From assembly GCA_021464245.1 (NCBI GenBank), contig JADCRB010000025.1, positions 1,708,193 through 1,772,192 on the forward strand: a DNA stretch of 64,000 nucleotides, in the 5' to 3' direction. The notes under the pieces were generated by a model. It saw only the letters and a list, made by a program, of their open reading frames with translations, did not search any database and was not told the DNA's origin. Origin of the DNA: Carallia brachiata. Taxonomy: Eukaryota; Streptophyta; Magnoliopsida; Malpighiales; Rhizophoraceae. Below are positions 1 to 64,000 of this stretch, in pieces; the first letter of the stretch is position 1, and the number at the start of each line of letters is the position of its first letter. A program made the translations under genes and the position numbers.

Positions 1-772
1 CAGTCGAATCGGTATTTGAATCGGTATTTACTTATATATATATATATATATATAAGTAATTTAAAAAAATAATACTTATATATGGTCGGGCACCAATTAA
101 ATCGATCAGACTGACTGGTTCGATCCGATTCTAACAACACTGATTGTATCACATAAAGTAAATTAACGTGACTTCTACACTTTCTGAATCTTCATCGTCG
201 ACCAATCTGATGGTTTTGGTCTTTCGGTTCGGTATAGCTACAAGGATGGAAGAATCAACCAAGGAATCACACACTACATGAAAATTCCTATCGCCCTATG
301 GATTCCAATCCGAAATAAAGTACGACAACACAACTTCGACCTTGCAATATTAGAGCCAACGTTCTGCTGTGAAGAGCAGAACTTCCATCTTGTGACAATT
401 ATCTTGAATGGGAATTTGACACTTGTTCAGCTTTACAATTGGGCGTTCTCTTTGGAACTAAGCTGATTTCTAACTCTACATGTTGCATCATTAGAGGTAA
501 AAATATATATATATAAGTAATTTCGTTTAAATAGTATCAAATTTGTAATAATTTTATCTAACAATTATCATTTTTTTATTATTATTAACTTGAATTCAAT
601 CATACAATATATATATCACTTTAAAGCTCTTTATATATAAAACTCTTAAAGTTTTTTTTAAAAATAAAAAAAAAAACAGAGAGCAAAGGGATAACCCCAA
701 GTTTGATCCTAAACTCTTCTAGATTTTGGTAACTTGGTCCCAATCAAAACATGTTGAACACTCTCAATGTGA
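1..772. other. AT-rich spacer, no gene seen
   Basis: No coding segment is recognisable. A (TA)n microsatellite lies near 33-52 and further TA-rich and homopolymer tracts occur around 505-665. The only open frame (278-466) has no recognisable motif. Confidence 0.6.
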
Positions 773-775
773 ACA

Positions 776-3696
776 CACTACAACAAATTGGTGAATCGGC
801 GACTATTGTTTTTGCGACTAATCGAAATTTGTCTCTAAATGTTAGGTTTTTGCGACTATTTATGGAGATAGTCGCCTAATAGTACGAAAATAAAGCCGCC
901 AACATTTTCGTTCGAGCGGGCTACTTTGGGAAGCCTTTTGGCGACTAAATATTTGATTAGACGCAAAATATTCATTGTTTTGCGACTAAATACTTAATTA
1001 GACGTAAGAAATATCATTGTTTCGCGACTAAACAGGTATTAGTCGCTAATAATTATAGCTTTTGCGACTCCTTTTAAAATTAGTCGACTAATATTGTAGG
1101 GATTTTATGACTACTTTTCTTATTAGTCCCTAAAACGCTAAAATATAAATTAATTAAATCCATATATTAACAAATGTTTGATTTTCATAATTTTAGCATT
1201 TTCATCCTCGATTGCAGATGCTTGGGTTAATTAGAATCACTTTCTTCGTATTTCTCAAAAAAAAAAAAAAGAATCACTTTCTTCGTCTCTCTCTCTCTCT
1301 CTCAAAAGTGCTAAAACCATTTTCATCGATTGAGGACGGCACGCGACGCGACGAACGTAGCGAGGAGGAATCAGTTTCGTTATAGGTATGCGAGGCTTCT
1401 CCCTCTCTCTCTATCTTACTGTCTCTTTTTGTCTCCCTCTCTCTCTCTATCTGGATCTATCTCTTTCTCGCTTTGTGTCTTGATTCACTTATGTTGCCAA
1501 TTTTTAATTGTTCAGTTCAAATTTTGAATTTGGGAGAACAGCCGATGGTGTGTTGGCAGACAAAAGAAGCTTTGGAAACACAAGTTTGGAGTGTATAGGT
1601 ATGAAAATTACTCAAAGCCATTAAAACCCAAATTTGTTTTGCGAAAGTAATGGCTGCAATGTTTCAGATTACCCAAATAGTGAAGAAAACCCAGATTACC
1701 CAAACGGCCAAGAAAACCCAATATACTAGATTTCCCAAACCAACAACGACCGGGACAATGGTGCGAGGGCACTGCCATAGGCGCAATCATACTCGATCTG
1801 TTTTCGGCTTTGGCATCTACCCTTTCTCCCTTGGTAATTTCGCGGTTCTTATCTTTTGTTTTTGAATTAAATTGCTATTAATTTTTTTTTAGTTTAAAAA
1901 TTAATATCGAACTGGCCGTTTTCAAATTTTGGGAAATTATGGTTAATTATACCTAATAATTAGTTGGAATAATATTGTAGAGATGCCCATTTGTGAAGTG
2001 TTTGCCAAATAAAACGACAACCTAACACTGATGATGTTATTTATTTCTCAGGATTATTATTATAGATTGTTTTGGCGTTACATATGTCGGCTCTCAAATT
2101 TTGGTGATGTTTGAATGAGTGAAATAATTTAATCCGTAAGTTATATAAATCTATGTCCTTGTACCTTTACTGTTTTAGGTATAGGAATTGTTTGTCTGTG
2201 CTTGTGGACAGTGCATTTTTTTTCTGTTGTAATATATCCCCACTTTGCCTGTAATTTGCAGGACCCTCTTAAGCTAGATATTGTTATTAGCTTTCCAGAT
2301 CATAGTTTCCATCTCTGATTTGACACCTGGTGTCTTGTGCTTATTATTGGATTGTGCTTTTCATTTATGTTTTTAATTGATGTGTTTGTTGAATGGAATG
2401 GCTTTTAAGGTTATGTTTCTGGGTTTATATGAGGGATTTTAGGTCCTTGTTCCACCTTCACAATACAATCCTCTTGATGTGCCTACTCACTTGGGTTGTG
2501 ACTGAGGAAGATTCCAGCACTGTTGGACTTAATTCAAATGAGGCTATTTTAAGGGAATGCTGTAGAAACAGAGTTCAACAAAATGAAAATCATAATCCAG
2601 GCTCAAAGAAAAAGAGCAAAGGAATAGCTGCTTCAGGTACCTCTGGTAAGCTCAAGGCTTTAAATTTTCCTGCGTCAATTCTAAGGATTGAGAGCTGGGA
2701 GTTATTTGCATTATGCTATAAATCAAATTTTGAGTTTCAAGTTATGGATTATAGTATTATTTTCCTTCAAGTTGTTGATACATTTTTTTTTCTAGTACAA
2801 AGTCAAGATATGAAGGGGATTTGGTGGCAAAGTGTTACTTTGCGAAGCATGAGCTTGTATGGGAAGTTCTTGAAGGTGGTTTGAAGAGCAAGATAGAAAT
2901 ACAGTGGTCTGATATTACGGCTTTGAACGCAAACTGTTCTGAGAATGGACCTGGCAGACTAGATGTTGCAGTGATAAATTTACTTGTATTGTGTCTGCTA
3001 GAGTATGTTTATGTGCTACACCTGTTACTTTCCTTTTCTTTTGTAAAGTATACAACTGATGACATTTTATGTACTTTGTTATTTTTTTCTCTTTTGTTAT
3101 GCGAATCTTAATATATTAATTAATATTAATGTTTTTTCCTATGACAATTTGAGTTTTTAATTTCATACGTTTGTTGGAACATTTAAACAGACAAAATAAA
3201 TAACAAGGAAAAAAAAATATTTGCCTTTTGCGACTATTTAACATTTTAGTCGCCAATAGTGTTGATTTTAGCAACTATCTAACATTCTTAGTCGCAAATA
3301 CTGTTGACTTTAGCGACTACATTCACCATGTGGTCGCCTATAAACAAAACCTTGCGCAACAAATCAAATGATTAGTCGCCAATAAATGGTGTGGTTTATG
3401 GGATGTTGTTCCACAATTAGCGACTAATTTTAGAGCGTAGTCGTCTATTAGTTGTTTTTTTAGCGACTACTTACTAGTAGTCGAAAAAAAGTTATTTTTA
3501 GCGACTAATTATCAATAGTCGCTAAAAATAAGAATAGGCGACTATTCACAATTTTAGTCTCCAAAATCAATCCACGACTGCGTTTAGGCGACTACTGTGG
3601 CGACTAATTTTTTTAGTCATAAATTTTTTTGGCGACTAAAATTGTACTTTTAACGACTAAAAAAATAGTCGCTAATTGCCTTTTTTTTTTGTAGTG
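776..3696. mobile_element. Non-autonomous CACTA (En/Spm-type) DNA transposon
   Basis: The element starts CACTACAACAAA at 776 and ends TTTTTTGTAGTG at 3696, which are CACTA-type terminal inverted repeats. It is flanked by the 3-bp target-site duplication ACA (773-775 and 3697-3699), the length made by this superfamily. Both subterminal regions (about 800-1130 and 3220-3670) are crowded with copies of the short motif GCGACTA and its complement TAGTCGC in both orientations; such arrays bind the transposase in known CACTA elements. No transposase frame is present in the 2.9 kb, so the copy would need a transposase from elsewhere. The interior carries a piece of a host gene, described separately, so this is a Pack-CACTA element. 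Confidence 0.9.
2500..2975 (+). pseudogene. ASG1-like gene fragment captured inside the CACTA element
   Basis: Two exons of a plant ASG1-like (ALTERED SEED GERMINATION 1, At2g24100 family) protein are recognisable. The first runs from about 2500 to 2700 and reads SSTVGLNSNEAILRECCRNR then SGKLKALNFPASILRIESW. A donor GT follows at 2701, an intron of about 95 bases ends in a T-rich tract and AG at 2794-2795, and the second exon from 2796 reads SRYEGDLVAKCYFAKHELVW then LKSKIEIQWSDI. The two halves join in one frame across the splice, so genomic DNA with its intron was captured, not cDNA. The family tail after LDV is missing. The fragment lies on the plus strand near the right end of the element. 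Molecular function of the family is poorly known, and none is claimed for the fragment. Confidence 0.75.
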
Positions 3697-4762
3697 ACAG
3701 GAGGTTAATGAGGCGAGCAGAGATCATGGACAGAGAGCATGCTGGGTTCTTTGGGATTTCTAAAGATCTTTCAACATCATGACAACCCCCGCTAAATAGG
3801 CGGGACTTGCTATATACAATGATATATGTGGCTATTTTCAGGCTAGATGTGTAAGATGTAGTTAGTTTTGTCTTTCCTAATGTTCACAAAAACAAAACGT
3901 AAACGGAAAAACAAAACATCAACATAAAAAAAAAAAAAAAATCTTTCAACATCAAATTCTCACTATTTATCTATTAGAAAAGAAAAAAAATGGCCTCGTA
4001 GTAAGCCTTGGATCTCCTTGATTTATCTCCCTAGCTCATGCCCGGATCTCCAATTTCCTTTCTTCAACGTCGTTGGCCATGGACTTACTTTCGATGACAC
4101 TCGGGTTGCGCCTCTTGGCTCTTGAAAAGTGCCTACTTCACAGTTCACATGAATCACATTCCCTAATCGTTACTTTGGCTTCTTTCTACGAAGTTTATAC
4201 TATTGCATGCATATACACTGCCAAGCCAGTCACCTGCAAAAAGACATGAATGTGGTACAGAGAGCAATGTGGAAGAGACCAATGGTTACTTTCTTGCAGA
4301 GTTTCGCTATAGTATTTGTTTACAACATTGTAGCAGGAGGGATGTTGGTCTTGTGGGCAGTCTCTCTTGGAGAAGGTAGAGGTGACGAGACCGTTGGAAT
4401 TGTGATTCTTGTCGCTCGCTTGATCTCATACGTTGTGGGGTTCATGTATAACACCGTTGCTTGGCATTTGGCTACTGTGGTTTCAGTTCTAGAAGACAGT
4501 TACAGGATGAAAGCCATGATGAACAGCAAGAACCTGATAGAGGGTATAGCATTGCTGTTTTCATCATACTTGGAATAGGTTTCGTTTCCATCCAAGTCTT
4601 GTATGAGAGTTTTGTGGTGCTTGGCTGGCCGGAACTTAGTGTCGAAGTTAGAATTGGAATTGGAATTCTCTGCTTCATTTGCTGTTTAAAGTCGTTCTGT
4701 TCGGTCTTGTTATACAAATAACGTTGTATTCACTGTACAAATCCTACCAACATCAACATCAG

Positions 4763-4961
4763 TGTTGGAATATAAAATATAAAATCTTATATTATAAAAA
4801 AAAGAAGAGTAAAGTAATATATAAGTGTAATTTAAAAACCATAACTTAAAATTTAAGGTTTTAGATAAAATGTGGTGTCTAAAAACTCATTTAATATTAC
4901 TTATTCTTCCCTCTTATTATTCGTTTAAGTTATTAAGTCTATACTTATACAAATCTTTACA
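4763..4961 (+). repeat. 5' terminal repeat of the TRIM
   Basis: 199 bp, TG...CA ends, directly followed by the primer-binding-site-like sequence. Confidence 0.88.
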
Positions 4962-5125
4962 TAGTATTAGAGTTTGAATGTTACTGCCTCTCACAATTAA
5001 TGGTGAACTAGAGCGCTCAAATGAGCTGATCCAACCCAAGTGATTTGGACTTTTGTTGTTTGTTCACGTTGTAACTCAAGTGAATTGGGTCCATCAAGTG
5101 AGTTGAGTTTTTGCGTGAGAGGGTA

Positions 5126-5325
5126 TGTTGAAGTATAAAATATAAAAGTCTCATATTGAAAAAAAGGGAGAAGTAAAACAATATATAAGTGTAGTTTAAA
5201 ACACATAACTAAAATTTTAAGATTTTAAGTAAAATGTGGTATTTAAAAATCTATTTAGTATTACTTACTTCTTACCTCTTGTTATCCATTTAAGTTATTA
5301 GGCCTATACTTATAAAATCTTTACA
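5126..5325 (+). repeat. 3' terminal repeat of the TRIM
   Basis: 200 bp, TG...CA ends, diverged copy of 4763-4961, followed by the ATCAG duplication. Confidence 0.88.
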
Positions 5326-5430
5326 ATCAGTACATAGATAAGTCTCCTTAGCATGCCAAGTTGAGAGCTATTTTGGAGAGTATGTTCCCCGCGATTTCAT
5401 TGCTGTTCAAACGGAACAAACTCATAAAGG

Positions 5431-6023
5431 ATAATGGATGCAACTTACACTTCTTTTTCGATATGGATATCGTTGTTATTATTTTGCCGATAGTCAAGTA
5501 GCTTAGACTTCGCCCTTATTTTCTGATTCGTTAAATGAGAGAGGCGCTCTCTATTAAGCCTCTTAATAATGAAATTGAATTCATCATGACACAGAGAGAG
5601 AGAAAGAGAGCGAGAGAGAGAAAAATGCTACGCCCTTTGACCAGAAGTACAGCATTGAAATTCATATTGGCTGCAAGTGTGTAACAATTCAGACGGTGGT
5701 TCTATGACAAAAAGGCTTTTGGAGCTCTCAGCATAAATTTATGCAGTTCATGCTAAAATTTCTTGACTCAGGTAGAAGCAGAAGAAAGCTAAGTCATTTT
5801 GTTGGCCTAATTTTCTCTTCGCTTGACTCTAGAATAGAAGATTAGTCGGCAAATTGGAACAAAAATAATTTCTTTTTGAATATGCCATTAGCAGGAAAAA
5901 AGCCTTCCTATATGAGTTTCAATGACAAAAATGTAAAACAATCTTCCCAGTATTACAATAAGGTAAAGATAAAATGACACAAAGACTGTATATATGATTG
6001 TCTATAGTACAAACAATCACACT
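5431..6023. other. Spacer with GA-rich simple sequence
   Basis: A short (GA)n-like tract lies at about 5590-5622. No coding similarity or structured element was recognised. Confidence 0.5.
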
Positions 6024-6042
6024 GAGGTGGGGAGAAGAATGA

Positions 6043-6415
6043 AAACCCATGGCTATATTGTCTAGCAATTCAAGGTGCGTTGGTTATGGCCCTCACTATG
6101 CAGGTCTCAGATATCATTGTTGAATCTGATTGTCTTTTGGCTGTTAAGGCCATCACCTCAGCACCATCTACTTATACAACCATGGGTCAGTTGGCTGGCG
6201 ACATTAGACATATAGCCATGGGTTTTCATTCTTGTGTCTTTAGGCATGTCCCTGGATTAGCTAATGCAGTCCCATATGGTCTTGCAAGGGCTGCACCTAA
6301 TTCAGAGGGAGAGATAGATTGGCAGCAGGACAGCCTTCGGATGTTTACATTTTAATTGGTCGTAGGTAAGAAGCAATTATAAATAAAATGCAGTATTATT
6401 CTCAAAAAAAAAAAA
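6043..6415 (+). mobile_element. 5'-truncated L1-type LINE tail with target-site duplication
   Basis: The frame at 6080-6355 reads VSDIIVESDCLLAVKAI and ends FRHVPGLANAVPYGLARAAP, the C-terminal half of the RNase H domain found at the end of plant L1 ORF2. A short 3' UTR and a run of 12 A (6404-6415) follow. The insert is flanked by a 19-bp duplication with one mismatch, GAGGTGGGGAGAAGAATGA at 6024-6042 and GAGGAGGGGAGAAGAATGA at 6419-6437. This is the expected product of target-primed reverse transcription with 5' truncation. It lies just downstream of the RGLG-like gene. Confidence 0.88.
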
Positions 6416-6769
6416 GACGAGGAGGGGAGAAGAATGATGAAAAAAACAAACTTGGGGTCACATGATCCTAGGGCTTTAACTTTAAATTCTTTATTGACTG
6501 GTCTTTTGGTAATTTTTCTTAGAGAAAGCATAAAATTTTAAGACAAATGTAGGTATATTATCTCAGAATCATCTTCTGACCTTTAAGAAACAGCAACTTC
6601 TGTCATGTGTGGCCAAGGGCACAGCTTTTACAGACTAAATGCTCAATGCCTTTACCAAGGCTGGTGAGAGTGGGGAAGCACTCTGTCTTCATGAACCGAT
6701 ATGTAGCGCTATGGTAATGACGCTTTCCAACATTTTTTGATAATGAACATCCAGGAAGCATAACTTGCA

Positions 6770-9700
6770 CTAAGTGAACAGCCTCAGACGTTGTGTTATG
6801 GGTTTCCGGCACAAGGGGCAAGATGAGATGGTTGCACCACATTCTTTGCAAGTCTTCCACATGGAAAGAATGAGTAAACAGAGACGCCATTAGTGAATTC
6901 CAATGCAATACACCATCATTTTCATAACCACAATACACTATAATTTTCATAACCATTACAATCTCTCCTAATTTTTTCCTGTACGGTATCCTATGAAAGC
7001 TATACATTTTGTGATAATTAATTCTCTCTATCAAGCATCATAGGGGAAATCAAAACGAAATATAAATGCAGTAACTCAAAGTCTCCTCATTTCAATTATT
7101 TTAGGTAACTGGTTATTTCCATTTTTATTGGTAACATCCTTTGCTGGAAAGGGCATCGCTGTGCACAAGGCTCTAGCATTTGTGGGGCTTGGAGAAGAGT
7201 TAGAAATATGCAGCCTTACCCTTATTTTCACAAAGAGGTTGCAGCAGCATCTTGAACCTATGACCACAAGGTCACAATGGAGTATGGCAAAATGGATCAG
7301 AAAAAGGAAAACTGATATCCATTTGGTAACACTAACCAGTTTGACATAAGCCTGGTTATGATGAGTTGAAATGAGTTAAGAAGTTGCCAAGAAAGGACTG
7401 TCGGGGCATTGAGTGATGGAGAAATTGCACATAATACCAAGGTCACTTTTACTAAGAATCCTTGTTTCTACCGTTTATTATCCTAGTTCTCATTCCTTCC
7501 AAACCATTTGTAACAAGTCTAGACATGCCTCTGGCGGACACTGTTTAGGACAATATGAAAATTTTCAGGATGTTGCATGAAAAAAATGGGTCCAGTTCTT
7601 GCGAGTTAGCCACTTTCATTTGGGTATTGGAATAATGCTATACAAGTTATTTCTGTCAGAAATTCCTTTCAATTTAACTCCAAAAAAAGATAACAACTTA
7701 ACATAATGCATTTGAATTATATCTTTGCATGACCAATTTGATTTAAGTGCACTTACCGTATGACCACATCCAAAGGCCATGTCTTTTGGATTTGTCAAGC
7801 AAATGGGGCAAACCTTGAACAGCAAAACTCATATGTCAAAAACACATCCACCTGATGAAGGAGAGATTCAAAGGAATAAAACATACCGTTCCACTCGTGC
7901 TGTTTGTTCAACTGTTTCAAAGCTTGTAATTTGTGGAAACGATTTAACTTCATTATCGTGATCAATAACTTCCTGCGGAGGTGGAAGTGGCCTTGTATGT
8001 GGACCGCTATGTCTACTGCATAAACACAATGGTATAATTAGGACTCCTCAAGTTGATGGCAGATATTAAACAGAAAATGCAGGGCTGGCTTACTTGACAG
8101 GATTCAAAGTTTGAGTGGCTCTATACTGAAGGGAATTTCCATGAGGGCAGCAAGTGCAAAGGCTGTTTCTTTCTTAGACTGTTCCGAGTTCCCAGACATG
8201 ATTTTTGTGAAGTTGACAAACTAAGAAAGGAAAACAAAAATTAAAACGGAAAAAAGAGATTGACTAGATGGCACTAGTGCGTCAAAACTTACATGAAATG
8301 ATGCAAAACAATCAATTTTCAAGCTCGAACATAAACAAATCGATTTATTTCAAATGCTGTGATTACAAAAAATAATATTGGAATAGGTTGATGTTTTCTG
8401 AAATACTAGAGGAGTGAAAACTTGAGTAAACAGCTTCAACATAACAATTCCAACTCTTGAAGAAATGAGCAGCAGCAGAGCCTGGAACACAAGGTTTTTT
8501 TTTTTTTTTTAATGTATACAGTAATAAAAAAATGTCCACACAAACAATCACCTCCAAAAAAACTGCTCCAAAAAAAAAAAAAAAACCTGCAAGAAGGTTG
8601 ATAGATTTCATTCATTCAATAAGAAATGATGCCATCCCCTTATATAACCATTATGGGGTTCTCTAAAATTCACAGGCATCATTTTGTATGTAACATCTAC
8701 ATACAACTTACGATTTGCTACGCAAGACCAATGCAAACAACAACAGCAAAACTTTTATGGTGCAGTAGAATGTGTCAAAGAAATCCTGTAGACAACATTA
8801 TCATATAAGTCCCATAAACAAGATCAATGGGTTCCTTACTAGAGAAAAAACATTCAGGTCTTAATCCAGTTTGCAAACCAATATTACCTACTTTCTCTTA
8901 AAAATTTTCGGGATGTAGTGACTTGATAGTTACTTGTTATTCAGTACGTCTCACAAACCTGGAAGTTGTCAAATGCCCGCTGAGGAATGTTATCATCAAA
9001 TTGTTGCATTGCATCCCATGGTCCATCCCCCACTCCAACCAAAACAATGGAGAGGGGATAGTGACTGTTTATCAGATTGCCAAAGATCAAAGCAAGAAAA
9101 CTGCAATTATACCTCTGGGTTACAAATGAACTTACTTTACCTAGCCATTACTATGGAGTTTATAGTTGCTTGTTCTTGTGCGCTGTGTCTTCCAGCTGGA
9201 GGGTCAGGATTTCCGACCTACCATTCATCAAACATGAAGAAAGAAAGAATTTTAAATTAAATTGAAAAACAAAAAAAATATAAAGCAATTCCAATCTACC
9301 TGTCCGTCTGCAATAATGACAAGGACATGATATTGTCCATGGTTTTGCTCTACAATATCGACTGCTGCATCAATTATCGGGGCAAAAGAAGTTGGACCTA
9401 CAATGCGCACAACAAAATAAATTTGCTACTACCACAACTGATTTCATTTTTCTTGATAATTACGCGTACAAAAAGAATCACTGCAACGTTTAGGACCCCA
9501 TATTTTAGGGTTTTCTGTTTTTCACATGGATGCAGAGCTGACAATAGAAATGGATATATATTAATGTTCCAGTCTAACAGAGAAAAAAAGGGGGACACCT
9601 TTGGATATACAAGTTATTCCTTTTCTCCAACAGAGTAACTAAGAACTATGTTATAGAACTTATTCCAGAAACAAGATTCTATTCTTGCCTGATGTCCTCC

Positions 9701-11895
9701 ATGGACCTCACTTGGACAATATTTTCTGCCTACTGGTGGTACTGTTATTCCTATGGGTTGCAAATTCCAAAAGGAACAACATTAACCTCTAAGTGCCCGT
9801 GTCCTGAGATCCTGATTACTCCACTAATGAAATTAAACTGTGCTGAAGCAGGTGCTTTCCTTTATAGGTTGGGTAATTGCTCATTTTTTCCAACCATGAT
9901 TGCAAGAACATTGTCCAACATGAATACATGCTCAAAGCATAGTGATTTGTAGCTTAAGCTATCTCTAAAGAAACCATATTCACTCTCCTTTTTTCACAAA
10001 ACAAATTACTTAGGCCATGAAAGCAACTAGCAATAACCTAACCATGACAGAATTCCAGAGCCACTTAGCGGCTTAAAGGTACATGGAATATATGGACAAT
10101 CAAATTATGAAGAAAAAATAGCGATGTGAAACAAACTTTAGGAAAAATAAGAAGCATGGAGACGATTGTAAGAAACCTGACAATTTCAAGTGTGGAACTA
10201 TCTCTCTGTATCGTGCCAGAACTTCCTCAAAACCATGACAAGGTCGATGATCAGGATAAAAGCTGAATACGTATTTATCACAAGTTGATGCTGTCAGAAT
10301 AAAAGAAAATAGGAAGGAAAATAAATCACACAACCAGTCCGCTAAAGAATTCGATGCAAAGTTTGTACTAGAGACCAGTAAGTGCATTAACTGTCACCAA
10401 ATCCAAAACAAGGTATCAAGTTGTCTTCATCAAAGGGAGACAAAGTACGGCCAATAATAGAGATTGCTTGCTCATAGGGATTTGGTGAGCTGCCGATTGT
10501 ATGGAGACTCTTGCGGCGAAACGAATGCCTCCCTATACATTGGGACAGAAATTTTTTTTTTCCACTATTAGAATTCAGAAAATTGCAAAAATTTTTGGTC
10601 CTCAAAGGAAAAGAAAAGTCACCTGTCCATTCATTACTCTTAGTGAAGTCAATACCAAGTATCAAATTTGACGATTCAAGACCAGCTTCTCTCAGTGCAG
10701 AAACAACCTGAGAATGGACAAATTTGTTCACACTAGACACGTTCTCTTTCTATTATGTACAAAATAAGCTAAGAACTATCCCAATAAACAAGAATGAAAC
10801 ATTTTTAGTTTGCGGACTTCATCTTTTCATTAACCTTTTGATTGCATTGTCATTTCTGTTTGAGTGTATATTGTTTGTCCAGTCAATGACATTCATCTTT
10901 TATTTCAGCTTACAAACCATACCAGCTAGCACTAATGTATTGATGCCCTATCACACGATATCCACTTTATGAGTTCAAACAAGTCAAATGTTTAGAGTTA
11001 TCAATAATGTCCAAAATATGGGGAGGGAGACAACTCATGTGCAACCCCCATTTCCCTGCCTTCCCCTGCCTCATCCTACTACATTCCAAGATGAGAAAAG
11101 GAAAAAAAAAAAAAAAAAAAAGATCAACAAACAAGAAAAAGGATAAGAATTGTTCCTAAAATAATAATTTGGTGTCGTCCCTCCAAATTCCTAATCAGTG
11201 TAATTTGTTTATAATAATGAAATTCCGCTTAGATATTGTATCTCAACTTCACAATTGCAGACCGCTTCATTGGCCTAAACCTCTGTTGCCTTTCACTGAA
11301 TTTTCCAACAGCAATCTTATGAGCTGAATTCCATTAACAGAGCCACAAATTGCTTCAACACACAAAAATCAGTACAGATGACACGACTCCTATAATGAAA
11401 TAATTCCCTATGAACTAAGATTCATCAGTTCTTCCTGCTTTCTCGGACAATACAATTTAAATTTCAACTGGGATTGGAGAAAAAAAAATTATTAAAAGAA
11501 ATATTGGCACACAAAAGACCACAAAAATATCATAATTGTCAACCAAAACTTTTTCAACACTGAGTATAGAGAGCTGGTTGCCATACTGTGCTCGATTCTA
11601 AGAAACCACATATATAACAAGAGAACTAGAAATCTGACCGAAAGAGCAAGCAGACAGATGCTTATATCTCATTAAACTCTGGACCGAAAAGTGAGAAACC
11701 AGAAGCTCAAAAAGAAGGTGGGGTGGCAGGTACCTCTTCCAAGGAGTTGAAATTGTCAGCTATAAAAGTGGGTTGCCGCCTGTTTCCGTATATATTCTGA
11801 GCATGAGCATGGGCCATCGGATTTGAGCTTCCTGCATAATAATTTGTTGGTTGCGCATCCACATCATCATCAAAACTCGATTTCTCATTCCCCAT
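6770..11895 (-). CDS. RGLG: RGLG-type copine/RING E3 ubiquitin ligase, 11 exons, two frame breaks
   Basis: Exons, in coding order: 11734-11895, 10623-10707, 10392-10532, 10177-10290, 9300-9397, 9141-9217, 8959-9064, 8094-8220, 7887-8015, 7757-7813, 6770-6853. All introns are GT-AG. The start MGNEKSS suits N-myristoylation, known for RGLG proteins. A copine-like vWA domain follows ([62 protein letters not shown]). A C-terminal C3HC4 RING is split over the last two exons ([19 protein letters not shown], then TCKECG and CPLCRKPI). RGLG proteins are ligases acting in hormone and stress signalling at the plasma membrane. Expected length is about 393 residues. Two one-base losses break the frame: in exon 8 near 8128-8132 (within PFQYR of the family) and at the end of exon 9 near 7887. 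Taken literally, translation stops before the RING. It could be a pseudogene or a gene with assembly indels. Confidence 0.88.
7129..7290 (-). mobile_element. Au-type SINE in the last RGLG intron
   Basis: Read on the minus strand, the segment contains CATTGTGACC, then the tRNA-type B box GGTTCAAGA, then CTCTTTGTGAAAATAAGG and GTAAGGCTGC, and ends GCCTTGTGCACAGCGATGCC followed by CTTT. This order and wording match the widespread plant Au SINE consensus as I remember it. Point differences are many, so the copy is old. No clear target duplication was found. Confidence 0.7.
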
Positions 11896-12850
11896 GTGTT
11901 CTCCCAACAACAACCAAAAACAAGGAAAAACCAAAAAAAAAAAAAAAGACACTTGTTTTCTTTTTTACCTTCTTGCTTTGGTTTTTTTTTTTTTTTTGGG
12001 GCTCTGTACCTGTGTCAGAAAGAAATTGCAAAGCTTGAAGTTATCAACAAGTCTTCCGATTTTCTTCCTTTCTTTTTCTTTGATCAAAGTTTTCTTCCTT
12101 TCTTTCTTTTGGACTTTGAAACGTTTGAGGTCGACCGGTAGTAGGTAATGCCACGTTCATTGAATTTCTGTTTTTGTCCTTTCCTTTTTTGTTTTTGTCC
12201 TTCTAGTCCTATTACAATCACGCATTAAACAGTGAGTAAAAATTAATTATAGTGTAGTAAATTATTTAATTTGTATAATTAAATAATTATTATTTATAAT
12301 AAAAAATTAATAAAAAATATATTTATTTTTATTTTAAATATTAATTATCTAATTATATAAATAAATTAATTAATTACATTACGATTATTTCTCATTTATA
12401 ATTTTTTGTATTCGTTATATTTTTTATTTTAGTTTTGCCTGTTATTATTAATTTTTTAAATATAATATTAATAATTAATCAATTAAATAATAACAAGAAA
12501 GATGAAGTTAAGTCTGATAAATACTGTAAAAATACGTAATACTTGAAGAGAACGGATATCTTATCGCCGATTAGGTGGGCCAAGGGGAGAACTACCGCCT
12601 GCCCCAAGGAGGCGTGCAGCATGCCTTCTTTGACCAACCAGGCGAAGCCTGGTTTGCCGCTGCTATTAATTTTAAGCCTTTATTAGTTGGACTTGTGAAT
12701 TGTGGGCTTCTCTTTGCGTGCCGCCATGAGTTGCCTACTCGTTGCTTTATAACAAAGTAGATGTTTAACCAAATCCGCATTCAATTAAGTGGTTTAATAG
12801 ATAGATGAACAATAAACCAATAAATAAACAAATGAACCAGCAAAAGCATT

Positions 12851-13025
12851 GATACATATGGTAAGGATTTGTCACCACTTAAGCAGAGGTCTCGAATTCG
12901 AGTACATGAAAATGCAGCCGTGTTAAAATATTTGTTGGGGACTTTTGCCACCCTTGGAAATCCTGTTCGAGTCAGTCCAAATTAATCAATTCATTAGATT
13001 GAATACTGGACAGTTTCAGACAAAA
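12851..13025 (+). repeat. tRNA-derived SINE-like repeat
   Basis: The start contains ACCACTTAAGCAGAGG (A-box-like) and GGTCTCGAATTCGAGTAC (B-box-like, RNA polymerase III type). It is followed by a non-coding body and a short A-rich end at about 13020-13028. This is the layout of a plant tRNA-derived SINE. Boundaries are approximate and no duplication was verified. Confidence 0.42.
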
Positions 13026-15060
13026 AAATAACAAAACAAATGAATCTTACACAGCAGGCGAGTTGATTAAGCTTCTGTGTGATGTGGGTCCGGCGCGGAA
13101 TTTTTGCATCATGACTACGAGTGCCTTGTATAAGACGGCATCCTCCCGATAATTTTCCACGTTTTTAGGGCTAGGAATTACAGTCATGCCTTATGTGTCA
13201 ACCTCCAATTTTTTCAAAATAATGAGAAGGTTCCATTCATTATTCATTTCAAAGTACATTGTCCCTCTTCGCTAAAAAAAAAAAAAGTACCTTGTCACTA
13301 ATCTCTGTTTTTTTTTTTTTTCTCTTCATTTCTATAACAACTAGAACTAGGTATTAAACAAGAATACAGATTAGTATTGCATATTAGTTCCTTCTTTCGT
13401 AGCATTATCTATCACATCACACATTAGAAAGTGTCAACCTAAGAATTAAAAAAACAAAGAAGAAGAAGAAAACTAATACTTGTTGAGTTGCATACTCTTT
13501 GTTGTTTAATCTATACTCCTAAAAGAATAAGAGTTTTTTTTTTTTTGGGGTTATAAGTAGAATCATTCTCCATCCGATCTTATGATATTATTCTTAACAC
13601 CGTCAATTCGATCCTAGGTGCATACGAAGGCGACGAGTTCTGAAAACAATTATAGCCTCCTAAAATAACCCATGTGTATTTGAGTGCTAAAATAACACCT
13701 AAATTAAGATTCTTAATAGCTTACGTTTGCAAACAAGTTTGTTAGTCAGATGGCCCTTTTTCTAAAACCTAATGACAGTAACAAATTAAGGAAATAAAAG
13801 AAACCCTAAAAGAAAGTTAAAGTTAAACACGGCCCACTAGGTCAAAAGAAGTTTCTTCGCTGCAGATACCTTATTTGATGCTGCGGCATTGCCTAGGCTT
13901 GGTTAAGTGGTTTGATTGAAGGCGGTTATGGGGGCTTTTATTCAAGCTTCAGATATCTTCTTTGTGATTTTGTTCGTGTGTTACATGTGGACTTTGTGTG
14001 CATAATTAGATTGATTAAATCTGCGTACCTTTAAAATCAACCACGATTCCCTGAACTTCAGTTTTGTAACAGAGTTGCGACTATTAATTTTAAAGGGCAC
14101 AAAAAAGCGCTTGGTCATGCGCTCAAAAGACCCTTACGCATGGGTTGTTCAGCCCAGTGATTACATCAGTTGCCAATGGTTTGTGCCTCCGAGGTTGTAA
14201 ACCCACAATGCCTACACATCCTTTGTTTTTAGTTTTTTTTTTTCCTTTAAATTGTCAATTCTGGTAAGGGTGTTGTTAAGTGCAGCGAGATGGTGCACCG
14301 AGCAGCATCCTAAGAGATTAAAAAAATTATTTTCCTGTTATTTTTTTTTTGAAAAAAAATTAAAATTAAAATTTAGATAATTATTATTTTAAAATATAAA
14401 ATGTAAATATTATATGAAATTTTTTATAAAAAAAATTTTTTTCCTTCGAAAATTTTTTTACTAAGGCAACACAAAAAATATTATTATATTTATATATATA
14501 CGAGTGTATATACGAGAGAGTGTGTGTAGCTAACATTTTTCTTTTGGTAATTTACAAGATAGCGCCGTCTACAAGAAATTTAATTTCCTTAGAGCCGAGC
14601 TCTTTTATTAGCGGTGAGCCATTTTCCTTTTTCCTTTTCACAACCACGAGTCTATTTAAGGACATAACAATTCCTTCTCTGATGACCCCCATAGTTTGAG
14701 TACCGCAAAAACAAACTAGAAGATTATATATATATATATACAACAAAAAACTTACAAACAATAGCAAATTGATGCATACATGCATGCATATATGATCACT
14801 CTCGTGCATGATTAACGTAACATAAAGTAAATAATTATAATTATCCGAACAATGTAACGACTCTTGCCTAAAATATGCTTCTGCCCTTTTGCATGCCTTC
14901 ATGTTACTTAAGGCATCCATTCTCTCTCTCCTTTTTTTCTCTTTAAAAAAATTATTTTAAATATCAATAATGCGCCTATAACCACAAGTAACTGCAACCT
15001 TACGAGAGTACCTGTGTTCTATGTTAATGAACACAACTTTTGAAAACAGGCGGACAACTG

Positions 15061-15212
15061 GTATACCTTCTTTTTTTTTTCTTTTTGGTGTTATAAGAGC
15101 TAACGCCCAGCTGATTTGGGGAGAAGGGATGAGACACCAGGCTGGAGTTCAAATCCCAAACCTGGTGGTTGGAGGAAGCATCGTCCAACCTGCAGCTATT
15201 GCTGCAACCCTT
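15061..15212 (-). repeat. Short interspersed repeat, copy 1
   Basis: On the minus strand the segment begins GGGTTGCAGCAATAGCTGCA, has a GTTTGGGATTTGAACTCC core, and ends in an A-rich tail (T run at 15069-15092 on the plus strand). A second segment at 53600-53735 has the same order: a GGGTGCAGTATTGCTGCA start, a GTTTGATCC core and an A-tail. They are probably diverged members of one family. Confidence 0.4.
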
Positions 15213-16933
15213 AACTGGTATACCTTTGTTTTCCAGGTTCCAGTACCCCATTGTTTTCTTTTACTTGAATGGCTGCTTTAGGGACATCAGTGCATGCATG
15301 GCTTTTCTTGCACGCACGTCCCTTTAGACATCCACTTTTAGTCACATGATGCCAATTAACAACCGTATAATATTATGACCCTTTTTCATGTGTTTCTGTG
15401 TTTTTCTACCATTCCCCGTCGTCTTTGGTGGCTAACAAAAAACAAAATTTTCAAATAAAAAAAGAAATCAATGCAACAGTAATGAACGACTGATGATTTT
15501 TCCTTTCCTTGACTTAACAATTTCTGACTTATGCAAACATGCAAGAATAATGCTTGAAAACCCTGGCTTATCAACCATGCCAAAGACTCTTATTGTTAGT
15601 GATTGAAAATCTAATTTCTTAGAGATCCAAAAAGCATAAAAGGCTTATTTTTAATTCATTTAATATTTCAAATCATAGTATAAGTACTTGCAAGAGAAAA
15701 CTAATTTCCAGTAGAAAGCATGAGTTTTTCCTTTTAAGCCATGTTATGCTATCACATATAAAACATAATTCTTATGCTTATGCAATAATAATTAACAATA
15801 ACATCTTGATATCATGGAACTTAAACTTTATATTTTCCACAAAATTCGAAGAAAACACACCTTATTGTAGAATTTTATGATTTTTGCACAACTAAAAGAG
15901 AACACACCTTAATCAACGAAGTCGACAGCTAATTCTTTTAACATTCTAGTGATGAAAAAAAATTTGCTTTAAGATTATTGAAACCAAAATAGGATTGAAC
16001 TAAAATATGAAAGAATTAATTCAAGTCATATAATAATGTCATTTTTTTAATGTATAATTCACTTTCATAATAGTGTAATTAAGTTACAACTAATTCTTGT
16101 ACATGATAAAATGAAACACACTTGATTATAATTTGTACTATTGAAATCAAGTACCCGAAATAAATTTTGTATTGTTTCATAATTGCTCTTATAAAATGTT
16201 TTGGATTTTTCTCTCCTCTATGTGCATGTGAATGGTTGTAACACATGTTTATAAAGAGATTTAACGTGGTAGAGACACTGAATCTTTTTTTTTTTTTTTT
16301 AAGACGTGCATGATTGGCAAGCTAGGATCGAATTCTAAATAACTCATTAAGTCACTGAAAATATCAAAGTTTTCACACTGATCATACATAGGATAGGAAC
16401 CTTTCTTTTTGGCTCAATGCTTGATTCACGCTAATTCATCCAAATTGAGAGCAACTTTAATGCTAGCTTATTAACATTTCTGAAAATGATCAGCCTATAA
16501 ATTAACAAATTTTTTTAAAAAAATTCACGCCTACATAGTATATATAACAGGATTTCACTTGTAAATTTTAACTCGACCTATAACCACATCGAGATTCTTA
16601 GTATCATTTGAATCTCACACTTATTGACAATTGAAAAACATTATTATTCACATAATAGAGCTCAAAATTAGAAAAGAACCACGATTACAATCAATTTTAC
16701 GTTATTATTGAGTACCGATCTTCCATATGTGCAAAGCAATAGATTTTACAACTAATAAAGAATAATTGAACCTACGACCAAAAAAAAGAATAATTGAACC
16801 AAAGAAAATCAAAAGTTAAAACAAAGCAATAGATTTTATAATTAATAAAAAACAATGAACAAGATAGAATCAAAAGTTAAAACAAAACAATTGATAGCTG
16901 AAACCAAAGCTTTACCCCAAGTGAAGAGGGATG

Positions 16934-17861
16934 CTATAGAATGAAGTCGTCTCTTCTTTTGATTATCTTTCTGTGGAAATTAGAATGCTTTGAAGTGTCA
17001 AAAGTAGGACTTGCTGCAGGCCGATACTCGGGTACTAGCCTTCCTGATTTGTAACGCACCCCACAAGCATTACACAGTGTCTTTGGACCCAAAGGACCAA
17101 CCCTCCACTGTGGTGTCTTTTCGGCTTTGCAATGGCTGCACATCCTCTTCTTCGACATGTAATTGAAGGGTTCATTTTCATCTTCCGACCCAAAATTCCT
17201 TGACCATCCCTCTAATTCATTGTCGTCGTTTATAAAGTTGATGCAATTTTCATCATCACCAATAGACTTGGTGTAAAAATATTGCTTATTCTTGTCCTTA
17301 TTATGCTCTACCCCTCTTGTCTATATTCTCTACATTGGCAAGACATTGTTGCTGCTGCTTGTGCTCGTTCTCCACATATATATTACCTCTAGTGCCATAG
17401 TCCTTGAGCGGAGATTGTAATTTCTGATCAGTTTTCCGCTCTTGGGGTGGCGAGGGAAGACCAGCAGAAAAGAGATCGTCGAAGTAGCTAATATCTTCTT
17501 CTAAGCCAGGTCCTGTTTTAGTTTTAAATTGTGGGCGTTCAAAGGCGATCACAGGTTTAGAGTACTGTTGTGGGAAACTGGACTTCAACCACCCCAGATG
17601 ACGATCACCAAGAGAAATAAAGTCAGAGGAGGAGAAGCTAGAGTGCAATTCAATCTCGCCAACTGGATCTGGTGGAACAGCTAGTGGTTGCTTTAAATAA
17701 TCCGAGTCATCGTCGACTTCATCTGCGACTGGAGGGTTGCCAACCTTCCATGCACTTGATTTGTAATCACTGCACATTGTCAAGATAATTAAAATTAAGA
17801 TGGACGGAAGAGAGACTGCCTGTTTTTTCAGATTTTGCTGTGGAATCGAACTCGCTCCCAT
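16934..17861 (-). CDS. Class A GATA zinc-finger transcription factor, one frame break
   Basis: The C-terminal part holds one plant GATA finger, C-x2-C-x18-C-x2-C, reading [14 protein letters not shown], then [18 protein letters not shown], then [12 protein letters not shown]. This combination is diagnostic of plant class A GATA factors, nuclear activators or repressors binding GATA motifs. The upstream part (17301-17775) is acidic and low in structure, as in the family, and includes [14 protein letters not shown], a likely equivalent of the family's conserved AVPxDxxxELE segment. The two parts lie in different frames. A single base too many in the run of four C at 17311-17314 explains it, since the frame upstream of the finger is open back to that point. 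The true start is uncertain: residues before MCSDYK (about 17778) look like intron or UTR, and a first exon further upstream may have been missed. Confidence 0.8.
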
Positions 17862-19587
17862 GTGTCCTGAACAACGATCTTCCCCCTACGAAGCACTAGT
17901 AGTGGAGTTGGATATAGGATTTAGCATCAAGGTTTCCCTGTTATGTATACTCGTGTGCTTCATGCATACTAGTCCAATATGGATACGAAAAAGAAGCCCA
18001 TTTGGATTTGCATTGCATTGGAAGTCTGCTTCTGAGAAACATCGGGTCTCCGCCGAACGACCAATGTCTGCCAACCACGTGGCACAATTTGTGTTTTGTC
18101 AAACGTGCAACATGTCACCCTCTGTGTACAATCACGAATTAAATAGTCCATGAATTGTTAAGAGGCCGTAAAAATGATCTGGCTGATTGGAGTAGGTGCG
18201 ATCCATACAAAGATATCGGACACTTGGCTCTTGTTCATTGGTTTTTTTTATTTTTTCTTTTCGAGATCGGCTATTGTTCATTGGTTAGAAAACGTGGAAG
18301 TGTGGTGAATTATCTGTCGGGAGATTATCGAGCAGAACAGACAACTTTGTTGGTCTAATTAAAAGAAGTTTTATTGCTTTGGTGGAGTAGAACTCCTGGG
18401 AAAACTGGTTTAGCCATCTTTTTTTTTGCGAGGGAATTTTGATTCTTTTAAATCATTATAATGGTATTTTCGTTATTATTAAATGAAATTTTTATGGCTA
18501 CTTAATAAGGCATGTTTTTAGATGTCGCACTTACACTATAATATATTTTCTGTAATTTTTGACAAGTTTGTATATATTTTGAGATTAAATTTTAGTTTAG
18601 TATACCCAATGTAAATTTCTTCAAATACTACCTTTAGAGTCTAGTTAAAAAATTAGACTAACATCAAATACTTAAATGTTCTTAAAATTAAGCAAACGCC
18701 ATCATTGGAGTCTAGTAAAATCTAATTCACAGTTTGTAATTAATTCAACTTTCATATTAGCTAGATTATTTCTTTCTTAATTCCATGTTAGGTTACTTTC
18801 ATATTTTTTTGGGGTAATTGTTAATTAATTCACAGGTTGTTATCTAAAATCCTATGTTAAATTTTTTTTTTTTTTTTGGGTCTTCCCCCGATATCCAGAA
18901 GGTCTCATTGGGCCTCCAATTAATTCAGTTCGAATACTGTCAGACCCATATTGGGAGCGGTTCTCTTAACGCCGTTTTTTCCATTCATAAGACTCGAATT
19001 CGATACTTTGTTTAAGGAGTGTTGAGTCCCTTATCACTTAAATCAACAGTCGTTGGTAAAATCTTATGTTAAATTAAAGTCACTAGAATGAACGAATTTG
19101 TTTGTTGTTGAGACAGATATATTAATAATATAGGTTCTGATATGTATACAACATAATAGACATTGTTAATGTTAATCTACACCTATATGTACTGTATATT
19201 AGTATTATCGAAGCTGAAAGAAAACCAAAGAAACGCTTATGTGGTAACATTTGTTTAATTTTAAAAATATATCATTCAAGTTCCAATTTTCTTAGTAACC
19301 TAGCTAAACATAGGATTTTAGATTACAAACTGTGAATTAATTAACAATTATCCAGAAAAAAAAGAAAGTAAACTAACAAGAATTAAGAAAGAAATAATCT
19401 AGATAATATGAAAATCTTATTTATAACATGAAAGTCTTCAAATATTTCTTTTAAGTCTTCTAATATTCTTAAAATTATGCAAATGTCATCACATAAGCAT
19501 ATGATTATCTCTTAGTTTCGGCAGTGCGTATTATACTACTTTTAGACGTGTATGAATACTCATTAATATGAGATGAATAAATCCCTC
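17862..19587. other. AT-rich spacer upstream of the GATA gene
   Basis: It presumably includes the GATA promoter (17862-18150 is less AT-rich). It holds one SINE-like repeat near 18862-19055. No coding similarity was seen. Confidence 0.5.
18862..19055 (-). repeat. tRNA-derived SINE-like repeat with poly(A)
   Basis: On the minus strand the order is a TGATTTAAGTGATAAGG A-box-like start, ATCGAATTCGAGTCTT B-box-like, an unrelated body, then an A run (T run at 18862-18877 on the plus strand). This is the structure of a plant SINE. Confidence 0.5.
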
Positions 19588-20130
19588 TTTTTTTTTAGTC
19601 AAAAGATGTAAGCTTTATTGATTATGAAGTAGTGCATACATCTTTATCCATAAGATTAAAAACATGAGCTAGATTAGACCAAGTCCAAAATGCTATTCCA
19701 GCATTGGCATGTGCAGTTTTAGCTAGAGAATGAGCGACAACATTTGCCCCTCGGCATATGTGGCTACAACTTCTTATGAGCCCACTGGGAATGAGGGTTG
19801 AAGACAACAGGGTGACAGATTTCTCTCGATGGTTTTGTTCCTTTTCGGATAGTAGCCTACCCTTTATGTTGGAATGAATTGCTATGATCTCACGGGCTAT
19901 ATGGCGAGCTCGGAATGTACTGGTGATCGAACCCAAAGAGATGCATCCTCCCATGATTATTGAGATGGCTACCTCATTGTTCTATGCCTACCAGCAAGCG
20001 GATGCTAGGGAAAGGCCACCCAAGATAGTGCGCGAGGGACAGAAGTGGAAGCCACCGGAGATTGGATGGTATAAAGCCAATACGGATGCGGCTGTAACAG
20101 AAGGGCAGACGGGGCTGGGGGTTGGTGATC
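19588..20130 (-). mobile_element. L1-type LINE insertion with internal inversion (twin priming)
   Basis: The minus strand from about 19890 to 19622 encodes the C-terminal end of an L1 RNase H domain, including HICRGANVVAHSLAKTAH. It is followed by a T run on the plus strand (19588-19597), which is the poly(A) end. The adjacent plus strand from about 19890 to 20128 encodes the preceding part of the same domain, KWKPPEIGWYKANTDAA, including the first catalytic Asp. The two parts of one ORF thus lie head to head in opposite orientation, with the middle missing. This is the known product of twin priming in L1 insertion. The far boundary near 20130 and a target duplication could not be fixed. Confidence 0.75.
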
Positions 20131-21116
20131 CGAGACCATACAGGGGAGCCAAAACTGGTGGTTTCCAAGGGAATTCGTTGCTCTCATGCACCTGAAATAG
20201 AAACTCCTTTAATCCCCTTGAATCCAAATCGGCGACGACAAGTCGGATGGTTGTGTTAAGAAAATCCAAACTAATTAAATGATCATTGCCTTAGTGTTAA
20301 ATGATTATTCGCACGAAATTTGATTCAGCATTTGATTGAGCACTAATTTCAGTGGACTCTACTAACTCAGCAGAAAGCCTCAACCAGTCCACAATATTTG
20401 ACTGTTTTGCAAATTGAAGTCGCAATTTTTTTTTAAAAAAGAAATTAATCCCGACGTTTTCTCCCACAGGAATTTGGATCCTATTCTGTTAATTTGCCGT
20501 TCAACGTATCACATCAATGTACCACGCATTCTGATGGGAGTGCTGACTCGAGTAACACATCATCATTCTTTATGACAAGTTATTTTAAAAAAATTAAAGA
20601 TAATAAAAAAATGAGGAAAACATCAAAAAATTAGGTCCTCTCTCAGTTTTACATAGTATTGTTTATAAGGTGAAGGTAGAGTTCACATGCAGAAGCAACC
20701 ACAAAGTGTCATCACATCCAAATGGCTCTTGCCTCTAAAGTAAACATACTAGTCCAAAAACTGGATTGTCAAATCCTTCAGTTCAAAAAACCCACGCATA
20801 AATCAGTAGAGTAACAGAAAATTTGATCGACTAACCCAAACAATATCTCTCACCTGTTTCTAGGCAACGAGGCAATCCGCCGCATAATACCATAAGTGTT
20901 CTCACTTATATTTGTACATGAATTGTTAAAAAAAAAAAAGGTAATAAGATGCCTAAGACACTGCTTCAGTCATCAAACCCCAAACCCCCGAATGCGGAGC
21001 AGACAGACACAATGAATATAAGTAAATTAAAAGGAGAAAGACAAATAAAAACTGTACACTAGCCTATACAGAATGGTATACTTGCTTGGTAAATACTTTA
21101 TCGACACTCGCTTCTG
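20131..21116. other. Spacer downstream of GRV2
   Basis: The minus strand at 20269-20130 has an open stretch (VADLDSRGLKEFLF and following) of unknown origin next to the LINE. The rest shows no coding similarity. The GRV2 3' UTR and polyadenylation region should lie in about 20700-21116. Confidence 0.4.
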
Positions 21117-24100
21117 CTATGAAAATTGATCCTGCATTCCATTTGAATCTAACGTGGTGGGCGCAGGTGGTCTTACATGTGCAGGTTGTGGCGGGGCTGT
21201 TAAAGCATAGGTAAGCCTAGATGATGAATTCTCAATCAGACCAGCAACTCCTGCAGCCGCAGATTGGGCACTTGAAGGAAGAAAGAGATCATGTTTTTGG
21301 TCTTTATAAGCACTCCAAACCTGCAGAAAGGTTTCATCTCAGCAAAATTTACAAGGTTACCACAACTACCGCTCGCTTTGTGGTATAATATACCAAATTG
21401 ACAAACTATAAAACTGAAAAAGGGGAGGAAAAACCCAGTCAAACATTAACAATTTACGGCGAAAACTTCAGAATCAATGATTGCATGACCAGGTATAACC
21501 ACTAAACGGTGAATGGGGGAAATTGGAAAGGAAAAAATGAAGGATGCGCCTTCACTTACATCAGAGGCATCTAATAGCTCACGCACTTTACTGCAGTGTG
21601 CTCCTTCTGTTGCAAATGCGTGCAAAACCTGGATAACCCAAATCAAATAAGATGAAGCATTAAACAGACTTGAAAGCACAGAATGCCAACAACCCGCAGC
21701 AACAAAACAGCCCCAGCATTTCTAGTAAATGATGAATTATATGTTATACCTCAATTTGATTCTACTTTTATGGGATTTTGAAACACCGTGTCCATGGATA
21801 ACAGAATATATATCCAGTCTATATTCTTTTCACAAAGAAAACCTACTAAGAATGATTTTAGGGTAGACATCAAACGTAATATTTCTTGAAATCCTCACCA
21901 AGTCTTCCAAGAGGGGAAGAAACAATCTCATGATGTCTAAAAGTTATAATACAGACTGATTCACTCATCACTAACTTGTCACGCAATGAAATTTGTGTTC
22001 CTTGCAATAAAGGCACACGAGCATAGGGATTCAAAATCAAAAGCATGCCAAAGACATTCAATATGCATGAAATGCAAGAGAAAGATTGGATAATACAACT
22101 ACTCACACTAAAATAAAAGGAACATCAACATGCACATTTAATAAGATATTATGACTCCAAAGATTCTAACCTCGATTGCAAGCACCCTTCCAATAGATGC
22201 TTCAGATTCATTCCATTTCATCTGAGAACAAATTCCATTCCTTCCCCCTGCTCTCCAGTCAAGAAGGCCAAGGAGCACTTCGACGAGGCCAACCCTACAT
22301 TATCAAGGCAATTAGCTCAAAAAAAAAAACTCGGAAGCTTTATACTGTGTGCAATGCATTTTGATCCAAAATCTTAAATTAAGTCTCAACTGTAATTATT
22401 CCCTGCTATCACTGAAAATGCAAAATCCAGAGTGATATTTATGCCAGGACAAAAGAAAAATAAATTGCAAGTTTTCCAAAAAGATAATTATTTAAAATCG
22501 TTTCATACTCAATTAAATTCCAAGAAGCTCGAGAAACGTTCTCATCTTCAGCCAAAAGTGATGTAACTAATACAGAAAACTACAATTTATCATCTTCCTC
22601 TTCCCCTCTATTCATTCCATTCACCATTCTTTTGTTTGTGAACATCTTTGGCATCTTTGCTGTTAAAAATCCTTTAATTAGATTCAATGTCAAATAAAAC
22701 TTCGAATCTGTCTTCATACAGAGTAAATCATAAACATTTGAAAGGAGCATAAGACCATCTTAAGGTTATAGCAATGCATATCTACAAAGTCACACATCGA
22801 TCTATTGCTATTCACAATTCTGGGGGTAAATTTCAAAATCCCATCTCGTGGTCTAAGGTTATATCAAATAAGGTCTCGTGCCCTGTCCTGCATGGTCACA
22901 CTTCATTGTTGTGCCTTCTCCTTCATTGATAAGGACATTCCAAAGGCCTTAAGGAGTTTGGGATGATGTAAGACCTAGCAAAGCTACATCCACTATAGAC
23001 TCCACCAGTCACATATGAGAGAATTAAAAAATGATACGGCTAAGTAAGATTCTGTGGTGGATATAACTTTAAATGTTACAATAAAACTCTCAGCCAGTTA
23101 CTACTGATAATTGACAACCAACCTAAGTCCTTGAGCAACCAGTGCATCCCGTGCACGATTTCCAGCACCCACAACACGCTTCAAAGTCTCAAGAGCTAGT
23201 ATGCTTCCACCTTGCCATCCTATAGCTTTCATGAGAAGAGGGACCACCTGATAACAAAAGGTTGTCAGGATATAATAAAGGAGTTGACCGCAAATAACAG
23301 GAATCTCTCTCGCTCTCTCTCACACACTCTCTCTCACACGCACACACACACGCACACTCTCTCTCACACACACACATACAAACACACAAACCATTTAAGA
23401 ATTAGTGCCTATGTTTGCGCACCTGAGGTGTTCCTACGCTAGTTGCAGCCATAGCTTCAGCACATATTGTACTTGCTGCAAGTTGATGTAGAACACGCAA
23501 ACAACTAAGGCGCACACGTTCTTGTGGGGTTTGGGCAGGCGGTGATGATCCATCGTCAGATTCGAATGTCTGGTCATAATAGTTCCCATTTTTCCTCTCC
23601 CCTGATGCCATTGTTTCTCGTCTACCCTCATATGCAACTGCAGCAACAAGTTTTGGCACATAGCCAAGATATCCAACATGATCTGCAAGTGCAGGGTGTA
23701 CACGAAGTAATGAAACCAAAGCAGCAGAAAGGAGTAGAGGAAGCTCGGGGTCCACAGGTTGTGTTTCAAAATGAGTGGCAGCGATAGATGACAGATATTG
23801 ATCCAGTAGACCTTCCAAGAATCTCTTTGGATTTCTAAGAGGAAATTTTGGATCTTTAAGGAACAGCCTGACGTAGATCCCGCCAACCTGTGTGAAAATT
23901 AATATGATTTCCGTGCAGAGTTCCCCAAAGTGTATGAAGATATCATGCGTAAAAACAAGAAGTTTCATATTATACCTGTGGCTCATCTCTCATTTCCTGC
24001 TGCCCAGATGCCTGCTCAGGTACATCCCAATCAACAACATGACCCTTCATCTGTTCTCGGTACAAATCTGATGCCATGGTTGCGACTTGTGCAGAGAGGG

Positions 24101-27100
24101 ATGCTGCCATTGCTGGTGTCCACACCAGCTCTGGTGTTTCTGTTGTCTGTTCAAGAGCTGATACAACTGCCTCCCCAGGGCCGTCCCTAATGACTGATAC
24201 CAAGCCATCTGGAAGAAACCTTGCTAGCGTTATAGCAACTCTAGGCCCATGCATTGGCTGTCCAACAAGCTTTCCCAATAGAGAGGCCGCTGATGCTCTC
24301 TGCTGTAAGGGGATATCCTCTGTACACATCATTTATATCATCAATAATTTCCAACTATAAAAGGTAGAAATATGTAGAATAAAGGCATGATCATTACTTT
24401 GCACAGGTAAGAGAAGTTCAAGAATGTACACCACACCACCATGCTTAGCGGCTGCCCAAGCAAGTTCTGGCGTGCTTGCCAAAGCATAAAGAACATGGAG
24501 AACTCCTTCACGACAACTAGGAGCTGAGTGAAGCATTTGTAATAAAAGGAGAAGACTAGATCCATCTGCAACCATAGCCTCCAAGCAAGGAGCATATGCA
24601 GTCAAGAGAGACAAAACATCCAGGAAAAGCTGAGGAATGTTGCTTTCTGAACCAGCAGGCACAGAGAAACATCCAAAAAGAGGTAATAACTTCTCCTTAG
24701 ATGAAAATATGGATGCTAGATTTGGGTTACTTGTCAGTAAGTTCTGTCCAATAAGGTTCAAAATAATCAGATATATACAAAAAATAGGATAAAAGTAACA
24801 CAAAAAAATGAAAAATATACCTTAAGTGAAGTCAAACCAAGTTGAAGGTTCTTGATTAATTCTAGTTCTTTTTTATTTTCTGATTTTCCAGCAGAGGCTT
24901 GCAAAGAATCATCAGGCACATGTTGACCATTTACCGAAAGATCTGCAGTCTCACTTTGCATCCCAGACAGCTCGAGGGATGAGCTACTTTGAACAAGTTT
25001 ACTTTCAGCATCAGACTCTGTACCTAATTGATAGTGTGCTAAAGTGGATATGAATTCAATCAGAGCAACACAGAATGCTTCTGGTTCACTGATTTCAGAG
25101 TCTGGCTGATCATTATAGACCCTCAGGTAAACATTGCCAACAAAGAGTTCTTTGGAGAGTGCCTCATAAGAAAAGGCATGTGAATCTTTCAGATCATATG
25201 AACCATCAGGGCCCACAGTAGCCCGCTGCTGATCAACAAATTTCAGCAGCTCCGCTCGAGTTGAAGAGTTCCATATAATCTACAATGAAAATCCAACGGT
25301 AAATAAAGTAGTCTTCAAGAAAATTGAATCCAGAAGTCCATATCTGAAGTTACAAGAGAAAACCTCGGAAACAAATCAAAGTGGAGAAACATATGAAAAA
25401 TATGAAAACCATAACATCTCTTATTCTTCTGAGGTCACATAGTTCTCACTAACCAGACGAGCCTATCCCACTCAATTGACTCTTAATACTCATCCATGGC
25501 ATACTGCCCCAAAGAAAAAAACATATTGAAAGAACTGTATTGGCATGCTGCCCCAGACAAGCCCATCTCTATTGGCATACTGGCCCAAAGCCCATTGAAG
25601 GAACTGAATGAAACACTTTATTGATAAACTAGAAGTATAAATACAAAGAGCAAAAGAACAGAGAGAGGGACATAGAGAGAGAGAGCGAGAGAGAGAAGAG
25701 AGAGACAGGGAGATGTAGCAGCAAAGAGACCAAGCAAAATATTATGTCAACTAGGTCATAGACTGGTGAAAAAAAGCGACAGACAATTAAACCTATTAAA
25801 TGCATAACTACCTGCTTACAACTGTCAAAGGCAGTCCCAAAAATTGTAGAAATTCTAATCAAAGTTCCCCGACAACAGATAAACCATCCCGCAAAAATAT
25901 AAACTCTCCAATGACTGACATCATTTACCTCTGGAGACTCCAAGTTAGTGTTTAACTTGGATAGTAGGTCCTTTGGCACTTGATCTTTCAACATGCTTGC
26001 AAGTTTAGGAGTTAGCAAAGCTTTGAGGGCATCAGCTGCAGCCGCATTATAAGGTGTTGAACTCCCATCAGAGCACAAACCACTAAGCCTCGACAAGGCC
26101 TGTGATGCTCGTACTGCATGCATATTTTTAGCAATTTGGACACTGGAACCAACATTAGGGGACTCCATTGTGTCAGATTCCTCAGCAGTTGAATCATACT
26201 GAAGCAACAAAGGTAAAAGGTACCTACGAGCCAAATATATATTATACATTAAATAACATCAATCAGAGAGTAGTATCATGGAATTGAAAAACTTAAATGA
26301 AGCGGGGTATTATGGGATTGAAAAGCTGGAATATAGCGTGACAAATTACTCCGTAGCAAAGAGAATTTGTAATTTTATAGATTTTATCGCCAGCTGCCTA
26401 TTTCTGTAAAATCACAACAGGTATCCTGTTCATACCTTATCTTATTCTCTCCCTCAATACACGCATACGAACAACCTCTCTCCTCTCTCTCTCTCCAAGC
26501 CTCCCACACCCAACCCCCACCCCCCCTCCCCCAGCGAGCATGTGTGTTACATGGGGCACTACAAACTAATTCTCTGTGTACCCCCTCCCCCCAGCGTACC
26601 TATGTGTATGTGCACACATAATTGCTTTTATTTTTTTTTAAAGAAAGAGATACTTTTATTGTTTAATAATAATTTTGCTTTTAAGTTAAAAGGGCTATTA
26701 ATTTTGTTATTCATTTAGTATTTCGATTTTTAATATTCATATTCATTTGAAAACATGTGTACTCAATAATTTCATATGTCATTCGTGTGATTAGTATACA
26801 AAATTTCACTATGAGGTCCGATGTGCACTCAGTTATCAGTTGAGACAAGCAAAGGATGTTGAAGTCTAATTCAGGAAAAGGTGATGCTTCATAGTTCTAG
26901 GCCTTGCAACAGTGCGGAAAATGAACAAAAATTTTGTGTCTAACTGAAGGGAAAAGTCAAGAAAGAGTAAAAACTAAAAAGGTCACATTATAAAGCATCC
27001 CAACTTTACTGCTCCGTCCACCAGAAAAGAATCATTGGCTACTTAGTAACCTTCCCTGGGTGATCCATGTCTTCTATTAAATGAGATCATCAAATGCCAT

Positions 27101-30100
27101 CATCAAATGCAACTTAAAAGCACCCAAAGTGTGAAAAAGAATAGTCTAAAATCAAACAACTAACTAAAGCAGTAGTGTACGAAAGAAGGCTAGCGTACCA
27201 TAACACACCAGCCTTCAGCAAAGTATCCTGCAATGCTGGAGAGACAGAAACATGGGTGACAGCCTGGAGGGCAGCATCAACAGCTTCGGGTACAAGCTCA
27301 AGTTCAGTGCAGTGAACAATGTCTTCAACTAGTCCAGAAAATTCAAGTATCTCATTCCTAGCACCCTCAAACTGACTTAAAACAGAAAAGGTCCGCATCA
27401 CATTGGTAACAATAACGGCAGATGGTTCTATAGCAGAGGTAGTTGGCTGAACGATGCACATGCAACGTGAAAGAAGAGTTGCAAGAAGATGTATCCCACC
27501 ATCCCTTACAAGCTCTTCACCATTTAATGAAGAGGACGCACACCTAAATAAGGAGAAGCAGAAGAAATGAAAACTTGTTAAAGCACATCATAATTCACAC
27601 CAACTCAAATTAGGGGGGAAAAAAACAAGATTAGGAAGGGCATTTACGTCAGCCAGATAAGCTCTGATGCTGCAACAAGCAAAGGTGCCCTATCTGAAGA
27701 AAGAAAATTGTTATCATCCTTGTCTACAGTAATTGCATTAAGCAACATGGGATAGCCAGCATATTTAAAAGGCTCCAGCAGATCTCCATGCCGCCTGTAT
27801 AAGATACACTGTCCTCTCAACAGAAGCAATAACCTCCAAGGCTGAGGACCTTGCAGACCTTGCATGGTGGCCTATTAACAATTCAAGTTTCTATTAACAA
27901 ATCAAAAGCTCAGTTGCACTGAAAATTTGATCAATACAGAATCAAGTAAGGAAAGCATTCAATTATTTTTTTTGTTGGTCTCTTTTCCAACTGCCAAAAA
28001 CTCCATCAATGCCAAGAAAGGAAAAAGAAAAAGTCAGAAGTTGGAACAAAGCAGTCACTTCCACCAGCGCAAGTGACCATTCAGTATGGATCATTTAGCC
28101 ATACATTGACCATTCAGTATGCATTTCACAGGTAAACTTTGGAACTTAAAACATGAAATTCCTAGCCGCTTAATGGCTCCGAACTGCAGGTGGCATAACA
28201 AACAAATGACCTTGAAATATTCAATTAAATATTTCAAACACAAAACAAAGACATACCAAAAAATGGATAACGCAAAGCATGTATGCATCAGACGTGGGTG
28301 GAGCAGTTTATCGAGGGAAAAAGCAAAGGCGGGACTCTTGGATGTCAGTCACAACCCCCAATCACCAAAATTGAGAATTATGATCAATTTTACTGCAGCT
28401 CGTATAATAGCATGTCTCACAAAGCCATCAAATTTATTTTGTTCCAAATATTCTAGATATTTGGAGATGAAGCTTTTTGCCTCAAAGGTTTCCTTTTGTT
28501 ACTCTGAGCCTGAGATATAGGACAACATACCATTGGCGCCAGTGTTGTCAAAGGCATGCCTTAGACATAAAAGAGCAATTTTCCACTTCTAAATGATGGA
28601 TCTATTCCTCAGTTTCTTTAAAAAGATAAAAGCATCAATAAGCTAAAATTTTGATCCTTTTTATTAGTTGTCAGTTGTTGAAATCCCTCTCCCACGTGGC
28701 TTTCTAATGCAGATGCTTATAAGGATAACAGATATCTCTAACAAATATTAATACTTATGATAATCTCCCATTCTAATAAGAGTTTTCTCTCATTTACCCT
28801 TAGAGATATTCTCCTATTTGACTTCCAAGATATCCCCTTAGTAGTGCTTTTACTAGTCTATAAACAGAACTTAATGTTGTCTCATTAGATAGTCTTCTTA
28901 TGATCACTGATTTTTCCAACGGTGCTGGTTATCGTTTGCTTTCAAGTGGGTTCCGAGTGTTTTCTATTTTGTCGGTGGACTCACATTTATTCTTTCAATT
29001 TCCCTTTGTTTTTTCGTGTTTGGAACACCACTTTCCAAGCGATCAGTCTATGCCTTAGGAAACTTTTTTGCTCAAAATTGCTTTCCCAATACGTCATTTG
29101 TTTGAACAATATTTGTGGCATACCTGAAGACGCTCATAAGCTTTCTGCACAGCAAGAAACTTCTCCCGTCCCTCAGGATTCTTGTCAGGATGGTATTTCA
29201 TTGCAAGCTTCCTATATTGTCGCTTAAGCTTTTCTTCATCAATGTTCTCAATCTTCTTAGATATGCTAGTCTTCTCCTCTCAGAAGACTCGAAAGATGAT
29301 GAATTCTTTTTTGCGTCTTCATTTGATATGTCTTCAAGGGATATCTCTAAAATTCGGCAAGCTTCTTCTTCAGAAAGATCCATGGGTCTTCGTGTCAACT
29401 CTTCGCCACATTACCAGTAATGACTGTAGAAACTCAACATGTTCAACGATCGGCCAGTTCGGAAATCGGATCTCATCACACAGGTTACGGAGGTAATAGC
29501 GATGGCACCACATTTCATCTCTTAGCTCTGGGTATGTCACTGGTGGCATTGGAGCATACTCATACAAAGAATGACAGTGCTGGGACAATTTCTGTGGAAA
29601 ATCACCAAGATGCTGCAACACCTGGATGAAAGTGGGTATGGGGTAAATGCTACATAAATTTTCCATAACACAGGGTTGCATAAAAAATGCTAGCAAAACA
29701 AAGCAAAACAATGCACCAGGTACCCACTGTGCCTCATTATGAAATACCTGGCGGATAAGATTTTCTGCTCTCATTTTGTGTGTCCAAATAATCTCAGGGG
29801 TATCTGAATCAGAAACCATCGCTGTTGCAAATGCAGCAGGACCACTACGCTCCAGTACATACAGCAAGGATTCTGGGAGAAGCCCACCCAAGACACTGCG
29901 TTTTGCTAGAGGCAATGAAGCGGAAACTGCAGCTTCTTCACCGCCATGAAATGCTTGACGGACATGAGTTACAGCAAATAATTGTGCAATGGAATGGAGA
30001 TTAGATCCTGGATATGCCAGAGCAAAGTAGAATGCACCTGTGCTGTAAAGACGTATCATGGCCTTGGGATTTCTGGTCACAACAGCCTTCAACAATGCTG

Positions 30101-33100
30101 CAGCAGCCTCAACAATACTTGGCTCCCCAGATAGCATAGCCTTTGTTTTCCAGAAATTAAAATTAGTTATTCGTAAGTATGTAAAAGGATGTGTGACTGC
30201 ACAGTTAGAGATTCACAAATATGCTTAACTTATTACAGCTTCAAAAAAACACAAAGAAATCAAAAGAATAAAACCAAAACAAAAACAACCATGATTTCAG
30301 AAAATTGCAGCAAATTTCAGAATCAAGTATATTTTCGGGGCTTAAACCGCAGTCACGATAAAAATGGAACTCCCTACCTAGTGTTTATGGTCACTTGCGT
30401 GACACATGACATTTAATGTTCAGTAACAGACGAGTTATTTTGAAATTTGTTCATCTCTCAGATTGATGATGTTCCATTTTAGTCTATTTAACATATCATT
30501 ATAGTATTACTGAAACAGATTAGCAAGAAATGCACTTTTCTGATTGTTTCCTAGAGTGCTCTTTCAAGTATACTTCAATAATAGGAGAAATTCTTTGAGT
30601 TATTTTCGCTTGGAAAACTGGATAAACTTTATTGCATATTCACGGATAATCACAAAGTGAAATGAATAAGTGAAGATAAGCTAAGGATTCAACACTAGAA
30701 GTGTAAACGAATTAACAAAAAATATCTTCTCATTTTTGCAAAGCTTTATTCCATTATTCCATTGTACACGATATTTTTTATGTACAATTAGTGCACATAT
30801 GTGGGAGAATTTTGATTAACTCAAATGTCTTAACAGCACTTAATTTCCAATTCTAATACCATGGAATCACCTAACGATATCAAACCCCTATAATGTGTAA
30901 TTATTCCTAGTATATACTCACACATACTGGTAATTTGCATATGTAAATGGGCTCGCAGTCAACAGAAAACAGATAATCAAGTATATTAAACCATTTCTGG
31001 CAGTCACAACAAAGGCCAGGGTGTTTTAAGACCACATGCAACCCAAGACACGATTACACCATATCACTTTTAGTATGAAAGTGTTCGTACCCCCAAGACT
31101 GTAAATTTTTTTTTCCCCTTTTCTTTCTTTTAATTATCTTAGTAGTTTCCTTTGCACCAAAAAAAAAAAAAGTGTTTGTACCCCTAGACTTACTCGAATA
31201 AATAAACCAAGTTTCAGTTAAAATCTAAGCCAGACATGAACTTGCAAAAGGACCAACTTGCAATCTATATGCACTACAGATAGAAGAAAGCGCTCAAAAG
31301 ACAGACGCACATTTAAAGGCCTTAGGCACAGCATAAAAAGATCAAACTAGGATAGAGAGGGCTCAGCAGAGGAGAAAGGAGCATCAGTCTCAAAATTACC
31401 TGTGCAATATGTGGAAGGCAGCGCGGACTTGATAGGATCCGCTTCACCCTTGGGGTTGGGGTAACTATCTCTCCAGCATCATCTATATCTGAATGAGCAG
31501 ATACCATGCTATGTAATATGGACAGAGCTACATCCCCTACCTAGATGCATCCACAATTAAGGGATATTAAGAGAAGTACTGAGAAAAGGGGCAGATACTG
31601 CAAAAAAAAAATTTTAAGTACATAGAGAAAAGAAAATAACCTAAATACTCGTACACTTTCTTCCCAGGTACAAGTAAAGCAGAACAACCAAACACACATG
31701 CATTCTAAAAATCAGGATGAATGCTTGCCACCTCATTCAAGTGTTTGGAAATTTTATACAGCTAAATTTCTTATTGAAATAGTTACCAGGAAAAAACAAA
31801 GCTAAAGGAAAAACACTATTGAAAGAGGGTGGACCATACAAGGGGCAGCCAGGGTGCCGTCAACCCCCCCCCCCCCCCCCCCAAGCGCCCCCTTTAATGT
31901 ATGTCATCCCGAAGCTAAATCCCCTTCCATGCATTTATATATTTTTAAAGTAATAAATTGCATGGGGTAATAATGACCTCCATTGAGTAAGTGTTTTTAA
32001 TTCCATTACACATGTAATTGAACAGACAGGAACAAAGATCTCTTTTCTCACACATGTGCACAGACAGGAGTAGTTCACAAATGGTACTAGTGCCCCCACC
32101 CCGATATTTATTTGGGAACAAGATCTCTTTTCGTGCTCATGTTATTCTCTAATTATAAGCCTCAAATTAAGGATTGATGCAACCCCTTTTTCTTTTCCTT
32201 TTTTAAATTGGCTAATAACTCAAATTGTATCAGTTGCAAACTAAAAAAGCATATTTGATATGTGAAAGGTATCTGGAAGTGCGATTAATTTTGTTGATTT
32301 TTTCCCACTTCAGAGTTCTTTCTACTTGGAAAATAGTGAATCATTTTTTACTTCATTTATATATCTATAATAATGCACAACACAGAAAACCATGTAATAG
32401 TGGGTTTTTTTAAAGAAAAGAAATCAAAAAAAAAAAAAAAGTTACACATTACGAGATTATAATAGAAAAGTCAAGACTCATGAGCTTCACTAAACAGTAC
32501 ACCATTGTCACCAATTTTTATACCATATTAATTTATCAACAATATACAGAAAAAAAAAAAAAAAGCAAACAAACAAAGAGAAAAGAACACCTAATGCAGG
32601 AAAATCCACCCGAAACTAAGAACACACAGGAATCCACCCAAAGATAAATTGATACTCAATTACTTCATAAGAGGTCTAACTGACAAATAAAATACTGAGC
32701 CCTATTTATAGAGCTGGCTAAAAACGAAAATAAAAATAACAATAAATAGAAAACATCTGAATACAAAAAACAACCCAAATAAGAAAACATTCTGAATAAG
32801 AAAATATCCCGACTAAGAAAATCCTAGTTAGTGCGAAATTTATTTCAGAGAATATTTTCACTTTAAAAACCTTTTTAGGTACTGCATCAATTACCTTCAA
32901 TTTCCATTTAATAGAGTACAAATCATGAATTTCTTTATGATAATCATAATTGAACAACCTAGCTTCTAAAATTCTTTGTAATTGGATTTTTGCCCAGGAC
33001 AAGTTAATGTTCTAGTTCCACCACACACTGTGGCCAAGAGTTAGTGAGGTGCCTCCGCATCATATAAAAACAGTCCTGTTTTAACATTGCTACATGTATA

Positions 33101-36100
33101 TGCAGCAATGCTTGCCATTTTTCGGGGAGACTAAAGTGTAGGCATATTTGACTTTGTGGTGAAAAATTTCAACTAAGCCTCATTCCATGCACATATCTAT
33201 GCATTTACACAGTGTGTGCTTAGACACATACGTTATGAAACCACCACAAAGCATACTTGGGGCTGTTGTGGCTAGAGTAAAACGAACCAACCTGAGATGG
33301 TGTCAAGACAGGAACACGAACAGCTAGTGCCCACCGAAGTTCACGGATGTCACGCAATCTCTTCCACTCTGCCATCCCAGGGGCCCAGCACTTTGTTGTC
33401 CAGTTAATAGCTTTTTTGGAGCAGAACCTTCTGACAGCATCCTTCTCTACTGGTCCAACTTGGGCACCATCCTTATCAATGAACATCCATTCTTTTAGTG
33501 GCTCCATGAAAGCAGTAGCAGCTAACAAATTGGATTGTAAAGGGATAGCAGTCCTTTCTGAAGCTTCGTGGACCACCGTCAGCATATCAACAGCCAATAC
33601 ACAACCTCCAACCCGGACACAATCTTCGACATTGGATAAAACCTTCATTAGCACCTGCACAAAAGGTAAACCATAGACAATCAACTGCTTCCTATAATAA
33701 CAAGACAGCTAGAAATCCAGATCAGTTTTGGATATGTTATTGAAACATTCACCCCTATTACTGGCTCATTCATTGGTTTGAATATTGTTTACATAAAAAC
33801 AGCAGATTGAAGTGGCTGCCTACTGTAGACATTATGCCGCAATGACAACCATCACCAAAGGGATTTTCAACTAGTAATTTCCCTCTAAATGCAGATAGTT
33901 ACAAACACAATCTTCACAAAATTTACGTGAACTGAAGGTCAACAACTTGGATTGGTTTTTGGCAAAAGCGACACAGAAGCTTTTGATTTAAAGTAAAGTT
34001 GACATAAAAATTTCACCCAGAAAAATGGATTAGACAAGTAGTGAAGGTGAAAAATCCATGAAAGCGAGAGTATATAAACGAAAAAAGGAGATGATATAAA
34101 AAGCTGAGGAAACAATGGAAAAAGAGGTAATTCATGCTGGAAATGAAAATGAGCACAAGTGCGGCACCTGTGATTCATCAAGTTTAACATGTTATCACCT
34201 TAAAGTATTAACGATAAGACAAACCAGAAAATGTCATCTATCTGAACTCAATTGAAAGTCTCAAAATAAATACAAAAATTTTAAATAAAAAAAAAAATGT
34301 AAAACCGTAATCCCTATGAACCCTTTTAAACCAGAAAATGTACCTTCAAGAGAAGGAGAAGACGGTGCCTTAAAGCTCTATCATCTGTCCTATCTAGAAG
34401 AACTGTAATGTGTGCAGTACCATCAAAATGACTAATTGTGTTGTAATGCTGTTCATACACAATGGCCATTGCCCTTGCACACAGCTCCCTGACTGAAGAA
34501 CCTCCCCCTCCTCCAAAACCATCCAATCGTCCCATATCACACCAATCATCAGATGCACCCAATTCATCTGGAACAGTCCCATCCACAGTAAGTCCTGTGT
34601 CTGCATCACATAAGAACCGATGATAGAGTGCCCTAAAAAAAGCAACTGGATCCCGAAGTGGAAAATCCTGTGCCCTACCAGTGCTGCCACTATCAAGCAG
34701 CAAACGCAAATAATATTGGCCTACACAGACTTCTTTGGACAAGCTAGGGTAGCTCACAAAAAACTCAGAATAGTTCCATGATATCTGTGGCACACTATCA
34801 TTTTCTGTAGTCATATCTACCATAGCACCCCCTGGACCAATATCTTCAGTGCGTGCCTTCTCAACATCAAGTTTATTAACCTCAGCCTGCAAAGCTTCCC
34901 TCAATTCTTGCCGCATGCGTTCGTTCCAGATTAAATCAGCACGATTATGGTCAAGACTGAAAGCCCGCCAAAACTCATGCCAATTACAAAGTAGCCGACC
35001 AGAACCCACAGGTGTATTTTCAACTACCACTTGTGCAGGAGCTGGATGGCCAGTGCTCTGCAAATCAGCCACATGGGCATCTATGTTAACTGAATTTAGA
35101 GAATTTTGCTCTGACCCCTCGTGTACCGCAGTCGAAAGCATATCAATTGAAGCAACTAACGGAGAATGATCATTTTGTGGAGACCCTATTGATGGAACAT
35201 CACCATTGAAATTTCCAACAGCTCGGGCACCAGATGATTGTCCAGAATTTGGATCTAGTGCAGATCTCTGATAGTTGTCTGATCCTTTTAAAGCACTAAC
35301 GCTTGTCTCCTTCACGGGATCACCCATGTCATAATTGTTAGTTGAAGGCAATGAATGCTCTTGAGGTGTTATTCCCCTCCCCACACGTCCTTTCCTTAGC
35401 TGAAGCAAACGTCTTTGTCTTCTACTCATCAATGATCCTTCTTGATTCACATCTTCAAGCTGATGGTCATCAGAACGTGTATGCAAGTAGGCAACAAGCC
35501 CTGGGGGCAGGACCCTGGACAGTAGGTCCAGAGCTGGTTGATAAGAATCTGCCCAAAGAGCAACAAGTTGTCGACTAACCTCACGTCGCTCACCAGGAGG
35601 AAGGAAAAATGCATGCAATAAATGCCTCAGTAGAGCACCATCCCGCAATGCAGCATCACGCATGGACTCTGCTGCAATTGCATCTTCTTCTGCAATGGTA
35701 CGCATAATTACAGCAACTGTTTCCCTTACGCTTTCAGCCGGATGACCAAACAATGCAAATAAGCGACGCCGCAAACCAGCTACTTGTCGTAACAATTCAA
35801 CAAAGACAATGTATTGGGTAGTCTCACCATGTGGTTCGCATATCATAGCCTCAAGAACTTCAACAATAGCCATTGACAGTAAAGGTGATACGGACATAGG
35901 TCTCAGCCTATTAACAAGAATAATGGCATAACCATTATGAGCAAACAAAACAGACTTTGTGTGAATTATTGTAGCATGTTGTTCTCCTTTCGAGTCCGCT
36001 AGTAGACTTGGACTTCCCGGACCACCACCAATAAGGGCTGCAACAAGCCCAGCAGCTTCAGCAGCTACACACTCGGATCCATTTCTCAGCAAACCCATTA

Positions 36101-38572
36101 TTCTTCCAACGGCAGCAGGAAAAGACATGACATGAGAAGCTGCACTTCTTGATGCCAATAATCTACGTAAACAAGCGATGAATCCCATGACCGTTGCAGC
36201 TGCTTTAGGAGAAGGGGGAGGCAAAGGGGGAGACTCTGGAGGAAGATTTGGAGTAGATGGAAGCATTGTAATCAAGGCCATCAATGTTACCTCAGGCACC
36301 TCAATGTTAGGGGGAACTCCACCATACGGAACACATGCATTGAACTCCCTTATTCTACGCCACAATTTGGCTTTTGAACCAGGGACAGAACCACCTTCAG
36401 CAACAGCATCTTTAGCAGCCGACGCTAAATGCTTCAAGTGCATGGATGCATTTTCCATTTCAGCAAACGGGCGTTGTGGGCCTAGAAGTAAATGAACTCT
36501 GCCACATGGTGGGTCAATACGGTGACCCGGCATCGTTATCCTTGGTAGTACAGGTACTGGACATTGACCCTACATTCATATATCACTAATGTAGTGAGAA
36601 GACAATAAACCTGCGCATGAATGTACACCATTAATGAACTTATTGATTCACCAAAACATGACCATCGCCATCATACATCTGATGACTTAGAGCACCATGA
36701 CTCAATCTACTTTAATGTATAGAAAACTAACTTTATCCAACAGGGAACAGCTATACCTACTTCTGTTTGCAGCAAATCCCAAACTGCCGCGAGTAAGCTA
36801 TCCCGTGAAGTGCTTGAGTATATCTACATTCACGCCAAACATAAGATACTGCATACAAAAAGATATCAGAATTCAAAACAGCAGCAAAGAATACTCACAT
36901 GGATGGGACAACCATCATTGAACTCAATAGCAAACATTTGTGGCTCCTCTGCAAATCGAACAAGTGAGCTAACTGCGGATAAAGGACGTACAATAATGGC
37001 CTGCGCGCATCTAATGGATACGATTTAGCAAAACAGAAACCCACACATATGTCAAAATGCATGCACTATATCAAACCTATATTGTGTAAATTTTCATCAA
37101 CTTACTTCATAGTTTTGTGGCCTCCTTTCAACAAGTGAAACCTTGGTTAAAATCAATTGACATGGGATAGCATCACCATGCTCTCCAAGTCCACCTTTCG
37201 GGCCAATTTCCAAGGTCAATCCAGGAACATTTAGAGTTCCATGAGCAGCAGAACGCAACTTCATAACAGACCAACGCCCATAAGGGGTTTCTGGAGCTCC
37301 AACTGCCTCCTTTGCTAAATTTAAAATCAAATAGTAGATAAGTTGCTTAACCAAAAAGAACAGTCATGTGATGAAGAAAACTATTCAAAGTGAAATACCT
37401 CTTCTCTTTATGTACTCTGCCACAGTCAGGGACTGGGAACTGTCCACGGACAGTGATACCCCCACCATGGACTTGGCAGTTTTTGTCTGCAAAAGCATGC
37501 TCCGTGACATTATACAACAATTGAAGCAACTAATACGTGTCACCGCCGCAAAATGGTGCAAAAAAGAATATATCATAGTCTAAACACCAGAACAGCAAAT
37601 ACAAGTCCTACGACAACAAGCAATAATAAAAATTGAATTGAAAGGTGCCATCCATACCAAATTTGAGATAATTGCAGCATTTGTGGTCCCAGAAGCAGCT
37701 TGAAAAGCTTTAGATTTTCTTCCATATAAAGGACATAGAACAAAACCTCCATGATCGCTGCTTTGCCTTCCATTAGCATCAGAAAGAAAAACAATTGTTG
37801 GGGAATCCATATCTCTAAAATCCAAGCACCAGCGAAGATCACCCGATTTTAAGTCAATGAGTTCGACTCCAACATAAGTGACTTTTAATTTCTGCACAAA
37901 TATCAACTTTGTTGAGTAGACACTTTAATTGAAGGCAAATTTAGAGCTGCAATGCAATCCCCAATTTACAGACTGTGAACTCATTACAACCAACATTATG
38001 TAACTGTGAACAACATACACACACACATACACATAAAAGCACACAGAAACAAAAGCTAAAGATGATCACCAAACAAGAGACAGCTGATGGCCATGATGAA
38101 AATGAAAAACGCAAGATCCAACACTTACAAATGGGACCCACTCGCCATTTCGCCTCCGCAGATGCAGCACAGGGAACTCCGCCACGGCGCCGAGCCTATT
38201 CCATCGAATTCTATGCAACACAGTCAATATACTGGCTCTGTACTTGGAAGAGAACTTCATGGCCTTGAATTTGCCTTTGCCTTCGGTCCTCACACTCAAA
38301 TTAAACTCGAAGGAATTATCGTCGCGCCCGATGATCGGAGAGGCACCCTCAAAATCGCTGGCCACGTCGTAGGAATTCGTGACGGAGAGGGTGTTAGGGT
38401 CGAGAGTGACGATCGAAGCGTTGGACAGACAGAGAAGACGCTTGTACCGGCCGCGCCACGAGTGTTTTACAACGAGGTAGCGGGCAAGGTACTCCGGCTC
38501 CTCTTGGAGAGGGGCGGCGGCGGCGGCGGCGGCGGTCGGCGGGGCAGAAATGGAACTGGAGGGCGGTTCCAT
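21117..38572 (-). CDS. GRV2: GRV2/KATAMARI2, plant RME-8 (DnaJ-domain endocytic protein), 22 exons
   Basis: Exons in coding order: 38129-38572, 37658-37891, 37399-37486, 37106-37314, 36899-37000, 36761-36823, 34344-36569, 33292-33654, 31400-31540, 29748-30140, 29124-29621, 27648-27871, 27199-27543, 25929-26223, 24821-25279, 24398-24743, 23976-24319, 23423-23887, 23123-23247, 22171-22294, 21560-21628, 21117-21320. Exon phases agree throughout and sum to about 2586 codons (Arabidopsis GRV2 is about 2550). An N-terminal RME-8 region is followed by a GYF_2-like segment ([20 protein letters not shown], about residue 1175) and a J domain with the HPD motif in [13 protein letters not shown] (about 1535-1587, exon 11). 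Armadillo-like helical sequence fills the rest. The protein acts on late endosomes in vacuolar sorting and gravitropism. Exon 11 carries two breaks: two bases lost near 29400-29406 (WREEL of the family) and one near 29278-29282. Their sum is three, but the segment between is out of frame and meets a stop at once. Confidence 0.96.
23304..23390. repeat. CT/CA microsatellite in a GRV2 intron
   Basis: Alternating CTCTCT and CACACA tracts, lying in the intron between exons 18 and 19. Confidence 0.85.
31864..31882. repeat. Poly(C) tract of 19 bases in a GRV2 intron
   Basis: An uninterrupted run of C inside the intron between exons 8 and 9, in otherwise AT-rich sequence. Homopolymers of this length are unreliable in assemblies. 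Confidence 0.85.
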
Positions 38573-38845
38573 GGTGGGAGGACGAGGAGGCTGAAGGCGG
38601 TGATCCTCTGGGTGCCGGCTCACGGATTGTTGATGTTGCTGTTCAAAATAGTAGAGAGTGTGAGAGAGAGGGACATTGTTAGGGCGGAGAAAGAACCAAA
38701 GTCCCACGCCGGCTTCGGGGTGAGACCGTGACTGCTTAGCCCCCAGTTTCGGCCGTATTTACGGGTTCAGCCCACTCGGTTTTGATCGCTCACCCAGCCC
38801 CCTACCACCACTAAACCAAATCGAACTCTCATATAAATTAATCAA

Positions 38846-38884
<39 letters not shown>

Positions 38885-41800
38885 TAATTGGGAATTGCCT
38901 GATGACTTTTTGTTTTGTTGTTTGGAGAGAGAGACAGAGAGAGCCAATCGTGGAGAGGGCAGAGAGGACAGCCAGGCAATTGAACCTCTAACGGAGATGG
39001 TTTTTATCGTTGTTGTTGTTGTTGTTGCTGTTGTTGTTGCTCTTCTTGTTTTATGAGGTTAGGAGACTTTCTTTCGTTGTCAATAGACTATCTTGTTCTT
39101 TGGGCAAGAGGGAGACGCAGAGATCCAGAACACTCACTGGCCCCTCACTTTTTGCATCGACGTCGACGAGCAATTATAATTTCGTAATATTATTAATTAT
39201 TAGTATAACAGAACTTTTTATTTTCATTTTAATTATGTAGGCCCTTTTTATGTAAACAGCGTAACTATTATGGGTATTTTATAGAATTTAAAAGGAATGA
39301 CCACCCATAATTTCTTACCCCTAATAAAAGAACATGTAATAATTTAAAAGAACCTTTCTAATTAGATTAAACAACCCATTTCGTCTTTATAAAGCATTTC
39401 GTTTGGATTGGGTTGGATCGCATGGCACCTTAATTCTCAATTTGAGAGCAGAAGAACAGATGTGTTGTTGAGATATTTAAATGTTTTTACTCAAAAAAAA
39501 AATTAGATATTGTACCTAAATCTCACTCTATAATCTCATTCTTACTTACATACAGAACATTCTAAACCTTACTTAGCTCCTAAGCACAAATAAAAAGCCG
39601 TGACCAATTTGGGCGGGAGACATGGCAGGTGTGAAACATAATTTGCGCACAAAATTTGGATTATTTACAGTAATTATTTTTTTTTCAAAATAAAAGAACA
39701 ATTTTATGCAGAGTAATGACTCCGACCTAGTTAGGATGACAATGATTTATAACTACCAAAAATAGTAATTAAATAGTGCTCTGACATGCGTTTCTTATAA
39801 TTGATTTGGGTTCTAGTTCCCGTACTGGCGCTCTCCCAAATAAAAAGGAAATTTATTTGTAAGTACAGTATTAGATTTCAAACTCGTTAATACTGTAATC
39901 AGGTTTAGAGGATATTTGTTTAGACCCAACGGTACTCTGATGGGGTTCTTCCTTTGGGAAAAGTTGAATAGGGACGTCAACGGTATAAAAATCCGCTTCA
40001 GCCTACACATCTAATAATCGCGGTACCTGCGATAAATCTTTTTTTTTAATAAAAAAAGAGGGATGACAATGATTTATATGGTAAAATCTATTAGAAATCG
40101 TTTAGATATTTATCAAATAAAGATGCAATAAAAGAGAGACGTTATTTCTCGCAAAGATTGGTGATGTAGAACATTTATTTTTCTTTTTTTTAATTTTTTA
40201 CTTATTCTAATGGAATCAAAAAAAAAATAAAAAGATCCTTTTCGCCACGAGTCTGAAACTCGAATGGCAGTGACCAACAAAATGGAGACTATTGATTTTC
40301 CTAACTATGCACTATAGTGTCTGTTAAACCAGTTAGTCTAGGTCTAAGATATTTAAAAAAAAAGTCATTTTCAGTCTAAAAATACTCTGCTATGTCTCTC
40401 TTTGTTGTCGATGCTCTTCTCTCTACCTTTTGGCATCTTAATCGTTTTGATTTTGGGAATAAGAAATAGAGAAGGAGATAAGAGAGAGACCGAGGCCACA
40501 AAAAGAGAAGAAAAAGGCAATCAGGTAAAGAATGATAAGAAATAACGGCAATCAAATAGATTGAAGGACAATTGGAAAGAGGAGGAGGAAGAGAAAGTGT
40601 AATCAGATAAAGATTCGGTTTTTGAGTATGTTGGGTCCACAAAAAGAAGTTAGTGTGCTTGTTCAAACATATCACTATTGATTATCTAATGCATTTGATG
40701 AAACTCCTTGTAATCAGTAGTATTATATGGATAACAAGTAGTGGAAAATAGTTTGCATTTTGAACGGTTGCAACCAGAATTTAAATTATTGTCGGTTATA
40801 TATAGAAAATAATTTGCTAGTGATTCACATACAATTGTTTATTTTAAATGAGATTACTCTATTATTAAGTTCGAATCCTTTGAAAATTGATAATAATAAG
40901 ATATCAAATGCCACCAACACTAAAAATCTTGAGGTACTAGTACCAAAGAACAAGACGAGCAATCGTATAATAATGTTGGCTTTACCTCCTATGACAGGCT
41001 AGATAATGGGAAGAACGGTGGGGCAGATAAGAAGAAGAACAACAACAACAAGAAAAAAGATCAGGGTTTGGAGTCAGAGGGAGTAGCTAAGAGATGCACG
41101 AACCAAAAATCTTTGGCTATCTGCATTCTTAGTTTTCAGATTAGTAATCTTGTCTTTATTTTTCTTTTTATTCCGCAATAAGTTCTATTTAAAAAAGTTG
41201 GTGAAGTGAACCTTGATGTATAATATAGGTGCTACACGAGAACTAGTTATTGTCTAAGATAAAAGGCATAATGGCTTGATGTATAAATTAGATATAACAC
41301 AATGTTGAATAGCAAAAAAAACTCAATCGTGTACTTTGTTGGCCTTTGTAATATATGTCCAATTTTAAGGGACAATAGGTGAATTATGGAATTAAAAATC
41401 TAAATGTCTGACATCTAGTTCATTAATTTATAAGTGGAATTGGAAAAACCAGTTATAATTGATTCAAAGGAGAAAACTTATAAAAAAGCTACTTGTCATA
41501 TTATTGTCAGATTTTAGTTGTCATTGCTTTTATTATGGTCATCGATTATCAGCATTTGATGTCCATATGAGGAGGTCCCTCTGTCTTCTTTTGCTAGTTT
41601 TATTAAGCTTCTTGGACTTGTAAAATCTCTATGGACATTCTAATTCTTACATTTGTGCCCTTTTTTTGAAATATTTTCCCTTATTCAATATCTCTCAGTT
41701 GATGTGGAGATGACTACAATTATGTTTTCCAATCTTTGAATATTTATCAATGTATATGTTATCTATTGGAGTCAATCGAAAAAAACTATCTTAAAATAAA

Positions 41801-44800
41801 GAAGAAATTAGTTTTCCCTTGTATGTAAGATGAACTAGTGGGTATTTGGAATTTTTGCTTTTGCTCTCCACATCATTTAGAGATTTCTTTATATTAAAAG
41901 AATTTATGTGTATCTATATTAGAGATATGTGGAGAAAATTCATTAAAAATTCAAAACGACACTATCGATACTTGATTGATCTAGCCTTAAAATATAAATA
42001 ATTAATACCAGAGTCTATGGATCCTATTTGAGCATATAAATTTATATTTTTTTTCTAGGTTTTTCTTTTTAATTATTTATTAATTCTCAATTTTATTCAT
42101 GATATCATGATAGGTGGTAGCAAGAAATAGTGAAATCATACTACATATATTATTGACATCATTCTGCATATTGTTTTCATTATTTTGGTTACTTTCTGTC
42201 GGTTGCATTTAAGACAAACGTCTTTCATTCAAATATCAACAATAATGGTAACACTTGCCTTGATATCTTGAAAGAGCAATAGAGCCTTGCCCCAATTATA
42301 TCCAAGCTCATTGTTTAAAACGCTAAATGTGTCTTACCATATAAAAATAACGTTTGACTTTTGTGCATTAGATTGTTTAATTGGTTTTTAAAAAAATTTA
42401 TTACCAAATAGTTTGAGAAAACAAAATAAATAGGTAGTTTGCGATCCGAAATGTCGTCATGACTAGTGTTACTAGCTCTTGTCATGGAGTTTGATGTAAG
42501 AACCAAAAACCTTATTTGACCATTTTATGTATTGGAACGTTATCTTCTAGGTTTATATTTCCTTATTGTTGGTCTTTGAATTGCATTGTTGGATCAAATT
42601 CTTTAGAAAGGCTAACTAATTATATAAGAAAATGACATAAAGGGAAAAATTGTCATCACCATTGATCCATTTTAAAAGACAACTGCGGTAAAGGCCATTG
42701 TCCATTTCCTAACAATGTAATCTAACGTTCCTTCCATAAGCCAAGTTGCCAAAAGGTGAAATAATGCTTAAGCACACAATAATAAGTACATCTTCTAACT
42801 CAGTTATATTTAGATCTTTTTGGATAAATATAATTGCTCCACTAGTGACACCCACATATGCACATATGCAGATTAAGGGGTGTTTGGTTTTGCTGTTACT
42901 ATTGCTGATTGTTGATTACTATTACTGATTGCTATTACTGGTAAATAAAATGAAATTATAGTATTTGGTTAAATTAATATCAGCTGCTGCTGATCAAACA
43001 ATAAAATAACTATTTTATATATCTTATTTTATATATCAAACAATAAATAAATTATGTTGAAGTTGCGTCATCACAGGAAGCCTACACATTTAGTTCCCAA
43101 CCTCCTCAAGTTTCACAGACTTCTCATTAGATTGCGTAAAAATCATTCATTTAATATTTACATTGATGCCTTTGGTAAAATTTCTCCTTTTGTTTAGAAT
43201 CCATGAGAAAATAAAAAAAAAAGGAGAAAATGGAAGGAAAAGTCCTCATGGCCCCCATGTAAAAATTTTCCGACCAAATTAGGTGATAAAGTTGGAGGAA
43301 AATGTTAGTTGCTAGATTAAATTATAAATTGCTCTCATTTCTATTTTCAATTCAAACTAATTCCTTAATAGATAATAAAATTATATATATATTCCTTTTA
43401 TTTAATAAATGTTATTAACCAATTTTTAGAATTATAGAAATGCCAGTTTTTCTGTTTGTGTTTGTTTTACGTTCAAATGAAATAACAAAAAGAAGATATA
43501 TAAAAACGTATTGTTTATTATAGGCTTATTATATAAAAGGTTAATTATTCAATTTAAAAATATATTATAAATATATACCTACACAATATTTTGTACCACA
43601 AATAATTTATTAATTTCATACTTTAATTTTTTAATTGACTAAATAAAGCGTATCATATCATAGTTAATTTGTATATATATAGGGATAAGTGTCATTGTAT
43701 AAATATTAATTTTCTTTCTCTTTACTTCTTATCACAATCAAACGAAAAATCATATTTTTCATTCATTAACTTTCCCACTCTTTTCCACTTATTCAAACAA
43801 CTATTGAAAAAATTATTTTTTTCACATTTTCTTTTTCACAACTTTCTTTCACAGTTATGGTTTGTGTGGATTTGAAAGTGGGGTGTAAAAGAAAGTAATG
43901 AAAAAGAAAATAGTAGAAAAGAAAGTAATTTTTTTGATAGATATTTAGATATATTAAAAATAGGTGAAAAAGAAAATTTTTCTTATCCTTTTCTTTCTCA
44001 ACCATTTTTTTCTTATCATATTCTCACAATCCAATAAACTATCAAATTCAAATCCATACAAAGCTTTAAGAGTGCATCTACATAATATGTAATTAAAAAT
44101 TATAATTTGGCTCACTTAAAAGATAAATTAAATTAACTCAACTCTAAATACAAGTAAAAACTGAAAATTTAAGTAAGGTCTACTAGACATAAAAAAATAA
44201 TAAAATAGATTTATGTGATATAAAATTTATAATTAAATTATATTATAAAATAAATAAAATTAACAAGTACTATTATTGATAAGTAATAATGATCCCTATA
44301 ATAAAAGAGCTGATTACACAAACAAAATAAATGATTACTGATTTCATTTCAATAAAAAAGTTTAAGTTACCGGGTCTATACCGAGTGATTAAAAAATATA
44401 TATATATTTCTTTTTGAAGCTTGTGTTTTGGCCTCATACAGTTTTGGAGAGATTGACAATCTCTATTGGACACTGTTAAGGGACTGTGTAAACACTGCAA
44501 TCCTCCTTACCCCAATCTTTTTCTTATAAAATGTAATTATAATATTTTATGGACTTGGTATAGGCGTCGAGCTCGGTACCAGTAGCCTAGCCTTTGCATC
44601 AAATTGGAAACAATATAAATGTCACAGAGGCAATTCATAAGTGTTCATTATTAGTCTATAAGAGCTTACAGGTGCACTTTTTTTTTTTTAATTTTTGAAC
44701 ACAAGGTGCAAATTTTCTTATCCTTTCGGTAGATTAGGTGCACATGTATTTTAGTGCAATTTTAGCTACAAAGCCCACCTCAAAAGAGCTCAGTCCACAT

Positions 44801-44932
44801 AAGGGAGCTCAGTCCGCATAAGGGAGAAAGAAGAAGGTGGGTCAAAATGTGCACCAGCAAAAAAGAAAAACAATGTGGGGCAAGTGAAAATCTAACTTTA
44901 TTGGATTGGATATGGAGCTGGAAAGTCGGGAG
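38573..44932. other. 6.3-kb gene-free region upstream of GRV2
   Basis: The first 400 bases should hold the GRV2 5' UTR and promoter; they include a (TA)n tract at about 38850-38880 and GA-rich sequence near 38925-38945. A GTT repeat lies at 39013-39041. The rest to 44930 is AT-rich with frequent A/T runs. Near 42878 the sequence GGGGTGTTTGGTT looks like one end of a hAT-type MITE, but no matching opposite end was found. I see no gene or RNA here. Confidence 0.5.
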
Positions 44933-46240
44933 TCAGACCTTGACTTTGCCAGCAAGCATAAAAGCCTTGTAGGTGATGGATCTAACCAGTTGAGGCCCGC
45001 CCCAAGCATGCTCCAACTCCTCAACCATCTTCTGAGGTAGCAAATCCACACCCTGGTCTTTGGCTGTGGTGACTGCTGACCATGACCTCAACATCTTCAA
45101 AAATCCTTGAAAAGACAGCTTCTTTGGTATGTCCAACTCTAGTGGTTGTCCTTCAGAACCCAATCCCACATTTGCAAACGGAAACGGAAGTTTCCTATAT
45201 CCATCAAACAAGTAAAGGATGTTGGGGTTCCAGAAAGGGAGAGTTGTGTCGTGGAACCTCTTCATTATGGGATCAAATGTGGGGCTAACGACGACATCAT
45301 TGTAGCACCAGACAGCAAGCACACCACCAGGCTTTCGAAGCAAGCGTGTAACAAGGGAATAGAATTTTGGGAGGTCGAACCAATGCACTGCTTGGGCCAC
45401 CGTGATCAAATCAACTGAATTCTCACCTCCGATCAAACTCATCACTTCATCATCGGATGTAGAAGGCTGGGTGTGGATGTATCGAATCCGGGGATGCGCC
45501 ATTGCACGACTTAATTGTTCTTCACTCACGTCAGTTCCAATCACTTGCTCATAATGCTCAGCAACCTTGCAAAAAGAGGGAAAAAAAAAAAGGGCATCTG
45601 CACATTTGAGGCCAGTGTGAACAGTTACAGTACACAGCAGCACGAGGAGCTGCCCCGAGTTTATAATATTGTGCTTGACAGACACACAAGGTAAGTCATC
45701 TGAATCTAAAACACGGAAGTCTGTTCTCTGAAACCCAAATGCATTTGATACGCAATTATTTCAGAAGTCCAATTCAGCTTTGCCCCTTTTGCTCCTACAT
45801 GTTCAATTTATTCTAACAAACTAGGAGAGGACCATATCAGATCAAAACTGTCATAATGGAATAGAAACTTCGACCAGATGGGCGAATAAAAATGGTGAAG
45901 AAATTCAACAGGGAACTGATGATCAGGTCCTTATTCAGCTTTTTTGTTCAAAAAATAAAAGCAAAGAAAAAAGAAAATACAGAAATACCCGGACACAAAA
46001 GCAAGAACCAGCATAAACAAAAGAATCATATGGCTTTGTGGGATCAAAAAAAGTCAAACGAAGAGGAGGAAAAAAAATATAAATACTAACACCAAGAGCG
46101 GCTTGGCCATTGCCGGTGCCAACATCCCAAGCCAAAGAGTGATGAGGGGTGAGAGCAGCCAGCATTGAATACCATTTGGTTGGATAGTTTGGCCTTGCAT
46201 CCACGTACAGATCGGCTTGTTTATCAAACAGTCCTGCCAT
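44933..46240 (-). CDS. SAM-dependent class I methyltransferase (Methyltransf_11-like), two exons
   Basis: Exon 1 is 46091-46240 (50 codons) and exon 2 is 44933-45565, giving 260 residues with an intact frame and a GT-AG intron. The start MAGLFDKQADLYVDARPNYP matches the start of the plant family annotated as putative methyltransferase DDB_G0268948-like. Motif I of the SAM pocket is WDVGTGNGQAAL (about residues 38-49). GTDVSEEQL is the acidic loop after strand 2, and DLITVAQAVHWFD (about 110-122) is the motif II/post-II region. The C-terminal LRSWSAVTTAKDQGVDLLPQ is also typical. The family is cytosolic or nuclear with substrate unknown, so no specific reaction is claimed. It is the only host gene besides the 158-residue membrane protein whose frame is unbroken here. 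Confidence 0.93.
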
Positions 46241-47699
46241 TTTTCTCCGCTCCCTGCTCCCCCAACTTTCTCCGGCCGGCCCCTTCCACTAAACTTCAGC
46301 TTTATGAACGTGCCCCCAACCTTTTTTATTTTATTTTATTTTGGCACTTCTTGGAAGCTTGGAAGGGCCGAAAGAAATAAAAGATAGATCCATCTTGCGT
46401 TGTATTACAGCTGGAATCAAATTTTTTATTCAATTTGACTTTTTATTTTTCTGATAAAAAAATTACAGATATATCAATTATCATATTTATAAGTTAATAT
46501 CGAATTAACTCTCATGTGAGTGTCTCGTTTAACCCTATTCACAGGTAATAATCTCATCTGAGTACTGTTAAACTCAACGAGTCTCTTCCAATCTGACCAT
46601 AACGATTATCGAGTCTTAAATTAATTGCAAAACCATTGATTGGAGACTAAAAAAAGTATTGCTTCGTGCACAGTCGCTTAATGAAACTCAGATTTAGGCC
46701 ACAAGTAAGGAAAACACGTTAAATTACCATCAAACTATCATATCGAGTGGTCAATTTAGCTCAATCTTATAAATAGGAGTCAATTTAATTGAATTGATTT
46801 AGTACTTATGCTGTTGTAGTTTTAGTTTCCTGATTAATATATATTTATAAATAATTAAATGGAATTGTTTTTGAAGTAGTAAAATAAACTAAATTAAACC
46901 TTTATCATATTAGTTTTTGTATTTATTTTAGTGAGAGTCACTAATTTATCATATTAGTGTTAGAATTCATACTAAATTCTTTAAAGTGTGAGAATTTGAT
47001 TGAATGTTTGCATTTCAAAAATTTCAGTGCCAAAATAATCTATAAAATTGAATGGAATTGAATTCTATAAAATTTTTTCATTCAAACAAATTATAAAGAA
47101 ATTATGTTTACGTTAAAAAGAAAAAGTTGTCCTGGTTTTCTTAGAAAGCAACTTTCTAGAAATAATAAGATTCGTGCCGTCGTGAATAATCTTAATTTTA
47201 CTTTTACTAGAGGACAAGCAAGTTTAACAAATATATTTCTTTTTTTGACTATAGACAAATATATTTCATCCTGAGGGAAAGCACGCAACTACAAGCAAAG
47301 GGAAATTAATCAAGTCGCTCACACATTCGCTGTAGGAAGGCTCTTCCTATTTCAGGTGAATTTTTGTGGACTCGATCCACTTTTTCTCATGTTTTTAGTC
47401 TTGCTGATATGGATGTAGCACATCCTTTTCTCATGGTTTACGCAACATCTGCATTAAAAAAATAATGTTTAAAAAAAATTGAGCTTTAATGATCTTTAGG
47501 TATTCTCAGTTTTGAAACTTCAAGATCAACATCCTGTGTGTCCATGTTTGAATTTATCAATATATCCAGCTTGAGGTTGAGGGAGGATTATTACGACACA
47601 ATTTTTTGTACGCTATAAATTTCAAACCAAAAGCCCAGCTGCAAGATATGAATAGAATTATGTTGAATTTTCAGGGTTGTTTACTGATTTTTTATCTTT
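46241..47699. other. Spacer upstream of the methyltransferase
   Basis: The first 150 bases should contain its promoter; TTTTATTTTATTTTATTTTG lies at 46324-46343. A possible degenerate SINE-like segment (46470-46620) has GAGTCT-type motifs but no clear ends. Nothing else was recognised. Confidence 0.4.
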
Positions 47700-49440
47700 C
47701 CTGTTAGGAGGTTACCTGCAATGTCCGGCCCACGGCTTGCAAGGGACTATTCAACAACTTAGAGAGTCTTTTAAAGAAACTGCATAGACAGTGTGATGCC
47801 CTTGATAAACATAGTTTTGGAAATAAACACCTGTCTAAAGTGGAGAAAGAGCGTGGAGATTGATCATGTCAAGTATGAAGGCTTCATTGTACGCCAACAA
47901 CCATAACATGTAGTAATCAAGCATCTTCTGATTATTCCCTCGGAAATAATTTGTCTGCTTGTACTTTGTCGTTTTTTTTTTTTTTTTGGTCTTTAGGAAC
48001 TGAAGACCAGCTGGTTGAGAAAGGAAAAGTTGAGGGAAATAGTAAGGATTAGAACTCTGCGTAGGTAGTGGAAGCAGCGCTTCCCATTAGTTGAGTTAAA
48101 AATCGTCATCGTAATTATTAAATTTTGATATATTGACTTGATCACAGGTTTGTCATTATTCGATTCCACTTCATTATTGATGGCCATAAACAAAATACAT
48201 CACTACGGACAATCTAGATTACTCTGCTATGACCATTTCGTCTCTTAAAATGCGGGAGAAAGTCTCTAAGTTTCGCAGCATAATAATATCTTTTATACCG
48301 TTGTTAAGTGCATAACGCTAGGGTTTGCCATATTTTTCAACAAATCAAATTACCATGTTTAGGAGAGGTTACTAATGTTTTCTTGGATGTGTTAATCTGG
48401 CCAAAAGGTAGAAGTTCTCTTCTAGATGTATGCTTCTGCCTTTGTGCTTTGCATGCATTTGATTTTGTACATGGTAACCTTGAAGCATTCACATGCCAAA
48501 ACCTCTGTAACTAATCACTGGCTTGGATGGCAATGCTGTCATATTTCATAAGGTCATTTCTATGTCCCAGATGACTGTCATTGGAGACTTTTTCTTTTTC
48601 GTTTGTTTCTTCTGACATTGAAGATCCAACATCTTTTCCCTAGAGGTCATCAAGCTCATGTTATAAGCATGTTATACAAATTCTTGTTGCAAGATATTTG
48701 GATACAACCAACACGGATCCCCTTCACCTAGTGGAAACCCAGTGAAAAAACAGGGGCGTATGTTGTGCCTTGCATGCACAGTATAGAATGGTCAGAAATT
48801 TCAACAATTATTTCACAAGATAAGTTCACTGGTTAAGAATTTGACTTTAGATGTACTTTATTTCAAATTCGGAGCTCACTGGGTGTTGTTCGAATTCCTT
48901 ATGAATGAGTGACACATAAAATTTATTGTAAATCTCTTGTAGTCAATAGATCTTAAAATAAAGACATTTTTCTTACCCTTAAACTTTAGTAGTAACAAAA
49001 AAAAAAACAAAAAAAAAAAGAAGTTTTAACAATTATTTTCAAGAATAGCAAGGTAAAATTGAAGACATGAGGTACTTTGATTCTCTCTGTGGAAATCTGC
49101 GTTGAAGAGATAGATTTATTTAAGTTTGTATCTATACTTCTATGCCAAGAACATGTGTGTTTAAAATTTCTGAAAGAACTTGCTTCAAATGGAATCCCGT
49201 TAACTCTTGTTTCAAGCAGGTCAGGCCAAAACCATTGGTCAAGCAAGCAGAGTAGGCAGTGCAAGTTCCGCAGATATTACCAATCTCCTCACCACCATTA
49301 TAAGCCAAACAATGGAAAGCTCCGGACAGAGGAGTCATCAGATTCTGACTTCTTTTTTGACAGAAAATGATCATGTTTCGGATGTTGCCTCTAACATCTT
49401 GATGCATTGCGAAAGGACTACTAGTTGCCTTTGCTTTTGA
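47700..49440 (+). pseudogene. C-terminal remnants of an mnmG/GidA homolog
   Basis: Three separated pieces fit the C-terminal domain of plant MnmG/GidA (the FAD-binding tRNA-U34 carboxymethylaminomethyl-modifying enzyme of organelles). At about 47755-47893 the sequence reads LLKKLHRQCD, then HSFGNKHLSKVEKE, then in a shifted frame VKYEGFIVRQQ. At about 48205-48280 it reads NLDYSAMTISSLKMREKVSK. At 49216-49437 it reads KTIGQASRVGSASSADITNL, the diagnostic C-terminal motif of the family. The order and exon-like borders suggest an intron-containing gene copy. The large N-terminal FAD domain is absent upstream, and one-base losses occur near 47850 and at the start of the third piece. It is therefore a truncated relic. 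Confidence 0.72.
47973..48110 (-). repeat. Short interspersed repeat, possible copy 3, inside the mnmG relic
   Basis: A T run at 47973-47988 is followed on the plus strand by sequence whose complement has a GCAGAGTTCTAATCC core, like the cores of the copies at 15061 and 53600. Weak. Confidence 0.3.
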
Positions 49441-50929
49441 AGGCGCTTCCTAATTTTGTTGAGCGCACAAGTGTTGAGGAATAGTGGAGTGACAAGAGAG
49501 CTCTTTCTCTTAATTACCTCTAGGCCTTTGGAAACATCAAATGGGAAAATTTTTTAGAAAAATTAGGGGCTGCCGGCAGCTCTTTGTTTATGCTGGTAAG
49601 TATCATCTCCTTTTTCGAACATCCCTTGCTTTTGTTACCTAAAGAATTGGAAGGTTAATAGGCAAGTCCATTCTCATATTTCTATGAAGAGTACTCGTAC
49701 CTGTATACCGTATCATCACCGGCAGGCATGGTCGTTTGACCTTTTTGTTTAATTTCTTTTTTCGATTTACATTTATTACAGATTAAATTTAATTTTGTTA
49801 TAAATTAATTTTAATTATCATACATATAATATATATTATACATTAATTTTAATTTTTATAAATATTATACTTAATGAATATGTGTACTTAAATCTGTTAC
49901 ATATTAAAATTAATTATTATATAAATAACACATATTCATATAAAAAAAAATTAAAATTAATAGACCACGATAAATCTCACTTCTCCCTTTCTCTCTCCTT
50001 TCTCTCTTTGTTTCTCCCCCTGCATCCCCCGTCTCCCCGCCCCGTCCAGGTAGCATTATTGTTCTAAGAAGCGATTTTCAGGAATGTTACGTACGTAGCA
50101 TATATTCTTAAAAATTGTACATCTTCCTATTGGCATACAGCAAAGCTGCACTAATAACTCTCGATAAGCACAAACACACACACACAAGGGGAAAAAAAAA
50201 AAAAAGACAGGAAAGCTTTAGTACTTTTCGCTGCCAGTGCAATGTTACGGGGAAAATGAATCTATTTAAGGTCCCTAAAATCCAATTCAAAAATTCTTGA
50301 AAAAATTATTAAACTTGGTTAGGCTAAAGAAGGAAAGTTGATCACAATGGTGTGATAACAATTGTTTGCAATTGAAAGAAGAGTCCCATTTACATGGCTG
50401 AAGATTTGGCTTGAGATCAAGAGCACAAGTGTGACCCCAGTTAATAAAAAAATAATTTTTTTTTTTTTTAAACATGCAAATTTTTCACCACAAATCAATA
50501 GATGTGCAATTGACTTATAAAAATATTTAATAACAATTGGTTGCGCAATCTTTTATTTCTAATTGCGCATTTTACTACTCTAATTACATATTTAATAATT
50601 TTGATGGAAAAATTAAAATTGGAAAAATAATTAAAAATATTAATTTTGTTTAATGAGACTCACAATTAGAATGTTCTTAAGCATAAACATTTAAAAAAAT
50701 TTTAATTTGATTGGCTTCAAACATAAGTCAAATTAACTTAATTTTAAATATAAGTGTAAATAAAACTTTAAGTGAATTCCAATTGAAATAAGAAAAGGTA
50801 AAACGAATTGATTTAATGTAAAATCATGCATATGTTATAGTTACAAAAATGTGAGCAAAATCTACAAAAAAAAAAAATAAACATTTATCTTTGTAGAACT
50901 AAAATTAAGGTGAGGCCTCAACCTTTGTC
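49441..50929. other. AT-rich spacer, no gene seen
   Basis: Contains a nearly pure A/T stretch (49790-49960), a CT-rich tract (49980-50030) and several A runs. No coding similarity. Confidence 0.5.
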
Positions 50930-51656
50930 GACCACGGTGGGCGACTGCTCGTCCGGTGGTTGTTCGTCGTCATCCGTAGTGGGCTTTGTGAGCTCTCGGT
51001 GCCTCTTTCTTTGCTTGTCTGCTCATCTGGTTATCCAGTGGTCATTTTCCAGGGGTATTTCGTTGGTTTAGATCCTATGTGCCTGCTCTCCTCGCACTTT
51101 TTGGACGGCCTCTCTCGCCTCATCCTCGTCTCTTTGTGGTGGTTGGTGGGGGAGAGGCATTTTGTTGGGTGTTGGCAGCCTTGTACAGATCTGCGTTGTG
51201 GTTGCTGCTGCTGGTCTCCAGTTTTTGTTTGGCTCTCCGTCAGCTTTGCTCTCCATGGGTTGTGGTTATGGGGTTTACATGCGCTCTATGAATAGCGCTT
51301 TGTCGATTCTGGTAGCGATGTTGCCTTCAGCCTCTGAACCTTGTCGCCATTTCCAGATATACCGGGGTGTCACCATCATTGAGCAGTGGGGATCCAAAAG
51401 CTTTCGGCTGCTCTCCCTCCCTGCAGGTCATTTTCTTTCCTGGACAGTGGGCCTGAGTCATCAGCTTATTTGGGCCTGTATGGTTTCCGCATGTGATGGG
51501 CTGTTGCTGTGTGGGAGGGGGGGGGGGGGGTGTGGTTTCTGTTGTATATGCTTAGGAACCTGATCTCCTTTTGTTTGTAAAGTTTGTGGCCGACTTTTTG
51601 TATTTATATCTAGTTAAATGGAATGCATGTTTGCTTGTGTTTAAAAAAAAAAAAAC
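50930..51656 (+). mobile_element. Possible retroposed insert: G/T-rich block ending in poly(A)
   Basis: Base composition changes sharply at about 50925, from AT-rich to G/T-rich. It stays so to about 51560, then ends in a short AT stretch and an A run at 51643-51655. That outline fits the 3' part of a non-LTR retroposon on the plus strand. No reverse transcriptase or RNase H motif is visible in any frame, and I could not find a convincing target duplication. The open frames here look like by-products of the G/T bias. A run of 14 G lies at about 51517-51530. Confidence 0.3.
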
Positions 51657-52213
51657 CAAAAAAAAAGAAAAAGTTGAGGTGACTCAATTTACAATGATGC
51701 AATACGATAATGTCTCCAAATATACCCTTGAAAATTACATAACATGCCATTTGTGTGTTCCACAAAATTTATCTATAAGTTTTTTTTTTGGGATGCTTTT
51801 TTAACCCTCCAATTAATGTTTTTTGTTATAGTAAACTTGAAAAATCATATGCTCGTCTTCTGTTTCTCTTCCTCCTTTCTCTCTCTCTCTCCCCTGTGGT
51901 TGGCGGGTGTGAGCTTTCTTAATTAATTAAGCGCAAACCATTCATTGCGTCAACAGCCCTTTGAATACGTCCACCCTGCGAAAATCCGATTAGCCCTCCT
52001 CTCTCATGCAACAAGAAAATTGCAGAAGCAAACTCCATCTTTCGTGCTTGGAATCTTCTCTACAACTTCGAAGCTAATCTCTCCTACGTACCCAATATCT
52101 AAATCCAAGGCCGGTGAAAGAGAATGGATGATGACACAGACGATATCTTGATAACAGATATTTGATTTTCTATTTTATTTTTCCAGACATTTTGGGGCGT
52201 TGTATTTGCTCAA
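51657..52213. other. Probable promoter and 5' leader of the 158-residue membrane protein gene
   Basis: CT-rich sequence at 51870-51895 and an intron acceptor-like TTATTTTTCCAG ending near 52187, 27 bases upstream of the start codon, suggest a 5' UTR intron. No other feature was recognised. Confidence 0.35.
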
Positions 52214-52690
52214 ATGCCTGTGGCAGACCCTCTTTCGGGGCGTTTATTTATATGGCTCACCTCCTGTTTCTTGTCCATATCAATAGCAGTTGGGGGCGGT
52301 TGCCTTGTGGCGTACTTGCTCCTCCCTCAAAGCACAGCAAGGTCATGGCTTCCTATCGTTGGTGTAACCCTCGTTTGCCTACCTTGGCTGTTTTGGTTGC
52401 TCACCTGCGTCTATCGGGTCATTTCTCGAGCCTTTGGATTCAGGGTTGTTCTTGGTAGCGGCGGTGGCGGCGGCGGCGGTGAAGGTGGAGCTGGCGGTTC
52501 CACGGCAGACAACAATCATGGCAATGCTCACCTGGGTACCCCAGGAGGAGGTGGTGTGGTGATGGTAGAGCAGCAAGGAGCCAAAAAGAATGCAAATCAC
52601 ACAGGCTTATCGGCTAGCCGTTCCAGCAACGATATATCCATTAAATCTCATGAGAGTGAATTGCCATTGACCTCTGCAATGGCTTCCTGA
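52214..52690 (+). CDS. Small plant membrane protein of unknown function, 158 residues
   Basis: The uninterrupted frame has two hydrophobic segments, about residues 11-35 (LFIWLTSCFLSISIAVGGG and onward) and 46-66 (LPIVGVTLVCLPWLFWLLTC). A basic link follows, then a glycine-rich low-complexity stretch (about 80-95) and a hydrophilic tail rich in Ser, Asn and Gly (SASRSSNDISIKSHESELPL). The start MPVADPLSGRLFIWL is a sensible beginning for a two-pass protein. The layout resembles uncharacterised plant proteins with a WLFWLLTC-type second helix. GC content over the gene is clearly higher than its flanks, as for other real genes here. Function is not known. The start was chosen because it is the first ATG after the acceptor-like site at 52187. 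Confidence 0.75.
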   Translation: MPVADPLSGRLFIWLTSCFLSISIAVGGGCLVAYLLLPQSTARSWLPIVGVTLVCLPWLFWLLTCVYRVISRAFGFRVVLGSGGGGGGGEGGAGGSTADNNHGNAHLGTPGGGGVVMVEQQGAKKNANHTGLSASRSSNDISIKSHESELPLTSAMAS

Positions 52691-53089
52691 TTGGAATTGG
52701 ATGCAATTCTCGTGACAGAATCACTTTCATTGCAATTGGGCGCTGTAACTTCATACATCAATGGTTGGTTGGTGCGCGGTCGTCTTCATTATGAACTCTT
52801 TATCAGGAAAGCATTTTCTTTTTAATAAACTCTTGCTCCAATTTGCATCAATCAGCTTGCATCTACTTAAATTGATCTTAGTTTTAACATCTTAGCTAGA
52901 GTTCTTGCCCTTAAATTTGTAGCATAATTAAACCAGAATATACCTTTTTTTTTTTTTTTGTATATAATGCTGAGTTGTCATTTTTGTGGCCAACATTTCA
53001 GATAGAAGAATGGAGGAATATTTGTGCCATTTTTCTTTCCTCGTTTCTTTGATCTTAATGGCTTTCCTTGGTGGATAAGTTTGTTTTTA
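52691..53089. other. 3' flank of the membrane protein gene
   Basis: Probably 3' UTR at first. A T run lies at about 52946-52960. No coding similarity. Confidence 0.4.
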
Positions 53090-53250
53090 TTTTTTTGAGC
53101 ACAAATGATGGAAGTTTTATTCATGAACCAGATGGCTTACATCATTTTGAATGACATCATAAACATGATTCAAACACATTTCAGAATGCATTCTTGAAGT
53201 CCCCGATGTAACAGCCGGCTTTGCCAAAGCATGGGCTGCTAAATGCATAA
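53090..53250 (-). mobile_element. 5'-truncated L1-type LINE tail
   Basis: The minus strand reads HLAAHALAKPAV followed by a short tail to a stop. This is the end of the RNase H domain of plant L1 ORF2 (consensus like VAHALAK). The T-rich 3' end is at 53085-53098 on the plus strand. Directly beyond its upper end is a long T run (about 53251-53274), perhaps the tail of a second nested retroposon. Confidence 0.6.
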
Positions 53251-53599
53251 TATTTTTTTTTTTTTTTTTTTTTTGGGGGCCTGCTAGGTACTGGACATCT
53301 ACAGTTGTCCCATATATTAATGAAAGTTTCAATATCCAAAATAACAAAGAGCAAGGATACAACACTGGATCCTGTTTTCGGACTAAGCAATCGGATTAAA
53401 GTATAAGTACCTAAAAACGCAATCACTTACTAATTTAGTATAACTATATTAAAAAAATATGAAATAAAAATTTATAAAATTAAAATATAAAATTAAATAA
53501 ATATTATCTTAAGATTTAAAATGTAAATTTTATATAGTATATCTTAAAACAAAAAAATTTCAAAAAAAAAATTTCCTAAAAAATCAAACAAGGTTGCAC

Positions 53600-53735
53600 T
53601 TAATTTTTTTTTTTTTTTTGTTCTTTGAGAGCTAGAGCCCTATTAGTAGGAAAGTGAGAATTGGGGTTGGGAGGTCCAGGGATCAAACCACGGATCTAGG
53701 GGTTAGAGGACAATGCAGCAATACTGCACCCCTGC
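53600..53735 (-). repeat. Short interspersed repeat, copy 2
   Basis: T run at 53603-53619, then sequence whose minus strand runs from GGGTGCAGTATTGCTGCA through GTGGTTTGATCCCTGG to the A-tail. Compare the copy at 15061-15212. Confidence 0.4.
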
Positions 53736-54136
53736 ACTTATTTTTTTGAGTAATATTTGTGTTATGAATATGGTGTACAAACTTTTGTGAATAACACATT
53801 GGGAAAAGGAAGGGGCCCAAAAAAAAATGGGGAAGGTGTCTTTATAGGCCCCGCAAAATCTTGGTCCCAACCCAACCGCTAACAATATTGTTCGGTGATT
53901 TTGATTGCATTTCAGTCATTTTTTGTAATGCATCGGGGCTGCCAGATAATTGATCGGATGATTGCCAGTCCAGTGACATCCTATTGCATAGGTTTTGACA
54001 AACAAACTTTTTTTTCGTCAAGTTGTATAATTAAGTATTTGGCGGACAAAAGGAATGGCGCATGAGAAGCGCCGTAGCAGACGTGGCAGCAATATTAAGC
54101 TAAACAAATGAGCTACGTTGACAAGAGTTGGAAATA

Positions 54137-54637
54137 TTAATCCATGCAAATGAGCCCACAGCTGCCGCCGTCGCCGCACCTCCAACCGCCACATCTTGCG
54201 CCGGTTTGGTGGGATTGATCACTATCGTATGTTTTGGGTTGAGTGACGTACTGTTTGTATGGGTTAGGACGTGTTTAACTGTTGAAATTAAGGACAAATG
54301 TTGGTTTTTGTTTATATCTCGTTTATTTTTGTCTTGTAGTCTAAATTTGGGGGAAATCGATGCCGGACATACCTAGACGATTTCTACCATAAGTCAACCG
54401 ATGTGTGGTGTTTGCTGTTGTATATAGTTTTGTCTAACTTGTTTGGTTTATACCCTTATTAAAGGATTTTGTGAGTTTCATGCTCTGTTAGAATATGGTC
54501 ATTTAAACTTGTTTATAGGTTATTGTGCTGTTTATTCTTACTTTGTGCAGGATTTTTTAACACTTATCATGTCAGTCTTATGTACGAAACTCGTATGAAT
54601 TAATATATCGATTTTCTTCACTAAAAAAAAAAAAAAA
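54137..54637 (+). mobile_element. Retroposed insert (501 bp) with poly(A) and perfect 17-bp duplication
   Basis: GACAAGAGTTGGAAATA occurs at 54120-54136 and again at 54638-54654. The second copy directly follows a run of 15 A (54623-54637). This is the signature of target-primed reverse transcription. The insert has a GC-rich start (54160-54210, Ala-rich if translated) and an AT-rich end. I recognise no LINE domain in it, so it may be the 3' UTR of a LINE or a processed copy of a host transcript. The duplication is perfect, which suggests a fairly young insertion. Confidence 0.85.
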
Positions 54638-55513
54638 GACAAGAGTTGGAAATAAAGATTAAAAAAAACAGTGGCAATAAAGTTTGTAACGGGGGCAAAA
54701 TATGAATTCGCAAGGGCTAAGGGCAGGATGTTCTTTTTTTTTTTGACAGAGATGTTCTTTTTGGGTCCAACTTAATCTTTTGGCTGCTATGATTTTAGAA
54801 CTCATATTGCTAACTTTAATGCACATGTCATGATGCTTTAGATTAAGACTATATGTAAAGCGTAAATTTCGAGTCTAAAACAATTAAACTCGAAAATACA
54901 AAAATAAATTACAAATAAAAATTGTAAAAGAAAAGAAAATTTACGTGGGGTCGATCTCCGTAGATCCTCCGATTAGTGTTCCTTTTTTGACTCCGTCAAG
55001 AGCTGCACGAGCTTGATCCTGACAGAAATAATTTCCACTGCTTTTTCTTGAACTGGGTAGACTAAAACCGGATCTAATTTGGACGTTTTGACTACGGTTA
55101 AGAACCGTAGAGACCAGATCTGAGCCGATCTGACTTAATTTCACCGAGGGTCGAAGGGACTTGTTCACGGATGAGCTGCCTGGATTTTGCTGAGGGCCGT
55201 ATGAGGCTTAATCCCAGCCGGATTTGTAGTAATTTGATATTTTTAATTCTATTTTCTCAGAAATTCAGATCTAGAGCGATCCAAAGAATATAAATTTAAA
55301 AATAACTTTAGAAATGGAAACAGCAAATTTTTTGGGCCTTACCCCTGAAATATCTCTCAAAACGGAGTTAGGAGAGTATACTGCTAAGTAAAAGCACGTA
55401 AGAAAAGGAGAAATTTTCTTGAGAGATTTTCAAAATTTTCTTTTTCTCTCAAATTCTCTGAATTTTTCTGTTTACAGATTTGCTGAATGTCCCTTTGAAC
55501 TGAGGCTGGAGGG

Positions 55514-55523
55514 CCTTTTTATA
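55514..55523 (-). promoter_or_regulatory. LTR TATA box in the loop of a perfect hairpin
   Basis: TATAAAAAGG on the minus strand. The arms CTGGAGGGCC (55506-55515) and GGCCCTCCAG (55524-55533) are perfect complements, leaving the eight bases of the TATA core as the loop. Confidence 0.65.
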
Positions 55524-55545
55524 GGCCCTCCAGAGAGGACCTTAC

Positions 55546-55576
55546 GCCACCAATCTTGAAATTCAAGATTGGTGGC
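55546..55576. repeat. Perfect 31-bp palindrome in the LTR
   Basis: Arms of 15 bases (55546-55560 and 55562-55576), beginning GCCACCAATC and ending GATTGGTGGC, around a single central A. It lies 23 bp upstream (in LTR sense) of the TATA stem, as a protein-binding site or transcript hairpin might. Confidence 0.85.
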
Positions 55577-55640
55577 TGCCAATTTTTATTTTTTATTATT
55601 ATTATTTTTTTTTAATTTGAAAAGGATGTTTACACAAATG

Positions 55641-55654
55641 CCCCCACTTCAAGG
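55641..55654 (-). other. Polypurine tract of the Tat-lineage element
   Basis: On the minus strand the purine-rich stretch around GAAGTGGGGG immediately precedes the LTR start, the place where plus-strand DNA synthesis is primed. Confidence 0.55.
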
Positions 55655-55816
55655 GTCGGTAAGAAAAAAATTTACAGAGATGATTCGAACCGAGTCTTGA
55701 AGTCCAGTTTGAAATTTGGAAACGTCTTGACGAACATTGAATCTTGGAGTCTTCTATCTTTGACTATGCCTGCTGTTGTTGGATCGCAATAGGAATCCGA
55801 TACGATCTTGAGAAAG

Positions 55817-56083
55817 TTAGCACCCCAGCCAATATAGAAATTGAAGCCTTGGCTCCAGGTGCATTCGAGCTTCCATAGCCCGCAAAGGATTTTTTATATC
55901 TCTTAAAGTTCCAGAGCTCTGGTGAGGATGATCCGGTAGGCAAAGAACTTCAACCTCCCCAAGAAAAGGCTCAGGACCTTGGAACTTCAAGACCGGCTCA
56001 CAGAGAGACTGACTGTAGTGATGATTTTCAAGTCTGCTTCGACGTAAGGAGAGTAGTTGGAACTTCCCTGTACGTCGCTGCAT
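55817..56083 (-). CDS. Unrecognised ORF in the 3' region of the element, 88 residues
   Basis: Reading MQRRTGKFQLLSLRRSRLEN at the start and ending FLYWLGC. I recognise no family. It begins inside the second copy of a 20-bp direct repeat and lies between the homeobox-like sequence and the LTR. It could be a chance frame. Confidence 0.2.
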   Translation of the reverse strand: MQRRTGKFQLLSLRRSRLENHHYSQSLCEPVLKFQGPEPFLGEVEVLCLPDHPHQSSGTLRDIKNPLRAMEARMHLEPRLQFLYWLGC

Positions 56084-56158
56084 CCAAAGAAAGATTAGGA
56101 TAATTGCAGCTTCTCATCCCTCTGTGGTAGATGTGAACTAAGGAGAGTAGTTGGAACT
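56045..56158. repeat. 20-bp direct repeat pair
   Basis: TAAGGAGAGTAGTTGGAACT at 56045-56064 and again at 56139-56158, spacing 94 bp. The repeat lies between the WOX-like sequence and the LTR. Confidence 0.85.
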
Positions 56159-56299
56159 CCATGACACCGATGGCGTTGGAGACTGAGTTTCGAGGGCTTT
56201 TAGGGATCCCTCGAGAAGACTACTCCTTCTTTTCTTAGCTCGTGCGCCTCCAACTTCTTGATCGAAGAACTTCCTGAGACAAGTGCAGAGACTAGCCAT
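56138..56299 (-). CDS. Unrecognised 53-residue ORF in the 3' region of the element
   Basis: It starts MASLCTCLRKFFDQEV, contains a basic run GARAKKRRSS and ends SNYSP at a stop formed by the first direct-repeat copy. No family recognised. It could be a chance frame or an accessory peptide. Confidence 0.2.
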   Translation of the reverse strand: MASLCTCLRKFFDQEVGGARAKKRRSSLLEGSLKALETQSPTPSVSWSSNYSP

Positions 56300-56474
56300 T
56301 TTCTTTTGAGAAAGAAGAGCTGAGGGGTGATATTACAACTCGGCATGCGGATATACAAATATAAAGAGTTTTTTTTTTTTTTTGAAAAGTCAAAAAAGGT
56401 GCAGAATCGGTAGGGCCATCCACGTCCCTTTCCTGCATAAGAGACAAAAGAGGCAGCGGCTGACGCGTGTCACG

Positions 56475-56566
56475 AAAGTCGTTACCGTGTGGCAGAAGTC
56501 GTTGCCGTGTGTGCTGCAGAAGTCGTTGCTGTGCTGCAGAATTCGTTGCAGAAGTCGTTGCACCTT
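56475..56566. repeat. Short tandem array, unit like GCAGAAGTCGTTGC
   Basis: Five imperfect units of the GAAGTCGTTGC core occur with spacings of about 15-24 bases, immediately downstream (in element sense) of the WOX-like sequence. Confidence 0.75.
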
Positions 56567-56609
56567 ATCTTGTCGGCCGTCCTAGCGGGGCCCGAGGTGC
56601 AACTCCAAG

Positions 56610-57203
56610 TCAAGCTCGACCTCGTCTGGTGGGCCGATGATGTGTGACGTCGACGTCGACGTCGCTTTCCAGCTGGTTGATGCTGTCGGAATATTCTGGA
56701 AAGAGAGGCAAAGTTTCGCCGGAATGACTCCTTTCTGCTAGAAAAATTCCTCCTAGACTTAAGTATCTAGGAGGGATGAACCCTTGGCTGACTCCGTAAG
56801 ACCACCAGGACCAGCATGCATGCTCCCATGGGCTACGGCTTTGATGAACATACCGTGGAGAGACCATTGCAGTGGAAGAACTCGGACCTGCTTCATTTGA
56901 GGGCGAAGTTGTACGGTGGGATCTACATCGGAACAGCAGACTGTTCTTTGGAAAAATCAGCTCTCAGTGCTGGTTTCTTCCTGCTTCTCCGATTCTGGAA
57001 CCAATAAAACACATTTTTTCCTTCGATTGCCCCGATGGGCGCAATCGTGAGACAAGTTGGTAAATCTGAGATGCATTAGGCATAATACCTCCATTGTTGT
57101 GGAAGACTTCCTCCAAAATTTGCAGTTGTGCCATGGTCGGTTGCCACCTTGTGCGGGGTGACCTTTCTTCTCCCTTGTCTTGAGGTTCTGCAACTGGTTC
57201 CAT
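56610..57203 (-). pseudogene. WUSCHEL-related homeobox (WOX) like sequence inside the retrotransposon
   Basis: From an ATG at 57203 the frame reads MEPVAEPQDKGEE and enters a homeodomain: RTRWQPTMAQLQILEEVF (helix 1), then NGGIMPNASQIYQL (helix 2). One base appears missing near 57034. In the frame after it, helix 3 reads AIEGKNVFYWFQNRRSRKK, the WOX-specific DNA-recognition helix. The extended loop and the residue pattern are of the WOX type, not of HD-Zip or KNOX. A second frame change near 56935-56950 leads to a C-terminal part holding HSGETLPLFPEYSD (WUS-box TLPLFP at 56697-56717, the repression motif of the WUS clade). WOX factors are nuclear regulators of stem-cell niches. The sequence has the orientation of pol and lies between integrase and the 3' LTR. 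It is broken as assembled. Which WOX clade donated it is not clear. Confidence 0.78.
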
Positions 57204-57320
57204 CTTTCTTGTGGCAGAGGAGCAAATCTGGTGTGTGGTGAAGATCGGTTGAGACTGATGCTGAGTTTCAGACTCAAACCCTCCGTGCTTTTATATTTTT
57301 GGGCCGTTCACAGTTTATAC

Positions 57321-57580
57321 TCATGCGGGCCAGGAGTTGGATTGGATTTTGAACTTGGGTTCTGGACTGTGTTGGAACTTGGAATTTTTGGGTTTTGGGC
57401 TTTGGATTGATTTGGGTTGTTTGGATTTGGTTTTTGGTCGAGTGTTTGGGTTTGGACTTTTGGATTTGGGTTGAGTTTTGGGTTTTGGACTTGGTTTTGT
57501 GTTTTGAATTGGGCTCAAGTGTTTGGGTTTGGATTTTTGGGTTTGGATTTTCGCTTGGACTTTCAGATCGGGACTTCGAA
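57321..57580. repeat. Low-complexity GGGTTTGG-like tract between integrase and the WOX-like sequence
   Basis: A degenerate array of G2-3T2-5 words (TTTGGGTTTGG and variants) on the plus strand. In the element's sense it is CCAAAACCC-rich and would translate as Pro/Lys/Ser-rich repeats such as PKPKTQPKSKSPNP. It is followed by T runs (57581-57626). I take it as expanded simple sequence, perhaps a spacer or the cargo's upstream region. Confidence 0.6.
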
Positions 57581-57918
57581 TTTTTTTTTTTTTTTTTTTT
57601 TGATTTTTTTTTTTGATTTTTTTTTAAACATATTTACACATAATACTGTTTCAGAAATTTACCATTGATTGGGCCGATTCGGACGCCTTCTTGGTCTGAC
57701 AGCATGTAAGCGTTGTGAGTGTAGGCCTCCTGCACTAGTATGGCCCGTCCCATTTGGAAGTAAGCTTGTCACCAGGCCGATGCTTCATGTTGATGGGCCG
57801 TCGCACTGCAAGAACAAGGTCTCCAACTTGAAAAGATCGAGGGCGGACCCTGCGGTTGAACGTGTTGGTGAGCCGGGCTTGGTAGCACTCAAGTTGCTGT
57901 TGTGCTTCGAGCCTCCTT

Positions 57919-58717
57919 TCATCGGGCTTCTAACTCATCCAGACGTAGGCGAGCATTCTCCTCCTGTGTGAGTCCTTCCAGAACAGCCATGCGCAGGGAT
58001 GGAATCTGTGTTTCCAACGGCAGTATTGCTTCGACACCGTAGACAAGTGAGTATGGCGTCGCCTGTGTTGGAGTCCGGTAAGTTGTACGATACGCCCATA
58101 ATGCCTCCGGAATTCTGTCATGCCAATCTCTTTTGGATTTAGAGACTACCTTCCGCAACAGGTTGCATAAGGTCTTGTTGAATGCTTCGGCCAAGCCATT
58201 TGCGGGGCATTGTACATGGATGACTTGTACTGCTTGAACTTGAACTTCTCGCAGAGCTTGTCGATTAAGCTGTTGTAGAACTGCTTACCATTATCAGTGA
58301 TGATGAATCGAGGGACTCCATAGCGATAGATCAGCTGAGTCCGGATGAAATTGGCAACATGCTCCTTCTTTACCTCTCTAAGTGGAATGGCTTCAGCCCA
58401 TTTTGAGAAGTAGTCGGTTGCTGCGAGGATGTACAGGTGACCCAGGGATGACTTTGGCAAGGGCCCCACTAAGTCGAGACCCCAAGCTTCAAAGGGCCAG
58501 GATGAGACAGTTGGATGCAGTGGCTCCGGTGGTTGATGTATGTAATTCGCATGAAATTGACAAGCTTGACAAGTTTTAGCAAACTCAATTGAATCACGTA
58601 CCATGGTTGGCCAGTAGTATCCCATCCTTCTGAGTTGGAAGTGCAACTTAGGCCCCGATTGATGTCCGCCACAAACACCAGAATGTGCTTCAGTGAGAGC
58701 CTGTTTTGCCTCTTCAT
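57919..58717 (-). pseudogene. Integrase of the Tat-lineage element, frameshifted
   Basis: The zinc-binding end is seen as KTCQACQ. The DDE core follows: FEAWGLDLVGPL (first D), IITDNGKQF (second D), then a frame change near 58195-58210, after which AEAFNKTL holds the catalytic E. The tail reads ALWAYRTTYRTPTQATPYSL, standard for plant gypsy integrases. Integrase inserts the cDNA into the genome. The frameshift disables this copy as read. Confidence 0.85.
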
Positions 58718-58928
58718 TGGCTAGGCAGCGAAGTAAACTCCATCAAAAGACCTTCGATACAGAGCATCCTTGAGATATATGAAGCGGGGAGCTCGTCGTT
58801 GAATTTCTGTTTTATGACGACGATCTTCGGGCAGCTTCCCGTGCTGTAGATAGTCAATGATTGGTTGGCGCCAATCTTCGTCCTCCGCGAGACGTATAGA
58901 TACAGCGTTGGCTGCTGTAGTTTCTTCA

Positions 58929-59555
58929 TCATGGCACTATCCATTTCTGACATACGACAACAACTGTAGCCTGGATTTCTGACTTTGCAAGAGAAGTGGC
59001 CAGGTTAGCCAACGCGTCTGCCTGAGTGTTTTCTCGTCGAGGCACATGCTCCAAGGTGATGCTTTCAAATTCATCCATTAGCTGTCGAGCACGTTGATGG
59101 TAAGGCGCAAGGTCCTCTTTCTTCACGTCATACAATCCTGTAAGTTGGTTGATGACGAGCTGGGAATCTCCATGGACTTCTATAGTTGGAATCTTCATAT
59201 CGACAGCCATTTGAAGACCAATGATCAAAGCCTGGTATTCAGCAACATTATTTGAACATAACTCACCGAGAATGATAGCATATGGTAGTATTTGTCGTTG
59301 AGGAGTGACAAACACTATGCCGGCACCAGCACCATCACGCCTTGCTGCACCATCAAAGAACATCGTCCATGGTGGCAGTGTCTCAATGTAAAAGACCTCT
59401 TCATCTGGAAGATCATCTGTGAACTCCCAATCTGACGGAATAGGGTGATCTGCAAGGAAGTCTGCTAGAGCTTGTCCTTTGACTGCTTTTTGAGGCACGT
59501 AGACAATGTCGTAGCTTTGTAGGATTACTGCCCACTTGGCAAGTCGTCCTGACAA
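58929..59555 (-). pseudogene. Second (archaeal-type) RNase H domain, Tat hallmark
   Basis: FFDGAARRDGAGAGIVFVTP (first Asp), NNVAEYQALIIGLQMA (Glu), VHGDSQLVINQL (Asp) and RRENTQADALANLA (last Asp) give the complete catalytic set in the order of RVT_3-type RNase H. It lies between the normal RNase H and integrase, the arrangement described for Tat/Ogre elements. The frame is open across the domain. Confidence 0.87.
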
Positions 59556-59911
59556 GATTGGTCTGATAAGATATATTTGACAGGATCAGCTCTGGCAATG
59601 AGACGTACCGTGTGAGCTTGCATGTAGTGCCTCAGCTTGTCAATGGCAAAGAACAGTGCTAGACATGTCTTTTCAATGGGCGAATAACTCAGCTCCGGAC
59701 CGTTTAGTGTTCTGCTCAAGTAGTACAGGGCAACTTCCTTTCCCTGCTCATTTTCCTGTGCAAGCAAGGCTCCCAAAGATCTTTCCTGCGCTGCAATGTA
59801 GAGAATCAACGACTTTCCTTGAATTGGAGCACCTAAGACCGGTGGATTGGAAAGAACTTCTTTATGCCTCAAAGGCTTTGCTGCAAGCTTCGTCCCACTC
59901 GAAGTTGACAT
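59525..59911 (-). pseudogene. RNase H domain adjoining the reverse transcriptase
   Basis: Typical gypsy words are seen: LILYIAAQERSLGALLAQEN, ALYYLSRTLNGPELSYSPIE and KTCLALFFAIDKLRHYMQAH. It overlaps the end of the RT frame by a frame change near 59862-59911 and is followed by the second RNase H. Confidence 0.85.
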
Positions 59912-60560
59912 CCTTCTTCATCAACCGATGGAAAGGTTGACATCTCCCAGCTAAATTGGAGATGAAACGGCGAATGTAGGCCAGCTTTCCTTGTAGACTT
60001 CGCAGCTCGTGCAGGTTTTTAGGTTCAGGCATCTTTTGAATTGCCTCAACCTTTGACTGATCAACTTCGATTCCACGATGGCGCACCACGAACCCAAGAA
60101 ACTTTCCTGATGTGACACCGAATGCGCACTTGAGAGGGTTCATTTTGAGCTGATGCCTCCGAAGTCTTTCGAACACTGTCTTGAGATCCTCGAGGTGGTC
60201 TTTGCGCTTCTTAGTCTTTACAACTAAGTCATCAACATAACATTCTACAATCTTGTGCAGCATGTCATCAAAAATTTTTTGCATAGCACGTTGATAAGTG
60301 GCGCCAGCATTTTTCAATCCAAACGGCATAACTTTGTAGCAGTATATACCTTTTGGGGTGCGGAATGCTGTCAACTCCTCGTCTTCTGGTGCCATTCTGA
60401 TTTGGTTATAGCCTGAAGAACCATCCATGAAAGACAATGCTTCGTGACCCGTTGTTGCATCGACTGTGATCTCCGTTATGGGCAAGGAAAGTCATCTTTC
60501 GGGCAGGCCTTGTTAAGATCTCGAAAATCAACACATACCCTCAACTGTCCATTCTTCTTT
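59862..60560 (-). pseudogene. Reverse transcriptase core, Ty3/gypsy
   Basis: FMDGSSGYNQIRMAPEDEEL, TAFRTPKGIYCYKVMPFGLK and the catalytic ECYVDDLVVKT are clear, followed by LKMNPLKCAFGV and GKFLGFVV. The upstream part of the domain (VCVDFRDLNKACPKDDFP) lies in another frame beyond a one-base change near 60486. RT copies the element RNA into cDNA. Confidence 0.92.
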
Positions 60561-60633
60561 CTTACCGGGACAATGTTGGCAATCCACGTTGGGTAGGTGA
60601 CCTCTCGGATGAAGCCGGCATTGATCAGCTTGT

Positions 60634-61448
60634 TCACCTCCTCCTCGATTTGTGGAATGAGTTCCGGGCGGAACCGTCGTTGTGGCTGCTTGACAGAACG
60701 ACACCCTTCTTTACTGCTAGACGATGCACCGCAATTTTTGGGTCAAGTCCAGGCATTTCTTTGTAACTCCATGCGAACACGTCCCTGTATTGACTTAATA
60801 CCTGAACATATTCTTGCTCTTCTTCTGCAGTAAGTAAAGCACTTACAAATGTAGGTCGAGGATCTTCCGGAGAGCCAAGATTGACCTCCTTGAGTTCATC
60901 AACAGTTGCTTGGCCACCATCTTCAAGTTCCGGGGGAGCCTCCTTCACTTCACCATCTGATGAGTCGGAATCAGCCTCCTCGCTAATTGTGACATGAAAT
61001 GCAGAACCTCTGACTTCACCTTCTTTGTTTGACTGGATAAGCCTGTCTTGTTTGGTGGTGGTGGTGATGGCACGTGCATCAGCTGCTCGGCTTCGGCTCT
61101 TTAGCGTGATCCGCACAGGTGACTTCTCCTGATAGCCTAAGCCAGGTCGGGACTGTGATGTTTGAGAAGCGGCGCCATGTGTGGACGGCAGCGTACCCAT
61201 TGTGCTCGGGTTTGAAAGTCATAGCCCGCCTTTGCCAAAAGCTTGTATGCATTAGGATCAAATCCTTCATGTGTTCTTCTTTCTGGAAGTGAGCCGCCTT
61301 CGACTGCCCCCGTGTGTGGTTTGACGAAGCCTTTTAATGGTTTTGAAGACAAAACCGGCTCAATCTTTGGTATCGGCAGAGTGTAAGTCCCCTTCAGGTT
61401 GTGCAGCTCCTTTGTCTTGGGTTGGCTATGTCCTTGCTCCTGTTTAAA
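60634..61448 (-). pseudogene. Linker between protease and reverse transcriptase
   Basis: An acidic stretch (VTISEEADSDSSDGEVKEAP) leads into EEQEYVQVLSQYRDVFAWSY and MPGLDPKIAVHRL, the conserved region before RT in Tat-type polyproteins. Reading changes frame at about 61090-61200. Confidence 0.7.
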
Positions 61449-62090
61449 TCAATACAATAAGAGAAAGGGGGTTGACCTTCTGAGCGTCGTGACTTGGCAC
61501 ATAGCGTAGGACTGGAGTGGAGCTTGAAGATGCAACATCCTTCGGACGAAGTTCAGCAGGCTGTGGCAGCTTTTCATTTGTTGGAGCCTGGGGTTGGGCA
61601 TTGGCAGGTTCTTCGACAGCTTTTCCCTTTTTGTGGATGCCCCCAGTCCAAGTAGCTTTTGATGGAATGATCTCCGGATTGTCTGTGTCGGTGTAGAAGA
61701 CTGCATCCCCAAATGTGATTCAGCATCATCGAACGGCTTTAAGTCAGCATTGACCTTTTGAACGCCACCATTGTAGTACTTGAAGCACTGATGCAGGCTT
61801 GAGAGCACAACTCCATTTCCATGAATCCACGGTCGTCCTAGCAACATCTTATATGTGGTACGTGCATCAATCACGTGAAATAGAGTGCTAGAAGTGAGAT
61901 TACCGATAGTTAGCTCCAAGCGAATCATCCCAATTGCTTTCTGTCCTCCTTGATTAAAGCCATGAATCATCAAGCGGCTGTCTGATAATTCATCAATGCC
62001 GATGCCGAGCTCCTTTATGGTGGATTTTGGGATAATATTGACTGCTGAGCCATCGTCGATCAGAATACGTCGAACCTTCTGTTCTTTCAC
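61449..62090 (-). pseudogene. Aspartic protease of the Tat-lineage element
   Basis: RRILIDDGSAVNIIPKSTI carries the catalytic Asp in the DDGSA form usual for this lineage, and YKMLLGRPWIHGNGVV is the second conserved box. The part after about 61740 loses similarity. It would cleave the polyprotein. Confidence 0.87.
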
Positions 62091-62825
62091 ATAGCCTGAT
62101 ACGTACAGTGGCCGATTGTGGGGTTTGGACCCAAGCAGGAGATCCTCATCTGAAAATGAGATAGCAGAGTAACATTCGACGTGATTTTGGGCCGTCTGTT
62201 GCTCCGCTGAGTTAGAATCATTTGATGACAGAGGTTCAGCTGAGGTCTGGAGAGTATTGCCGACTTGATTTTGCCATACTTCTGTTGTTGCAAAGCTATA
62301 AACAGCTGAGGGTTAGCGAGAAGGGTTTGGAGAGCTTCATATACCTTCTCCGTTGTCGACTTTTTGTTGTCGAGCGGCTCCTCCTTAGGTGTGTCACCTC
62401 TTCTGATGGTTTTGAAGTGATGGTGGTCTGGTTTGCAGTTATGCCTTCCTGGTCCAGAATGATTTTATTCTGGCTTTTGAGCTTCATGATTAGCTCCTTC
62501 AGGACGAAACACTTCTCGGTTGGATGACTTACTATCCGGTGATATTTGCAGAATCTCGGATCGCTGACTCGATCCTTTTCATTCGGCCGCTTGCACTCTG
62601 GGAGTTCGATCAGCTTCGCCTCCAGTTGGTCAAGATGTCGGGACGTCTGAGTCGGGGAATGGATACTGCTTCTGCTCCAACTCTCGCAATGTCACCTTCC
62701 GCCTTTCCTGTTGTTTTGGCTGAGTTATTTGGGTCGGAGGATTTACCTTAGCTTTGGCGCCCACTTTTACTGGTGCGGCTTCAACAGTCATCACTTCTTT
62801 TCCTTTTCCGGAGCTGTTGGGTTTC
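62091..62825 (-). pseudogene. Gag C-terminal region, frame-disrupted
   Basis: A stretch near 62470-62560 reads across frames as CKYHR, then HPTEKCFVLKELIMKLKSQ. This is the zinc-coordinating C/H segment that Tat elements have at the end of gag. The surrounding frames are interrupted. Confidence 0.6.
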
Positions 62826-63974
62826 TTAATCTCCCTTCTGCCCCCTTGCTGGTCCAACTGGATGGGAACCGTGCCTCCAAGAAGTCTGGATGCTTATCTC
62901 CATATCATGTGCGCGGGTCGCCAGTTCTTCGAAAGTTCGGGGTTTGACACCCTGCAGGATGTATAACAGCTCCCAATGCATTCCCTGGATGCACATCTCC
63001 ACGGCAGAAGTCTCCGTCAGGCGATCTTTGCAGTCCAAGCTGAGGGCACGCCATCTGTTGATGTATTCGACAACGGGCTCTCCTTTCCTTTGTTTGGTGC
63101 TGGTAAGCTCCATCATACTTACCGTCCTTCGAGTGCTGAAAAATCTGTTGAGGAACTCTCGTTGTAGCTGTTCCCAACTGTCGATCGATTCTGGTTCAAG
63201 ATTTATGAACCAGGTGAAAGCGGTCTCCCTGAGTGAACGAACAAACTGCTTCACCAAGAGATCTCCATAAGTCCCTGCGTTGTTGCAGGTTTCAACGAAG
63301 TGGGCGATGTGCTGTTTGGGATCGCCTCGTCCGTCGAATTGTTGAAATTTGGGCGGCTGGTAGCCCAAGGGCATGTTGAGACTTTCGATCCGTCTGGTGT
63401 ACGGTTTGACGTACATCTGTGATCCTTGGAAGGATGTAGCTTGTTGCAGTCGGATCGTATTGGCTATCATTTCCTGCAATTGTTGAACAGATAGCGAAGC
63501 TACAGAATTTGAGGGTGGCAGCTGTGTAGAACTACCTGGTCGCTTTTCTGCACTGAAGACGTCGGCTGGTGTGGCTTCTGGAGTGAAACCGGGTGGATAT
63601 GGTTGCTCCTCGCGGATCTCGGGATCAACTTGGATCGGGGCCTTTCCTTTGAGAGCGGCGATCTGTTGATCTTTTTCCTCCACGACTCTGATCAGCTGCA
63701 AAATTTTGTTCTCCAATTCTGAAATTCTTTCCTCTGTGCTGGTTGTGTTGGTCATCATGACGGCAACAGATGAGGCTCCGGGAAAGACTGGGGGAGAAAA
63801 CTCTTCTGATTCTTCTGTGTGAGTCGGATTTTGTTGAGCAGGCTTCGTCGTGTTGCCCCCGACTTCGATCGGGGTGGGTGATCGACTCCTCCATGCGGCA
63901 AGAGAGTCAGGGGAGAGTCCTGTTGTGCAGCTGTGGACTCTCCATTTCGATATTTTGTCGGGTTTGGACGGCAA
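62826..63974 (-). CDS. Gag of the Tat-lineage element (open frame of 382 residues)
   Basis: The Retrotrans_gag domain is clear: LGYQPPKFQQFDGRGDPKQH, FVRSLRETAFTWFINLEPES, WEQLQREFLNRFF and KGEPVVEYINRWR. Before it lies a coiled-coil-like stretch (TEERISELENKILQLIRVVE). The open frame begins at 63974, but a likelier start is one of the paired Met codons at 63755-63758, just before that stretch. Gag forms the virus-like particle. The frame is closed at 62826, with the zinc-finger part in another frame. Confidence 0.85.
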   Translation of the reverse strand: MPSKPDKISKWRVHSCTTGLSPDSLAAWRSRSPTPIEVGGNTTKPAQQNPTHTEESEEFSPPVFPGASSVAVMMTNTTSTEERISELENKILQLIRVVEEKDQQIAALKGKAPIQVDPEIREEQPYPPGFTPEATPADVFSAEKRPGSSTQLPPSNSVASLSVQQLQEMIANTIRLQQATSFQGSQMYVKPYTRRIESLNMPLGYQPPKFQQFDGRGDPKQHIAHFVETCNNAGTYGDLLVKQFVRSLRETAFTWFINLEPESIDSWEQLQREFLNRFFSTRRTVSMMELTSTKQRKGEPVVEYINRWRALSLDCKDRLTETSAVEMCIQGMHWELLYILQGVKPRTFEELATRAHDMEISIQTSWRHGSHPVGPARGQKGD

Positions 63975-64000
63975 GAAATTGTGTCCGTCCCCGGGTTTCT
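63975..64000 (-). other. Edge of window, upstream of gag
   Basis: Presumed leader of the element; the 5' LTR and primer binding site are outside the window. Confidence 0.5.

What the first reader, a model, noticed from the sequence alone, without database searches (positions are those of the whole stretch)
56610..57203. A Tat-lineage retrotransposon carrying a WOX homeobox-like gene with a WUS-box
Between integrase and the 3' LTR, on the pol strand, are a WOX-type homeodomain (RTRWQPT..., then NVFYWFQNRR) and, downstream, the WUS-box TLPLFP. Two independent family motifs in the right order make chance unlikely. Extra ORFs are known in the 3' region of Tat elements, but I know of no homeodomain factor carried there. 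If the cargo is shared by many copies, the element may have spread a stem-cell regulator or used it for its own expression in meristems.
Basis: partly seen in the sequence, partly recalled or inferred. Interest (0 to 1): 0.88.

Follow-up and report, generated by a model that had tools for sequence, protein, structure and literature searches.

The report
Jumping gene carrying a WUSCHEL-like regulator
A plant retrotransposon family carries, at the same place in many copies, a gene for a WUSCHEL-type stem-cell transcription factor that is often still intact and looks protected by selection, so a mobile element appears to have made a plant stem-cell regulator part of its own gene set.

Summary
The window holds most of a 10.2-kb Tat-lineage Ty3/gypsy element (3' LTR 54854-55634; 5' LTR just outside; TSD CTATA). 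The window copy is frameshifted. A genome search scored 40 places: the window's own copy and 39 others at 96-98% identity. Of the 40, 36 have integrase upstream and LTR downstream and 17, all among the 39, keep one 205-209-aa frame with all three motifs. Intact copies score 47 bits for PF00046; one gives E=2.6e-18 to WUSCHEL. Homeodomain dN/dS over 28 element-borne copies is 0.15 (bootstrap 0.05-0.52). Copies with an intact gene have younger LTR pairs (8 vs 8, p=0.0035). Nine host WOX loci found are 42-50% identical to the cargo, with no element integrase beside them. The best reading is one old capture kept as a third gene. I found no report of it. What the protein does for the element is inferred.

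The parts
54854..55634 (-). 3' LTR (781 bp, TG...CA). The 5' LTR lies outside the window, at window-equivalent 64289-65099.
   Evidence: L041 289-1099 matches at 93% over 814 aligned columns; 20 substitutions over 778 sites, K2P 0.026; 5-bp TSD CTATA on both outer sides. LTR TATA box at 55523.
55635..55650 (-). Polypurine tract GAAGTGGGGGCATTTG next to the 3' LTR
   Evidence: Read by eye from the sequence.
56582..57203 (-). Cargo gene: WUS-type WOX transcription factor (ATG 57203, stop 56584-56582); frameshifted in this copy, 205-209 codons in intact copies
   Evidence: 17 of 40 copies intact.
56970..57155 (-). Homeodomain (TRWQPT...NVFYWFQNRRSRKK), split over two frames in this copy; limits approximate
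   Evidence: intact copies 47.0-47.6 bits for PF00046.
56697..56714 (-). WUS-box TLPLFP
   Evidence: 4 of 20000 shuffles reach TLxLFP.
56594..56614 (-). EAR-like LDLELHL at the C-terminus (a further frame in this copy)
   Evidence: in one frame with the rest in 17 of 40 copies; PF07897 at 10.4 and 9.7 bits in 2 of 3 copies tested, below its cutoff 28.9.
57288..57295 (-). TATA box TATAAAAG about 85 bp upstream of the cargo ATG, a candidate promoter of its own
   Evidence: 1 observed, 0.03 expected per shuffled 3' internal region; motif chosen after seeing it. Inference only; no transcript data.
57634..58742 (-). Integrase (zinc-binding and core domains; C-terminal part to a stop at 57634), frames broken in this copy
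   Evidence: PF00665, PF17921; end read from the translation.
58932..59585 (-). Second RNase H (aRH type), between RH and integrase: hallmark of Tat elements
   Evidence: RVT_3 1.9e-25; lineage rule from PMC6317226 passages.
59528..60491 (-). Reverse transcriptase and first RNase H
   Evidence: RVT_1 3.8e-31, RT_RNaseH 2.1e-19.
61455..62312 (-). Aspartic protease region
   Evidence: PF13975 E=5e-4 and PF13650 E=5.5e-4, both below their cutoffs (weak).
62832..63998 (-). gag
   Evidence: Retrotrans_gag 9e-15.

Best explanation
A Tat-lineage element once captured a host WOX gene of the modern, WUS-box clade (most likely WUS itself, as a spliced transcript joined by template switching: inferred) between pol and the 3' LTR, and has since kept it as a third, protein-coding gene. 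Shown: same position in many copies, intact frames in 17 of 40, dN/dS below 1 most clearly in the homeodomain, intact genes in younger insertions. Inferred: the protein is made from an internal TATA promoter and/or the LTR, enters the nucleus, binds WUS-like sites, and through WUS-box and EAR recruits TOPLESS-type co-repressors. The most likely benefit is acting on host genes in the shoot stem-cell lineage, the cells that give rise to the germ line, either keeping cells in a permissive, proliferating state or damping host silencing there, so that new insertions are inherited.
For: 39 places besides the window's own among 40 scored match at 96-98%; 36 of 40 flanked by integrase and LTR. Of the 20 best places of a WUS query that were fetched, 11 of 11 element-type loci have the element's integrase beside them, 0 of 9 host WOX loci do. 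17 of 40 have homeodomain, WUS-box and EAR in one frame. dN/dS over the 17: 0.40 (0.20-0.85); homeodomain over 28 copies 0.148 (0.05-0.52). The window's homeodomain keeps 23 of 25 positions invariant in 22 modern WOX, while only 20 of its 37 other positions hold a residue seen in them. Copies with the intact gene have younger LTR pairs (8 vs 8, p=0.0035); one has no substitution over 383 LTR sites. WUS-type extra residue in the homeodomain loop. Seven element-borne homeodomains form one clade, 99/100.
Against: No expression or binding data. Known WUS motifs are not enriched in the LTR or upstream of the ATG, against simple self-activation. The subfamily is not resolved: the tree puts the long branch next to a WOX2, and cargo+WUS is merely not rejected (p-AU 0.141). 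The window copy is broken, and 23 of 40 lack the complete frame. For 12 equal-length genes the true frame gives 0.42 (0.21-0.91) and shifted frames 0.63 and 1.57, so the whole-gene contrast is modest; the homeodomain value over the 17 alone is 0.16 with a bootstrap range up to 0.93. With a reduced reference of 9 WOX rows the cargo keeps 23 of 27 invariant positions. The 40 copies are the best-scoring ones, so the intact share is no estimate for the family. An integrase control for dN/dS failed. Whether elements without the cargo exist could not be counted.
Confidence: 0.8

Rival explanations
1. Passenger: a host WOX gene was captured once and simply amplified in a recent burst, with no use for the element; copies look alike because the burst is young.
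For: The 39 other scored copies are only 2-4% diverged from the window copy, and 23 of 40 lack the complete frame with all three motifs. Whole-gene dN/dS is only moderately below 1.
Against: Homeodomain dN/dS 0.148 over 28 copies and 0.40 over the whole gene; long stem branch (2.7 changes per column) with 23 of 25 core positions kept; frames open in recently inserted copies. The stem divergence could still have built up in a lost host gene before capture.
Confidence: 0.12
2. Ordinary host WOX pseudogene nested by chance inside one element.
For: The window copy is frameshifted.
Against: 36 of 40 copies, on many contigs, carry it at the same place; the nine host WOX loci found are only 42-50% identical to it.
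Confidence: 0.01
3. The gene is mainly an RNA-level decoy that triggers or absorbs small RNAs against host WUS.
For: Captured gene pieces can act as siRNA sources in maize (passage in PMC13317346).
Against: Protein identity to the two host WUS-like loci is only 46-50%, too far for small-RNA pairing by general knowledge; protein-level constraint is not expected of a decoy.
Confidence: 0.03
4. The protein acts on the element itself: it binds the LTR and raises or times its transcription in meristems.
For: Regulatory roles have been suggested for proteins encoded in this region of Retand elements (PMC11963269 passages).
Against: TAAT, TTAATSS, TCACGTGA and TGAA-type sites are not enriched in the LTR over 1000 shuffles (TGAA in the 145-bp U3 piece was reached in 41 of 1000, not significant among 18 tests). 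The motifs are recalled, and the diverged homeodomain may prefer other sites.
Confidence: 0.25

Closest known systems
Extra ORFs (eORF/aORF) of Tat-lineage elements: Ogre with plant mobile domain, Retand with Transposase_28
   Same: [quoted passage not shown] Retand TRP28 is also predicted to bind DNA (PMC6317226 and PMC11963269, passages).
   Different: Cargo here is a recognisable host transcription factor with three motifs of one plant family, on the sense strand; TRP28 ORFs are antisense. No PMD or TRP28 in the 10 ORFs tested in this region.
Orchid (Phalaenopsis) Ty3/gypsy elements with an AlkB-type m6A demethylase
   Same: Host-type functional domain kept as an extra ORF in a gypsy element with two RNase H domains (PMC9289625, passages and section 12).
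   Different: An RNA-modifying enzyme, not a developmental transcription factor.
Citrus LTR elements with YgdH (LONELY GUY) and Aegilops tauschii elements with a B3 domain
   Same: Gypsy-type elements with domains of plant development genes (PMC9289625, section 12).
   Different: Different genes; no homeodomain is named in that section.
WUSCHEL / modern-clade WOX proteins
   Same: WUS-length homeodomain, WUS-box TLPLFP, EAR-like C-terminus.
   Different: About 50% identical in the homeodomain, about 207 aa, carried by an element.
Maize Grande accessory gene with its own promoter
   Same: [quoted passage not shown] paper itself not opened).
   Different: Antisense to gag-pol (PMC7264820); no homeodomain mentioned in what I saw.

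Membership tests
Ty3/gypsy Tat lineage | Second RNase H (aRH) in pol | tested here: met
   RVT_3 at 58932-59585 besides RT_RNaseH at 59528-59917.
Ty3/gypsy Tat lineage | LTRs, TSD, PPT of a complete element | tested here: met
   LTR pair, 5-bp TSD CTATA; PPT read by eye.
Ogre/Retand group of Tat | aRH between RH and integrase | tested here: met
   Order RT-RH-aRH-IN; rule from PMC6317226 passages. No RT tree was made.
Retand | Antisense TRP28 ORF and a pol-3'LTR region of 2.9-6.6 kb | tested here: not met
   About 2.0 kb (57634 to 55634); no Pfam hit in 10 ORFs tested there, 7 of them on the antisense strand. Ranges from PMC11963269, for recently active elements.
Ogre | Plant mobile domain (57% of Ogre), tRNA-Arg primer site | tested here: inconclusive
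   No PMD in the ORFs tested; the stretch next to the 5' LTR was read (TGGCACGCTCGG...) but not matched to a tRNA.
WOX family | WOX-type homeodomain | tested here: met
   PF00046 47 bits, WUSCHEL E=2.6e-18.
WOX modern (WUS) clade | WUS-box TLxLFP after the homeodomain | tested here: met
WUS subfamily | One-residue-longer homeodomain loop and C-terminal EAR (that EAR is limited to few WOX members is recalled) | tested here: met
   Extra residue shared with the WUS and Ipomoea WOX7-like rows and one WOX2; LxLxLxL in 17 of 40 copies; PF07897 below cutoff.
WUS subfamily | Groups with WUS in a tree | tested here: inconclusive
   ML puts the long branch next to a WOX2; a WUS+cargo clade is not rejected, p-AU 0.141 (few columns, bootstrap not settled).

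The most novel reading that the evidence does not exclude
A retrotransposon family has turned a captured WUSCHEL-type regulator into one of its own working genes and uses it to change the fate or gene expression of plant stem cells, the founders of the germ line, so that its copies are inherited: a mobile element that encodes its own stem-cell factor.
Probability: 0.4. Interest if true: 0.95.

Novelty: new variant of a known kind. Interest (0 to 1): 0.88.

Why it matters
Extra genes in plant LTR elements mostly have no known function and no clear origin. Here the origin is recognisable and the protein family is among the best-studied in plant development, so the question of what an element gains from an extra gene can be tested with existing WUS assays. 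It may also mean that genome-wide WOX counts in such species are inflated by element-borne genes, and that a stem-cell regulator has been scattered over the genome, perhaps in more than a hundred places: 129 of 138 scored matches of a WUS query are of the diverged type, though I inspected only part of them.

Tried and rejected
Protein database searches gave WOX proteins at 31-52% identity, named as host WOX, WUSCHEL or hypothetical proteins where named; no near-identical relative in the length ranges searched. Viral contigs and genome contigs gave none, as expected for a plant gene. Self-regulation by WUS sites in the LTR: not supported. A poly-A-like run downstream of the gene (about 56369-56383) was considered as a trace of a separate processed retrogene; the gene's constant place in 36 of 40 copies makes that unnecessary, though it may be a trace of the captured mRNA. 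A positive control of dN/dS on an integrase fragment failed: only 2 ungapped copies. The last row (N-term) of the script crashed; the rows cited were printed before. EAR chance: LxLxLxL 2 of 20000 shuffles, but LxLxL before a stop occurs 10 times in six frames of the element part in the window, so the EAR rests on its position and on the 17 intact copies rather than on the count. Four of 20 copies gave no LTR pair and were dropped before the age count (L002, L006, L013, L026).

Literature: nine searches on the question and one on WOX motifs, in the PMC open-licence library only, listed no title or abstract that reports a homeodomain or WOX gene in a plant LTR element; most listed papers were not opened. 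PMC6982007, the one hit, treats WOX genes and Tat elements as separate topics (passages). Text finds for homeobox/homeo/WUS terms were negative in PMC7264820 (part 1 of 3 read; find), PMC6317226 (passages), PMC11963269 (abstract and passages), PMC12786077, PMC11728184 and PMC13317346; in PMC9289625 'homeo' was searched and not found and section 12 was read. Supplements could not be read; PMC6317226 counted only extra ORFs of 250 codons or more, so this one would be missed.

Full report
What is there. The window (G000:C85:1708193-1772192 of an unnamed 337.5-Mb assembly) contains a Ty3/gypsy element on the minus strand: gag, protease region, RT, RH, a second RNase H and integrase. The second RNase H between RH and integrase marks the Ogre/Retand group of Tat in angiosperms by the rule in PMC6317226 (passages). 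The protease match is below Pfam's cutoffs. The 3' LTR is 54854-55634; the 5' LTR lies 289-1099 bp beyond the window edge. The outer sides carry the 5-bp target duplication CTATA, and the LTRs differ by 20 of 778 sites, K2P 0.026. With recalled plant rates of 0.7-1.3e-8 per site and year this insertion is about 1-2 million years old.

The cargo in the window. Between the end of pol (57634) and the LTR lies a gene on the pol strand, from ATG 57203 to a stop at 56582. It has lost its frame inside the homeodomain and further on. The two homeodomain halves match WUSCHEL at 3.4e-8 and 3e-6. Six-frame scanning with a WOX HMM finds nothing else in 64 kb, and 20 shuffled windows reach at most 9.1 bits against 41.7 and 37.5. 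TLxLFP occurs once in the window and in 4 of 20000 shuffles. I also found an EAR-like LDLELHL just before the stop, in a further frame, and a TATAAAAG 85 bp before the ATG.

Other copies. A DNA search of the genome with window 56600-57260 scored 40 of 1230 first-look candidates. The 40 are the window's own copy (100%) and 39 others at 96-98%; 39 of 40 match the query from base 1 to 661, one from 1 to 660. In 36 of 40 the integrase end lies upstream and the LTR downstream. The four others are L006 (no LTR by that probe, though one search shows LTR pieces downstream), L021 and L037 (neither) and L039 (no integrase, LTR 75%). Taking the longest frame from an ATG near the expected start, 17 of 40 have homeodomain, WUS-box and EAR in one frame of 205-209 codons; 4 more have homeodomain and WUS-box, 9 the homeodomain only, and 10 (the window copy among them) none. 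So the EAR found out of frame in the window proved real in other copies. Natural intact proteins score 47.0-47.6 bits for PF00046 against a cutoff of 22.9 (3 of 3 tested), and the one tested against solved structures gives E=2.6e-18 to WUSCHEL.

A WUS protein (P0022) searched against the genome scored 138 of 1442 candidates. Nine loci with 59-81% identity are host WOX genes by their homeodomains (L062-L070). The other 129 lie at 33-51% identity. Of these I fetched the 11 best (L071-L081): 11 of 11 have the element's integrase beside them, 0 of the 9 host loci do. By their coordinates, about two dozen of the rest coincide with copies; the others I did not inspect. Counts are lower bounds, and more distant host WOX genes may be missing.

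Selection. Among the 17 intact genes dN/dS is 0.40 (codon bootstrap 0.20-0.85, 99.3% below 1); in the homeodomain 0.16 (up to 0.93, 98.1% below 1); the middle part 0.48 and the WUS-box-EAR part 0.43 do not differ significantly from 1 on their own. For 12 genes of equal length the true frame gives 0.42 (0.21-0.91), the shifted frames 0.63 and 1.57. Over 28 element-borne homeodomains (17 plus 11) it is 0.148 (0.05-0.52; 99.7% of bootstraps below 1). Bootstrapping codons does not remove relatedness of copies, and mutations after insertion push the value up. Independently, the window's homeodomain keeps 23 of 25 positions that are invariant in 22 modern WOX sequences (the two changes are Y to F and R to K), although only 20 of its 37 other positions hold a residue seen in any of them. 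The 22 modern rows, each left out in turn, keep all or all but one of the invariant positions and hold 31 or more familiar residues; four WOX11/12-type rows keep 18-19 of 25 and 21-22 of 37; with a reduced reference of 9 rows the cargo keeps 23 of 27 and 20 of 35. Neutral decay would have hit both classes of position alike. Part of this divergence could predate the capture.

Age and intactness. For 20 copies I fetched the expected place of the 5' LTR; 16 gave a comparable pair of 191-540 sites (not L002, L006, L013, L026). Eight with the intact gene have K2P 0-0.023, eight with a broken one 0.005-0.050; Mann-Whitney p=0.0035. One intact copy shows no LTR substitution over the 383 sites compared. 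The simplest reading is that the gene is intact when elements move and decays afterwards.

Origin. Seven element-borne homeodomains form one clade (99/100) on a long stem inside the modern WOX clade (66 columns, bootstrap not fully settled). The maximum-likelihood tree puts them next to a WOX2; holding them with WUS is not rejected (p-AU 0.141). The WUS-type extra residue in the loop, the TLPLFP form of the WUS-box and the EAR point to WUS. The nine host WOX loci are 42-50% identical to the cargo, so no recent donor is among them.

A second context. In L021, L037 and L039 the close match to the window's element begins at window 57337-57338, just before the cargo's TATA region, and runs to about 55600 at 90-95%. 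Their upstream flanks match each other at 86-89% and the window only weakly: L021 a gag-protease piece at 78%, L039 pieces of the pol end at 68-72%, L037 and L039 short remnants of the integrase end by protein. L037 has an LTR-end-like stretch (111 nt, 83%) 1.3-1.4 kb before the cargo, so it may be a derivative without gag-pol that keeps the cargo. This is a lead, not a result.

How it may work. The three motifs are those by which WUS binds DNA and recruits TOPLESS-type co-repressors (recalled). A repressor in shoot stem cells is the reading I prefer, because insertions there are inherited. The LTR and the stretch before the ATG show no enrichment of WUS sites (motifs recalled), so host targets are likelier than the element's own promoter, unless the diverged homeodomain reads other sites. 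None of this is shown.

Known or new. Extra ORFs in Tat elements are well known, and host-type domains (AlkB in orchids, YgdH/LOG in Citrus, B3 in Aegilops) have been described (PMC9289625 section 12). I found no report of a homeodomain or WOX gene in such an element (nine searches listed under Tried and rejected). PMC6317226 counted only extra ORFs of at least 250 codons, which would skip this one; supplementary tables were not readable. I therefore call it a new variant of a known kind.

Noticed in passing
L021, L037, L039: Three of 40 cargo copies sit in another element context: the close match to the window's element begins at window 57337-57338, just upstream of the cargo's TATA box, and their upstream flanks match each other at 86-89%. 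L037 shows an LTR-end-like stretch 1.3-1.4 kb before the cargo, possibly a gag-pol-less derivative that kept the gene.
   Followed up: partly
34329-36569 and 38069-38758 (minus): Exons matching the N-terminal part of DNAJ protein RME-8 (E=1.8e-59 and 1.2e-19), a host gene.
   Followed up: no
44936-45760 (minus): Open frame with a methyltransferase domain (PF08241, E=2.9e-6).
   Followed up: no
56476-56562: Short tandem repeats of about 20 and 12 bp shortly after the cargo's stop codon.
   Followed up: no
57300-57625: Low-complexity C/A-rich stretch with an A-rich tract on the sense strand between the end of pol and the cargo; the integrase-to-cargo distance measured varies from 387 to 625 bp among the 37 copies with integrase.
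   Followed up: no
L062 and L063: Two WUS-like host loci whose homeodomains group together (99/89).
   Followed up: no
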